Positions 1-64,000 of a DNA stretch of 64,000 nt are shown here, in pieces. The first letter of the stretch is position 1. Each line of letters starts with the position of its first letter. The notes under the pieces were generated by a model. That model saw nothing but the letters and a program-made list of their open reading frames with translations, ran no database searches and was not told the DNA's origin. Source of the DNA: Favolaschia claudopus (lineage: Eukaryota > Basidiomycota > Agaricomycetes > Agaricales > Mycenaceae); assembly GCA_037176885.1 (NCBI GenBank), contig JAWWNJ010000054.1, positions 372,001 through 436,000 on the forward strand. Direction: 5' to 3'. A program made the position numbers and the translations under genes.

Positions 1-42
1 CGTCGCTGTCATAACCCATAACTTCGGGGAAAATTTCTTGAA

Positions 43-112
43 TATTCTATTTGGCACCCCAAGGTGCCGCAGCACCCCGGGGTAGCGCTATTTGGCACCC
101 CGCCGTTTCCGC
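43..112. repeat. GGCACCCC-rich short repeat, copy 1
   Basis: A short segment built from repeated TTGGCACCCC and CACCCCGGGG blocks. The reverse complement of 28221-28297 carries the same arrangement (AATTCTATTTGGCACCCC, a CACCCCGGGGT block, then a second GGCACCCC). It looks like the end of a dispersed element, but I cannot see the other end or a target duplication. Confidence 0.4.
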
Positions 113-318
113 TTGAATGGGGCGGCGGCCGAAACTTGCCGACGGCCAGCTTAACTCGAGAGTCCCCCCGGATCAGATGGCGAAGTGCCAATATGTTCTG
201 GGTGGAAACGAGTATACTCGTGCTCACAAAAAGTGATGGTGTCGCTGTTTTTTTCACATTTCTGGACGCTGTATGAACGCCATTGCCCAAATCAAAGCGC
301 TAGGCAGTGTAGAATTTC

Positions 319-1056
319 TCAGGGCAAAAAAATGCTCACAGCAGTGTATGGATAGCTCATATAGTCTAGCTTGAGACACTTTCTACGCTGCCAATCAATC
401 AGTACGACCACCGTCTGGTTGAGATGGTTGGGCATGAAAGAAAACACAAGCAACTCTCCCAGGAGACCTGGCTCTCTACAAAAGCCTGTCCCAGTGAAGA
501 CTGAGCTGAAAACCTCTTTAACCTGACCGGTCTGGAGATCAACCTCTTGAACTGTTAGCCAGTCACTTCATATTTCATGTCAACATTGCAGAACCTCAGA
601 CGCAAATTGGACCTACGAAGAGGGGCTTGTAGCTGGAATGAGAAAGACACGAAGTGTTTGTCCGCCAGCCAACAACTCCGTCGACCAGAGAATGTGTTCA
701 TGGTCCATAGGATATGACTCTGAAAAAATTTCGTGGCCGGTGCCAACGTGATATATTTTAACGAGTTGACGGTGCATATCCGAGCATATTGACCTCCTCC
801 GAAAAGATGCAGATCAACAATTTCTAAAACTTCGCACGAGGAAGGTCAATTGACGTTCCGGTCGATTGGGGGGGAAACTGGATAGCCAAGAGGCAGGACC
901 CGCAACCCCTCTTTGAACCAGCAGGATCAACGCGTCAGTTGAGATATTGAGGCGGTCGATAGGGGGAAGGTCAAGTAAACCGTTGAACGCAAGATTGTTC
1001 AAGATCTTCAGCCACCGCTGTTTTGTCATAGCAATTACTCGGAGTGCTTTGCTTGC
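319..1056 (-). pseudogene. F-box-like protein gene, 3' remnant
   Basis: The minus strand carries the kind of sequence seen in agaricomycete F-box proteins: an opening part ALRVIAMTKQRWLKIL, then LLDLPPIDRLNIS, and a C-terminal segment LLGELLVFSFMPNHLNQTVV followed by VLIDWQRRK. A likely intron acceptor (TACTTAG) lies just before 1056. The N-terminal F-box exon is missing because a YR retrotransposon ends at 1067, ten bases upstream. The reading frame changes near 815 (one frame stops after RSFRNC), and a plausible intron (GTAGGT...CTAACAG) lies near 560-620, so the copy is probably dead. The family is assigned by general resemblance, with no catalytic motif to confirm it. Another WD/F-box-like protein is possible. 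Confidence 0.4.
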
Positions 1057-1066
1057 CTAAGTACCA

Positions 1067-1194
1067 AGGATTGGCGCTAGTCACTGAGAGAGAGAGAGAT
1101 ACGTGAGAAATATGATTTTTTGTCTACTTTTGGGCAGATGACTCGGCTCTCGAGTCCGCAATACCTCTACAGCAAGGGAGGGCCTCGGCAGCCC
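1067..1194 (-). repeat. Split direct repeat B2 of the YR retrotransposon
   Basis: 128 bp that I read as identical to 1401-1528 (offset 334). On the minus strand it runs from GGGCTGCCGAGGCCC to a CT-microsatellite and ends in GCCAATCCT. It marks the 3' terminus of the element. Confidence 0.85.
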
Positions 1195-1400
1195 CCCGTG
1201 TAACTAAAAGTCTACACAGGTATGCAAAAGACTAAGGAGAAGCTGGGGATGGAGGGTGGGACGACAAAGAAAAACTAAGGAGGAGGAGGGCAGCGAAGGC
1301 GGGGAGAAAGCGAGTGTGGTGGGAGGAAGCAAAAAGGATGAGATGACGAGGAGGGGATGACGTGATCTTAGCCAATCCCCTTGGTCTCTCCAGACCATCC
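1195..1400 (-). repeat. Split direct repeat A2 of the YR retrotransposon
   Basis: Read on the minus strand it begins TGGATGGTCTGGAGAGACCA and matches the A units at 6010, 6483, 51807 and 52453 in the other two copies (same start, same GTCCCACC..CCATCCCCAGCTT tract near its end). It lies between the two B units, as expected for A2. Confidence 0.8.
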
Positions 1401-1528
1401 AGGATTGGCGCTAGTCACTGAGAGAGAGAGAGATACGTGAGAAATATGATTTTTTGTCTACTTTTGGGCAGATGACTCGGCTCTCGAGTCCGCAATACCT
1501 CTACAGCAAGGGAGGGCCTCGGCAGCCC
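1401..1528 (-). repeat. Split direct repeat B1 of the YR retrotransposon
   Basis: The copy of the B unit next to the recombinase gene. It appears identical to B2 at 1067-1194. It ends about 80 bp downstream of the YR stop codon. Confidence 0.85.
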
Positions 1529-1610
1529 AAGAACAAAGCTCTGCGCAAGCGACCAGCCAAAGGTGGGGGAGGAAGAGCGCAGAAGCCAGAGGCACTCCAC
1601 AAACAGCATG

Positions 1611-3086
1611 CTAGTGCCAGCCAGTCTCACGTCGCCGCGTAATCTGTGCTTGACGGGAAACAGCAGCAGTACGTGTGGGTCCGGCGCGAGGAGGCTTTGG
1701 CGCCCTCAAGGGACGGGGGAGCGAGGCTGGTAAGGATGGAGGGGGGACAGACGGAGGCACGCGTTTCGAAGAAGACCGTTTTGCAGTAGAGGGGGCAGAG
1801 GAAGCGGATGGAGGGGGGACAGATGCGGCTGCACGTCTCGAAGAAGGGCGTTTAGAAGTGGAGAGAACCGGGGGGTTGGGTGGAGGGGGGAGAGGTGGAG
1901 GCGCGCGCTTCGAGGAAGGCCGCTTGGAAGCAGGGAGGGAAGGGGGAGGGGGTGGAGGGGGGAGAGGTGTGGGACGGGCTGGAATCCGGATGAAGAGACG
2001 GGGAGGGGTAGTGGGGGCAACAGGGGGCGTGGAGGCAGGACGGGAGCGATAGATGGCAGAGGTGGAGTGGAGTTTGGAGGACAACTCACGTAGCATGGAG
2101 AGGGGGCAGTCAACATAGAGCTTCCACGCGTCCGACTTCCAGCGGCCCAGGAGCTTGATCTGCTCCTGAGTGTACCCTGCCTCCGCAGCAGCAAAGGCAG
2201 CTCCACGGCGGAAACTGTGGCCGGTGAACTCACCCGAGCTATACCCAGCCCTTCGAAGGCAGTCGTCAAGTGCGGAGAGGGCAAAGGAGCGTGAGAGGGG
2301 TGCACCCGTGGAGGTGACGAACAGCGGAGCATACGGGGAGACAGCTGGACGACACTCACGGTACGCTCTGAACCGGGCAACAGGACAGGTTGGGGCACCA
2401 ACAGCGGCTCCACAAAGGACCTGAGCCCCTCGCCGTCCAGGGTCCGTCTTGCTTGCCTGGATGGTGCAGAGAAGGGAGGAGTCAGTGACATTCGAGATGC
2501 AGCCCTCTGTAAGGTTAATGGAGGGGTCGAAGGCTGCACCGTCAGCGACTGTGAACTCCCCGCAGCGCATGAATGCTGTCCAGGCAAGGGTGAAAGCGGA
2601 GGCGAGCATCCTACCATCATGGTCGTCTGGGAGCTCCGCGATAATGTCAGCGAGGATCTGGCGCGTGATGGGCCGACGAAGGCGGCGGGGCGCAGTACCA
2701 TACCGGCGTTCAGCGGCGCTGATGAGGCGCTTGAGAATGGGGTCGTCAAGCGCCTCAACTGACCATCCATGCTCGATGTGGATGGTACGCAAGCTGGAGA
2801 GGTAACGGGAGAGCGTAGCAGGCTGGACAAAGGGAGCCTTCTCTGCGATCCAGAGCTGGAGACCAGCGGCGGTGGCGGGGAGCACCTTGCCGTCAGGATG
2901 GGTGAAACCACGGCTTCGGGCAAAGGCGGAGTACATGGCAACGACACCATCGTACCCAGCGCGGGTGGCAGGTTTGAGACTGTACCAGATGAGGTCCGCA
3001 ACGGCTGGGTGGAGGTGCGAGTTGGCCTCGAGCCACTCCGGTGAGGGAGCACCCAGTGCGGACGGAGTCGGTCGAGGTTCACCCAC
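1611..3086 (-). CDS. Tyrosine recombinase (integrase) of the YR retrotransposon
   Basis: A 491-codon open frame encoding a tyrosine recombinase, which in DIRS-type elements integrates a circular cDNA without making a TSD. An N-terminal SAM-like DNA-binding region (WYSLKPATRAGYDG) is followed by the catalytic core: the first arginine in TAFMRCGEF, the H-x-x-R box in GHSFRRGAA, and the nucleophile in GRWKSDAWKLYVDC. After about residue 350 comes a low-complexity Pro/Ser/Arg tail with tandem KRPSSKR repeats. The frame opens with GTG, not ATG, and an upstream in-frame TGA lies within the RNase H region, so the start at 3086 is nominal. A strong splice-acceptor-like tract (TTTCTCGTTTTCAG) sits exactly at the start, so this protein may be made from a spliced mRNA. 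It overlaps the end of the RNase H frame by a few codons. The motifs look intact. Confidence 0.85.
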   Translation of the reverse strand: MGEPRPTPSALGAPSPEWLEANSHLHPAVADLIWYSLKPATRAGYDGVVAMYSAFARSRGFTHPDGKVLPATAAGLQLWIAEKAPFVQPATLSRYLSSLRTIHIEHGWSVEALDDPILKRLISAAERRYGTAPRRLRRPITRQILADIIAELPDDHDGRMLASAFTLAWTAFMRCGEFTVADGAAFDPSINLTEGCISNVTDSSLLCTIQASKTDPGRRGAQVLCGAAVGAPTCPVARFRAYRECRPAVSPYAPLFVTSTGAPLSRSFALSALDDCLRRAGYSSGEFTGHSFRRGAAFAAAEAGYTQEQIKLLGRWKSDAWKLYVDCPLSMLRELSSKLHSTSAIYRSRPASTPPVAPTTPPRLFIRIPARPTPLPPPPPPPSLPASKRPSSKRAPPPLPPPPNPPVLSTSKRPSSRRAAASVPPPSASSAPSTAKRSSSKRVPPSVPPPSLPASLPRPLRAPKPPRAGPTRTAAVSRQAQITRRRETGWH

Positions 3087-4931
3087 TGAAAACGAGAAAG
3101 GGCATCAGCAACACCATTCGCAGCAGTGGGAATCCAGACAGAACGAAATGTAAACCCCGCACGCGCCGCCAACAACGCAAAGGACCTGAAGAGCTGCTGG
3201 GTTGGGGGATGATCAATAGAACCTGAGTTAAGGCAGCTAGCAACAGCAGCGTTATCAATATGGAAGATAACCTCAAACCCACGCCAGTGTGGGTGCCACA
3301 GCTCTGCCGCACGCAGGACAGCCTGCATCTCCTTCCAGTGGATAGAGAGGCCCATCCGTCGCTTGGGACAACGCTCTGCAAAGAAGACATCACCCTCGAC
3401 CCATGTCCCACCGAGGCCAAGCTTGCCACTAGCGTCAGTGTAAACAGCAAGCTCAGGAGGGGGAGGGGAGATAGTGAAGATGCCATTGAAGGACGGCAGA
3501 TACTCCATCCACCACAAGAGGTCCTTGCGAGCCTCAGATGGAATGCGACGCAAGAGGGTATGGGGAAGGGAGGAGATGGAACGCATGAAGTCCCGGACTC
3601 GCCGTGTGAAGTACCGCCCTATAGGTATGACAGACTGCGCAAAGACAAAGTGACCACAGAGCCGCTCCAGCTCGTGGAAAGAAGCAGAACCACGCTCCAG
3701 ATACACCTGTAGCATGCCCAGGAGGCGCTCCAGCTTGTCCCGGGGAAGCCGTGCCTGCATCTGTACCGTGTCAAGTTCAATGCCCAAGAACTCAAGACAG
3801 TGACAAGGGCCCTCCTCCTTCTTCTCAGAAAGCGAGAAGCCTAGCTCGCGCGTCGTCCGACGGAAGTCATCGCGTGCCGCAAGAGCGTAGTCAGCCCCCA
3901 GAGAGGCAGACGTCACGTTGATCCAGTCATCAAGGTAATGCTGGAGATCGCGCAACGTTGCATGCTGGTTGGTGAGAATCCAGTGATGAGCCTCTGCAAA
4001 GAAATTATAGAGACGAGGGGCAGTGCGCAGGCCAAAGGGAAGGAATATGTCAAGGAAGGTACGACCCTTCCAACAGAAGCCCATATACTTCCAATCAGCA
4101 GGGTGTATGGGAATATGGCGAAAGGCAGCCTCCAAGTCAGCCTTGTACAGAAAAGCACCAGGGCCAGCAGCACGAATGCGGTCAATGGCCTGAAGCACTG
4201 CCTCAAACACCAGTGACTGAGTGGCCACGGGGGTAGGAAAGGTGGTGGATGCGGCGGCGCTTGGTGGAATACTTCTTGGGGACAGAACCAAGGGGCGCAA
4301 GGAAGGCTGTAGCGGCGGCAGGTGTGGCAGAGACATCAATGATACGACCGAGGGAAACCTCAAGGTCAATATCAGCGTCAACGGTATCGGGGTACTCAAG
4401 GGCGGAGGGAAGGGGAGGGGGGGCGAAGGAGGGGGGACGGAGAATATGATTATTAACAACACCAAGATGTACACCGTATTTAATGGCAGCAACGATGGAG
4501 TCAGCGAAGAGCCGGTCAGGATAGGAGCGCAGCGCATCACGCCATACATGGGGTCGGAGTTTCACAACAGGCATAGGGAGGAGATGAGGGGTGGTGAGGG
4601 GGAAGTGGAGGGTGGTGTTAGGACGGGTGGGAGGCGGAGGCAAAGGCAAAGGCTCAAGGAGCTTATTAAGGACCGGAAAAATATGGTCAGTTTTGATATC
4701 CAGAATGTAAGGGGGGAGAAAAGAGACTTCCCTCCTCGCAGAGCGAGGTGAGGATTCAACCTCTCCCCCTCGCTGGCCCGGTACTTGAGGTACGACACCG
4801 GGTGGGCTAACCCGGCGCGAAACAAACCGGGCTACATTCGGGGATATGGAAGGACGGCTAGGCGCAGCAAGCGCCAAGGGGGGGGCAGGGGGGTGCAAGA
4901 AAGACGAGGCCGTCGAAGCTCGTCGCACCAA
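3045..4931 (-). pseudogene. Reverse transcriptase-RNase H of the YR retrotransposon, one frameshift
   Basis: Two overlapping frames make one RT-RNase H polyprotein. The first (4931-4203) contains LRPHVWRDALRSYPD and ends in RT motif 1, LGSVPKKYSTKRRRIHHLSY. The second continues from about 4215 with motif A (FLYKADLEAAFRHIPI), the catalytic YLDDW box, and RNase H: YTDASGKLGLGG (D), IHWKEMQAVLRAAELW (E), HIDNAAVASCLN (D) and NGVADALSRFQ (D). A one-base shift near 4212 separates them. It could be a mutation or a sequence error, since I see no slippery site. The second frame stays open to 1706 right across the recombinase gene, which I read as a GC-rich shadow and not as coding. The gene follows gag by 22 bp and precedes YR, as in other elements of the class. 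Confidence 0.8.
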
Positions 4932-4952
4932 AGCCCTGCCCCCAGCGCCACC

Positions 4953-5910
4953 TCAGGGCGCAGCAGCGGAAGGCACGGCCGCAGCACCTGCGAGGGCGCA
5001 GGAGAAGGAAGGGTGGGCTCCTCCACATCCCCGGCAGACATGGCGGCGCGGGCACGAAGGTGCTTCACAACCCACAGTAGCGTTATTGTAGTTGTAGCAT
5101 ACCTGGGTGCGAGCAGCACTTGCTGGAGCAGGAGAAGGAGCGGGCAGGGTGGGCGGCATAAGGAGGAGGGGAGTGAGGAGGAGCTTGGTGTGCAGATGAG
5201 AGTCACCCCTGCTCCAGGAGATGGGGTTGAAGAAGGGGTCACGACTCCGAGCCTGCACAAAAGCGACGTGGTAGTCCAAGACGGACGCCCACGGAAACGC
5301 GCGCGCGAAGCCGATGATGTTGGTGAGGTGCGCGTTGAGGGCCTGGGCAGCAGGAAGGGCGGGGTTCTCATTCTGAAGCACGGCAGAGAAAATTGCCCAG
5401 GCTTCAGTGAAAGTAGCGACGTCAGGGACTTCGCGGAGCAGGGCGGTGGCGCCGGTGACAGTGGGGACCGGGGTAAACACCAGTCCGCCATCAGCGTTGG
5501 TGGTGAGGACGAGGGGGATGGGCGGTGGGGCAGAGACAGTGGGGAGGAGGCGACCGAGGTGGGTCGGCGGGAACTCGAACTTGCCGATTTGCGTGACGAC
5601 GTCGGCGGCAAGGTGCGGGTAGAGAACAGAGGTAAGCAGGGCCGGGTACTTACCATTAGCAGCGGGCGGGAACGCCAAGGGGTTGGCGGAGGCGCCAGTG
5701 AGCTGCTCGATACACGCTCTTTTTACCTCTTTCTTCAGCTGATGCGACCTTTTTCTGCACTTTCTGGGTACAGGAACCTTGCCTCAAAGTAATTAGATTT
5801 GTTTCCTCCAGATTTTTCACCGTTTCAGGTGAACTCCCAGCGAAATTGGCATCCTCGTCAAATTTTGCGGCGCACCACTGCGTGGAGCTGCCGCTTGACT
5901 AGTAGCAGGG
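4953..5910 (-). pseudogene. Gag-like protein of the YR retrotransposon, one frameshift
   Basis: The 3' part (about 5785-4953) reads ANPLAFPPAANGKYPALL and continues with FTEAWAIFSAVLQNE and FFNPISWSRGD. It ends in a Cys/His cluster (CYNYN..CEAPSCPRRHVC, then CRGCGGAHPSFSC) of the type used for nucleic-acid binding by gag proteins. No ATG opens this frame. A second frame just upstream (about 5870-5705) reads FDEDANFAGSSPETVKNLEE and then LRQGSCTQKVQKKVASAEER, and must be the N-terminal part joined by a one-base shift near 5705. The true start lies near 5910, where a stop or an intron interferes. The frame ends 22 bp before the RT frame. Confidence 0.65.
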
Positions 5911-6009
5911 GACGAGACTCAGGGTCATGGAGGGGGACTGGACAAGGGAAAGTCTCAAAGAGACGGAGTCGCCGCGCCAAAAGCGCAATGTGCGGAGGTG
6001 GGCGAGATG

Positions 6010-7262
6010 GATGGTCTGGAGAGACCACGGGCCCGGGGATTGGTAGTGAGCACGTGCCCTCTCTCCAGATTTTTTTGGCTCCTTGCGGACTTCTGCAGCC
6101 CCCAGTTCAAGTGGGCTGCTCCGTGCCCGTTCCACTTGCAACCCTCTACAAGCTCCAGAGGTATGTGAAGCTTGTGGAACGGGCCGTCATGATTCATCCC
6201 CCTCTCCTTCTTTTCGACTCTCTGGCCACAATGTTCCCGCCCTTCGCCGTCACTCTCGTCTTTCGATCTTGCGGTCTACCACCCGGCTTTCTGTGGAGGG
6301 CCTTTGGCGTCCGTGCAAGTATCTCCCCCGCCTTTCGGCTGGTCGATTGCACTCGCTTCATTGGGCTGCCGAGGCCCTCCCTCTTGTAGGAGCACTGCGG
6401 GGCTCATAGTTTAGCCCTTACGCCAATTTATACAGATCTAGTATCTCTCTCTCTCTCTCTCAGAGCGAGCGAGACCAATCCTGGATGGTCTGGAGAGACC
6501 ACGGGGATTGGTAGTGAGCACGTGCCCTCTCTCTCTTTGTCAGCCTCAGAGATTTTTTCTTCCTTCGCCCCCATCTCCCCCTCCAGCTTTTGGCCTCCGT
6601 GGCTTCGTATCTACCTCCGTGGCCTTGCCCTCGTTCTCATACTAGTTTTTGTTGTCCCACCCACCATCCCCAGCTTACTTGTCCCATTTGCGTGTTTGTG
6701 TTAGTTAGGCTTATTTAGTTTTTAGCTACACGGTGGGCTGCCGAGGCCCTCCCTCTTGTAGGAGCACTGCGGGGCTCATAGTTTAGCCCTTACGCCAATT
6801 TATACAGATCTAGTATCTCTCTCTCTCTCTCTCAGAGACTAAACGCTATTGACCCAACAGTGTCGCGAGCACGTGATCAATACGTGTTCGCATCCCGACC
6901 ATATTTTCCTTTTTTTCAGACTTTTACTTATGAATACTCAATGAACATCCCTACATACATTCAAGGTCGTTAAGGCTCCCCCGGCAGTCCACCATAATTT
7001 CATATTACCTGCCCACTTACTCGTCAGCCGAAAACATTTAGCGCACCAGAAGATTTGTTCTGATATGTATGGGGCCAAGAATCCGTCCTTTACTTCTCAT
7101 GACGTACATGTATACCTTCCAAATTGAAAGATATTCCCAATTCACAAGGGAGAATATTTTTATAGGGTTAAGTTAGTAACTTACCACACTCAGCATGTCT
7201 TCGCGAACACGTATTGATCACGTGCTCGCGACACTGTTGGGTCAATAGCGTTTAGTGAAAAA
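6010..7262 (+). mobile_element. Internally deleted YR retrotransposon copy (A1-internal-B1-A2-B2)
   Basis: A non-autonomous plus-strand relative of the element at 1067. The order is A1 (from 6010, TGGATGGTCTGGAGAGACCA), a short non-coding internal stretch, B1 (about 6372-6482), A2 (6483-about 6730) and B2 (about 6731 onward). B2 is split at its GACTAG by a TA-site MITE (6842-7252), and its last bases lie at about 7255-7262. The internal part (from GGCTCCTTGCGGACTTCTGC) matches the copy at 51807, so both derive from one deletion derivative. The copy sits directly against the gag leader of the opposite-strand element and probably interrupts it. Confidence 0.75.
6842..7252. mobile_element. TA-site MITE (AACGCTATTGACCC family)
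   Basis: 411 bp with long TIRs (about 50 bp, starting AACGCTATTGACCCAACAG) flanked on both sides by TA (6840-6841 and 7253-7254), as for Tc1/mariner-type transposition. The interior is AT-rich without coding capacity. A lone related end lies at 37981. Confidence 0.85.
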
Positions 7263-8520
7263 AACGAATCGGATTAGGTTCGGATCAAGCCGCCTTCTCA
7301 ACTCACATGACATTCACGTGCGGACACACGGATTCTGAGAAGGGGCTTGTGCCAAGCTCAAGAAAAAGAGGGATGTCTTGAACTCGGTCCAGGAGCTCAG
7401 CCGTTGGCGGAATCCCTTCTCTGTAAGTGTATAATATGTACCTGAGATGTATATGAGCAGCATGGGCTACTTAAATTATTATTTTAAAGCCCGTGTTGCT
7501 CCAATACAGCCCGCTGATGTACGCTTCGACGAGCAAGAAAAGGCTGCACAAAATCCTCTATGGAGGAGTCGACATTTGTTTTTTGGTCCCAAATTTTCCT
7601 GAACATATGTATGGATGTCATGTATGCTTTCTGAGTAATTTTTGAGTTTCTTTATGTCTCTGCACCCACTAGGAATATGATTTGCAGCTTGGCAAGGGCG
7701 TTTGTCACGCATGTCACATACGTGACATTTCACCCTGCGCAGCGAAATTTGGATTCCTTGTGCGAAGCATTGAATTTCATAGCAGAACTGTGGTTGAGAA
7801 GTTGTAGGCTATAACTATATTAGCCACTCTGAGGTAAAACCAGGTGCATATAGCTGAAAACTAAGGCGATCCAGAGTGGTTTATAAAATGCCGAAACAAG
7901 CACAAAGTCCAAGCATAGGACACTAAAATTGAGGTATTTTATCAATTCAAATACATGAGCATATGGGTATGCTTCCATTAACTAAGCCTGAACTTGTTTT
8001 ATGAGCGTTGGTGCAGAATTACGAGCAGTAGACAATCATGAGGACATTGGCCTTTTTTGGTAGTTTGGACCAAGCCTCTCTCCGAGTTAGTCCGGCTTGC
8101 CCGGACCGGAGAAGGCTTGTTCCGAACCTAGAATCGGATAGTGAAATGACGAGGAAATAAATCAGGTGATCTCCCGTGGTGGTCTCTTTCAAGAGGTGCC
8201 CAGTGAGAATCCCAGCTAGATACATCGAGCCGGAAAGAGCCTCGGAGGCGGATCGAGGAAATCAGCCTTCCTCGTTCCATCTCGCAAATCCGGACTGACC
8301 TCGTTCTACCTCCCTGATATTTTGAGGTAGGTCGAGCACTGTCGAGGTGCCACGAGATGTCAACCACTGCAACGAGATCCCTCGAGATTCTCAATGTTCT
8401 TCAATTAAAAATAGAAATGAAAATGCATTTATTCCGTCCTATTACGGTACATCCGTACGCTACAAAATGCTCCCACTGCCTCCAAATCCACCCGCCGAAC
8501 CGAGAGAACCTGGGCTGGAC
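7263..8520. other. Mostly unassigned AT-rich region
   Basis: No convincing gene. A plus-strand coding-like stretch occurs at about 7340-7600: KLKKKRDVLNSVQELSRW, a donor GTAAGTG, an acceptor TTAAAG, then a piece reading PADVRFDEQEKAAQN. I cannot assign it, and the frame after the splice is ambiguous. Confidence 0.3.
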
Positions 8521-9033
8521 ACCCTTACGATCCTGTAGCTAGAGACGGCGAGCAACTATGGGACAATTTAGAACATAATCGCCAAGAAAAATTGAATAGT
8601 ACATACCTTTGATAAAGATGTTGTGGACGCGACGACGTACAACATTCTGAGGAGGGAATAAGACAACGAGAGATAACACAAAATCCAGAGACGCACCCAT
8701 CGATATCTGAACGGTAACTCGGTGAACTGCAAGAGAGCGCCACTGCCCCGCAACGCGAGAAGCGGCTGGACCGAAAGGATCTGGGCTGGGAAGGTGGAGA
8801 GAACGAGAGACGAGAGGGGAAGAAAGAGATGCTAGAAACAAAGTGTGAGTACGCGAAAGAAAGGTAAAAGCCGTGGAACCTACCGCAAACCGACATACGC
8901 ATACGAATGCGCGGGAAAAGAGAACGAGATTCAATGAATGTACAGCCTGAGCGTAAAAAGGCGAAAGAACAACCCACAAATTCTCGCGGTTTGAGGTTGC
9001 TGAGGCGTTGCGCACCATAAATCGGGTATACAT
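8480..9033 (-). other. Possible small spliced gene, unrecognised
   Basis: On the minus strand a pyrimidine-rich tract ends in CCTCAG before an ATG (MLYVVASTTSLSK). A GTATGT donor and a CCCATAG acceptor follow, then a second short exon (LLAVSSYRIVRVSS...GGFGGSGSIL, stop). AATAAA lies about 30 bp downstream. The product would be only about 44 aa and matches nothing I know. An upstream GC-rich, CT-rich region (8600-9240) could be its leader or promoter. Confidence 0.2.
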
Positions 9034-11089
9034 TCAGTATACATTCACCTTGTTTTCAAGTGCAGATGGAAGCCAAGATTCTCAGACAAATTATGAGTAC
9101 TCGCCATGTACCGCTACCTGGAAGAGACGCGCCAGAAGAGAGCCCGAGAGCGTAAACGACTAGCGACACGATTGGCCCGCACAGGCTGAGCAGCAGAAAG
9201 GGAGGGAGGCGGGAGGCGGGGAGGATGGCGGTGGGAGGAAAGGAAAGAGCAAAGTCAAAAACGTACGATTTTATTTTATTCGACGTCGTTGATGACGCAA
9301 TGGCGCACGGACCATGCAGCGGGCACGTCGCTCGACAGCCTCGAGTCGTCGAGGTCTGGCGATTGTGAGTGGATGTTAGGGAAGCATGTGTTTATTGGGG
9401 GAGCTTGCTCCCCCTTTATCAGCTGTGCTAGACGGCTTTTTGATGGCGTCACTGCCCTTGACGTGCGCACGTCAAGATTGGCATGCTCCGAGTGATACGA
9501 TGTTCTTCCGTGTGATCCATCCTGATCCCTACTGATCCAGACTGATTGCAGCGTGATGGCGCATCCTTTTCAACTGATGGTGCACCCGTCCTTGACCCTG
9601 CCCGAGGCTGCTCAACGGAAGGGAAAATACAGTTCTCTATTTCATACACGGTACAGAGGAGCAGGTTCTGGCGCCATTAGTTTTCCAGAAAGTTGCTGTA
9701 AAGAGGCGATGAAAATAAATGATATCAATCTTGCGGCTTGCTCAGTTATAGTGTCTGTATAGAGAGACCACGGTTCTGAGTGGATAGGTATTCTATCGAT
9801 GATAAGCTCGTCAGAAATTTGATTGGTGGTTCATCCTCAGAACGTCGTTGCCCGGCATAAGTAAAGTTTTGTTCACAAGAGTAGAGTACTACTTGAGTAC
9901 TTATGTGCGTGAAAAAGAATCCAGCCGAATTATGCTTCCTAAACAACAGCACAACATTAATATTGTTAATCTGTGTGCCATATAAGAATTTACACAAGTT
10001 CCCCTGCTGTAGGCCGGTATTCCGGCATACAAATCATATTTTGTTGTTGACATACCTCGATTCCCCCTCGTTTGCTCTCAATATCTCGCTCTACCTCTTT
10101 CCGGCTCAATCTGTCTAGCTGGGATTTTCACTGGGGATCATAGCCGATCAGACACAGGGCTTTTGACAACCCCCCAAAAAAGGACAATCGATAGAGAATT
10201 CAAAGTTATCTATCCCCCATAAGGGAAGAATCATCCCCTGGCCACTTGCTCCTCGCGTAGTAGTTAGTGTGAATTTAGCGACGCAAAAGTCCACAGTCGT
10301 CACAAAACACATCTCATAAAGAATTCTTCCACTTTTGTAACTTAGATAGAAACGCCGTTGGCAAGAAAATAATGACAGAGCACGGTGAATTCCGTCACTT
10401 TCCCGTCGCTTGGTGAATAGATTTCTGACCGATACGCAATCGGAACAGACCGAGCTTTTAAGTTACAAGCGATGATAAATTGTCTTTTGGCGTAATATCA
10501 CCCCTAAACGCAGGCTAGCAAACACGATTAACCGAAAAGCTTCTCAGGCACCCACCGGATGGTCACGATGGTGCGTTACACAGATTTCCGTTGTGAAGAA
10601 TTTTGAAGTGGTAACGGTAACGTATGCTGTTCAAGCTGGTGGTTTAATCGGCCGAAATATTTCCTGTCCCGAAACATTTTTTGGTCCGACGAAAATATTT
10701 TTTTTCATCTGAATTTTGTTTGTTTGGTGAAATTTTTTCTTCCTCAATCTCAACACAAGACTTTATTTTGAGACCTCTTGACATATTTTCAGGCCAGCAG
10801 CCATGGGAGCAAGCTTTCACGGCTGTACATCCTCTTAGAAAGGGTTGGGGAGATGCTCTTCTTTGACCTCAAAGCTTGCTTGGTGTAGTGGTTATGTCCT
10901 GGTCGGGATGAGACGCATACCTGAGGCTCCACTGTACTTATGTATTTTTTGCCGGCCGGTGCGCAGCCTTTCCTGTTCAGGTGTCTTTTGCGAGTCACGA
11001 CCTAGCATTCCCTCTTCAATCACCACAAATGGCCGTCAAATAAAGCATATTTTTGAAACCGCTATTCACTACATGCAAGCTATCAATGT
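9034..11089. other. No gene recognised
   Basis: No supported coding region. Visible items are a GGGGGAGCTTGCTCCCCC palindrome (about 9396-9416), shared with the right end of the 8-kb element (about 58567-58588), and a TGTAGGCCGG..CCGGCATACAAA motif (about 10007-10033), also found at about 57548-57575. Both suggest decayed TE ends. Confidence 0.4.
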
Positions 11090-11847
11090 CTAAGTGGCTC
11101 TATAGAACTTGTGGAACTGGCGCACAGCTGCAACTGCATGCGCGATGAGGTGCTCCTTGTTGATGAAGACGGTCGACCAGAGTGCAATACCTTCGATCTG
11201 GCATTTTAGTCATGCCTTTGATTGTGAGTCCAGCGAGGGTGTCTCCATTTTGGGGGATGAGTCGGATGCGAGACCCTCTTTGCAATCACGTTCCACCAGG
11301 TCTCCTTCCACACACGCTCACACTGTTTATGATCAGAGCACTCTCCAAAGCACAAAGGCTTCACATTCTTGAGCTTGCCCGGAGTGAACGCGGTGCCAAT
11401 GCGCTCCTTGTCAATCTCCGCTTTAGCGCGCGTGATGATATTGAGAGTGATGGGTCCAAGAGCCAGAGCTTCGTCGTTGTCGAGAGAGCCGCAGACGGGG
11501 ATGAGGGTTTCCCCACAGCTCTGCACCCATTGATGTACCCTAAACTTGCGAGCGAGGTATAGCAAGCGTGAAGGCGAAAGTGAGCCTTCGGCATGTCACT
11601 GAGCGGAGTGAGAGACCTGAAAAACGACGAGTGTTAGAACCTTCCCAACAAACCATTCCGAAGAATAATGAAGCACGTACGACTTGAAGAAGTAGAGGAG
11701 AAAGTCATCATCCATATCTCCTCGGAAGTCACTCCCGACACCACAATGGGGTTTTGCTCAGTGCCCTCAGTAGGCAAGGCAGCTCCGTTGGGGTCACTTG
11801 TGGCAGGACCTTGAGGTATTCCGAATATAGCTAGTCAACACAGCTAA
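11090..11847 (-). pseudogene. BTB/POZ-domain protein gene, interrupted
   Basis: The minus strand reads like the basidiomycete BTB/POZ family. An exon has IFGIPQGPATSDP, TEGTEQNPIVVSGVTSEE and DDDFLLYFFKS, the family's phosphoregulated 'PIVL-G-V' strand region. After an intron (acceptor GTTTTTCAG) comes LLYLARKFRVHQWVQSCGET, DNDEALALGPITLNII and a C-terminal Cys-rich stretch (CFGECSDHKQCERVWKETWW). BTB domains of this type act as protein-interaction adaptors; the role of this copy is unknown. The N-terminal exon is separated by the TIR element inserted at 11857. There is a frame change near the DDDFLLYFF segment and an in-frame TGA near 11200, so it is a pseudogene. Its stop is at 11090. Confidence 0.6.
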
Positions 11848-12081
11848 GGGCAAGAGTAGTCTCGTGACCAGACTCTTATGCCATCCCAAAGGGAACCCTG
11901 TCATAAGAAATTGCAGGTCATGAAAAGGAAGAAGTGAGCAAAACGAGGGGAAGTAAAGTCCACATACTGTGGGAAAACACCATCAAACTTGATAAGGCCA
12001 TGGTACGGTTATGTGGCCGTTGATTGTTCCAGACTCTTATGACAGGGTTCCCTTTGAGATGGCATAAGAGTCTGGTCACGA

Positions 12082-13300
12082 AGCTACGGGCCTTCGGCGC
12101 CCAAGGCCACCGGACTCCCCTCCCCGTCCTCTACAGAAGTCTCGAAACGATTCCATTACCAAGTCCCCACATTCGTCCCGCGTAATCAAGAAAGGCCGAG
12201 CTGATGGTCCTGACGCATCACCCGCCACCGTCTCCAGCGGCACCACGACCAACCAACCAGTCACCCCCACCCCCCGCCATGACCACGCCCCAAACTCAGC
12301 GCCCCCGCAGGCCACCGTCCCTCAGTCCCACACAACGATCGACTACCTGTCCACCAAGCTCAGAAAGGAAGCAACGGCTTTTCTGGAGACACGCCGTGAA
12401 TTCCAACAATGCATACAAGACCATTACATAGATAACCCTGTGGAGATTCCCCAAGGCACGGAGGACAACCTTGCAGCCCTCCTCCCCTTGTTTATCGAGA
12501 TCACTGAAACTCTTGAACCTTGGACATCAAAACTTAAGCGCCTCGTCACTCCCGAACCCGACCCGGAACCCAGCATGGCTCCTGTAAGCCCACCCAGCCC
12601 CACCACATTTGCAGAGGCCGTCAAGGCAGAACCTGTGCGCCCACATACCTCCCAGCCGAAGCGCCCCTCACGTCCCGCTCCTAAACGGAGCCCAACGGTG
12701 TCGCCCAAACCGACGATTTCATCCACTCGGTTGATCATTGACCTGTCCAACGCCCACCCCACGAAGAAACCACACCCCGATTCACTATGCAGGGCCATCA
12801 ACAGCGTTCTAGATGGTCGGCTAGCAGTTAGCGCCACCTCCATGTCCCAGAGTGGCAACCTGGTTCTCCACGCAACTGCGCCGGCTTGCTCATCCCAGGC
12901 GCTCGCAGCCCACCGCTCGCTGCTATGGAGGACCATCGCTCTACTTCTGGGATGCGCCCTCGATGCTGAACCGCCCATTTACCCCGCAGACCCATGGCAC
13001 AAGGTGGTTTTCCACCGAGTGCCAATCTTGGAGGAGGGAGGGCTTCCGCACTCTCGCGACTTTGTGCGCGAGTTGGCGAAGCGCAACCAACTTCCAGGTG
13101 CACAGTATCGAATTGGTAATGTCCGCTTCCTTCACAAGCGGGATAGCATCCCCCAGTCGGAAGTGTCTGTCCGCGTGGACTTCATCGAGGAGGAGGATGC
13201 GCGTCGCTTCTTACAGGACGGCATCTTCCTCTATGGATCACATTGTCGGGCCACCCCGTACAAAGCTCGGGCTTCAAGCGGACGGCGCCCCCCGAGGTAA
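12082..13300 (+). CDS. ORF1/gag-like protein of the LINE, 5'-truncated
   Basis: An open frame from the 5' boundary of the insertion to the stop at 13298-13300, about 400 codons. No ATG begins it, so it is read as 5'-truncated. It has a Pro/Ser-rich middle (TPEPDPEPSMAP, RPSRPAPKRSPTVSPKP), then the conserved core of fungal LINE ORF1 proteins: TRLIIDLSNAHPTKKPHPD, SGNLVLHATAP and WHKVVFHRVPI, and a RRM-like end (SVRVDFIEEEDARRFLQDGI). Zinc knuckles normally follow in the family; here the frame ends first. It is predicted to bind element RNA. The frame is clean, suggesting fairly recent insertion. Confidence 0.65.
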
Positions 13301-13520
13301 TGGCTGACTGCCACTTATGCCCCATTTTTTCTTCACCTATGGTTCCTATGTCGAGCTATTGTTCTCACAGTCGATGGAAGCGCTCACCCACCTACTCCAA
13401 GACTATACTCTACCAACCACGGTCGAACCCTCACTAGAATTACTTTTTCACTTATTTATTGCCCTTTGGGCACCGCGTCCTAGTAGTTGGTTTACTTGTT
13501 GCGGTATAGAAATGCTGATA

Positions 13521-13553
<33 letters not shown>
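12082..13553 (+). mobile_element. LINE fragment with poly(A) tail and 11-bp TSD
   Basis: A retroposed segment with an ORF1-like frame, about 220 bp of 3' UTR and a 32-A tail (13522-13553). It is flanked by TCTGGTCACGA at 12071-12081 and 13554-13564, an 11-bp duplication of the TIR of the element it entered. It lacks endonuclease and RT, so it was mobilised in trans. Confidence 0.85.
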
Positions 13554-13558
<5 letters not shown>

Positions 13559-13578
13559 TCACGAGACTAGGGCAAGAG

Positions 13579-14280
13579 GCGCTTGATCTCATTGTCGTGG
13601 ACATGGTTCTCACGACACCCTCCCCCCCCAAATAAGGAGATTGTTTGGCGCGCACAAACAAATCTCTCCTCCGCCTTTGCAGGTCAATACAAGCTTATCC
13701 CACATTTCAAAAGAGTCCCAATATGTTGTATATCCAAACTATGCCTAAGACTGAGATACTTTGACAAAATCGAGAGGCGAATCGAATGAACAGCGTAGGA
13801 ATCGTTGGTGGTGGTCGGTGAGGTTCTCGGGGTCTTGACAGCAAGGTTTTGGGTAGTCGCGGTCAGCAGGTTTTGCCCCTTGGCAGTGTCGGAAAAATCC
13901 TAAACCGGTTATCATCAAGGGTGCGCCGACATCCCAAAAAAAGATATAGGGCCGACTTCAGCTCGGACTAATATACTACGTAAGCGTTCCCACGCACCAT
14001 ATACGGTGATATCCTCTCACGCTTTAGTTGCCGGTGCGCTGCTGAACTTTCAACGGACCAACTGGACGTCCAAAATGTGTTCAAATCAACTTCAAATCAT
14101 CTATGGGATGGTTTGGCAAATGGCATCCATCAAGTCCTTTTTACTCAGGCAGGAACCTGCCGGACAACACTTTTAATCCAGAGGCAGAGCCAAACATGAA
14201 CACATTGTTACCAAAACTGTGTCCGGGACTGATGTTTCAAGCAAGGACTCATTTCATCACTTCATACCATAACTAGGCGC
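13579..14280. other. No gene recognised
   Basis: Between two LINE copies. The first 100 bp may hold the separated upstream part of the BTB gene (minus-strand ENHVHDNEIKRLLP), but I cannot confirm it. Nothing else is supported. Confidence 0.3.
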
Positions 14281-14339
14281 TTCTAAGCACCTCCGGGACT
14301 GCGTCCCGACCCACAAACTAGGGGGTCAAAGAATTTTTT

Positions 14340-14412
14340 TCTGGCCTGGCGGCCGGACTAACTGACCGGCCCTAGGTCGCCGGTTTAAACACCGGCGCAC
14401 CCTTGCGGGGAC
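14340..14412 (+). other. tRNA-like fold in the LINE 5' region
   Basis: A long stem GGCCGG..CCGGCC with loop ACTAACTGA is followed by an arm GCCGG-TTTAAACA-CCGGC and then GCACC. The second arm resembles a T-arm, with a B-box-like GGTTTAAACACC. A proper acceptor stem and A box are not clear, so this is not a functional tRNA gene call. Confidence 0.3.
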
Positions 14413-14455
14413 GCTCCAGAATCTCACGTCCCAGCGGTCAACACTGAATATCTTC

Positions 14456-14800
14456 ATGACGATGAATTCAAATCCACAAGCCGCTCCCCTTCTCACCACG
14501 CAAGCTGAAGAATTGGACCGACAGATTAAGGAACAGCAAGCCGCGGTTGATCAAGTCAAGAGTGAAGTGGCAACACTCAACCGACACTTCTCCCCGACGC
14601 TGTCTATCACCGAACGCCGACATGTCCCCGAACCTCAGCCCTCCTCTTCGCGTCCTCGTCCCGAGCCGACCGATCAGCCATCTACCAATCGCCCACGTCA
14701 TTCTGACGATAACGAGGAGGAAGATGTTAGAGCCATGGTCGAGGTACGCCTCTGCCCACCTCCGCTAGACCCATCTCACGCCCTGCGTCTTCAGGATTAA
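14456..14800 (+). pseudogene. LINE ORF1 remnant
   Basis: 114 codons from an ATG. There is a predicted coiled coil (AEELDRQIKEQQAAVDQVKS) followed by a Pro/Ser/Arg-rich segment (EPQPSSSRPRPEPTDQP) and an acidic stretch (DDNEEED). It is shorter than expected for ORF1, and the frame ends before any nucleic-acid-binding domain. Confidence 0.5.
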
Positions 14801-14942
14801 AGACACAGCCAAGGAATAAGAGAGGGGAACAGCGTAGAGGTAGACAGAGGTTGTTACACACCAATACTGTACATGCTTTCATTATCATGTTTCTATCTGT
14901 CGTGATGCTACCTGTGCTCGCTTCCCACGATTCAGAGACGTC

Positions 14943-15720
14943 ATGAAGCAGTCGGCAGTTTACGATGCCACTTCATCGCTGCGCCCCAACGCCTTTGTTA
15001 TCAACGAAACCAAATCCACATCCACGGTGGCTTCACGCATCCAAGTCAAGGGGTATATGACATACAAATCCCAGGGTGTCCGAACAGAAGGGAAAAGCAA
15101 AACGGGCAAATGGGGTGTCATTGTAGGGATAGAAGACTCCCTCCACGCTCAGCGCGTCGAGGTGAGTCCATCCCTGCCTTAAAGGACGGGCAGTCGTTTT
15201 GGACGTGATTATCCCAACATCCAACGGAAAGGGATTCTGCCATCGTTTCATCGGACTTTATGGGGAATTTGAGGAGGAGGAAGCATCGAACTTCTGGAGG
15301 CTGATCATTCACCTCTGTCAACAAGCCCCATACTCATGGTCCATCGAAGGAGATTGTAACGCAACCACCTCATCCGTAGAATCCACCGGCGAAAATTATC
15401 GATTAACTCACGCTAGACGCCAATATGCTGACTTCCTGCGCATAACCAACGGTAAAGACCTTTGGATGGAGCAGCCGGACCGAAATGCGACAAACACCTT
15501 CACCTACAAAGGGCCGTTCGGACAGAGCATCATTGACAGGATGGCGCACTCGACTGTGGGGGTATTGGGGGGTTCAATCGCCATCTCGAAGGTGTTCATT
15601 CCAGCCACGGATCCCCGAGCAATTGTAGCGTCTATCGCCCTATGCGCCTCGTCTATATTACCGTTTCCAAACTACCTACTATATGAAATCCCCGCCAACC
15701 CTTACCGTACTGCTGCATAG
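14943..15720 (+). pseudogene. LINE apurinic-type endonuclease domain, frameshifted
   Basis: Two frames encode an endonuclease/exonuclease/phosphatase fold. The first has ATSSLRPNAFVINETKS (the catalytic E of the N-E-T box) and KWGVIVGIED. The second (15199-15720) has HRFIGLYGEFEEEEASNFW, SWSIEGDCNATTSSVES (the G-D-x-N motif), DLWMEQPDRNATNTFTYKG and the C-terminal S/T-D-H region with H replaced by P (IPATDPRAIVAS). The family normally has SDH or TDH there, so the site is probably dead as well as split. Confidence 0.7.
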
Positions 15721-16129
15721 CTCTTCCGTAGCCAGGTACAGCATATATTAGAACCCCCTCCAATATGGAATTCTCAAGCAGAAGTTCCGGCCTTCTCCAC
15801 GCCATTCTATGACCCTCGCTCGATCTACCCAAGACGAAGTAGAAAATATCAATTTGATTCGTTCTCGAAGGCTGTCGAGGAGCTTCTCGCCTCAGACGAC
15901 GTGCGCGCGACTCGCATTAATGACGAGGAGACTTGGACAACAGTTTACAAAAGGTTCACCGACATTCTTCACGAAGCAGCGCATTCCTGTTTCGAATACC
16001 CCAAGGCAGAATTTAGGCAAGGAAAAAGACAAGTCACCAGCCCCACCCTCTGAGCTATCGTCAAGGAAATCCGAAGAGTAAACCGACTGCTTTCTGCGCT
16101 CTCGTCCCGCCATCTTCACAGTCCAAGGT

Positions 16130-17190
16130 GCCTTCATGAATGTTGGGCTCGATGCCTCGATCATACTTCAACGCGTATCAAGCTGCTCCGCAAACGGATC
16201 CTTCGAGAAGAATCATGCCCTTTGACTCTTACCTGGAGTCGATTCGACGTGCGTTGAACAAGTTACGGTACCGGGATGAGAAAGCGGAGATCCTCCGTCG
16301 ACAGGACCTCACAACACGAAACAAAATCCGCGGCGCACTTCTTGCCACTTGGCGGGTCGACAAAGAGGCTCTACGGACCAAACATTTACAATCCACCGCC
16401 TCTGGCCCTCTCATCGGAGGAGTATCCAACTGGTTTCATCACTTCCCCGGAGGGAATCAAAACGGGAACGATGTCGTACTAAATTGTGGTTGAATTATTG
16501 AATTTTCAGATAACCATCCTCAGTGAAGTCAACTACATATCATGGCAACCATCCACAAACGCGGTGCTCGCACGCAACGGGCAAACACCCGAGGTGTATG
16601 TTTCAACAACCAATTAGTCAACATCCCATTTGCCTGGCTTAACTCACTCCTTGTTCCGTACATCGCTAAACTTGAAATCCTCCCACAAGGCCAGATTGCA
16701 ACGCAACCGGGAGTGCAAGGACGTGATCTAATCTCGTTCCTGGCCCAAGTTGAAGCCTGGTCAAATCGGGAGAAGCAGCCCATTTTTGCGCTGAGTCGTG
16801 ACCAAAAGAAGGGATTCGACCATCTCGAAACTCAGGGATTCTATGACGCTGTGGAGGCATACGGTCCTCCTCCGCAATGATAGAATTTGACCGTTCTGCA
16901 CAAGCCGATGTCCCATATCGAATCAAAACGGCCTACGGGCTTACGGATGAAATCATCGTGTCAGGCGTAACCAAACAAGGACTGCCACTGTCCCCCCTGA
17001 AGGCGACACTGACAACAAGTCTAGAAAACCACAGGTTACACGATGAGGCACAGGCTGAAGACGGGGCTCTCATTATCTCCTCGCACCAATCCCGAATTCA
17101 CAAGCAACATCTCCCGAGTGACTCCCTTCGCCTCCCAGTGGTGGCTGCGAGCCTGACTCTTTCTGTCCTACCACTTTTTCCCGTCTAAAT
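16130..17190 (+). pseudogene. LINE reverse transcriptase fragments
   Basis: Separated pieces: WFHHFPGGNQNGNDVVLNC; then VNIPFAWLNSLLVPYIAKL with PGVQGRDLISFLAQVEAW; the motif A region FALSRDQKKGFDHLETQGFY; and after a stop IEFDRSAQADVPYRIKTAYG and SGVTKQGLPLSPLKATLTTS, the template-grip region between motifs A and C. The catalytic F-x-D-D box is not present. Multiple stops show long inactivity. Confidence 0.7.
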
Positions 17191-17280
17191 CCCTCAAGAA
17201 ATGAGCTGTTTTTGTTCGAGCCTTGCTTGCTATCTTCGCATCCTGCACGGGCTATCGGTGGTGAAAACGCGTCCAGGATG

Positions 17281-17352
17281 GTGGATTGGAGGCCGTTTGA
17301 TGCGAATTTCCTTATTTGGGGTGGCATCAGATTTTGCCGCCACTGTACGAAA
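17281..17352 (+). repeat. Single end of the CAGTGGCGGCAAAATC TA-site MITE
   Basis: The tract ending GGCATCAGATTTTGCCGCCACTG followed by TA matches the right end of the complete MITE at 39949-40329. No partner end is visible upstream, so it is a fragment. Confidence 0.6.
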
Positions 17353-17675
17353 GGTTTCCGCCCAATTTCCGCCTGTGACCCCCATTTTGGCGCGTTTTTG
17401 GGCCCCAAAAGGGGGGAGTAGGCTCAGAGTAATGTTGCCGTTACTCAGAAAGTCGAGTCTCGACTTGAAAAGTCGACTTCGGGAGCAACTCGACTCGACT
17501 CGACTCGACTTCGGTGGATCTAAGTCATTTGAAGTTGCTCGAAGTCGACTCGAGTCGCTCAAGTCAGCCGGTTTCTGTAGAAATTGACAAGAGATGATAT
17601 GAGCACATTAGAGGTATAGATGACATAGGTAGAATGTTGTAACACATCGGCGGGATGTACAAATGGTAATTAATG

Positions 17676-20600
17676 TTACACAAGTCTGTCCTCTGGCATA
17701 TTTATGTACTCGTTGTCCGCAAATTCAAGAGAAAATGTAAGTTGTGAGCGAGCACCGGCTCTCTCCGGTTCTATAGTACTCGCAACAAGCCTTCGCAGCC
17801 AATCTTCATCGTCTTCCGCAGCCGGATTAGACTGCCATCCCGACATGAAGTTGAGTCGTGATTTCTTGAAGTTGAATTTGAGCATCTGTAACGCCTCCAT
17901 CAGAATGGGACTTATACGATTGCGCCGCTTTGTATCAGTCTCTGCCGACGAAGAGAAAACCCGCTCGGAAGGAACTGATGTCGCCTGGATGGGAGCATAA
18001 TCACAGAATAGACGGTAGATTCTGGGCCAGGTCTGTTTTCCGTGATTCTAACAACGTTAGAGTGGTGGTTTGAGTATGGAATGACGTCGTACTTACTGTC
18101 CAGTATCCGATCATGTCTGTTTGCTGACGTGAAGGTATCGGGCTACTCATGTAGTGCTTCATCTCGTCTTCAACGGTCTGAATCACAGTGCCAGTGTTGG
18201 CATTATCGGAGAAATCAAGTGTCTGTGAAACATTGCGAAAACGGGCGGCAGCTCTCGCTATTCCGGCATAGGCAGCAGCCGGTGTCCCGGACCTGGAATG
18301 GGAACGGGAAGGTGCACGCGAGTCCGAGCCAGAGTTTAGCGGGGACTCGGATGCAGGTGTATCGTTGTCGGCATCTTCGTAAGTTCGAAGCTAGAACTCA
18401 AACCCGTGAATATTTGCTGTATGAACAAAAGAAAATGCCAGACCTTTTCGAGAATTATTTTCTTGGCTTCGTCTGATTCTCTTCGGGTCCAATTTTTTCT
18501 GATCCATTCAAATCGAATACAAGGATTGATGACTGCGAGTTGAACTCATCAAACAGCTCAAACAGCATAGGGTAGAAAGAAAGTTACACATGGCAATGAT
18601 GTAGGCATCCGTGTCTCCCATTTTGTTATAGTATTTCTTTGCGATCGCTAAGCCGGGGTTGATGAATCGTTGAATATTCGCACTCCAGAGATCGGCATCA
18701 TCCAACCATGCACTGACAAACAGCTCAAAGGACGGGATGGCGCCGGCCAAGATTGGCATGTTTTCAGACGACATAGCCGTTTGGACGGTATGTGGTTGCT
18801 AAAAATATATCAGAGTGGTAGTGTCAGGTCAAACAAACGCTGTAAATACCTCGAGTATCAATTCCATCAGCTCCAATTTATTCCAGTGCTCGTCCTCCAA
18901 TTTGTGGGCGAATGTTCGGACATCCCGGGTCTTCAGAGCGAAAAATGTGTAGAGGGGCTGAGATGAAGCAATGAATGACACAAGGTTTGTTCGCATAATG
19001 ATCTGAACTCACCTGGCGTAGGTATCGCAGCCGTCGGAGCATGTAAAACACCGAGTCCCATCGTGTTTTCACATCCGGTAAAACAGTAACATTCGCAAGC
19101 GTCACTGGGGTGAAATCTGATTCACTCACACTCCAGTCTGCATTACGATTGCCTGTCGTGATGATCTCTTGCAGCATGTCGCGGCGCTGACCCGACTTTC
19201 GGACGAAAGCGACAGTTTTGCGAGCACGACGATCGGGCCAGCCTTCTTCTTCCTACGTGTGACGCGTGTTGCTGGGGGTGGAGCGTCGGAAGAATCTGTC
19301 TCTGTTGCGGTGCTGGTTTCGGAATCAGAATAAAGAGGATCATTGTCGCTCTTCTCCATAACCTTGATCACAGCTTGAGAACATAAATTGATAACATGAG
19401 CAAAGCACCGAATGTAATTCTGCTTCTCATCAAACAAAAACCCCGCCTCAAGTAGCAGCTTGCTGAGGCAGGCCAACATTGATCCATTATTGGATGCATT
19501 TTCAAGCGTAAAGTGCCCAACCTTTGAATTTATTCAGCACAGGCAAGAGAAAATAAGAGACAAAACCCATGCATGCGTACTTTATCGAGTATTCCAGCGC
19601 TCCTGAGAATGTTGAACACAATCCGTGCGAGACGATGCCCACTGTGTGCACCGCGAACACGTCTAAATGCCAACAATGCTTGCCGCAACACAACTTGATT
19701 GTCTTCCTTTCTGTGTCCTAGCCAGTGCGCGGTGATCGCAAGATACGGGTGCAAACCCTTCGAACTCCAGATATCAGCAGTAAAGCTAATTTTTCCGAGA
19801 GACGCCTAGATCTTCATAATCAGTAATCTATAACTTCAGAATAGAGTAACGAGACGACCTGCAGAGCAATCTTGAGTTCTTCATAGTATAGAGTCCAGGC
19901 ATCGATGATCCGATTCCGAAGTTTGGTGCGGTGCGGAATATCTTCGTCGGCCAACGACTCCCGTAGGAGGAGCAATAACTTTCGAAAGTCTTCGTTTTCT
20001 ATCAGATTGATAGACTACAGTCAACTCAGACAGCGACCGTGGATCAAAGAAAGAGAGGAAAAACATAAGATAGAGAGCGTGGGATCCCCGCACCCTTATG
20101 TCAGCATCACACTGTGACATTGTCACGCTCGACGTCGAGATAGCACGATGCTAAGGTCCATCCAGCTCCCCTAGCTCACCCCCTCCCGAACACATCACGT
20201 GATCATATGATGGCTGAGGGTTCGATTCCGGGAGGTGGTCTGCGCTTTTTCGAAGTGCTTTTCCGACTTTATGCCCAGCATCGCCCAGTATTATGCGCGG
20301 TGGGACCTGGCGAGACGGAATAATGTACTAAATTGACCTTGAAGCATTTTGAGAGGTTCAAGCCCCCAACATCACCAATTAAGGGTGTCTCCAGTGAATT
20401 GTAGTGTTTATTGTTTTCTGCCTCCCAAAATTTCACCATATTTATGGACTAACCCAGAGCAGAGGTTTCACATTCCATATATTGATTACTAGATATAAGG
20501 GCTATGAACTTTCAAGGACTATAAGAGACACAATCAAGAGACACAATTTATTTCCTTGGCATACAATTGAAACCCTCCCAACCTCCTCAATTGGGTTGGA

Positions 20601-22747
20601 AATAGAGTGGAAAGCAAAAAGGCACAAGAACATGTCAATTGATGAAAAAGGTATATTCAGTGGGATACCCGCACGGGATCCCAATTTCCGTCATATTTAC
20701 GCATTTACGCTGTTGAATTCGTCGACTTAGTGCTCTCAAAGCATCTTTCACACCCTTCCGACTCTCCACTGAGGTGCTTATGCATTTTTGTGCCCCCAAT
20801 GAGTGGCCGGCGCAAACGCGTTCCCAAAAAGGAAATTCACGTGATGTGTTCGGGGAGGGGGTGAGCTGGGGCAGCTGGTCCAGATTGGGAATTTTGCCCA
20901 ATAAAAGTCTTAGATAGAGGTTCAATGAAGGGTTCCTATTGGGCAGAGTTGCCAAAATGTCCCTTGGTCTCTTGCTATATGACCCACAAAAAAATTCAGA
21001 CCACTTTTTTTCTGAGTGTTTCTATGTGGTTTTCTCACCAAATGGGACACTTTTCAAAAATTTCGGAGGAAAATTTGGCCAGCACAGCCACAGGATACTC
21101 ATCTCGGCACGCTTCGGCAGCTCGCTTAAGGGTGGGACCTGTCAAACCTTTGCGGCCCAATGAGTGACAGAACCTCCTTGCAGTGTGGAAGATGCTTTTC
21201 AAAGCAAAAACCAAGATTTCAGAGCCAAAACAGCGAGAATGTCTTCTAAGTCTGTAGGTCAGCCCTTCCGCAGGCCGGAAAGAGCACGAAATTTTTTGTG
21301 CGACTGGGGATTTGGCCGTGGGAACGATTAATAAGCGTTACATAACGTGCTTAAGTAAGGTGCGGGGATCCCATGCTCTCTATCTTACAAGATCAGCCGA
21401 GACAACAACCCTGACCAAATGATCGATGAAAGCTTCGGGAGAGAAAGGAATCCGTTCTGCTGCTTTGGCTCGTTGCTCCTCCAGTTGTTTTTGACGTTCG
21501 AGTGGGAGTTTGTTGGGTAGGTTGTACTTAGCGATGATTTGGAGATACTGCGGCATATGGTCAGATGCTTGCGGCGGGTAGTCAGACTGGTTCTTGCCGA
21601 ATAGACCTGTCTGTAAGACAGCAAATGTAGTAAGTATAATTGGGAATTACTGGCATATCCGACACTTCGCGGATCCATCGACCTTAGAGAAACCGTAAAA
21701 ATACTTGGAATCTGCGAATTTATCTTCAGTCATCTCGCTAAGGGCACTCTCCCGCAGCCAGCAGTACCCATCGTCATCAGTGCTCGTCGAATCGTCAGCA
21801 CGACGACGACGACCACCCGGACGAGCTGGAGCTGCAGGCTGAGCAGCTTCATCAGCGGATGACTCCGCCGTCTGAGCCAACGGTGCGAGTCGCTGTTGTC
21901 CGCCGTGATGCGGTTGCCGTGCAGGAGGTGATGGTGAAGGGGGAGCCGGGTCAACGATGACACGCCGCTGTCGACCACTGGCGCGAGATGGAGCGGATTG
22001 CTCGGAATGCGGTGCGGAAGGCTCAGAAGGTGATGTGGGATCAACCTCGTCAGAGTAAAGAGGAAGCGGTCGCATGGTAGATCGCCGAGCAAGAGGATTG
22101 AAGAGGGGATTGTCTGACTGCGAGTCATTATTGTTGTCATTGTTGTCGTCGTCGTCGTTGTCAGAACCTGCATAGTGAATACCAGGGCTTGCAACTGGTG
22201 ATCGATTGGCCGCCAGGCGTTGAACCAGAATGCGAGCTGGCGTTGGAGGTTCCGGGGGGCCTCCACGTTCACGACGGCGAGTGGGTAGGACTTCCGGAGC
22301 CGCATCGATAGACTATGAATAGCTTTGTTCATTTACTGTTCAATTCTACGTAATAAATTCAACATACCGCCTCAGGAATCGTGCCTAAGCTTGAAGTAGA
22401 TTGCTCTAGGTTAATGTATTAAGCTATCGGTATGACAAAACCATCAGGAGACTCACGGGTTCTAAGACTTTGAGCGCTTGGTCGATCTATCAATCCATTG
22501 AAACGAGATCCTTGGTGAGAACAGTAATGAAACACATACAAGAAAGAGCAGCAAAGCCTCGTTCTTCTTGTCCAGTGCTCGCTGTGCGAGCTGCCGAAGA
22601 AGTTTGCTGTGCAGATGACCGAGATGGTCCAGCCGTTGGTTGGAGTTGAGCAGTGCCTCGTCTTGTCCGAAGGGGTGGTTCAATAGCGGGTTCGGGTTCA
22701 AGAGGTGCTTCAGGCGCGGGGGTGTTTTTGTTTCGTCGAAGGGGCAT
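17676..22747 (-). CDS. hAT-family transposase, multi-exon, one frameshift
   Basis: A DDE/RNase-H-like transposase cut into about a dozen exons by 45-60 nt introns. Landmarks from the N terminus: ATG at 22747 (MPLRRNKNTPAPEAP); a Pro/Ser-rich region; a BED-like segment SKYFYGFSKVDGSAKCRICQ; DHMPQYLQIIAKYNLPNKLP; ESLADEDIPHRTKLRNRIID; the first catalytic region ISFTADIWSSKG; TLENASNNGSMLACL; RCFAHVINLCSQAV (the C/H-x-x-H box); VLPDVKTRWDSVFYML (the family R-W motif); NPGLAIAKKYYNKMGDTDAY; and the C-terminal dimerisation domain (YAPIQATSVPSERVFSSSAE, KRRNRISPILMEALQMLKF). One base is missing in the linker near 19225 (…KKKAGP / RRARKTVAFVRKSG), so this copy is inactive unless that is a sequence error. 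All other junctions splice cleanly. Confidence 0.85.
20068..21385. mobile_element. TA-site transposon (1,318 bp) in a splice donor of the hAT transposase
   Basis: TIRs of about 27 bp (AGATAGAGAGC..GGGATCCCCGCACC) flanked by TA at 20066-20067 and 21386-21387. A second inner inverted repeat (about 20156-20205 and 20835-20885) lies inside. No transposase is recognised; a 108-codon plus-strand frame (20404-20730) has no known motif. It is read as a non-autonomous Tc1/mariner-type element. It sits at the TA of the intron donor GTATGT. Confidence 0.88.
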
Positions 22748-22759
22748 TTTTGCGGTTAC

Positions 22760-23490
22760 TGAGACAGAGAATGCGCACTGGGTTGTAAATGCTTCAAACC
22801 CCGAGCATATTTAAGAGGAACACGAAAAGAATACTAATCTACCTTTGTCGATGAGGACCCAGGATGTTCGGAGAAACTTGAACAAGTTACTCACCGAAAT
22901 TACGTGCCAGCACCATTCTGGTCTATGAAGATAATTGGACGCTAAGTTGAGCAGAGAGTTCCCTGACAGACAAATGGCTGCTATTGTTAATAATTTTCCC
23001 GAAATGAAAACTATCTCAAGCCCCAGCAGTTGCGCAAATGAAAGCTCAGGTAGTCGGAGGCTGGAGAAGCCCCCGAAACGGTTTGAATGCACGAAATTTT
23101 ACCTATGTTGATCCTATGTTGAAGGCTTGTACTAGAGTAAGAATGAAGCTGAAGACCACTCTTTAGCCAATGTACAGAGACGTTGAGGACCAGGTACGGT
23201 GTCAGGTGTGGAGATGCATCGATGGTTGGCTTGAAATAAACGGAAAATTGTGTAGTCGGTGAAATTTGAAGCTCAGACAAGAGTTCAGGCTTGAGAATAC
23301 AATCATTGAGCAGTTTTCATTGGTAGAGAGTAGACGAGATTGTGCCAGAACGGCACTTCCAGTGAAGACGCGACGACGACATCGACGAAGAGGGCAAGAG
23401 TGGGCGTGGGATCCTGCATCAATCTGTTGATCCGAGTCAATCAGAGCACGTAATAGCCCCGAAATTAATGCGTCAGTGCGCAACTCATAA
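22760..23490. other. hAT internal region upstream of both genes
   Basis: Lies between the start of the transposase (22747, minus) and the plus-strand gene (about 23491). No coding signal was accepted. It is probably a shared promoter region for the divergent genes. Confidence 0.35.
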
Positions 23491-24169
23491 GTGCACTCCT
23501 CTGACCATAGGCGCTCCATGTTGCCTGACAGCCCCGGGTACTACTCTATACGATGGACTCGGCGACACTATTTGAGCTCCCTCATGGTGTCAAATTCAAT
23601 CAACCTCAACTTGAAGAGTCGTAACTCGGTAAGTATACTTATACCTTTGTTCGCTTCATCGTACCCCCAAATCAACGTGGATTGTTTGTGAATCATAGGA
23701 GACAAGATGGGCATACTTGCTACCCCGCGACTTCACCCTGCATTAGTGGATCCGCCGTGAAAGAGACCCGGATCAACATCTTCGCCTTCAAAAGCTGCTC
23801 GCGCTCGTCAACCTCGTCGACAATTCGCTCTCGGATCAGATTGCGGTCATAAGATTTAGCACCAACGATCCTCTATTCGTCTATGCAGGTAGAGGCCGGG
23901 ATTTCAATGTAAGTATACAAACATCTGGTTACCGCTAGGCTACACAACGCTGATTTTTTAATCTACAGGGTATGCTGGATTGGATTAGCCGGCGCGCTGT
24001 TCACCGAGTTGCAACAGAGGCAGCTTCGTATGCCTCCCATCCGGCTGCGTTCAGACTGGAGCGGGGTCTTCGCCATTTCGTTGGAATAATTCACTTCACA
24101 TGTGAAGGATGGGTCGCAGAGGCATATGATTCAGACGACGATGAGATACCTGACCTAATTCCCATATGA
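23491..24169 (+). CDS. Small spliced gene of unknown function inside the hAT element
   Basis: Three plus-strand exons join with good splice signals: SSLMVSNSINLNLKSRNS | GTAAGT..ATAG | ETRWAYLLPRDFTLH, a TAG stop, then WIRRERDPDQHLRLQKLL, LVNLVDNSLSDQIAVIRFST and LFVYAGRGRDFN | GTAAGT..CTACAG | GMLDWISRRAVHRVATEAAS, ERGLRHFVGIIHFTCEG and AYDSDDDEIPDLIPI, stop. The start is uncertain. The TAG (about 23745) makes it a pseudogene, or marks a second intron boundary. It is transcribed away from the transposase and lies within the TIRs. I do not recognise the family. It could be a transposon accessory protein or a captured host gene. Confidence 0.45.
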
Positions 24170-24606
24170 ACAACTCTTACCTGTGATTACCGTTGCATAC
24201 ACATTAAAATTACTCACATCTGCTTGTCCAACCTAAGCAATTTCTGCTCGATGTAGTCCAAACACTGAGATTTGCGCATTATATTGAAAAAAAGTGATCC
24301 TACAAGCTTGCTAAGCCCAATGCGAAAAAAAAACCTATTATGCTCGACTTGAAGTCACTTGAGTCGACTCGCAAGTCAAGTCAAAGTCAGTGGTCTGACT
24401 CGACTTGACTCGACTCAAGTCGGCCCTGTCAAGTCGACTTGAGGGGCTTCAAGTCCAAGTCGCGGCAACATTAGCTCAGAGGTTACATGCAGATTTGGCC
24501 CTTCAAAACAATTTCTCCGAACTTAACTTTGCCGCTGACCTCATCCTGGGAAAAGGTTTGGGAAATACCTACGCGGGTGTGCGAAGCGCATGTAGTGTTG
24601 CGCATG

Positions 24607-24732
24607 TAGTGTTTCTCCGGCTTTGGCCTCAGGCCAAAAAGCCATGGCTTTATGGCTCGGCCTTGGCTTTGGCTTTGGCCCGGAAAGCCAAAGCCACGGC
24701 TTTCAGGCCAAGCCAAGGCCGGAAAAACACTA
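24607..24732. repeat. 126-bp hAT-type MITE of GCTTTGGC repeats
   Basis: Ends TAGTGTTT(C)TCCGGC / GCCGGAAAAACACTA, flanked by TGCGCATG and AGCGCATG (8 bp, one mismatch). The interior is a chain of GGCTTTGGC and GCCAAAGCC words that fold on each other. Confidence 0.65.
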
Positions 24733-24972
24733 AGCGCATGGGTGTAAAATTGACTCTGACGCTATCTTGCACAACCCCCGACTCAGATTGAGCTGCTTGC
24801 CGGCGTTCAGCGCTTGGTATGTACGGACAGATGTGCACTTCGGCATGCATCTAACATCTAACCTCACTCGGGCCGAGGTCGTGTCCGAACTTTGACCTCA
24901 ACCTCCCTTTGGCGAAAGGTCAATTTGTCCTAACTTTGCTAACAACATCGGCCGGCTTTGGCGAGCGTATTA

Positions 24973-25431
24973 CAGTTGAACATCTCATAATGCATATGCT
25001 CACAATGCATAAACCTCATTCTGCATAGTGTTTTGGGGTCCACCAACTTGGTAGGGTGGTGTTTTATGCATTTTCTCATATTGCCTAATGCATAAGGTTT
25101 GGGGCAAGTTTTTAGTGCATTATGCATCATGAGATCGCAAAACTGATACAATTTGGTGGCAATTTGGCCGTTTGTGTCACTCTTCTAACGCATATGGGTA
25201 CTATTCACGTCAAAAACACCAGATTATAACATGTTACAGCTAAATCCAAGATTTTGACCGCTTTTACGACAACTGGTGGACAATCTGGCATCTGCCGCAC
25301 TTCCGTATATAGTAAATTCGTGATAATGTCACACATGTCACAATGTGTGACAGTATGTAGGAATGCATATTGCTCATAATGCATAGCGCTTGTGGGTCCA
25401 CGGACGCTATGCATTATGAGATGTTCAACTG
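24973..25431. mobile_element. TA-site MITE (CAGTTGAACATCTCATAATG family)
   Basis: 459 bp with TIRs starting CAGTTGAACATCTCATAATG, flanked by TA (24971-24972 and 25432-25433). The interior repeats the words CATAATGCATA and GTGTGACA. Non-coding. Confidence 0.85.
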
Positions 25432-25788
25432 TATCCAAGGTCCTAAGGGCTAATAGCCCCAGAATATTAATGGCGCAGTCTGACACGGTGATCAGCAACA
25501 CCTGATGAATGATACTTCTACTCACATCGTTAATGGTCGCAGGGGGAACAAATTGACTGAGACACGCTTAGAGATGGACGGCCTTGATACTGAACGAAGA
25601 GCTCATGAGTTGAGCACATGCGCTTACTAATATGAACCATCGGGCGTGGTCGTAAGCGGTATGTACTCTGATGATACCATACTTACTCCATGAACACAAT
25701 ATTACTTGATGAATATGGTCATGAAACATGAGATGGTGTCTAGACAGACGCTCTATATTTTCCAGCTCGGTGCCCTCGCTACTATATA

Positions 25789-27996
25789 CTCGTCATCACA
25801 GAAAGTAACCGAAAATTCGATTATTTTCGATGAAATTTGTAGTATTGTACCATCTATGTAGAATAGGTAGACATAATCCTTGGCATCTATTGCCCCCCAA
25901 TACAACAGAAATTCGGTGCATAAATAGGTGGTACTCACTGTATAATCAGATGATCTTTCCTTGTCATATTTTGATGAAATCTGATAAAATCATTGTATAA
26001 AACGAATTAATAGGGACAAGAATCCAAGTTTTAGGCATGGAGGAAGTAGGTCTGTATGTCTTCCTTCTATACACCTTCTTGAAGAATGGGAAATCCACTT
26101 GACGACCCAATACAGAGTGGTTACTTTTGATGGTGCCGAAATTGAGTTAATTGACGGATAATCTTTATGCATCACAATTCATGAGATACTTTGAGACAGA
26201 AAGCAAGAGCTGTATCATTCCAAACTTGCTGGTGTGGGATAGGGGAGACTATAAAACGCTGTTATATACTTTCACTTGCCCTCCAGGCATCATTTTGCGG
26301 GGACACAATATGACCTCGGCAGAACAGCCAAATAAACTGTTTCTCTGGTTTTTCTTGCGAAATCTCAATTTTGGAAACAATTTGAAACGTCCAGGGGCTA
26401 CCCTAGTATTGTGGACCATGATATCTTGTACCCAAAGTGGGACATCCACGGTTATTTTGCAGGTTGGACAAAATCTTGTATTGTACAAGATACGCCTTCG
26501 CTTCGCTCCGGCTGGCGAAAATGGGTTGACACTCACAAAGGAGGGAGATCGCGGGCCTCTGCTAGGTAGGTCCATGTCCAAGTGCGAATTTGAGAGTGGA
26601 GAAAGACCATTGAAACTGATTTTACAGGTTGAGCTGACCCCCTCCACACGGAAAAAATAATCTTGAAGTGTTGAAGGCCAGAACATTACTGAAGCTTACC
26701 GAAATGACTGTGCGCCCCCTCAGTGCTTGATCTGGGTGTATACAACCGATGGGTTGGCTAAAATGGACAATAACAATAACGGTTCCATTCAGCGGAACGC
26801 CAGAAGATTTGAAACAAAATTACCTAGTGGAACACCAGACTCGTCGGATTGACTCGACAGATTCGCCCGCACTATTGTCTGAAATCAGAACACCGTCCAA
26901 ATCTATGCGCGCGATAGAAGACGAACCTATTGCTATCTGTTCTATCAACACGCGGATTGATGAAGCCGAAAGTTCGGAAGGAAGTTCAAGGCAGTGATGA
27001 ATGTCTAGATCGACAGCAGTAGTCAGCGACTGATAATGCAGGAAACCGTCTGAATGTCCAACTCCTGGTAGCTTGAAGAAAGCCTGGTCCTTGGAACACA
27101 GTGAAAGCACTCAAATAAGGACTGTCAGCAAAAAAAAACTTGTTGCCATATGCAGGAACCAGCGATTCAGATTGTGAGATAGGAGTCCAGACGGTCCCAT
27201 TGAGGCAGACTTGCGAAAATGTTCGGATCTCAAGCGGCAAGCCACGATATTGAGTAACGACTTGTGGTTTTCAAGCGGTGTTCTAAGAATCCATGGGTAG
27301 CAGCAAGAATAGCAATGACTTGACGATTCGTTTGAGTCATTGACGACATAGATATAAGCGGCGCAAATTGAATAGCGATTTTTTTTCCATCTTGGGCAAC
27401 GTCGCGACGACGACGAGCACAATCTGAGCGGGACAGTGGTGGGAGAGGGTCAGGAGGAAAGAAGGAAACCTAGCGGTTTTCTATCGCTGCGGCGGAGTCC
27501 CGCAGTTTACAGCATCTCGCAGTTGAACTTGAACAGCTCTGGCGTAGCAGCTCCACAGAATGGAATTTCCCCATCCAGCCATGTCGGACGTTGAGACGCA
27601 CAGAAACTTCGACGTCATGACCGTAAGATCAAACTGCGCAAGGGGAGCAAGCGGTTGAAAAGTTCACAATGGCCGCAAGCACCGCCGAGTTGCCATTTCG
27701 TTAAAGAAACGAAAGATGTATGGATTAGTATCGAGATACTCTGATTTGCACCGTCTCTGTAGGAAGCAAGACAAACTTGTTTGCCCCAGAATTCATACTA
27801 CGAAATCCTACTAGGGGTGCTCAATTCTTAGTTCAGTTCGTTCAGTTCACTTTTTAAAAGAAAAATAATTTGTCAATCAGTTGATGGAAACTTGATGGAA
27901 CTATGATACATTCTATTTTGAGGTCCAAGCGGCCGGACATCATCATGTGACCGTGTCGAGATGACGCAATTTTCGGTTACTTTCTGTGATGACGAG
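25789..27996. mobile_element. CTCGTCATCACAG TA-site element, 2.2 kb
   Basis: TIRs CTCGTCATCACAGAAAGTAA.. flanked by TA (25787-25788 and 27997-27998). Same end as the 1.3-kb element at 30032. The interior has several frames of 80-170 codons. The most protein-like are on the minus strand at about 26820-27240 (PLEIRTFSQVCLNGTVWTPI, then LPGVGHSDGFLHYQ and VDLDIHHCLELPSELSASS). None resembles a mariner or pogo transposase. It may carry a captured gene fragment. Confidence 0.75.
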
Positions 27997-28220
27997 TAGA
28001 GTCTGTTGTTTACCGCGGGGGTTTGGCGAAGAAAAATGAGTATTGTATCTGGCAAGGGTTGCTGCTATACATATGCATTTACATTAGTTCTCTGCTTCAG
28101 TGTGCCCATGCAAACTTCAAGTTAAACCAACACTAGACTCGAGGCTGGTGAACGGCTTGATGGCAGAATTGATGGGATCTGTAGCAAATTTACGTTGGGT
28201 CACCAAATTAGGGCGGGTTC

Positions 28221-28297
28221 AACGGGGTGCCATATAGTACTACCCGGGGTACTGTCGAGGTACTCCAGCACCCCGGGGTGCCAAATAGAATTTTCCG
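28221..28297. repeat. GGCACCCC-rich short repeat, copy 2
   Basis: Inverse-oriented partner of 43-112: GGGGTGCCATATAG, a short palindromic spacer, then CACCCCGGGGTGCCAAATAG. The function is unknown. Confidence 0.4.
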
Positions 28298-28369
28298 TAG
28301 GGATGTTGACGACCCACTGCAAACTAAGGCTCACCGGAAAACTCTCAAGGAAGGGGAAAACTGTGAGTG

Positions 28370-29500
28370 ATATTCCGCGGCGTCGTCGACGTTATTCTCC
28401 GAGCCCGGTACGAGGCGCACTTCCTGTCAACAACGATGGTGCGTCGCTGCAAAGGTCGAAGCCGCCGGGCAGTATGCATACCGCGAGTGCGGAGTCGCGC
28501 TCGCAAAATTATGCATGGCCTGGTGCTCAACAACTAGGGCCCAGTGCAATTTCTCCATATCCCTCTTCTGTTTTGAATGAATACAGCGGCTCTCGCGATG
28601 AAGCCGTTATGTCGGATGGTCAGCGAGCGATGCGCCGCAGCGAAAAAGATCGCGCGATCGATTGCTCACCACATAAAGGTGGTCGTGAGTCGCAAAAGCC
28701 GGCGCCCGCGCCCATCGTTGTCTACGACTCCGACGATGAGATCGTTACTTTCACGAATACTAAAGGGAAACGACTCGCGGAAGCCGCCATTGCTCTTGAC
28801 AAAGAACATAAACACATGGCGCTCACATGAGGATCGTCGTCGCCGGGAGCAGTCTCTTCTTGGGATGAAAAAACTTCGAGACTTGCGTGTCAACGATGAC
28901 CGTGAGTATGCTGAGCAGGTGGCCGTGAATGACGCGGTGGAGGAGGCAGATCTTGAGTATGTAAAACAAGTGCAGGCTCAGGAACAAGAGGAATTTTCGC
29001 GGCGTGTTCTTGAGATACAACGAGAGACCGCCGAAGAGGACGAAAAGGCACGCGTCCTCGAAGAGACCGCACGTACTGCGTACGAAGTTGCGTGTGCTCA
29101 ACGGCAGAAGGCTGAGCAGCGCAAGAAATACGCAGTGGATCAGCTAGCCACCGCGGTTGACCAGAAAAAGGTTCGGATGGATTTCGCTCCGCCGAAACCT
29201 GATGTCGCGGCACCCAAACCTAAGGTGGAGGATAATTCGCTGTATGGTGTGGGTAAACCTGTTCCGTGGCATGACCGCGTGGTATTCCAACGTCTTCGAC
29301 GACAAATGTTGAAGGAGAACGGGTACTCGGGGTATATTGATATGAATATTGGATTCGACGCTAAAGACGAACCAATTGAAATAGGCCCAGCACCCATTCA
29401 AACACCGAACTGGAGTGGATGGGATTGTCAGTCGGTTTCGGGTTCGGGTTCGGGCTCGGTTTCAGTTCGGTTCCAGATAAATAAGATGAGGATGATTTAA
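28370..29500 (+). pseudogene. Unrecognised coiled-coil protein gene, one frameshift
   Basis: Two frames join near 28820. The first reads RRRRRYSPSPVRGALPVN, then PAPIVVYDSDDEIVTFTNTK and LAEAAIALDKEHKHMAL. The second continues HEDRRRREQSLLGMKKLRDL and a long charged coiled coil (about 100 residues rich in E/Q/R, e.g. VQAQEQEEFSRRVLEIQRET), then a conserved-looking tail WHDRVVFQRLRRQMLKENGY and SGYIDMNIGFDAKDEPIEIG. Arg/Lys- and Ser-rich N-terminal segments suggest a nuclear protein; that is inference. One base is out of frame at about 28820. The end of the frame is a GS-rich stretch. It lies directly upstream of the truncated hAT copy, but no link is shown. Confidence 0.45.
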
Positions 29501-29579
29501 AAGTAAAGCAAAGATAGAAGCGTGTTCGATTTCGGGGGCCAATAACCTGTAGAATATCGTGGTTCAATCGGGTAAAATG

Positions 29580-31640
29580 ACTAGTCCAATACCTTCACGT
29601 CAGCGAACAGACATGATCGGATACTGTACAGTGAGTACAGCGTCATTTCATACTCAAACCACCGCTCTAACGTTGTCAGAATCACGGGAAACCGACCTGG
29701 CCCAGGACCTACCGTTTATTCTGTGATTATGCTCCCATCCAAGCGACATTGGTTCCTTCCGAGCGCGTTTTCTCTTCGACGGCAGAGACTGATACGAAAC
29801 GGCGCAATCGTATCAGTCCCGTTCTGATGGAGGCGTTACAGATGCTCAAATTTAACTTCAGGAAATCACGACTCAACTTCATGTCGGGTCCCGGGATGGC
29901 AGTCCAATCCGGCAGCAGAAGACGATGAAGATTGGTTGCGAAAGCTTGTTGCGAGTACTACAGAACCGGAGAGAGCCGGTGCTCGCTCACAACTTACATT
30001 TTCTCTGAAATTTGCGGACAACGAGTACGTACTCGTCATCACAGAAAGTAACCGGAAATTGTGCTATTTTGACGCGGTCACGTGTTTTTCTCACGGAACT
30101 TGTATCCTATATTGTAGTTTGGTATGTTCCATTTACCCCGTATGAGTTTGAAGAAGATTGCCGTTGTATACGTTGACCAGGAGTCTGCACAAATTCGAGA
30201 GTGCCTCGGTTTGCAATAGTTTGACTGTGAATAATGCAGAGAATGTAACCAAATCCCTGTTTGAGACGCATGTAGGGTGATTGTGGTGTGATATGGTAGT
30301 TGTTCAGACTTAGGGGTACCCTGAGCAGCCTTTTGTATGACCTTCAACCTGTAATATTGGCAAGAAAAGGTGCATGCAAAGATCTTAGCCAGAATTGTTG
30401 AAATTGTGGTTTTGGTTCGAATGAAACTGTTGGAAGGTACACGAATGACGCATAATACTAGTTCACCGTCTTATCTTGTAGTTACAGACAGTTTGGAAGC
30501 AACTGCCCTTCAAAATATGACTTTCAGCTGTGAAAATGTTGCAGCACGCAAATCTGTTTATGTTTGTTGTGTGCCCTCGGACAAAACTTGCCTAGACTTT
30601 GCATTTGCACTTATCTTTCCGGTCCAATTCTTGTGCTGTGGAATCATTCCATACATATCTACTACCCAAGAGTATCAAACTCATAACTATGTGCCAAAAT
30701 CATTGTCCAATGCTGCGCTTTTGTCGAATTGCGCACAAGGGGCACCCACCGGCAAATCCCGAGACACCGGCTAGGAGGGGGGTGGGGGTCTGGGTCGCCT
30801 TATTCCACTTTTCCGACCTAACCTTGGATTGGTCTGAAAACACGTTTCCGAAGGTCAGAAAAACAAGTGATAAAAAATATTTGATTACATAATATATTGG
30901 GTGTCCCTCGGCCAAACCCGAACGACAAGTTTTGGTCAGGAAAATTCAAAAATGTGTGGGATACCACATTCGAGCACTAAACTGTCCTGGAAGTGTACTG
31001 ATACTGTCCAAATCACGGCAAAACTTGGACAAATTTTCTCAGTTTTTGATGGGAATTACCCGTTTCGGAGCTTATGTAACACTTACGTAGAGGGGGTGGG
31101 GGTCGAGCGAGTCTTAAGTCAGTTTTCCGACCCCGTGTCCAGGATTTTAAGGATGGGTGCCCCTTGATTGCGCAAAATCACAAGTGTCAAAGTTATTCTT
31201 AGTCTACGAGCTGTACTGAATTTTCCTGGCTGAGATGACCAGTGCATGAGATGTCAGTAGATGCCAAACATTATGTTCATAAAAAATTCACCACAAAAAA
31301 CTACAAATTTGGCCCAAACCGATCAAATTTCCGGTTACTTTCTGTGATGACGAGTAGATATGCCAGAGGACAGACTTGTGCAACATTAATTACCATTTCT
31401 ACATCCTGCCGATATGTTACTACATTCTACCTATGTTACATATACCTCGAATGTGCTTATATCATCTCCTGTCAGTTTGTACAGAAATCGGCAGACTTGA
31501 GCGACTTGAGTCGACTTCGAGCAACTTCAAATGCCTTGGGTGCACCCAAGTCGAGTCGAGTCGAGTCGAGTCCTTCCCGAAGTCGACTTTTCAAGTCGAG
31601 ACTCGACTTTCTGAGTAACGGCCAAGTAACGGCAACATTA
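29580..31640 (+). mobile_element. hAT transposon copy 2, 5'-truncated and interrupted
   Basis: Matches the 3' third of the hAT element at 17430 on the opposite strand: SSPIPSRQQTDMIGY-type exon, intron, then the dimerisation exon (YAPIQATLVPSERVFSS) and the terminal region with AAGTCGAG repeats ending CGGCAACATTA at 31640. The left part of the element is missing. A TA-site transposon (30032-31354) lies at TACGTA just after the codons for ADNEY. Confidence 0.85.
30032..31354. mobile_element. CTCGTCATCACAG TA-site element, 1.3 kb, inside hAT copy 2
   Basis: TIR CTCGTCATCACAGAAAGTAA.. with TA at 30030-30031 and 31355-31356. Comparison with the uninterrupted hAT copy (ACGAGTACATAAATATGCC on its minus strand) confirms the empty site and the TA duplication. 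Two inner segments are similar (CCGACCTAACCTTGG / GGGGGTGGGGGTC blocks at about 30775 and 31090), hinting at an internal duplication. No transposase seen. Confidence 0.88.
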
Positions 31641-33069
31641 ATTGCACATGAGGCAGGTGGGGCCGCCATTTCACGCCTGGCGGGAACGAAGTATGGAGCA
31701 AAGCCTATTTACATCGGACCAACATGCAAAAAGTCATCATGGCAGGAAACCATGCGAACTATTCAAATCTTAGTACTTAGAAGCATGGAAGCGGTCTCCG
31801 GACGGGGAACGTAAAAATGGTCCATTATTTTCTGTTTCTACCGATGGCTGTCCACTCCGACGACGGGCACTTGCATGCATGATGAGATCCGTCCTGGGAA
31901 TCCTCTCTATGAATATGTGGAAAATCTTCCTGGAGTGTTGGTACACACAACTTAACGGCAGATTCTGACTACAAGCACGAATTCAAACGTAAGTTCCCAT
32001 TGCTCATTTCATTTACCGCTCCTTATCACTCACACCTCACCTTTTTGGTTCCCTTTTTGCGTCCTTTTTGCTCTGCTTTTTCTCTTCCTTTTTGCTGATT
32101 TTGCATTTTGGTCAAAAAAGCTCGGTAGAACTTCTTTCTTTTTGTAAACTTTACCTCTTTACACCTCTGAATGGAAAAGTCAACATGTACTAGGCAAGGA
32201 ATGAAAGGAATGTGGAAAAGGAAGAAAGTCGAGTCGAAAAATGTAGGTAAAAAGGCAGTTCTGAGCGGAGCGTTCACACATTCCTTTTTGCAGCCCATTT
32301 TTCGCTCCCATTTTTCTACTGTTTTGGCTAGTACTATACAGTTGATCCCATCTTTCTTCATAGATCTTCCCTTTTTAACTATTAGATTGGAAAAGGCAAA
32401 AAAAACTGGGCAAAAAACGAAGAGAATGCCGAAAACAGCAAAAAAGGAAGTGAAAAAGGGAGCGAAAAAGGGGAGGAAAAAGGAATGTGTGAACGACCCT
32501 ATTATCAAATTAGGTATTCGAGGCGATCTTTCCTCAAATGCAGGAATGGTGATCAAAAATGTCTGCGTCAACCGAGAGCTTCTCAGTTTGTGGCTCGAGC
32601 GTTTACCAGATCATGACTGGTCTGAAACATCTGTTCATGCGCTGCTTGATCCCGCGGATGGTCAGAACGTTTCGAAGGCTATCAAGCTCCTGCTTTGCAT
32701 TGTAGAGCTTGGAAGCTCGATCCTGCCAACTATGATCCTAGCGAGGCGGCGGAGCTTGAGGCTCTCAGTCTTTTAGGAGAGATGTTCCACGCATTGCTCG
32801 AGCGATTCATCAATGTCAAACTTTCCTTATCCGAACAAATCGAGTCCCTCGTCCGATTCTCCCACCTCCTCTGTGCATCATACATGCAAAACGGCACGTC
32901 ATTCATGTCCGATCAACTTTACAGCGACCTTCAGACAATGGTCAAGATTCAAGAATGCTGTTCTTACAGTTCCAAAAGTCCGTCCAGATTCAAATCCTCA
33001 CAGCCAGGACTTTTTGGCCCCAATGTAGCCTCTAGGGGCGGCGGCGGATCAATCAGCAGAAGTACATAA
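31641..33069 (+). pseudogene. Broken TE-like gene, family unrecognised
   Basis: Plus-strand pieces read GGAAISRLAGTKYGAKPIYI, KKSSWQETMRTIQ, then in another frame AWKRSPDGERKNGPLFSVST with DGCPLRRRALACMM, then NPLYEYVENLPGVLVHTT and SDYKHEFK, a donor GTAAGTTCC, an acceptor AAATGCAG, then LLSLWLERLPDHDWSETSVH, ALLDPADGQNVSKAIKLLLC and LSEQIESLVRFSHLLCASYM. The D-x-x-Y-K-H-x-F-K and 'LLDPADGQNV' motifs are, from memory, typical of a large unnamed agaricomycete family that behaves like a TE gene. At least two frameshifts (about 31850 and 32720). Its single visible intron contains a MITE-like insertion (32010-32510). Confidence 0.45.
32010..32510. repeat. CCTTTTTGC-rich inverted repeat inside an intron
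   Basis: A strand-asymmetric region: the left half is built of CCTTTTTGC/CCCTTTTTCGCTCC words and the right half of the complementary GCAAAAAGG/GGGAGCGAAAAAGG. The arms GTTCACACATTCCTTTTT (about 32270) and its complement (about 32505) form a TIR of about 50 bp. No clear TSD. Confidence 0.55.
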
Positions 33070-33153
33070 TCAAGGAAGCGTTTTGGGGCTGTCGGCCCCT
33101 AAGCCACTCGATTGTATATAACATGCGTTAGGTGTCGCAAAGTACAAACTTCA

Positions 33154-33771
33154 ATGTCGCGCCACGTTCGATTCTCTTCACCCTTGATCTCGCGTGCACT
33201 TTATCATCCAATATCGCCTCTAGGAGAGGTTTCGACGCTCGTGCGGCCGACGCCATACAGAATCAGAGTTGCCCGCACACCGAGAGCACGAGTGCACCAT
33301 TTATTGGCGTTCACTCAAAGACCATTATTGATTAACTACAACTTTTCTTTTCCACCGTCATCCATCACATCACTTGTTAGGGGCCTCCCTACCTCATTAT
33401 TTGGAGAGCCCGCCACAGACCCTCCGCAACTGCGGCTGACACTCATCCACGCATGCATACCTTGGAGAATCACGATTGTTGCTTCGAATGCACGTTACGT
33501 GAATGTAAACGATGTATTGATGGGCCTATACACTACACTGCGCACCAACGTGACGCTGACGGAGTTTAACAGTCTGGAAAGGGCGAGGCATAGGGAAAAG
33601 GTCTGCAAATCCTACCGTAAACGATACAGGCGGCTCCGGGGACAGGATTACGTGCGGGAGAAGATGCAAGGAATGAAAAGGATTGATTTTATGATAGGAC
33701 ATACTAAGTTCTTAGGTCTCACTCAGCGCTCGAGCTCCCAACCCGATGTTTGGCAGGTAGAGGCAGCATAG
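33154..33771 (+). CDS. DUF6699-domain protein
   Basis: A 205-aa single-exon gene starting MSRHVRFSSPLISRALYHP; the ATG at 33154 is chosen because the family begins with a short 'M-x-R-x-V-R-F' motif. The conserved domain covers the second half: PATDPPQLRLTLIHACIPW, WRITIVASNARYVNVNDVLM, GLYTTLRTNVTLTEFNSL, then YRKRYRRLRGQDYVREKMQG and MKRIDFMIGHTKFLGL, ending QPDVWQVEAA. This is the layout of DUF6699, a common basidiomycete family of unknown function. The frame is intact and the length is typical. It is one of the few plausible working host genes here. Confidence 0.8.
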   Translation: MSRHVRFSSPLISRALYHPISPLGEVSTLVRPTPYRIRVARTPRARVHHLLAFTQRPLLINYNFSFPPSSITSLVRGLPTSLFGEPATDPPQLRLTLIHACIPWRITIVASNARYVNVNDVLMGLYTTLRTNVTLTEFNSLERARHREKVCKSYRKRYRRLRGQDYVREKMQGMKRIDFMIGHTKFLGLTQRSSSQPDVWQVEAA

Positions 33772-33944
33772 TGGGAGTTGGCGGCACCTTTGCAGTCTAA
33801 GTAGTAGGAATTGTGGGGGACTAGGGCCGCAGAGAACGACTCGGTGCAAAGAAGGGAGTGGGTTGTTGAACTGTACTGTATACGTATGTCATTTTAATAG
33901 AACAACGACGATGTTGACGTTGTAATTACTAGCACTGTAGCCCC

Positions 33945-35880
33945 CAAACCCCATAAATTTCACGCAGTTGATTCACCCAATCTTCACCTGAAGTTCACCA
34001 GAAAAGCCCATGAATTTCACGCAGAACTTGTGAATTTCACGGGGTTCAATTCACCTAGTTGGACTAAGTGAATGGAACGTTTCATGGGGTTCATTCACGT
34101 AGTTTTCCATTGAATTTCACGGAATGATAGTTTCAATTCTCCTTCATTTACCTGAGAATTCATTCATAAACTACGTGAAAATTCGTGAAAAATCAATTGG
34201 GCCAATCTTGCTTTGACCAGACATCGCTGGAATCCTACTACATACTACATTGCTTGACTATCTGTACTTTACTACTGACTACTAGAATATATGACTTTAC
34301 TTAGTTGCAATACAAATCACCGAACACTATATTATATAGATTGAATTTCTTGATATAGGGTGAGCGCAACCAGTACTGATGACCGGAACCATGTACCTTG
34401 CTCGGAGCAACTCTGACCCCATGAATTTCACCCAGTTTGAGAGTGAATTTCAGAGAGTTCCACCTCGGCTAAAATTGCAATTTTTCAACGATTCCAGGCG
34501 ACTTGATTCAACCAATTTTCAAGTGGATGTCACGTAGTTGAAATCCAGGTATCCCAAGCCAAATTCATGCACTTTCATTCACCCAATAACAAGGTGATAT
34601 TCACGTAGCTCAGCATGGCATACAGGAAGTACGTACGTGAATCAGGTACCTGAATTTCCAACCACGTGAATCTGAAATGTCGGAAAAACCCTAGTTCGCT
34701 TGTGACGGATTGACCCGGATTATGGCCTCATCACGGCTTTCAAGCCTCCCACCGGGGGATTATGATCCGTCATAAGCAAGTTATAAGCCGTTCTAATCGG
34801 CTCACCGCCGAAACAGTACCAAATGTTGCGGTAGCTTCACCACCCTCTTCAAACATAGTACAAATCTCGTTTGGCTGGTCCATAGACCTTACAGAGCTGG
34901 TGAGCGTATCGACTTCAGTTTCCCTAAGACTGTGCCGGCGTTGCCGGGATCGCTTACGGCACCTTCACACAGACTCCACAGCTGGCCTTCACAAATACCA
35001 AGAGGTGCTGCGGAAAGCGTCCCACGCCTCTTCCTCCCCAACCACCACCACAACTACCGCACAAGTCTCGTATTCAGGTCGTCCTCTTGGTGCTACCACC
35101 TCCTGTGATCCACGTCTGCCTTCGAATCACGTCTTCCGTCGTTCGAACTCTTTGAAAGTCTCTTTCACCTTACCTTGTTAACTTACAGTCGGCGCGGTCT
35201 ACGAAATTGTCCTTCCCCGCTGGTTCTGTCGAAGTTTGAGGTGTACTACGAGGGCCAAATGTTCGCGGGTTCCCCGGTGAGTTGTCGCCCCAGTCGACTT
35301 TTAGTTGTGTCTGAAATTGTCTGAATTCTCTGGAATCAATTCTTGTCACCATTTAGTATCATCGGTGCGTTTAGCAGTCTCTTCTCTGTTCTTCCGGTTC
35401 TAATGACCGCTTTCCAGCCCTGTGTTGCATCGGGTATGATTCGTGTGGTACGTTTGCACAGCGTTTGCTCATAGGTAGTTCCGGCATCGGATTCCAAGTC
35501 GAGGTTACCTCGTAGGCGATCCGTGCTGTGGCGGGTAGCACCTAGCCGTTGTCGTAGCCTATGAATATATGTTTTTGTTATGATAATTGAGCCCTTCGTT
35601 TCTTAAATGTGCGGTAATGCGCGGAAATGCACAGTAATGGCTTGTAGACACCTAAATCCCGTATAATCCCCCGCATGGATTATAGCGGCTTGAGAGGTTT
35701 ACACCTATGCGCTATAATCCCCTTATGGATTATGACCTCATGGAGGCTTATATTGACTTACGAGCTGAGACAAGCTGCCCAGGGTTTTTCCGACAGAATT
35801 CACTTGAAAATTCGTTGAATCGTGAATTTCATGCAACGGCTAAGTAAAATTCACGGGGTTTTACAACCACAGTGCTAGGT
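33945..35880. repeat. GAATTTCAC/CTACGTGAA-rich element with a nested insertion
   Basis: Ends AGCACTGTAG..AACCCCATAAATTTC (left) and the inverse GGGGTTTTACAACCACAGTGCT (right). Both outer parts (about 33945-34690 and 35790-35880) are full of degenerate GTGAATTTCAC and ACGTAGTT words in both orientations. A segment bounded by GTCGGAAAAACCCT and AGGGTTTTTCCGAC (about 34680-35792) is nested inside. The outer part is homologous to 50342-50644 plus 58646-59111 and gives the empty site for the 8-kb element. Confidence 0.65.
34680..35792. mobile_element. Nested TIR element (GTCGGAAAAACCCT ends)
   Basis: About 1.1 kb with TIR GTCGGAAAAACCCT and GATTATGG/CCATAATC-rich subterminal regions (GGATTATGG, GGGATTATGATCC on one side, CCCGTATAATCCC, TATGGATTATGACC on the other). 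A plus-strand frame of 139 codons (34762-35181) is not recognised. TSD not resolved. Confidence 0.55.
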
Positions 35881-36128
35881 TACAAGTTGAATCTTGGCAA
35901 TACACGAAGAATTGAGCAAGAACGAGGGGACACGGATTCTGTTATGTAAAACTGTCCAAAAACGGAAAAAAATTGGCGGCGCCTTATGTTCTGCAAATAG
36001 CAGTAACCTTGAATTAACCCTATGTATACTCTACGCCTGAGGGAAGACGCTATAAAGAAAGAAAAGGCCGTAAGAAACATAGCCACAAAGATTATATAAT
36101 AAGATTCTATCGTCTACACGCCTATGAA

Positions 36129-37057
36129 CTACAGAGCATTGCGATCAACGGTCGTGTCAAAATGAATGCCGTGGCCAGCAAATCCAGGAGGTCCTTTACC
36201 TTTGGAAACCACCGAGCTCAACAAAGGGCAATTTCGCGCAAGGTGTCCGTGCACGCCACAGTTGAAGCACAAACCAGCGGCAAGGTATTCATTTCGTTTC
36301 TTAACCGAAAAATTCTTGCCGCTGTCGCGAGATGGTGGTAGGTTCAGTTTCAACACTGGAAACCAAAAAAGCGCGCCTCCATTACGACGTTTCTCGTTCG
36401 AATCAGAATCCAGTTCTCGGTCATCGGACTTGGATCGAGTTTTCGGTTGACTCGGTTCAGCTATATCAAGTTCATCGTCATTGTCGTCAATCTTGTCGGC
36501 GGTTTCCGCACCAGTGGTGACTTCAGCCCAGGAAAAGGTTTCAGGATCAAGCTTATCTACATTTCTTTGCGGATGTCGACAACCTTTTCCAGGTTGACTT
36601 CAACACCAATGGTATTGAAAATTCTTTCCCATCCTGCCTTGTGAATCAAAACTGATTTTGAACCTTGAATGCACTGACGCAATCGAGTGCGTTGCTTCTC
36701 CCGGTGGTTCACGGGGAAACAGAAGTTGAACAACTCCCAAAAGAACTCAGTCAAGATCCAAGAATATTCGTCATTCTCAACCTTGCTGTTGTAGAATTCA
36801 AGTGCACAACCCGTCAAATAATAAGACAAGTAGAACACACGTTGGTTGGCAGGAACTTTACCAACTTGAACGTATTTCGAACCTTCCTTGACAAATCGGT
36901 GGAAGGCAATAGCATCGGGTGAGCCGTCGTATTCCTTTGGAGGTATGGTCTTCGAAATCATTTTATCTTTCCGGTCAGGATCCCGTTTCTGCTTCGAGGA
37001 ACGGCGGCGCTTGCGACAATTTCGTGCAGGGTGTGACTTCCCGGAACCTGAATCCAA
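36129..37057 (-). pseudogene. Ty3/gypsy-type gag (CCHC) relic
   Basis: The capsid-like part reads PPKEYDGSPDAIAFHRFVKE, FYLSYYLTGCALEFYNSKVE, WILTEFFWELFNFCFPVNHR and KQRTRLRQCIQGSKSVLIH, as in basidiomycete Ty3-type gag proteins. After a frame change near 36560 come DKLDPETFSWAEVTTGAET, an acidic linker (DDNDDELDIAEPSQPK), and a zinc knuckle CFNCGVHGHLARNCP (C-x2-C-x4-H-x4-C). Gag binds element RNA. No protease, RT or LTR is seen next to it, so it is an isolated relic or a domesticated-like copy. The frame change argues for a relic. Confidence 0.7.
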
Positions 37058-37060
37058 GGG

Positions 37061-37207
37061 TGGGGAACTTCACCATTCCGAGGGTGATGGTAAAACGGTC
37101 TAGCTTCCCACGGTGGGTCATTGTTTAACCCTTCCCCAAGGGGAAATAGCTCGGCCGGGCAAACGCGTTTTCGGCACCCGGAAAAGCCTCGGAATGACCG
37201 ATTTTTC
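37061..37207. repeat. Dispersed repeat, copy 1 (CATTCCGAGGGTGATGG)
   Basis: Contains CATTCCGAGGGTGATGGTAA, GTGGGTCATTGTTTAACCC and CTCGGCCGGG..AACGCGTTTTCGG, ending CCTCGGAATGACCGATTTTT. Also at 41526-41675 and 48484-48600. Its ends carry short inverted CATTCCGAGG/CCTCGGAATG. Confidence 0.7.
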
Positions 37208-37315
37208 AACCTCGGCGCACCTTGAGGTGACATCACCTTGCCTCGAGGTGGCGCCGAGGTCGCATCCGGAAATGGAAATACGGTGTCCCACGCGTTGATT
37301 TTCCTTCGTCTTGCC

Positions 37316-37752
37316 TAGTGTTGCCGGGAGCTGAGTTGGAGCTGAACTCGAGTTGATTGCCCATCAGCTCGCTGTCAGCTCGAGTTGACCGGAGCTGGCT
37401 CAGAGCTGATACCGGATATGGGAATCTAGTGTCCCAGGGTTCATCTTTCCACCCGAAGGGCAAAATTTTAGGGGAGAATGGACCAAATTTTTATGTGGAA
37501 GGTTTTCCTGAGCTCTCTTCAAGCTCAAACTGCTTTTTATACGTCGAAAACGGCCAAGAAACGGCCAATACAGAAACTGGGGAAGGAGTGTGATGTCACT
37601 CAGTTGCACCACCCGAAATGTCACGTCGTCCGCTTTGGGTGACGAGGGTGGAGTCGAGGCGAGCTGGCATCACCTCGAGGTGCCGCTTTTGGGAAGGGGT
37701 CGAGTTGGAGTTGAACTCAGCTCGGAGCTAGCTCCAGCTTCCGGCAACACTA
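37316..37752. mobile_element. hAT-type MITE, copy 1
   Basis: 437 bp with TIR TAGTGTTGCCGG and GAGCTG/CAGCTC-rich subterminal repeats, flanked by the 8-bp duplication GTCTTGCC (37308-37315 and 37753-37760). Near-identical, in reverse orientation, to 49338-49784. Confidence 0.9.
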
Positions 37753-37980
37753 GTCTTGCCTCGCATTCGGTCCGTAGCACTCGAGCATTAACAGTAAAAC
37801 GTACAGGGAAGTAGAATAGTGTATTGAGCAGAAGGTGCGTCGCGAGATTTTTTTTCTTCTTCCTCCAGAACCTTATCGCCCCCAGCAGTGGGTTTGGGAG
37901 CCTGCGTAACCACGTTCGCAGCCTTCGGGTTGACAGGCTGGGATAATGTCGCCGCGACTGTCTTGCATCGTGCCTAGAGT

Positions 37981-38010
37981 AAACGCTATTCACCCAAGAG
38001 CGCATGCCGT
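37981..38010 (+). repeat. Lone end of the AACGCTATT TA-site MITE
   Basis: TA followed by AACGCTATTCACCCAAGAG, matching the end of the MITE at 6842. No second end nearby. Confidence 0.5.
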
Positions 38011-38128
38011 AAACCCATCAGCCCGTGATGTCCGCTTGATGTCCTCTGTCAATGCACGTCCGGGGACTTCCGAAAGAGCTCAGCAGTCAAAGCGAGAGCT
38101 ATTTATCCATATGCATAGCATCTAAGTA

Positions 38129-38403
38129 CAGCTGTTTTACGGTTTTTGTCCGGTTTCTGATGGAGTGGGGCTCTTCAGAAGTTGTTTACCTGTGATTGCT
38201 GGTGCGTGCCATCGCCGAGCAGCCGGCGACAGCTTGACCGCTCCACCGCAGCCCCCCTGCATTCACTGGTGGAGCAAAATGCCGCAAATAGCCCAATTTG
38301 AGGCCAGAGTGGAGCCATACGGCGACTCGGAGGCATACAGGTGTAAACAAGAAACGAAATGCCCCACTCCATCAAAAACCGGACAAAAACCGTAAAACAG
38401 CTG
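38129..38403. mobile_element. TA-site MITE (CAGCTGTTTTACGG family)
   Basis: 275 bp, TIR about 45 bp (CAGCTGTTTTACGGTTTTTG..), flanked by TA at 38127-38128 and 38404-38405. Non-coding. Confidence 0.88.
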
Positions 38404-38821
38404 TACGATATATAAGATGAAGGCACCTATAAATGGACTTTGAGCGAATGTAGAGTGAAAATCTAACTCCGTCATCGTCACGTAATGACAGGTCAATCTC
38501 GGGGATCGTTATCATCTGGTTCCGAGACTGACTTGCGATTAATTTCCGACCTCACTACAGTGGCACACAATCCTAGGGCTTCCTTTTTACATATAGTAAC
38601 GGCTTGTGTACTCTGTATTCATTCATTTTACAGCTCAACTGCGCTCCATGAGATATATTTAGATGCAAAGATATTTTTCTGATTCTGCCTGTATAAATTC
38701 AAACAGACTTCAGGGAAGTCAGTATTCTCCGATAACAATATACAGAGTATTCCTCAGGGTTATATGTACTGCATTTGTAAATCTATCACGGAATTTACTC
38801 GAGAAAACTGTGTTTAGTGTA

Positions 38822-39625
38822 CTACTGATAGCCCATTGTGTTTCGAGTGTACCTAGCAGAGCTCTTGCTACCAGCTTTGGCCCACGTAGTTGGACGAGTA
38901 GTTCCAGTGCCCGAAATATGACGAACATCCGCGACCATATTCGCCACATCTTGTCCAATCTTGTAAGCTTTCATCGACCTGAGCCATAAGGGGGGATTTC
39001 CCGGATTATCCAGCTGTTCTTGAAGGATTCGAGCGCCCTCCTGCAGCTCTAGAATGCGTACTTTGATATATTCTCGAACATTATCCTGTAACAGAATTAG
39101 CAGGATGCAATACATATGACTTGGAAACTCACATCTTCTTCATCCAGATACTCGTCCTGACGAATCGGCGAGGAGGAGAGCTGGAAGGGGTCATCCATCC
39201 TCCCAGTGCCTCGAGAACTAGAGGCTTCTAGACCAGGGGTGGCGGCTCTCTTACGCTTTACACCTCGCGGTGCCGCTGCCCCGTTAGATAACAACTTCAC
39301 GAAAGAATACGGGGTCAGGTGAGTTGACCGCCTGAACGAGATGTTTACAGAGGAGGAGTGCGCTGTATTTTTGCTGCCCGCAAGAACATGTCCAGCGCGA
39401 AACGTCTGTTTGATATTTGCGGTCGCCGAGAGCGCGAGACTCAAGGGTTTTCCAACCCTTCTTGAACTGTCTCTGGAAGGGAGTGAGGGCTTTAGCACGA
39501 CCAGGGCGATAATTGGGATCGAAAATCTGCATCTTCGCCTCGAAAGCCGGGACAATTTCTGTGGCAATGAGGTAAAGGTAATTCGTTCTCCTAATCTTTG
39601 ACGCGCTTCTCCATTGCAGATCCAT
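38822..39625 (-). pseudogene. MULE-type transposase C-terminal remnant with SWIM zinc finger
   Basis: The minus strand reads NYLYLIATEIVPAFEAKMQI, PFQRQFKKGWKTLESRAL and the SWIM finger WTCSCGQQKYSALLLCKHLV (C-x-C..C-x-H). In another frame, after a shift near 39290, come APRGVKRKRAATPGLEA, DDPFQLSSSPIRQDEYLDEE and a last exon VREYIKVRILELQEGARILQ. SWIM fingers of this type close the MULE-type transposases common in agaricomycetes. The DDE domain that should lie upstream is missing. This is not linked to the 8-kb element by any visible end sequence. Confidence 0.6.
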
Positions 39626-39948
39626 TGTCTTTCAGCACCCCCAGAGTATCCGCCTTCTCCACCTCCTCATCCTCTTCCTCCCCGTCCTCCTCGCCGGAAT
39701 GGTGATGCGAAGCCCGTTGGTCATTGTCAGGCTTATGAATTATGTCTGTGGAGAGCCCGGCAAATTCAAGTTTTCAAGTTGCAAAAGAGAGAGAGAGAAA
39801 GAGAGAAAAGAGAGAGACTCACTATGTATCTGAGACTCTGTTCCCCAAAAATTACCTCTCCAGAGCTTCTGTAGCTCCCACAAAAGCGCCGGGCAATCTT
39901 GATTTCTATGTCTCGAATAGGCAAATCAAAGGTATTCAAGATATGGTA

Positions 39949-40329
39949 CAGTGGCGGCAAAATCTGATGTCACCCCCAAAAAAGGAAATTTTCATCAAAC
40001 CGCCTCTAATCTGCCCTTGCCATCGCCGTCTGGGGGCGACAAGGGCACAGATCCATTGGCACGGCAAATACACTGCCTGTGGAAGGAAGATTGAGAAAGA
40101 TAGGTACATTCATTGAGGAGGACTGGGCCAACGATGGTTGGAAAGTCTTGCCCAAAAAGTGTCAATTTTCGAGGTATCCTAAGATGGAAAAGGGTGCATG
40201 GGTTTTAAATCTATGTTTTAAATGCACTGTGAAAGGTCCGACCACAGAAAACAGGGCACAGAAAAGAAAACGAGTCGAATTGATGAGAATTTCCTTTTTT
40301 GGGGGTGACATCAGATTTTGCCGCCACTG
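39949..40329. mobile_element. TA-site MITE (CAGTGGCGGCAAAATCTGAT family)
   Basis: 381 bp, TIR CAGTGGCGGCAAAATCTGAT.., flanked by TA (39947-39948 and 40330-40331). A fragment of the family lies at 17281. Confidence 0.9.
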
Positions 40330-40331
40330 TA

Positions 40332-41525
40332 AGATGTCCTTTCGGGGCAGCTGCCTCCTTAGGACATAATCCAGCCAATCAAAATCAAGATTCGCTCGGA
40401 AACTCCCTCGGCCGTACCCACAACAGCTCCGAAAAAGCCGACGAACGAGATTTGACATACACTTTTGGTGCTTTCGCTTCATCGTGTATTCTAAGCAGCA
40501 AAATTCACACCGTGTTAAAGTCAAAACAAAATGGAATACTCTAGCAGCGCGTTGAGTGCGGCCAGCGAGTTGAATCAGTTCTAAAAACCTTTGAACAGAG
40601 AGTGCACTGTGCTACTTACCCCGCTGAACGCCATCTGAGCTTCGAATTTTATCGGAACCTGTCCATTCAAGTTGAACTCATCTCAGCTGCTATAATATTA
40701 AAATCGATAATATTATCGATTTTACAGTGTTCGTGCTTGGTATCAAAGAATTCTATGTAAATGGGCTGAACATATTTTCGAATGTAACAACTTAGACTCA
40801 TCTCCTGATATTGCTCGGCCCGTCCATTGAACATGTCAAGTTAATTGAGGTAAAATCTGTGGAATTATGATATTTGCATGAGATATACAAGGATTTGCGC
40901 CGCACCCAACGGTCCCAACCACACATTGAGTTCAAAAGTGTTTTCTCAACGTATACAAATCAAATCAATGGAACCACTAATGGCTATCAATCGACAGTTC
41001 AGTGTATGCTATGCATCTGGATGTAGCTTCAAACACATTGATAATACAAGTTGCAGCGGCACCAAGTCCGGTAAATTTGATCAAGTAAGTATTCAGTACC
41101 GTATTCTTCCATATGAAAGTTATGCAGGGTATAAAATAGCAGTACATATGGCTGTTCATAAAGCCTAAGTTTAGCACATTTTGAATGACCATTCTTCTTC
41201 TAGCATTTCTTCTTGTTCCACCGTACATGGTCACGAAGGTTCAACGGAAACATCGGAAAAGGCCGAGGTTGATCAATACCATGTCAATCATTGACCGGAA
41301 CTTGCTGGATCAAGTCGGATCACCAAGGTATGCCTTATCCGGACATAATCCTCCACAGACTTGATTAATGAGCCCATTGTCATCGTACGAGGCCCTGATG
41401 CACGTACAACCGGTGTGATGTGATCTGGCAGGCCCCCCTCGTATTCTTCGGGAAAGCACTGCACGACGGAGATGCCACTAGCAGAGGCTAATCTTCGCGT
41501 CCCAGACCTCCCGCAGCATACGGAT
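40332..41525. other. No gene recognised; AT-rich
   Basis: No supported coding region. A perfect 24-bp palindrome (AAAATCGATAAT and its complement) lies at about 40701-40724. Confidence 0.4.
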
Positions 41526-41675
41526 CTCGGGAACTTCTCCATTCCGAGGGTGATGGTAAAACGGTCCAGCTTCCCACGGGTGGGTCATTGTTTAACCCTT
41601 CCCGAAGGGGAAATACCTCGGCCGGGAAAACGCGTTTTCGGCACCCAGAAAAGCCTCGGAATGACCGATTTTTCG
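41526..41675. repeat. Dispersed repeat, copy 2 (CATTCCGAGGGTGATGG)
   Basis: Near-identical to 37061-37207. A plus-strand ATG frame of 57 codons begins just after it (about 41710), but nothing in it is recognisable. Confidence 0.7.
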
Positions 41676-42767
41676 GCTTTTTCGCTTCGTTTCTCTCTTT
41701 CCTTCCACCATGTCCCCCTCCAGCGCCCCCTCTCGAATCTTGGTTTCCTCCTTCAATGCTGCTCCACGGCGGCCTTCGCCTTCTTGCCAAAACCCCCCTC
41801 GTACCGCTTCGTACGCTGTCTGTCCTCCGTGTCGCGTTTCGCTGCTCGCTACAATCGACCTCAAGACTCAAGTACCCTCTTGAAGATGCAGCAAAGGTGG
41901 TCTACGATCAAGTTATTATGCGAGCCTCTGGCGCAAATCCTCAAACATCCCTCAATGCCAATTCAAATACAAGCCTCTCATGCGAGCTCAAGTCTTCAAG
42001 TGGCCATGCTGGAAGGCACTTCAAGTGACAAGCGTAACTCAAGGTCAACGTTCAAGGAACAAACTCTTTCAAGACCTTGCTGGAACCTCTATCAAATCCT
42101 CATCAAGCCTTTGCTTTAACCTCGCTACTACATATTGTCACTTCTCAAGGCTGGCGGTTACAGCGACTGGATATGAGAGTTGACAGGTGCGCGTATCTCA
42201 TTCGACGTTCATTGTTCCTCGTTAATCATGGTTACCAGGTCTTCTTTCACATCCACGCGTGTTCGAAGCTGTCCCGCGATAGTTGCGCCATGATAGTAGT
42301 GTTGGGGTGCTATGGCGAGGCTATTCTGCTGTCGGGGACAGGCCACAAAGGTATGGTTTCAGTCATTGTTGCTATAGTATTCATTTATGTACCATTGTAT
42401 GTTATGTGAGCTCAATACAATTTATTTATTATCCGTTCCAATGTGTGTCAAATTTACGAAAGAATGAATGCCAGGTGAGCCGTAGCTGGCGGCCAGCTCC
42501 CCAGTGGTTCCACAATGGATCCATTAGCGATCAAACCTGGATACCAGCTCATCGCCAGCTGGCCACCACTCTTACTCGACATGTGAACCACTTCTGGACG
42601 ACATATGGCGGCCATGTGTCCCCCAATTGGCGGTGTACTTAGCCTCATATATTGCGCTAGAGGCTTGCTGATTATTGAGTAGGGATGAGTCGATACGAAG
42701 TCCAAGTATGTAGCAGGTGGTGGTAGGTAGAAGAGTAAAGACAAATAGTAATACACAACAGTGTCTC
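41676..42767. other. No gene recognised
   Basis: Short frames only. Several words with inverted partners (AGCTGGCGGCCAGCT, CCAGCTCATCGCCAGCTGGCC) near 42480-42570 may be remains of a repeat. Confidence 0.35.
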
Positions 42768-44804
42768 TTAGCTTTCCATCCCATCTGCGTCTCCCGACTC
42801 TGAAGTAACTCTTCGACGAGCTCTCTTCGATGTCCTTGGTGCCTGATACGATCCCTTAATTCAACTTGATTCCCCAGAGACTCGAAATTCTTACCAACAC
42901 CCGTCCGATTGTTTCCTCTTCACCCTCAGACATCGACATAACTCTCTTGCGCTTCTGTGCTGCCCGCGGCTGTGAGAAATTAGCAAAGTGCAGTATCATC
43001 AAGTCAGAATGGATCTTACTCTGAGCACGGTTTCTTCCTCGCTTTCATGCTCATCGGTGTCCTCATTGTCCTGTGTAATGATTGAGAAAACGGAATCTTT
43101 GAGCCACTCTGAACATACCGATTCCTTCCTCTCTTCACCGCCTTTCTCCAGCGCGAGCTCCAGATCTTTCTCATTGGGAACGAGCGGGAATGGCATCGCA
43201 CTTGGGTCTTGCGCGTTGCTGCCAGAGATCCATTCAATGTCGCCGAGTTCCTCCAGCATTTGCGAGGGAGAAGAGCAGCCGTCAGCCTTCAAGTACTTCT
43301 CCCACCGAGGTATCTTACACAGTACGTGCTCGGTGAAAGGAGGATGAAAGCCCAGCACCTGCTTGTCGAGTGCTGTTAACTTGCTGTCAAGATAGTTGTG
43401 GAAGCATATGAAAGCGGCTCGTATCTGATTCTTGGTCGTGGTCTTGAAGCCGAGCAGCTGGAGCCCTGCAACCGCGCCAAGCCCTTGATTGTCTGCAATC
43501 CAATTCGCCATCGCCATCGCAGTGGGCATCTGCACAATGCCGCTGAACGGGAGCGTATTGACAAGCTGCATAGCCGTCAAGCCGGTCTTGAATGCCGGTA
43601 TGTTGATGCTTTTGATGAGTTCGAGGGTAGCGGTCCAGCTGGGAAGGTCGGCAGGAGAGCGGCCCCTTGGGTCTTGGTTAGCCAAGGGTCCCAGGTGCTG
43701 CAGCCAAGCGTCCTCCACCTCCGGTGAGAACATAGGCCCAAACTTCTCCTCGAGAGTGAGTCGTTCCGGTTTCGGTTTCGCAGCAGAAACCTGTTGCTTT
43801 TTGAGCAACCCTTTGCGGTTGCGCTTCAGACCTGGATTCACATTGCGATCAGTGGGAGTCTGAGGGACTCGTTTCGCTGGTTGAGCAGCGAGAGTGTCAT
43901 TGGGCTGATTTCCCCATGCCCTAGGGTTGTCGTATGGTGGTGCAGTTCGCATATGACGACGCTCAGACGCTGTCGCGAACTGCTGGATCATTCCCACTAG
44001 CTCGTCCTTCCAAAACCCACCGCTAGTGTGGAGGGTGTTCAGGAACTGCTCAGTGCCTACGCCCTGTCCTGTTCCAAACCACGCCAACGTGTTTGCTAGA
44101 CCCTTTGGTCCGGTGAGCTTCTCCGGTGGGCAGTGCGCCTTGAACAATTCGGTGTAGCGATTGAACTCGCGGCACGGGTTGAGGTGGTCGGGATTGCGCT
44201 CCATATTTGCAGAGCTTTGAGCAGCAGGTTGACCGAGCAGAAGACGGCGCAAGCGGATATCTTGGTGAGGGAGGTCACGCCGCCAACTGAGCGCCTCCCG
44301 AATTATGAGACCGGCAAGACCGATGAGTGGTAGCGAGCTGCCCTGAAGTATTGCTTCCAACTCAGGAGCTTCGTATGGTTTGCGAGTGGTCCGTTTCACC
44401 GGCGATCTCGCTGTTTTACTGCGTGACTTCAACTCCTCTGCGGCTAACTGCAATTCCTCTCGAGTATCCGGATGAGCCTGCCCTGCAGTCATTTCCTGCA
44501 AAATTGTATAGGTCTCATTTCCCAAAATCCTAACGGCGTCCACGATCTTGGGATTGCCAGCAACGTGATGACCGCCCAAGCTGGAAGTAGACCCAAGGAT
44601 TGCGTAAAACGGCGTCGAGAGAGTCGGAGACCAGAATTCCGTCATCTTGACAAGTGTCGACCAAGCACTTAAGAACAGCACCTCGACAGAGGGCCCGCTG
44701 AAAGACGCTGTCATCATTGTCCTTTCGAGATCGGTGGTTTGTGCTGCTGAAGAAGTCGTGACATTGGCGTACGTTGGGGATGATGAAAGCCGACTCGAAA
44801 ACAT
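42768..44804 (-). CDS. Large intact protein of unknown function, agaricomycete-type
   Basis: Exon 1 (44804 to about 43013) is an uninterrupted frame of about 600 codons from an ATG. It is joined through a GTAAGATCC donor and TTTCTCACAG acceptor to PRAAQKRKRVMSMSEGEEET, and by a further intron to APRTSKRARRRVTSESGDAD, stop at 42768. There are basic, probably nuclear-localising, stretches at the end and middle (KRNRKGLLKKQQ). The globular core reads KFGPMFSPEVEDAWLQHLGP, LELIKSINIPAFKTGLTAMQ, LVNTLPFSGIVQMPTAMAM and FHPPFTEHVLCKIPRWEKYL. I do not recognise the domain. The clean frame over 2 kb suggests selection or recent arrival. It lies upstream, on the same strand, of nothing obvious; 0.5 kb away is the integrase-like gene, also minus, and the two may belong to one mobile unit. 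Confidence 0.65.
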
Positions 44805-45300
44805 CCAAGAGACATTTCTGAGCGCCGCTGTAGAGGGAATAGAAGGGAGCCCGCCGGGAGAACCGTCTGAGTTTCACATTGCAGATGTGGAGTTGACCAG
44901 TCTATCAGAACATTGGTGAGTAGAGAAATGATCTAGCATATTAAAAACAATTTATTAGTCACGGTATGAGAGAGGATGTAGCGGAATACCTGGGCAGATA
45001 CATATATTCTCATTACAAAACTCGCAATGTAGACGCCAAAGCAATACCTTGCTGGAAAACTGGTATAACGAATCTTGAACACCCTAAGCGATGTGAGTTT
45101 TGTCTGTATATCCCAACTGGCGGAAATGAAACTCTGGAATTCTGAACGTAGTTAACCGTATATAGGTAGCTTTGCAAGAGACAGGTGTTTTTCTGTGACG
45201 GAGCTCGAGTCAGACTCAAAGAGAAATAACAGTAGGACAGGAAACGAACGAACGTAAATGGGACCGGGCAAAATTAGGTGCGAGAATAAATTAGTTGCGG
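44805..45300. other. Intergenic, between two minus-strand genes
   Basis: No coding signal. It should contain the promoter of the 42768-44804 gene and the terminator of the integrase-like gene. Confidence 0.35.
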
Positions 45301-47073
45301 CTACAACTGCGGAACAAACTGACTACAGATATGAAAAGCCTCACACCAAACTGTTCTCCGTATGACCATGTTCCTTGACGTAACATCCACACGCTCAGCC
45401 AGAATACGATCCAGCAAAGCGACCTGCTCCACGGTGAACGGGCAGTTGGGCGGTTTGCACGGAACATCCGATAGTTGAGACGGAGCGGCGTGGAAGGGAT
45501 TCTCGTCTTCCCAGTCCTGCGGGTTTTCTTCGAGAAGATGACGCATCAGCCTAGGGTCATTAGCAACCTCCCAGTCGACACCATAGCTAGCTATGTCATC
45601 AACAGGCTCGTCTACCGGCTCCACAACATCCCCTAGCCCACGCGGGCCATCCTGAACCATACTGAAAACAAACATATCCCTAGGACTACGCTTACGCTCC
45701 CGTTTGATCTGTACCTTGTGAGAATTCCAAGCCTCCGCCCACTCCTGCGCGTCTTGATTAATGGAATCTAAAAAGAGATGATGGAGGAGCCAGATGTCGC
45801 CAGGGCTGCGAGGATTCAGGCCGTGGTTGATCTCGAGATCGTGGAAGAAGTTCTTCCACTTCTGTCCAAAGCCGTGTGTGACGTCGTACCAGAGTCGTTC
45901 AATACGGGTGTTGTGTACGCTTCTAAAACCTAACTTAGCAGACGCCAACGATGAGATTCATCAACAGCCTTACCGTCCCCAAATATAGGATCCTCGACCG
46001 CTCCCGCGATGCTCCTCCATCCAAGCAGCGACAAGAATGTTCTCCGTTCCATGGTCACCCCGCGCGCGACTGGGCGTCCCGTATCGAGAAACGGCGTAAA
46101 GAAAGAGGTCGAGAACTGTTTGGGCGCGATTGTTGTTGACGGCGTGTATGCCGGTGATGAACCGCGACTTTCCATCGATGAAACAATGAATAACAATTTT
46201 GAAACCTGCGCAATGAGTGAGCAGAGAATCAAATATTCAAATGCGTAAGACGCCACCGTCTTGCCCATCATGATGCCAGAGAGAATTAGCGCCAGCTACC
46301 TTGTATGCTTTGCGATGGATAGAGCGGTCCCCAAATTCACCGGGAGCACCGTGGACTCGGAGATAGGAATCGACGATGCGTTGACGAGTAACCCGGTGCC
46401 CGCTAGCCTGAAGCCGACCAGCAATCATGTTCCTCCCAAACGCGGGAAAGATGTCCAAAATCTCTCCGATGGCAGCGTCGAGCTGAGCGTCTGTGAGAGT
46501 CGAAGGGGCCGAGCGAGAGGCGGAGGTACAGGTGCGCTGCTGGGTGCCGTCCGCAAGCCTCTCGTTGGGATAGACAGGAACCCCGGGAGTAGCGATGCCT
46601 TGATCAAGCGCTGCGCGGCGGACTGTACGGGGGGTGACAGTTGAGAACGGAAGCAACGCCGGAAGAGCCACGAAGACTAAGAGCTTCCTGCAGAAACGCG
46701 GGATCGATCTGTTTCTTGGGGCGACCACGGCGACCGGTGGAGGACTCGGTGATGACTGTGATGGAGGGGCCTTCCTGCGGGTCGGTAGACATGTGGCAGG
46801 CTTCGTCAAGGAGATCGGCCATGGTAGCGACACTTTGCTGTAGCGTCGCAAACTCAGCAGGAGGGAAGAGGGCGCGATGCTAAATGAACGTAAGTAGATA
46901 TATGCCTCAAAATATCCTCAACGCACCGGCTCTGCAGCTTCAAGCAAGCGGAAAGCTTGATCCCTCTGCAAACGGAGTCTAGCCGTGTCGCCAAGCTGAG
47001 TGCGTAGTGCTGTAGTGACGCGAGATTCCAAGACGCTATACGCAGCACGGAGATTGGAAAGCGGGTCTGCCAT
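45301..47073 (-). pseudogene. DDE integrase-core protein, one homopolymer frameshift
   Basis: Five exons. Exon 1 begins MADPLSNLRAAYSVLESRVT (ATG at 47073). Exon 2 has HRALFPPAEFATLQQSVATM, RRGRPKKQIDPAFLQEALSL, then after the shift RTVRRAALDQGIATPGVP, an HTH-like region FGRNMIAGRLQASGHRVTRQ and AGANSLWHHDGQ (first D). Exon 3 has FKIVIHCFIDGKSRF and SRARGDHGTENILVAAWMEE (second D). The last exon has SVHNTRIERLWYDVTHGFGQ (E) and WLLHHLFLDSINQDAQEWAE. This is the retroviral-integrase-like (rve) fold of a family common in agaricomycetes. All three catalytic residues are present. A run of six C (minus strand, about 46629-46634) is one base too long to keep the frame; this could be a sequencing error. 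No LTR or TIR was found around it. Its origin may be a transposon, with possible domestication. Confidence 0.75.
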
Positions 47074-47792
47074 GAGCGAGAAAGACAGAAAGCGAACTTC
47101 ATCTTGGCAAGTGAGGCCGAGTCATTGGTTTCTTGGGAACGAGAGTCCAGACCGAGAGCTAAGTCAGCGTCCGGAACTTAAGATAGAGACCATGTGGAGA
47201 GCAGAGGCCGGCGGCGAGAACAAGACAGCAAAGTGTGCAATCAAGGAAACAAGAAGTCGGCATCCAAAGATCTGTGGACTCGTTGACGGTGGAAGAGCCA
47301 AAGAAAAACAGTGTCAAGTTGCACAAAAAAAAAACAATCGTGAGATCGAAGATCTTCGAAGATCAGCGGCTTCTCTTTTTTTGCCTGGATTGTTTTTTGT
47401 ACTCTTCACGTATCTTCAAGGATCTGCAACACAAAAAAAACTCTCAACGTGCAAAAAACACTTCAATTATTCGCAGATTCTCAAGGATCTTCAAAGAAAG
47501 TTGAACTGAATTTCGATTTTTTAGCAAATCTGCCAAGATCTTCGAAGATCTTCGAAGATTCTCGAGGATCTGTGCATTCCAAGCATAAAAACAGCCCCCG
47601 CTTCATACAAAAGGTATTTTTGTCCAGGGGGGGGCAGTCAAATATTTCCGGCGAAATAAAGCCCTCGAAATGACCGATTTTTCTAGAATTTAGAAACCGA
47701 CCGAAAAGTCCCCGAAGGTCACGTGGATAGATTCCCACAGATCCGGCACTCTCCAAAACAACTCCAAAACACATTAAACAACACGGAAAAAC
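47074..47792. repeat. Region with ATCTTCGAAGATC palindromes
   Basis: AGATCTTCGAAGATC occurs near 47348, and tandemly near 47541-47570 (GATCTTCGAAGATCTTCG), with CAAGGATCT variants between. No coding region. It looks like a subterminal repeat array of an unidentified element. Confidence 0.45.
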
Positions 47793-48454
47793 TAGTCTCG
47801 GAAACCCAGACGTTCCTCCTCCTCATTCCTTGTAGCCGGAGGTCTTTCCATATATAGTGAATGAATGACATTTTTGACAGCTGATTGATTTTTGAGCCTG
47901 GGAGAATTTTTTGACGGAGGAACGTCTGGGCCGGTCGATGTGTACCCACCTACCATCACTCTCTCCTCTCATAAAATTTTGCGCGTTGACGCGTCGCTCC
48001 TGGCTGGAAACCTCAAGGAATACCTCCAGACAATGATGGATGGCCTCCCTCGAGAATATTTGACCTCGGATGTGCCAGCTCACGAGATTAGTTGTAGATT
48101 TTGTTCGCGGTATATTTCAAGAGTTAGGCCCCATTGTATGACGATCAAGCGCTATTGGACCACATATTCACTGTATATTGGTTGCTAGAGCTGCTAGTAA
48201 TAGATGCTACGATGCACTTTGCTGTGGTTGGGTATGTGCAAGCCACTTTCGCGGGCAAAGCATCCTGGCGCGTCGAGTGATGGTAGGTGACACCACATCG
48301 ATCGGCCCAGACGTCTCCAAGCCTTTTAATTTTCCCACAAGCCAACCATCAGTCAACTGTCAAAAATGTCTTGTATTCACTATATAAGGAAATACCTCCG
48401 GCCTCTGTATTCTTCTGCACGGATTGTGCGGAGACGTCTGGGTTTCCGAGACTA
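47793..48454. mobile_element. TIR element (662 bp) with 8-bp TSD and ~115-bp TIRs
   Basis: TIRs start TAGTCTCGGAAACCCAGACG and extend about 115 bp (including CCGGAGGT..TTCC and TATATAGTGAAT). They are flanked by GGAAAAAC (47785-47792 and 48455-48462). The first 8 bases, TAGTCTCG, equal those of the 8-kb element. The interior holds a plus-strand frame (about 47892-48130) reading ILRVDASLLAGNLKEYLQTM and LPREYLTSDVPAHEI, protein-like but not recognised. Confidence 0.85.
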
Positions 48455-48483
48455 GGAAAAACCGCGCGCGCGTGCTGACAAAG

Positions 48484-48600
48484 CCGGGAACTTCTCCATT
48501 CCGAGGGTGATGGCAAAACGGTCCAGGTTCCCACGGTGGGTCATTGTTTTACCCTTCCAAACCCCTCGGCCGGGAGAACTGCGCAGGGTGATCAGAAAGC
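48484..48600. repeat. Dispersed repeat, copy 3 (CATTCCGAGGGTGATGG)
   Basis: A partial, more diverged copy of the 37061/41526 repeat. Confidence 0.6.
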
Positions 48601-48650
48601 CTGGTCGCGTCACAGCGGATATCATAGCCGTGAGTTATCCTGCCTATCTA

Positions 48651-49015
48651 CAGCCGTTTTGTAAACAATATACGGGTTTTGATCAACTCGTTTGTGCTTA
48701 CCTTTGTTGTGCTTCCCATCACCAGCTCCACTTCGGCCGAATTTGAGTTTTGCTTCCGCCACCCAGAGAACACCAGGAAAAAACAGGAGCTTAACAGAAC
48801 TTAGGATTAAGACTCAGCTGCTATTTGCCCAAAGCTCGACACGGCCATGACTTGCGAGCAAGGGCCGAAACAAGGGACCAGCGGCACTTGATGTGGTACG
48901 GCAGCGCCCCACAAAGTGGTGCTCCCGGCTTTGCCGATGACAGAATTGTCAACAAACGTAAGCACAAACGAAGCACCACTCGATCAAAACCCGTATATTG
49001 TTTCCAAAACGGCTG
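48651..49015. mobile_element. TA-site MITE (CAGCCGTTTTG family)
   Basis: 365 bp, TIR about 50 bp (CAGCCGTTTTGTAAACAATA..), flanked by TA at 48649-48650 and 49016-49017. Non-coding. Confidence 0.88.
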
Positions 49016-49063
49016 TATCGTTGTAATCTTCGAAGTCGGGCTACTCACAATGACAGCTATGTA

Positions 49064-49879
49064 CAAAACACTGGAGCGCTCCGAAAAAAAGTTCACACAA
49101 CGGTTTTGACAGCTCCTGCCTAATTCGGCCAGCCCGCTCCACTCTCTCCAACGACACTCGCCCTTTCGTCACTGCTCCTGGAACGTCTCTCTCGCCTACC
49201 ATGCCCTACAATACCTTCCGCTACATCCCTCCTGCACACAAGCGGCTCATGATTACCATGGCCGCCAACGGGATGTCCAATCAAGAGCATAGGCTGCAAC
49301 ACGAGGTCGCCCCGCCCTGACGCGCCAGCCGTCGACGTAGTGTTGCCGGAAGCTGGAGCTAGCTCCGAGCTGAGTTCAACTCCAACTCGACCCCTTCCCA
49401 AAAGCGGCACCTCGAGGTGATGCCAGCTCGCCTCGACTCCTCCCTCGTCACCCAAAGCGGACGACGTGACATTTCTGGTGGTGTAACTGAGTGACATCAC
49501 ACTCCCTCCCCAGTTTCTGTATTGGCCGTTTCTTGGCCGTTTTCGACGTATAAAAAGCAGTTTGAGCTTGAAGAGAGCTCAGGAAAACCTTCCACATAAA
49601 AATTTGGTCCATTCTCCCCTAAAATTTTGCCCTTCGGGTGGAAAGATGAACCCTGGGACAGCCCGGGACACTAGATTCCCATATCCGGTATCAGCTCTGA
49701 GCCAGCTCCGGTCAACTCGAGCTGACAGCGAGCTGATGGGCAATCAACTCGAGTTCAGCTCCAACTCAGCTCCCGGCAACACTACGTCGACGCAATGGAT
49801 CCGGCAGTGCCTACCTCATATGGCAATTGACGTCATCGCATCAATGGGAACTTTTTTTTCGGAGCGCTCCAGTGTTTTG
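49064..49879. mobile_element. TA-site MITE (CAAAACACTGGAGCGCTCCG family) hosting a hAT MITE
   Basis: TIR CAAAACACTGGAGCGCTCCG then an A-run, flanked by TA at 49062-49063 and 49880-49881. It contains the hAT MITE 49338-49784, so its own length is about 370 bp. Confidence 0.85.
49338..49784. mobile_element. hAT-type MITE, copy 2
   Basis: 447 bp, TIR TAGTGTTGCCGG, 8-bp TSD CGTCGACG (49330-49337 and 49785-49792). The reverse complement of 37316-37752 with few differences; the clearest is an extra GGGCTGTCCC-type 10-bp duplication. Confidence 0.9.
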
Positions 49880-50341
49880 TAGATAGCTGGAATGCCCAGG
49901 ATGTCGTTGACAAATTCAAGGCAAATGTTGGTGCTCTCGACATTTTAAATTTAGCTTGGATGCGTCTTAGCCCCAAGTGGGTCACACACACGAACAACTT
50001 TCCTTTATCCAGTCCTATTTTCCCTTTTTTTGTCTTTTTTTTTCGTTTTGAAAAAAGGTGATTTTTTAGTCCCGTCCACAGACATAGTACATGATCCCTA
50101 AGCTACGCATTGCGCCATAGTGCGCTGCAACGTTATTCGTACGAGTAAATCCAGTCTTCGTCGGAGTCTGAGTCCGAGTCAGGCGCGAGGGTAGTGTTCT
50201 GCGTTTGGAAACAGATATAATTTAGAACCGAATGCGAAGAGATTAGAGGAAGTCAGACTTAATTGTATATCCCAATTCATCTTGAAGACACCGGAGTTTC
50301 TCTTCGCGTGAATATCCTCGAGATGCGTACTTCATTAGCGA
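49880..50341. other. No gene recognised
   Basis: AT-rich with T-runs near 50035. No supported feature. Confidence 0.35.
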
Positions 50342-50644
50342 CTGCACTGAGGAAGTAGAACCCCCTGAATTTCCCATAGCCGGACCATGAATTCCACAAT
50401 TCATGGGATTATCTGGTGAATTCAGATTCAGGGGGTTGTAACTTCATGTAGCTCATTCACATAATTATGTTAGGCCAAAACGAACTATGTGAATTTCGCT
50501 TGAAAATTGAATGAATGCAGTTGTGTGAAAACTGCTCAAAAAATTCATTCCTGGCTTCCAGGCGAGTCTTTGAAATTCACCCATGCACCTCGTGGAATTC
50601 ATGGAGATCAAGTTGCCCGGAACACGGTACATGGTTCTGGTCAC

Positions 50645-50681
50645 TAGTCTCGTGACCAGCCTCTCACGACATCCCAAACTG
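50645..50681 (+). repeat. Left TIR of the 8-kb element
   Basis: Begins TAGTCTCGTGACCAGCCTCT and ends CCCAAACTG. Perfect inverse of 58600-58636. A subterminal hairpin follows (CTCTCACGACA paired with TGTCGTGAGAG, at 50662-50700). Confidence 0.9.
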
Positions 50682-50750
50682 GGAACCCTGTCGTGAGAGT
50701 CTGGAACTATCATCGGCCAGGTAACCGTACCCTTGCTCTATCACTTTTGA

Positions 50751-50900
50751 TCTATTTTTCACACGCTAACAGGCCTCTTTCCGACTCTTCCGTGGCTCTT
50801 CGGACTTTTTCGGAGCCCTTCGGAAACCCTTCCCGCACATCCGGCGGAGGGTTCCCACGCTTTGCCTCACCTCTCGGGCGTGTTTCTCGCATGTTTGCGA
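50751..50900 (+). promoter_or_regulatory. Leader/promoter repeat before the helicase gene
   Basis: About 150 bp, nearly identical in inverse orientation to 57396-57544. It includes AACAGGCCTCTTTCCGACTC, a run of TTCGGA words (CTTCGGACTTTTTCGGAGCC) and TTCCCACGCTTTGCCTCACC. It ends about 75 bp before the helicase ATG. Read as a shared promoter or 5' UTR; no core promoter element is certain. Confidence 0.6.
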
Positions 50901-50976
50901 CGAAGTTTTAGCACTTGTCTCTTGCTTTTGTACACCCTCTTTAGACTTTAGCTATCCCAAGTCTCTTAGCCTCCAA

Positions 50977-53900
50977 ATGAGCACCAATTCTCATTCAAAC
51001 AGGTCACACCATGCCCGGTCTTCATCAGCATCAAGTGCTTCTTCTTTTGTATCTACTCCACGCCGCCCAAGTGGTCTTCGGAATGCTTCTACAGATATGG
51101 CATCTCCCGGAAATCCTCTAGCTGTTACTCCATCCGAGAAACAGTATAGAAATGGCTATGAAATTCAACCTAAAGCTTTATCTTTCAGACCATATTCCTT
51201 GAACAGTCCTGGTACTTCCCCTCGGGCTGCCTTTAATCTGTCACAGAATACTCTGCTGAACAAGACTGAAGCTCTTGATCCCTCTCAGTGGAATGAGCTA
51301 GCAGTAGAGGCAGGGCTTTTACCTGAAGGAGCAGAGCTTCGCTCTTTTCAAGTACAAGTTTGCAATCTGGTTTTGATGGGCAGAGGTGACTGTGTCTTGA
51401 TATCAGCCACTGGATCTGGGAAATCTCTTACTTGGACCTTACCTCTGGTTGCACGCGGTGAAGGAATCTCTCTTGTCATTACCCCTTTCACAAGTCTTGG
51501 TTTGGAAGGCGAGATGTTGTATGTTATTCAATTTCAATCCTTGACAAAATTGTGTTGAATTAAATGAGTATCCAGGAGCAAGACAGGAAACATTTCCTCT
51601 AAATTTATATACGCAGAGCAACACAGCGAAGAAGATTATGAAGCTGTGGCCAGAGGCGAAATGACAGTTGCTTATGTCTGCCCAGAAACATTGGAGTCTC
51701 CTGCATTTGCTCGGCTTTTACACTCACAGGCATGGAGAAAAAGATTATCAGCTATATACCTCGATGAAGCACATCTAGTACATCAGGCTCGTGGTTGGCG
51801 GCCGTCATGGATGGTCTGGAGAGACCACGGGGATTGGTAGTGAGCACGTGCACTCTCTCTTTGTCAGCCTCAGAGATTTTTTCTTCCTTCGCCCCCATCT
51901 CCCCCTCCAGCTTTTGGCCTCCGTGGCTTCGTATCTACCTCCGTGGCCTTGCCCTCGTTCTCATACTAGTTTTTGTTGTTTCGCATTGTACACAGCTCTA
52001 GTTCGACGGGCCTGAGGACCTCGCGGGGTTCGGAGGCACTTCTCTCATCCGCTGGCTCCTTGCGGACTTCTGCAGCCCCCAATTCAAGTGGGCTGCTCCG
52101 TGCCCGTTCCACTTGCAACCCTCCACAAGCTCCAGAGGTATGTGAAGCTTGTGGAACGGGCCGTCATCCCCCTCTCCTTCTTTTCGACTCTCTGGCCACA
52201 ATGTTCCCGCCCTTCGCCGTCACTCTCGTATTTCGATCTGGCGGTCTACCACCCGGCTTTCTGTGGAGGGCCTTTGGCGTCCGTGCAAGTATCTCCCCCG
52301 CCTTTCGGCTGGTCGATTGCACTCGCTTCATTGGGCTGCCGAGGCCCTCCCTCTTGTAGGAGCACTGCGGGGCTCATAGTTTAGCCCTTCCGCCAATTTA
52401 TACAGATCTAGTACCTCTCTCTCTCTCTCTCAGAGCGAGCGAGACCAATCCTGGATGGTCTGGAGAGACCACGGGGATTGGTAGTGAGCACGTGCCCTCT
52501 CTCTTTGTCAGCCTCAGAGATTTTTTCTTCCTTCGCCCCCATCTCCCCCTCCAGCTTTTGGCCTCCGTGGCTTCGTATCTACCTCCGTGGCCTTGCCCTC
52601 GTTCTCATACTAGTTTTTGTTGTCCCACCCACCATCCCCAGCTTACTTGTCCCATTTGCGTGTTTGTGTTAGTTAGGCTTATTTAGTTTTTAGCTACACG
52701 GTGGGCTACCGAGGCCCTCCCTCTTGTAGGAGCACTGCGGGGCTCATAGTTTAGCCCTTCCGCCAATTTATACAGATCTAGTACCTCTCTCTCTCTCTCT
52801 CAGAGCGAGCGAGACCAATCCTACTCTCGTATCTACCAGCTTCGGAACATCATTGGAAATGATGTTCCCCTGATTTGTCTTTCTGCCACTTGTCCCGAGG
52901 CTTTTCGTGCCTCGCTTGTAACGTATGCAGGTCTCCACCCAGACTACACTCTCATCAATCTGGTCAATTTCCGTCCTGAATTGTCAACTATTATCATTCC
53001 TATGGAAAACGACATTCAAAGCTTTCTTGATATATATTGCATTCATACTTTCACTGGGCTGTAAACTTGCAGATCTTGTATTTTCTGTGACGATATTGAT
53101 CGGCTGACAGAGATGTTTTGGTGGGCATTTTATCGAGCAGCTTATCTTCAATTGCCTACCCATGTCATTGACATAATTCATTCTGGTCTTTCACCTCGTC
53201 ATCAAGAGCTTGCTTTACAGGACTTTCGAGATGGAAAAACCCTCATACTGCTTGGTACCTCAAAGATCAGTGCTGGAATGAATTTTCCAGGAGTACAACG
53301 TATCCTACAATATGGATGTGAAGGTCTCACTATCCCTGATGTTGGTCAGCGTGGAGGAAGGGGAGGGAGAAAGAAGGGTGAACGTTGTGTTTTGGTGCTC
53401 CTTGTTGAACCTAGCATGCTCAAAGATATAACTGTTGACAATCCCAAAAATCAAGATCCACAAATGATTGAGCTTCTTCAATCAAAGGAATGTGCTGAAA
53501 AGATAATTCAGAGACATCTGGGAAATACGAATAACTGGTATCGGAATGAGTCAATGCCATGCTGCAATAGATGTAACCCAGAATACAAACCTCCCAGACA
53601 GTATAAATGGATTGATGTCAACCCCGCACCCAAATCAGACTATGTTAGTGTGAAGACAACAAAACCTCGAGAGGAAACAATATACAAAAGACTTGTAGAG
53701 TGGAGACTTGATTACTGGAAGAAGTGCTGGAAAGATGACTGGCCAAGTTATGGGCCGAAGTCACTGGTTTCTGATGCTGACTTCCAAGAAATTTCGACTC
53801 ACACTGGAAAGATTATTACATTGGAAGATCTGAGAAATTATACTTCTTCATTGGGCTGCCCTCTCAACTCCCCTTCTCAAACAAATCCACAAGATATGTG

Positions 53901-54061
53901 AAGATCTCAATGTCCTCCCTACTTTACAAGTTGTTGAAACAGCTGAGCTACCTATTGTCTCTGAACCAGTATCTACACGCAAAAGGAAAAGGGCTCCAAC
54001 AGCAAAACTAGAGGAAGGAGAGATGCTCCTGATGGATTTATCATGGTCTACAGATATTTGA
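50977..54061 (+). pseudogene. RecQ-like DNA helicase, interrupted
   Basis: A superfamily-2 helicase with a Ser-rich N-terminal tail. Motif I is ISATGSGKSLTW (Walker A) at about residue 145. An intron near 51525-51570 follows, then motif II LDEAHLVHQ and GWRPSYSRIYQLRN across the insertion point. Motif III is LICLSATCPEAF. The second RecA domain has FCDDIDRLTEMFWW, HSGLSPRHQELALQDFRDGK, TSKISAGMNFPGVQRILQYG and the arginine-finger motif VI QRGGRGGR. This is the RecQ arrangement; RecQ enzymes unwind DNA 3'-5'. A Cys cluster (MPCCNRCNPEYKP) resembles a zinc site. The gene is split by a YR element (51807-52821), and the frame shifts near 53060 and 53860. The stop at 54061 lies 23 bp from the stop of the convergent DUF6589 gene. 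Confidence 0.8.
51807..52821 (+). mobile_element. Internally deleted YR retrotransposon inserted in the helicase gene
   Basis: Order A1 (51807-51978), a 360-bp internal stretch, B1 (about 52337-52452), A2 (52453-about 52706), B2 (about 52707-52821). Joining the flanks (TGGCGGCCGTC / TACTCTCGTATC) restores the helicase frame W-R-P-S-Y-S-R-I with no duplicated target bases, as expected for YR-mediated insertion. It therefore fixes the family's ends: TGGATGGTC... and ...GACCAATCC. Non-coding. Confidence 0.88.
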
Positions 54062-54084
54062 TTACAAAATGTAACTAAGTAGAA

Positions 54085-57000
54085 CTACTCATACTCGTTC
54101 AGTGAATCAATTATGATTGCATCCAATTGTTCAATCAAGGAAATTTGTGGCCGAACATTGTCTTGCTCAAGTTCCTTATCAAACTCTTCATCCAAGCTAT
54201 CCAATCCCAGCTGCTGTATATCAGATTGGTTGAAATTTTCATAGTAGCCTGGTGGTAGCTCATTATCATGACGTTGGCGAGACCGGAGATCGTGCCGCTG
54301 CAAATGCTTTGCATGACCACCTTTAGGGCCAGAAAGGCGATGTAAACCAGTCTGAAAGAGATCCACAACCAGATGGCTGGATGCTTTGCAATTGTCTTTG
54401 GAAAAATCAAGAACATCGGCTTTGCAAAAATGTTCCAGGAGTAAAATGACATCCTCATGCAGCTTGACATCAGTGTGACGTTGGTCTGCATCAAATACAC
54501 CAAGCTCATCAAACATCTTCTCAGTCAACTCTTGAATATGTCCAATCGCTGGAGTAATTCTCTCCAACAAGCCTGGTCGGGCATTGCTTCCGTGTGCATG
54601 GGATTTGATAGATTTGTTGAATTGTTCAACCCGAATATCTGTTTCTTTGAAAGTTCTACGTTTTCCTTGATTGTTCATAAACATGCCCGCACGAAGTATT
54701 TGAGCTGTCTCTGGTGGCCAGTCATGAATTAAGTTGTGTAAGAGCTCCATTAGCTCATTTGCATAGTTGTAGCTCCCTCCAGCATAAAGATAGGTGTCCA
54801 ATATTTCAACATACGCTCTACTCGATCAGGATGCCCAAACTTGATTGCGTCACGCATTTCCCTCATGGTCATAAGGTCATGCATTAGAAGAATTGCATTT
54901 CCGCACTCTGTACTTCCAAGCAAAGACTTTGTCCCCTCAGCTTCGAGTCGATCCACAGAAGGTATAATGTATCTAGAAGCCACCTGAGAACACAAGACAC
55001 GATATGAAGCCTCAATCATTTTTGTCTTCCGGAACTGCTCCACGCTAGATACTCGCAGTTACCAAAAGTAACCGAATTCGGGGTTTTTTCCCAGAAATTA
55101 CGATGGTCAAGGAACTTTGAGCGATGAAGGGTTCATTTATAGCGTGTTTGTTACAACTTTTATGATATAAACTCGGGGTAAGGTATCACACAGTGGCTGA
55201 ATAAATTAATCTTCAAAATACCATTAATTTGGCGGTGTTTGCCTTTTTTAGAACACACTCACCAGGATTTCAGGTGGGTGAGTACCTCAAAAATATATTT
55301 ACTATCTCATGACTTTGTACCTGAGAACTCAGAGTTTGCTGATCCTTCAATGAGGGTACTAAAACAGAGCAAGAAATTGTTGATTTGACACATAAATAAA
55401 CAAACATAGAAAATCAGCACAGGGAAAGCCCAATAACTTCGGCGCGTGTTATGTGCAATAGCATATGACCATCCCCCCCCCTGTCCCACCAGTTGAACCA
55501 ACTGCTAACTGTATTAGCTGGTCGCAAGCGAGGCATTTCTAATTTCGGTTACTTTTGGTAATGCCGAGTATATCCAAGATCACCATTGCAGCTCGCATTA
55601 CAAGTGCACGCAAAATAACATCAAAAAATCTTAGCCAAGCATAGAAATCAACTTTTTTTCAAGTTCAAATTGGGACTATTTGGAAGTTTCGATAACAAGG
55701 TTGCAAGACTGAGAGCATCAAATGCACCTGCAGTTCCCCAGGTATTTCTGCCTATATTCTGAACTTGATTCATTGAAACATGCATGAGACCACTCAGAAT
55801 TGAAATGCTGGCAAGATGGTCAAAGCGATGCTCAGATCGGTCAAGTGCCCTTTGATCTTGAGCTGCGCGATCTCGAGCAGTTGTGAGTCTATCACCAAGT
55901 ACAAAATAATTCTTGTTTTCAAAAACCTCATTGGGAACTTTGAGAACATCGCGAAAGAAGTGGTCAAGAACAATCATGTTGCCTCGAGTTGAAGTCTGCT
56001 CTTGATCGAATGTGGGCAAGAAATATTCTTCAGTCTTCTTAGCTGGAAGCTCGTGTGTTTCGTGAAATGGACCAAGGAGATTGCGATATTCTGATAAGGT
56101 TCCTACTTCCTCAGCCAAAGTATGAGAGACATGTATCGCTGAGTGGTTGAAGAAACAATTTTGATCATCTGCATGGGGCAGTATTTGTTCCAGAGAAATA
56201 TCAGGCTCAAGGTGATGTCTGGTGCCTTTGGTTTGTTCAAAGGTGAGAGGGTCAGATAGTCGAGCAGCATCTGTACCATCAGATCCTGGAGGCAAATCAA
56301 GAACAACCAGGAGAGCAGATACTTGATCATGTACTGCATTTCCATGAGTAGCCGATGTCTCCCAAGCTTTCTCAACCCAGTTGAAGTTATCATAGGGCAA
56401 AAGCCACATTTTAGACAGATCATTAGCAACCCTGCTCGCTAATCGGGTAGCATCTTTGGAGATAGTTGGAACCGCCTTTGTCTGATAGTTGTATGAGAGT
56501 AAGCAATTCATAGCTTGATGCAGATTTGTTTCTCTGCTTCGCAAATTCAAAAGCATGGATGTAATCATTGTTCGGCCCTGCATGGTTAACATTGGACAAA
56601 CATTTGGTTCGTAATAGTAACATTACCGGGTTTCGTTGTTGCCTCTCCAAGTCTGAATCTGGGTTCTGTTTCTGAATCACTGCCTTGAGCAGGGTTTGCA
56701 GATTCGGGGTAACACCCTCGTATACTTGGAGGAGGCGACGAACCGAGAAAGACTTCAAGTGTTCAACTGTGACTGACTGTGATGGAAGCCGTAGTGCAAG
56801 TGCCTCTGCATAGAATGGTCCTTTTCGGGCTGTCTCAGTCAAACAAGTGGCCTCTTTGGCACAAATTTCTCCAGCCTTTGATATAATCCACCCAGTTAAA
56901 GTTGGATCATGACAAGTTTTATCTGTGTATATCAAGTCAAGAAGATGGGTGTAGCCATTTTGCCCTAGATAAGTCTGGGTGAAATTGGTGATTGTGCTGT

Positions 57001-57316
57001 CTTTTGAGGTAAATATCTCTTCAAAAAAAATTCGAAGGGAGTATCGGTTCAATATCCGAATTGCAGATAGCACTTCCTGAGTTTTCTGTATGTTTGAAAG
57101 CTTGGCAGCCCGAGCATTGGCTCCATATTATTAATCTCCATCATTTGAATCATCTGAAGGCCAGTCCTCAAGCATTGCATTTGAAGAGATGTCCCTGTCC
57201 AGCAAGCGAGGGTCAGGAGGACTAGAACGACCACCAATTGTAGAGACTCCATCTTCTTCCCTACTAAAATCATCGGACCCGAGCTCCTGGTATTTAAAGC
57301 GGAGATGAGAAGACAT
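54085..57316 (-). pseudogene. DUF6589-domain protein, possible transposase, inactivated
   Basis: Starts at the ATG at 57316 (MSSHLRFKYQELGSDDFS). Landmarks: ARAAKLSNIQKTQEVLSAIR; TGWIISKAGEICAKEATCL; intron near 56585-56635; LLPYDNFNWVEKAWETSATH; ALLVVLDLPPGSDGTDA; FDQEQTSTRGNMIVLDHFFR; NYFVLGDRLTTARDRAAQDQ; LASISILSGLMHVSMNQVQ; VDFYAWLRFFDVILRALVMR; STECGNAILLMHDLMTMREM; and FKETDIRVEQFNKSIKSHAH. This is the layout of DUF6589, a family greatly expanded in agaricomycetes. Acidic residues in YDNFNW, GDRLTTAR and TECGN are spaced like a DDE/RNase-H-fold transposase; that is inference. It is damaged: two adjacent TAA codons near 57130, frameshifts near 55670 (A-run) and 54790, and a MITE at 55052. 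Confidence 0.7.
55052..55568. mobile_element. TA-site MITE (CTCG..TTACCAAAAGTAACCG) in the DUF6589 gene
   Basis: 517 bp with imperf. TIRs CTCG[C/G].. then TTACCAAAAGTAACCGAA, flanked by TA at 55050-55051 and 55569-55570. The ends resemble those of the CTCGTCATCACAG elements at 25789 and 30032 (both have CTCG and AGTAACCG), so they are probably one superfamily. Removing it rejoins the DUF6589 sequence ...VILDI / YSSVEQFRK.... Confidence 0.85.
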
Positions 57317-57395
57317 GAAGCTAAGAAAAGGACACAAGAAGGTGGTGGGCAAAGATAGATGTTTATATTTAGTATTTACATACATGCACAGTGCG

Positions 57396-57544
57396 CGAAG
57401 ATGCGAGAAATACGCCCGAGAGGTGAGGCAAAGCGTGGGAACCCTCCGCCGGATGTGCGGGAAGGGTTTCCGAAGGGCTCCGAAAAAGTCCGAAGAGCCA
57501 TGGAAGAGTCGGAAAGAGGCCTGTTAGCGTGTGAAAAATAGACG
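57396..57544 (-). promoter_or_regulatory. Leader/promoter repeat before the DUF6589 gene
   Basis: Inverse copy of 50751-50900, lying about 80 bp upstream of the ATG at 57316. The same TTCGGA-word run is present. Only a handful of bases differ (for example CATGGCTCTTC for CGTGGCTCTTC). Confidence 0.6.
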
Positions 57545-57958
57545 TAGGTTTTGTATGCCGGATTCCCGGCCTACAGGTGGGGGAGCTTGCACGAATCCGC
57601 ATTTCAAATTCAAATTCAATGCATGTACACCGTACAGTATGTTAGGTTTACTATGGAAGCAGTAGGATAATTTTAAGACGATTGGACTTTGGCGATGCTG
57701 AAGAGGACTGCGGGAATGTTGATGACTGAATTTGCGAGTTGTGTGTTGGTTGTGCAAGCTCAAGACCTGAAGAAATTCATGAACACAATTGTCTGCATAC
57801 AGTACCTCGCAAATTTGAAGACTACTTATGATTTGACATCTGTTTTATGCATGAAGCGGTAAACTGGATGCAGGCATCGAGATTAGAAGACACTGCCAGA
57901 GCGTTCCATCAACGGAATCAGCACTACATCACTCTGGATCAGGCGGTCTTGTGCTGGT

Positions 57959-58431
57959 TAGTGTTGCCACCGAGTCGAGTGGAGTCGAGTTCGAGTCGGA
58001 ACTCGGTGTCAACTCGATCGCCCTGAGTGGGATCGAGTTGCGACTCGAGTTGACAGCGAGTTCCGCACGACGTTTCCCACCCGCCACCAACCCCTCCACG
58101 GAAATGCCCGGAGTGACGCGTGTGTCGTCATGTCACCGGTACCGCAGTCACAGTTCGTCATCCACCGGAGTTTTCCGACGCAAACTGATATTAGAATGTG
58201 AGCAACTCAAAAGTGAGATTCTGCCCTGAAATTGTAGAGAGAGCAATTGGGCGTGCTAATTTGATAGCTAGTGCGAAAAATTCTCACCTAAATCAGAGAT
58301 TTCCGTTTTGGGTTGTCAACTCGAGTCGGACTTGAGTTGACACTCGGCCGAACTCGAACCGATCGAGTTGACCCTTTTTCGAGTCGAGTCGGATCACGAC
58401 TCGAGTTGGACTCGACTCGGTGGCAACACTA
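57959..58431. mobile_element. hAT-type MITE with GAGTCGAGT repeats
   Basis: 473 bp, TIR TAGTGTTGCCACCGAGTCGA.., 8-bp TSD GTGCTGGT (57951-57958 and 58432-58439). Subterminal CGAGTCGAGT repeats on both sides. It lies in the right arm of the 8-kb element. Different subfamily from the 37316/49338 MITEs, although the first ten bases agree. Confidence 0.9.
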
Positions 58432-58599
58432 GTGCTGGTCCCTGCTGGATCACAGACCATCAGTGATATCAGTATCGGGACATGTTCTCATCACGGCACA
58501 TGCTGATTTACGATACCCATCAACGCTTCAGCACAGCCTCATCACCATTTGGTGTCGGCTCTGACAAAAGGGGGAGCAAGCTCCCCCAATCAAAAGTGA

Positions 58600-58636
58600 C
58601 AGTTTGGGATGTCGTGAGAGGCTGGTCACGAGACTA
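58600..58636 (-). repeat. Right TIR of the 8-kb element
   Basis: Perfect inverse of 50645-50681. Just inside it is a palindrome GGGGGAGCAAGCTCCCCC (about 58569-58587), also found near 9396. Confidence 0.9.
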
Positions 58637-59434
58637 TCTGGTCACCAGTACTGGTTGTGTTCCTAATGCAGTAACATACTTAGTCAATTTGGATAGTTTA
58701 AGCAATGTAGCTTAATAGTTGTTAGTGAAGACTTGTAAATCTGCAGTATTAGTACCTCAGTACAGATGAAGTGTAACCAATACTTGTGGGTTTGATAGTG
58801 GGCAAAGCGAGGAGTGAGTAATAGATTTTTCATGCAGTTTCCATTGTGTTTTCACATACTTTTCAAGTGAATTCCCGGAGCATTTGGAAGGGAATCCAAC
58901 ACAGTGAAAAAAGTTTTCATTGGAATATGTGGTGGATATCATTCTAAAACCATGTGAATTAACACCATGGAATGTCCCATTCACATAGTTGGACCCAGTG
59001 AAAATATCTCCGTGAAATTCACAACTTCATAGTTTTTCAGTGAATTTCCCATTAAAACCTTGTGAACCGACTATGGGAAAGTCAGGGGGTTCGGAAACCA
59101 CAGTGTTGTTTCAGAATCTCGTCGGAAGGCTCTTTTGACAGATGTGAGTGAATTGAGAAAAATCTAGAGCGAGGCAGCCTACTTGTTTGAGATCTGTAAC
59201 CATTTTTACCCGTCGGATTGGGCATTTGGTTATAAGTTGTTTTGGAGATAGAGGTAAAACCAGCGCTCGCGGTTATATACTAGCTGCCAAGGCAAACACT
59301 ACCACTGCCAAGCTGGTCCGTTCGCAAATTTCGATTATAAAAAGACCAAGCAGCGATTATTCCAACCCAGTGTGCTTTCGGTCAACCTCATACACTCTTT
59401 CATCCATTTTCTTTGGCTCTTCTCTCATTCATAC

Positions 59435-61180
59435 ATGTCCTCATCCACTAACATTTGCGACGGGTGCGGTTGTGGCTTTCCACTTCGGCAAGACAACCAG
59501 CTATGCTGCAAGTGCGAAAAACTCAAGCCACATCCAATTGGTAGTGAAAGCTACAATGATATATCGGTGTGTTCAGAAATAATGGAATTTGTGACAATAT
59601 TGATTGCTTCCTAGCAATGGCCGCAATGTGTGTCTTGCGGAGTCACTCGCCGCAATAATATGCCTGCCCCCAATCAGGGAGAGGCTCAAACATGCGGTTC
59701 CGTGGCATGCTCGAAGGAAATTCAAGGTGCTGGCTATAGACCGACTCGTAAGTTTCCACCTTAACATCTAGAACCTACTTAATCTTTTTTAGCTTCGCAA
59801 TCCAATATTCCCGAATCGCACCTGGATCGCGCACTCCATACCAGCAATCGCTTCAACAAAGGTAGAACAATGGCTCAGAAACCAGGACCAGGGACTTTGT
59901 TCACTACATCCTCTCTCCTTAACCATGAACACGGTGGTGGGGCCCCGGGTGAGGATAAAATTATGGTTGCTTGGCAGGTAGGTTGTGCGTTTCGAATCCT
60001 ATGCTGTTTATTTACGGAAGCCAGGTTCGCGAAAGCAAAGCGAAGGCCGTGAATACAGACCTCGGTAGTAGCGTGATAAAATGGGCTGTTTCCACACCCA
60101 TGCCAGGTATATTTATTGTCTGATTCTTTCCCGCGACTCGGTGATTTATTTGTGCAAGATGTCAAGGCATCTCTTGTTGAAAGTCTCAATGTTGAATGGT
60201 GTCGCTCCCATTCCGCGCCCCTCCTTGCGTGCGTATACATTGAAAAAATACCCAGTGTTAATTGCTAATTATTATGCTTTTACCTAGGGAAGAGGTCACT
60301 TTTCGCTGGCATGGCTCGCTTCTTCTGGATCCCAACACAGCGAACATGACTGTTCGGGATTTTTACGCTTATTATAGTGCCCCGAGTCGTGCCTCAATTT
60401 TTATGAGCAGTGTTCCGGCAATGTGGAAGGGCATGGCGAAGACAAATAGAGCGGCAATTTACCTGGAGCTGTATATTGATGTATCAGCAGTAAGTTGTCC
60501 TTTCAGCCTCCTTAATTTCATTGCGCTAACAATTTCACAGTTTCATCTTCGGTCTTCCGGGGAAGACGATTTATCCTCTGCCCTGGTCTCTTCTCGTCGT
60601 AAACGAGCCTTAAGTAGCACTTCCGAAGGTGCAAACCGTGATTATGAAGCTACCAAACGCCGAAATCGTGAGTTATTTAGGTTCTTTCTGTTGCTAGCTT
60701 TCTTGACTCGACTTGCTGAACAGCATCCATGGGCCCTTTGAAGTCGATGTTTGTCCCAACCAGTTCCAGTGCAATTGTAGCTCATAAGGTGTCGCCTGTT
60801 ACACTTAAAAAGACTATCTGTACTGCAGACAACATTACCGGGGTACCCGAATTCGAAGAAGCGGAAATTGAAGTCTCGGGGGTGATTCGGGACACCCACT
60901 TTGCAAAGGGCGGAATGAAGTATGCGTTCGAGGTAAAATATTCTGCAGATCTGAATTGAGAATATCTAACTACTCTGAACATAGTTTAAAACCTCGCATG
61001 GTGAAGCTCTTGTGGCCAAACGGTTCTATCGGCTTGAAGACACAGACAGTCCGTCGAGCTCGGTCGCTGTGCTTGACAACAAGGAGGAAATAATCTTGGA
61101 ATTGTGCCGACTTCTGCGCAACTTGTTTGAATCTTCGATAAGAAAATTTATGTGTTTGCAAATTGTCCTTCCCATTTAGG
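59435..61180 (+). pseudogene. Alpha-kinase-like protein gene, 3' half missing
   Basis: Exon 1 starts MSSSTNICDGCGCGFPLRQD and has a Cys-rich zinc-like region (C-x2-C..C-x2-C). Exon 2 continues QWPQCVSCGVTRRNN and CGSVACSKEIQ. Later exons include AQKPGPGTLFTTSSLLNHEH, EEVTFRWHGSLLLDPNTANM, SRASIFMSSVPAMWKGMAK, and a last part IEVSGVIRDTHFAKGGMKYA then FEFKTSHGEALVAKRFYRL. The 'G-x-x-K-x-V/A-F-x-x...VAKRF' pattern matches the ATP-binding N lobe of basidiomycete alpha-type kinases (the K of AKRF is the expected ATP-binding lysine). The C lobe, with its zinc site, is not found after 61180. Junction introns are all 45-65 nt with good signals. Truncated or with undetected later exons. Confidence 0.5.
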
Positions 61181-61619
61181 AAGGTAGTGGTTCGCCCTCC
61201 TGACCCGATTAGGAAATTCGTGTCAAACGCTCCTGCTGCACAGGTCCAAAGCGCTGCAGAGCTGTATTTAGCAAAGTCTTATAACTCAACACTCCATAGG
61301 CAGCTATTACCAGTGTTAGAAGAAAACTAAGTCAGGTTTTCTGTAGCTAGATTTGATGAAACTGAGTGAAATTGCAACTTGAGTTGCGTGTTTTCAATGC
61401 CATTCAGATATCATTTGAGGCTATCCATAAATAAATCTCTATCAATCGTACGCTCTGTGTGATTTTTAGCGAAATATAGCGGGGTTTCTTGCTGTAATTC
61501 GCGTTTTTCCACCTTTCCTAATTAGGAAAATCAATTCGAACTCCGTGTACACATGAAAAGTCTTTACATATGTATGCTACGAATTGCAACCACCCTTCCC
61601 TTGTTATTCCGGCTTATGC

Positions 61620-62081
61620 TCAACGGATTCTTCCCGCCAGCTCCACCATCCACTCCAGCGCAAGCCGCAGACAAATGCCGGCATTGTTACGCACCTCGCG
61701 TTTGTTGTTGACCCAGACCTGACTCGAACTCCTCTTCATATGCTTGAGCATGTCAAGAACACGATTGTGAATGATATGTTTGGCAATATCCTCACGCGCC
61801 TCGACATCAGTGATGTTGGGCTCGCAAACCACAACAGCTTTCCCTCCACTTCGCCGACCGAGAACCTTCGGAGTGCTGACGACTACCAAAACATTGCAGT
61901 GCATAGGTGCACTGGCCCATTGCTCCACCGTTATTCCAACAGGATTTGCCGGACAAACAACCAGTGCAATGACGAACGGAGGCGGTGACTTGAATGCAGT
62001 GAGCACAGAGATTGTTCCATAGGAATTAAAAGGGATCCCGGCGAATTGCGGGCTCTTCTTTTGCTTCTCGTCGATAAACAT
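61620..62081 (-). other. Minus-strand coding-like frame, unrecognised
   Basis: A 153-codon frame reading IDEKQKKSPQFAGIPFNSYG, SPPPFVIALVVCPANPVGIT, NVLVVVSTPKVLGRRSGGKA and DVEAREDIAKHIIHNRVLDM. It has alternating hydrophobic strands like an alpha/beta domain, possibly an SF2-type NTPase fragment, but no catalytic motif is seen. The start is uncertain. Confidence 0.3.
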
Positions 62082-62492
62082 GATGGGTTTGGCGCAAACC
62101 TAGGCATATATTGATTAATAATTTGAAATTGAATGTGAAGAGAGCCATACACCGACATAACCCTCAAATTTGATTGCTATCTTTTCCCAGAGTTATGCTT
62201 GATCTCTTTGATCATTTGGCTGATCCCGGGTGCGGAGACACTGTCGGGGGCAAGCTGAGGTTGCGGGTTAGAGTCCAATAAATTTATTGTATCCTAATAG
62301 CTTTCAGAAGCAAATGAACTGTACACAATTTATAGAGTACAAGTCACAGATAAATGAGACAGTAAAGGTTAGATTTAGTGTCCCCAAAAATGCTTCAAAC
62401 TATGTGGAGTTTCCTACGTACAAGAAACTTAAACTTTTTGGACTCGTTTATCAAGTCGAGGAAATCAGACCGAAAACTTAGAGTTTTAGACA

Positions 62493-63025
62493 TCAGTAAA
62501 TGTATTTGCCAGAGCCTGCGGCTTTTGAGCTGGGGGGAAGAGTTGCCGTCATGGCGTTGGGGTCAATTTCGAAAACGATGATGGGTAGGGATGAGCCGTG
62601 CAGTTGCTTCTTCTCCTTATGAGGGATACCGAGGAAGTCCCAAAGTAAAAGGAGCTTGACTTGCTTGGTCGGGAGCATTTTGACTGAAAACACGAGATTT
62701 AGAGGCAATGCCATGATAACAAGGTAAAGCAGGCACTCACATTCGCCTGTAGGTTGGATAGTGTAGGTTCCCGCCGGGCAGCCGTCAATGCACGAGTCAC
62801 CGTTCTTGAATTTGCCTTCTGGACAAGTGAGGCATTGATTCGGTTGGGGTCCGTCGCACGTCTTGCAGCTGATGTCCCGGAAGAAAGCGCGGGGAGTGCG
62901 CGACGGCGGCGCATCCCATTAACTGGGCGCAAGGGTTCAATGGAAAGAGAGAAAATCTCGGCATGACTTACATGAAGCAAAAGAGTCTCAGTTAGTGAGA
63001 GCAATCGGATATTCATGGCAGCCAT
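62493..63025 (-). pseudogene. Furin-like/IGFBP-like Cys-rich repeat protein, fragment
   Basis: A minus-strand ATG at 63025 (MAAMNIRLLSLTETLLLH, signal-peptide-like) is followed by a GTAAGT donor. The next coding stretch reads FRDISCKTCDGPQPNQCLTC and PEGKFKNGDSCIDGCPAGTY. The spacing C-x2-C..C-x2-C..C-x3-C is that of furin-like Cys-rich repeats found in secreted or membrane proteins. The frame connection between the two is not clear, and the downstream part (to 62493) has no recognisable domain. Confidence 0.4.
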
Positions 63026-64000
63026 GGTACGTTGCGTCCACTGTCGAAGGATTCTTTTTTAACAAAAACTCAGTGCCAGTCGGTGATGCCCAAGAGTGAA
63101 AACAGACAATGGAAGAACCAGGACGGCGGAGTGGAAGGGATGTCGGCGTAGCCAAAAGACATGACCTCCTACGCTTATATCGCTAGTACTACGACCCCTC
63201 TCGTGGAGTTGTTCAACGAAGATTCGGCAATTTTGCAGAACTCCTTAGGATGATGACGATGCTGCCTCTATTGAGGGGCTTGAGCGCAATTTTGATTCGC
63301 CAGAATGCATGGCAAAGCAGGGCCGTTGTGTGGAGCAACTGAGTTTCAAGACAACAAAGAGTCGACGAACGACGCAAATTGAAAGAGTTGGGACAAAGGA
63401 GGAACCAGTCGTGACGTTGATGATCTCGATCACAATTTTTTTCAAGTGTGCACACCTTAGGCTTCAGAGCTGTAAGAGGACTATCAAGGACTAGTAGGAA
63501 CCAAAGCTTCGTATTACAACACAAGCTGGTACACACAACAAGGTGATCCGAAGCAAACTCTACAACAGTATCTACAGTAAGTAATTACATTCGACATTGG
63601 TGGTCGAACTACAACACTACTAATACAACAGGTGAATTACAACAATGATAAGTCAAATAGTCCACCGAAAGAGAAATCGCAATTATACATTTGTACAGAA
63701 GAAACGCACGTTAGAACTCGGGTCCCACCATACTGCTTTGCATGCGGAAAATCTGCAAAGCGAGCAGACGAGAGTAAAAACGGCAGCTGAACAGATCTCC
63801 GCCCGCGAACCACTTGAGAACGTCCATAGGTGAACAAGGAGGACGAAGAATCAGTTCACTTACGACCTGAGGGACGCCATACGCCGATAGCCTCTCCCTC
63901 TTCATCTATCCCTCCGATTCTTCCAGTCTTGTCGAAGACCGAGTCGTCTAGAAACGGCGCGGGTTTGGAGCCGGGTTCAAATCTGGCAACCCTTGTCAGA
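63026..64000. other. No gene recognised
   Basis: Near 63850-63990 the minus strand reads VARFEPGSKPAPFLDDSVFD and TGRIGGIDEEGEAIGVWRPS before a GTAAGT donor. It looks like an exon running into the window from the right, but I cannot name it. Nothing else is supported. Confidence 0.3.

Follow-up and report, generated by a model that had tools for sequence, protein, structure and literature searches.

AcademH, a lineage of the Academ superfamily credited to Kojima (2020), is described, in the accessible parts of the sources, as a DNA transposon of Basidiomycota with a helicase and target site duplications (TSDs) of 9 or 10 bp, and fungal Academ copies were reported with DEAD and recQ_fam domains. 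In excerpts on KolobokH, this fungal DNA transposon has a RecQ helicase downstream of its transposase domain (PMC9587614), and the CPA element of Tolypocladium inflatum bears, according to the title of its report, a RecQ helicase-like gene. MuDR, as far as the portions consulted describe it, has two convergent genes and promoter-containing terminal inverted repeats (TIRs) of about 215-220 bp (PMC3440606), and produces a TSD of 9 bp (PMC3276141).

The element studied here lies in a 64-kb stretch of Favolaschia claudopus DNA, referred to as the window. It had been proposed by a first-pass annotation as a new type of DNA transposon with a helicase partner, a proposal that finds no support, AcademH and KolobokH having been described earlier. 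Compared by description only, AcademH and the present element have in common a TSD of 9 or 10 bp, occurrence in Basidiomycota and a helicase, which by its PF00270 and PF00271 domains is a RecQ-like SF2 enzyme; no difference emerged among the traits compared. For the relatives P0122 and P0126, NCBIfam places RecQ-family models first, though below cut-off, and the nearest PDB match of P0122 is RecQ. AcademH is expected to have a DDD/E transposase homologous to those of Academ; for DUF6589, a DDE fold of a general kind is predicted. Helicase transposons of the present kind are likely to be already known as AcademH. Kolobok elements have TTAA as their TSD, in disagreement with the 9 bp found here. 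KolobokH, likewise a DNA transposon of fungi, shares the RecQ helicase with our element and differs in its position, the helicase here being encoded by a separate, convergent gene; the likeness to the CPA element, judged by title, is that of a fungal element with a RecQ-like gene. The MuDR traits of a 9-bp TSD, long TIRs and convergent genes all recur, whereas Pfam (E ≤ 1) shows no MULE domain in the DUF6589 protein P0001. hAT transposons usually leave an 8-bp TSD, as opposed to 9 bp here, and 8 bp is also usual for the P element.

Boundaries and damage of the window copy

The element (50645..58636) is bounded by perfect 37-nt inverted arms (50645-50681 and 58600-58636), flanked by the 9-bp TSD that had been annotated initially (Table 1). 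The 37 nt, previously taken for the whole TIR, are a remnant, as full-length copies have perfect TIRs of 248 bp. The first 248 nt of the element align at 100% with the TIR of copy L041 (5289-5536), and L041 positions 107-255 align with element positions 6898-6750, the inner remnant of the right TIR. The element does span 8 kb, as claimed, but this size is due only to inserts, full-length copies being 5.5 kb long. When the flanks were joined (600 nt in all), 31 places among the 44 matches listed aligned in a single block over positions 1-600 with 91-98% identity; read from these whole-span alignments, they are empty target sites.

Table 1. Coordinates of the features of the element within the window
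Feature	Position	Strand	Basis
TSD TCTGGTCAC, left copy	50636..50644		same letters as 58637-58645; empty sites
Left TIR, full 248 bp	50645..50892	+	alignment with L041 TIR 5289-5536
Left-end palindrome	50656..50704	+	arms 50656-50671 and 50689-50704
RecQ-like SF2 helicase pseudogene	50977..54061	+	tblastn to L041 helicase; PF00270, PF00271; ATG
Foreign, internally repeated DNA, ~1 kb, breaking the helicase gene	51807..52820		internal repeats; tblastn gap
DUF6589 pseudogene, predicted DDE transposase	54085..57316	-	PF20231 in three ORFs; tblastn to P0001; ATG
Nested MITE in the DUF6589 gene	55049..55571		inverted repeat; genomic copies
Right TIR remnant, ~nt 107-255 of the end	57394..57542	-	inverted repeat and L041 alignment
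Foreign stretch dividing the right TIR	57543..58599		holds MITE-like TIR pair 57959-58431
Right TIR remnant, outer 37 nt	58600..58636	-	compared with 248 nt in full-length copies
TSD TCTGGTCAC, right copy	58637..58645		same letters as 50636-50644

The interior holds, as first annotated, two convergent genes, for the helicase on the forward strand and for DUF6589 (PF20231) on the reverse strand. Both are broken, the former by about 1 kb of foreign DNA and the latter by a MITE found, among the matches listed, at 40 genomic places with 91-100% identity, its own place in the window included. The helicase gene, whose start codon lies at position 333 counted from the left boundary, is covered by four tblastn segments (50977-51519, 51577-51810, 52819-53865 and 53843-54058); PF00270 scored 25.7 bits, just below the cut-off of 26, and PF00271 45.1 bits, above its cut-off. 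Nothing in the 64-kb window matched Rfam at gathering thresholds. The window copy is an old, disabled one.

Related copies and recurrence of the gene pair

The search for further copies with the same end, suggested earlier, gave 95 genomic occurrences of the window TIR at ≤3 mismatches, compared with 0 for the reversed control. Among these, 66 form 33 pairs, and the 29 unpaired ones stand outside the TSD count. A TSD of 9 or 10 bp was found in 27 of the 33 pairs (21 of 25 independent insertions), its length being 9 bp in 26 pairs and 8 bp in two. The full-length copies are symmetric, with convergent genes, each having its start codon at position 333 when counted from the end on its side; in L041 the two stop codons are 23 nt apart. 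Short copies consisting of ends only measure 89-96 bp and about 890 bp. Deletion copies L040, L045, L048, L049 and L069 break directly after the end palindrome, and the palindrome score of the corresponding L041 end was reached in none of 200 shuffles. A strict minimal end of 53 nt was considered and rejected, since in L057 and L060, both flanked by TSDs, one of the two ends measures just 42-45 nt. As a separate observation that may bear on self-targeting, the window TSD has 8 nt in common with the TIR of its own element, and the TSD of L080 equals an arm of the palindrome of the window family; the remaining TSDs were judged by eye.

Helicase and DUF6589 genes neighbour each other in the F. 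claudopus genome far above chance expectation, as had been anticipated, in a test covering 36 of 87 helicase matches and 150 of 153 matches of a further search. An earlier count over all 87 gave 61 helicase clusters, of which 31 lay close to DUF6589. Of 102 clusters, 53 had no helicase match within 8 kb (few loci were read out); 102 of 601 DUF6589 candidates were scored, and the genome counts are lower bounds. In other agaricomycetes both genes putatively share contigs among the matches listed, in a comparison covering 119 of 120 DUF6589 matches (one lacked a contig) together with 86 of the 109 helicase matches, the other 23 being weak and mostly bacterial RecQ-like. As regards the pairing of the two genes, this agrees with the co-occurrence foreseen across agaricomycetes. 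Named hosts include Favolaschia, Mycena, Pholiota, Irpex and others; among the best 120 of 235 matches to a clade-2 DUF6589 query, all named ones are presumably agaricomycete, and no relative of P0001 was found in viral contigs.

The window copy alone, with both genes broken, would be compatible with a non-autonomous element mobilized in trans by an unrelated transposase and carrying two captured host genes. Such an origin is extremely improbable, as the two genes are found together again in numerous diverged families within this genome, putatively on shared contigs in other species, and in another TIR family, whose TSD is likewise 9 bp. Moreover, the initial proposal would have been contradicted by another transposase in copies with the same TIR, and in the 10 ORFs of long copies L039, L040, L044 and L045 Pfam yielded nothing at E ≤ 0.01, neither other cargo nor a known transposase domain. 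The notion of a single transposon with two genes is upheld.

DUF6589 as a predicted transposase

DUF6589, a Pfam family, has over a hundred matches in the F. claudopus genome, currently taken for host genes without a known function. Among Pfam families, P0001 matched DUF6589 alone (E ≤ 1), and DUF6589 gave no sequence match to hAT or P element transposases. Our literature searches found no paper naming DUF6589 and nothing relevant on PF20231 or Academ-H. The models predicted for two clades contain an RNase-H (DDE) transposase fold, in line with the transposase role proposed at first; Foldseek, too weak by itself to decide, was read together with VIA-align. Hermes (hAT) and the P element are the best structural matches of both clades, ahead of ISCth4. 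The alignments comprised 69 of 120 listed sequences (A1), 45 (A2) and 51 (A3). The acidic residues D314, D480, E686, E689, D725 and E729 were checked and found invariant, and D314, D480 and E729 would supply the ordered D, D, E of the predicted core. The glutamate of TECGN (E635), initially suggested as the third catalytic residue, is rejected for that role because it is not conserved: of the 67 proteins having a residue at this position, 17 carry E, and P0230, from clade 2, has L.

It could be argued that mobility is due to the helicase, with DUF6589 as an accessory or regulatory protein, as in a Helitron-like or telomere-linked RecQ element. Helitrons have an HUH nuclease and are not known to have TIRs or TSDs; here TIRs and 9-bp TSDs are present, and no HUH domain was detected among the eight window ORFs scanned. 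Partial accounts do ascribe helicases to Helitrons and RecQ helicases to fungal subtelomeric elements (PMC4522978). Nevertheless, the Pfam scan of the helicase found helicase domains only, and the DUF6589 models of two clades match DDE transposases, which makes a helicase-driven element highly improbable.

More weight is due to a separate, non-Academ lineage working like MuDR and AcademH, in which a MuDR-like transposon gained a RecQ-like helicase independently. The full-length copies match the MuDR layout (convergent genes, promoter-bearing TIRs of ~215 bp, 9-bp TSD; PMC3440606, PMC3276141), ISCth4 is among the structural matches, and KolobokH suggests repeated acquisition of RecQ helicases by transposons of fungi (PMC9587614). 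In clade 1, E729 lies in a DxxxExxN context. We take this context to resemble the MULE/IS256 motif and count it for such a lineage; yet N732 of the motif is not conserved in clade 2. Since the Pfam search of P0001 (E ≤ 1) also showed no MULE domain, Hermes and the P element outrank ISCth4, and AcademH already explains TSD, helicase and host range, we regard this origin as unlikely. Likewise improbable is a DUF6589/RecQ lineage of its own, MuDR-like and mirror-symmetric, with DUF6589 as the transposase and with maintained palindromic ends that would have to be opened by the helicase of the element itself, which would then be a required component of cut-and-paste transposition and not an accessory one.

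Proposed mechanism and implications

We consider it quite probable that the element is a two-gene TIR transposon with a 9-bp TSD, most likely of the AcademH kind, in which DUF6589 is predicted to act as the DDE transposase, probably aided by the RecQ-like helicase. The TIR may carry the promoter for both genes, which would thus be co-expressed. The DUF6589 protein, with its predicted triad D314, D480 and E729, would bind the palindromic ends and then cut them, and the cut ends would be joined, in a cut-and-paste manner, to a target opened by cuts 9 bp apart. By unwinding these palindromes as well as the junction formed on strand transfer, the helicase might allow cleavage and gap filling to be completed. 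The end-only copies would have moved in trans. Because full-length copies, 89-96 bp derivatives, empty sites and a predicted triad are at hand, the role of the helicase in cut-and-paste transposition is directly testable.

DUF6589 proteins and the linked RecQ-like helicases can be wrongly tallied as host genes. What is chiefly gained is a probable function for an extensive family of fungal proteins that has no name: PF20231/DUF6589, expanded in mushrooms and annotated as a protein of unknown function, would act as a predicted DDE transposase.

Structure and decay of the copy in the window

The first-pass annotation had described an 8-kb element with 37-bp terminal inverted repeats (TIRs), flanked by a 9-bp target-site duplication (TSD) and containing two genes. 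The perfect 9-bp repeat was confirmed, as were the helicase gene on the forward strand and the DUF6589 gene on the reverse strand between the ends. The perfect 37-nt ends and the 8-kb span are also present, but full-length copies of the same family are about 5.5 kb long and have perfect TIRs of 248 bp, and the window copy contains three foreign stretches; thus, both dimensions are products of decay.

The TIR of this family occurs 95 times in the genome (assembly of 264.6 Mb). Among the 33 TIR pairs analyzed (32 fetched, and the window), four represent full-length copies: L041, L042, L046 and L047. L041 and L042, identical and with shared flanks, lie about 9 kb apart on contig C7 and are a segmental duplication, while L046 and L047, which have common flanks in opposite orientation, are likely to represent either both haplotypes or a duplication made by the assembly. 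Each gene of these four copies has its ATG at nucleotide 333 counted from its own end, the helicase gene from one end and the DUF6589 gene from the opposite end. Both frames are open in L041, where the two stop codons are separated by 23 nt; L046 bears a stop within DUF6589 and a frame break within the helicase gene. Between L041 and L047, identity is 95.5% in the interior and 100% in the TIRs. L047 is the nearest relative of the window copy (97.7–99.6% identity in long aligned pieces).

When the flanks of the window element were joined, 31 places matched over positions 1–600 in one alignment (91–98% identity, among 44 matches listed). Therefore, the element was inserted in a dispersed repeat, other copies of which are devoid of it, as judged from the alignment span.

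Coordinates of the window element and of associated features (C-numbers, contigs of the same genome, G000)
Feature	Location	Observation
Window element	50645–58636	Perfect 37-nt inverted ends, perfect 9-bp TSD
TSD of the window copy	50636–50644	8 nt in common with its own TIR
Foreign insert in helicase gene	window 51807–52820	Two direct-repeat pairs (175 nt, 121 nt; 99%) and a CT-rich run; resembles a non-autonomous element, nested or in tandem
MITE	window 55049–55571	28-nt inverted ends; 91–100% identity at ≥40 genomic places including the window's own
Ends similar to that MITE	L079 7288–8768	
Further MITE-like element	window 57959–58431	Perfect 22-nt TIR; GAGTCGAGT-like repeats very abundant
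Second copy carrying the nested MITE of window 55049–55571	C331:42015–46934	Possibly the other haplotype of the window insertion
TSD of L080	L080 1496–1504	Equals an arm of the end palindrome of the window family
Recurrent helicase and DUF6589 matches	C24:1474328–1486891	5970-bp period; likely a tandem array of elements
Amplified helicase fragment	C84, ~154–382 kb	At least 7 places (residues 61–149, 87–90% identical); no DUF6589 match on this contig among those scored

Target sites, short copies and palindromic ends

Over the 33 pairs, the TSD was exactly 9 bp in 26, 10 bp in one and 8 bp in two, and was lacking in four. After merging copies with identical flanks, 25 independent insertions remained, with 9 or 10 bp in 21, 8 bp in one and none in three; the flanks of L056 form a near-TSD (8 of 9 bases agree). 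Non-autonomous copies comprise a group of about 890 bp and others of 89–96 bp, barely more than two ends, among which L057/L065 and L060 have 9-bp TSDs and L059 does not. A Pfam scan of 10 ORFs from four longer copies (L039, L040, L044, L045) gave no match. The likeness of some TSDs to element sequence could reflect either chance or a preference for element-like targets.

Other families were also found. L080, on contig C5, carries both genes (47% identity in the helicase main exon; 54% over DUF6589 residues 231–874) between perfect 187-bp inverted arms (terminus, TAGTCTCGT; TSD, CTCACGACA) and is nested inside an outer TIR element with its own 9-bp TSD. A copy on C20 has an L080-type TIR, in which ~170 nt recur inverted and almost unchanged, and a search there revealed no TSD; no TIR was found in L079, from the second DUF6589 clade. 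The ends are palindromic: none of 200 shuffles reached the score observed for the left ends of L041, L068 and the inner L080 element or for both ends of the outer one. Relative to the window family, the L080 inner palindrome has three double changes, its arm pairs being complementary at 11 of 11 positions, and that of C20 one double change and one broken pair; the two L080 outer ends differ by one double change. These sequence comparisons suggest, short of proof, that the palindrome is maintained, serving either as a pair of inverted sites for the transposase or through a structure that it forms.

Linkage of the two genes and probable relation to Academ transposons

In this genome, 49 of 102 DUF6589 clusters have a helicase match within 8 kb (40 convergent, 9 divergent, none tandem), whereas moving the helicases by 30, 50 or 100 kb in either direction leaves 0–3. 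Among 86 helicase rows from the protein database, 32 have a longest contig exactly equal in size to that of one of 119 DUF6589 rows, equal size being a stand-in for a shared contig rather than a sequence-level comparison; offsetting sizes by 1–3 yields 0–1 pairs. Mycena, Pholiota and Irpex are represented, and seven pairs are on contigs of 4.1–5.6 kb.

The helicase has DEAD and Helicase_C domains. For the Mycena relatives P0122 and P0126, RecQ-family NCBIfam models ranked top but below the cut-offs for true RecQ, and neither RQC nor HRDC was found in these proteins or in L041 exon 2; hence we call it RecQ-like. The best PDB match of P0122 is RecQ.

The symmetric layout, TSDs, empty sites and short copies sharing ends are shown by the sequences. 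DUF6589 is predicted to catalyze DDE chemistry. By analogy with MuDR, whose promoters sit in its TIRs (PMC3440606), the TIR would serve as promoter for both genes; the helicase would open the palindromic ends and the insertion junction. The contrast in TSD between AcademH and AcademX is reported to seem tied to their helicase and nuclease (PMC10045372), which fits a helicase acting at insertion.

The closest known kind, AcademH, as described in citing papers, shares the helicase, the 9–10 bp TSD and occurrence in Basidiomycota. Fungal Academ copies are reported to bear recQ_fam, and putative non-autonomous Academ elements are reported from another agaric, Marasmius oreades (PMC8290104). We infer that DUF6589 is the AcademH transposase; in the literature searched, no mention of DUF6589 was found, nor was PF20231 used for it. 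Published sources drawn on are PMC10799480, PMC4289320, PMC10045372, PMC9587614, PMC8290104, PMC12210899, PMC4522978, PMC6416283, PMC12730594, PMC3276141 and PMC3440606. The transposon family is real and well supported and most likely falls within an already known type, while the assignment of DUF6589 as its transposase is new and predicted.
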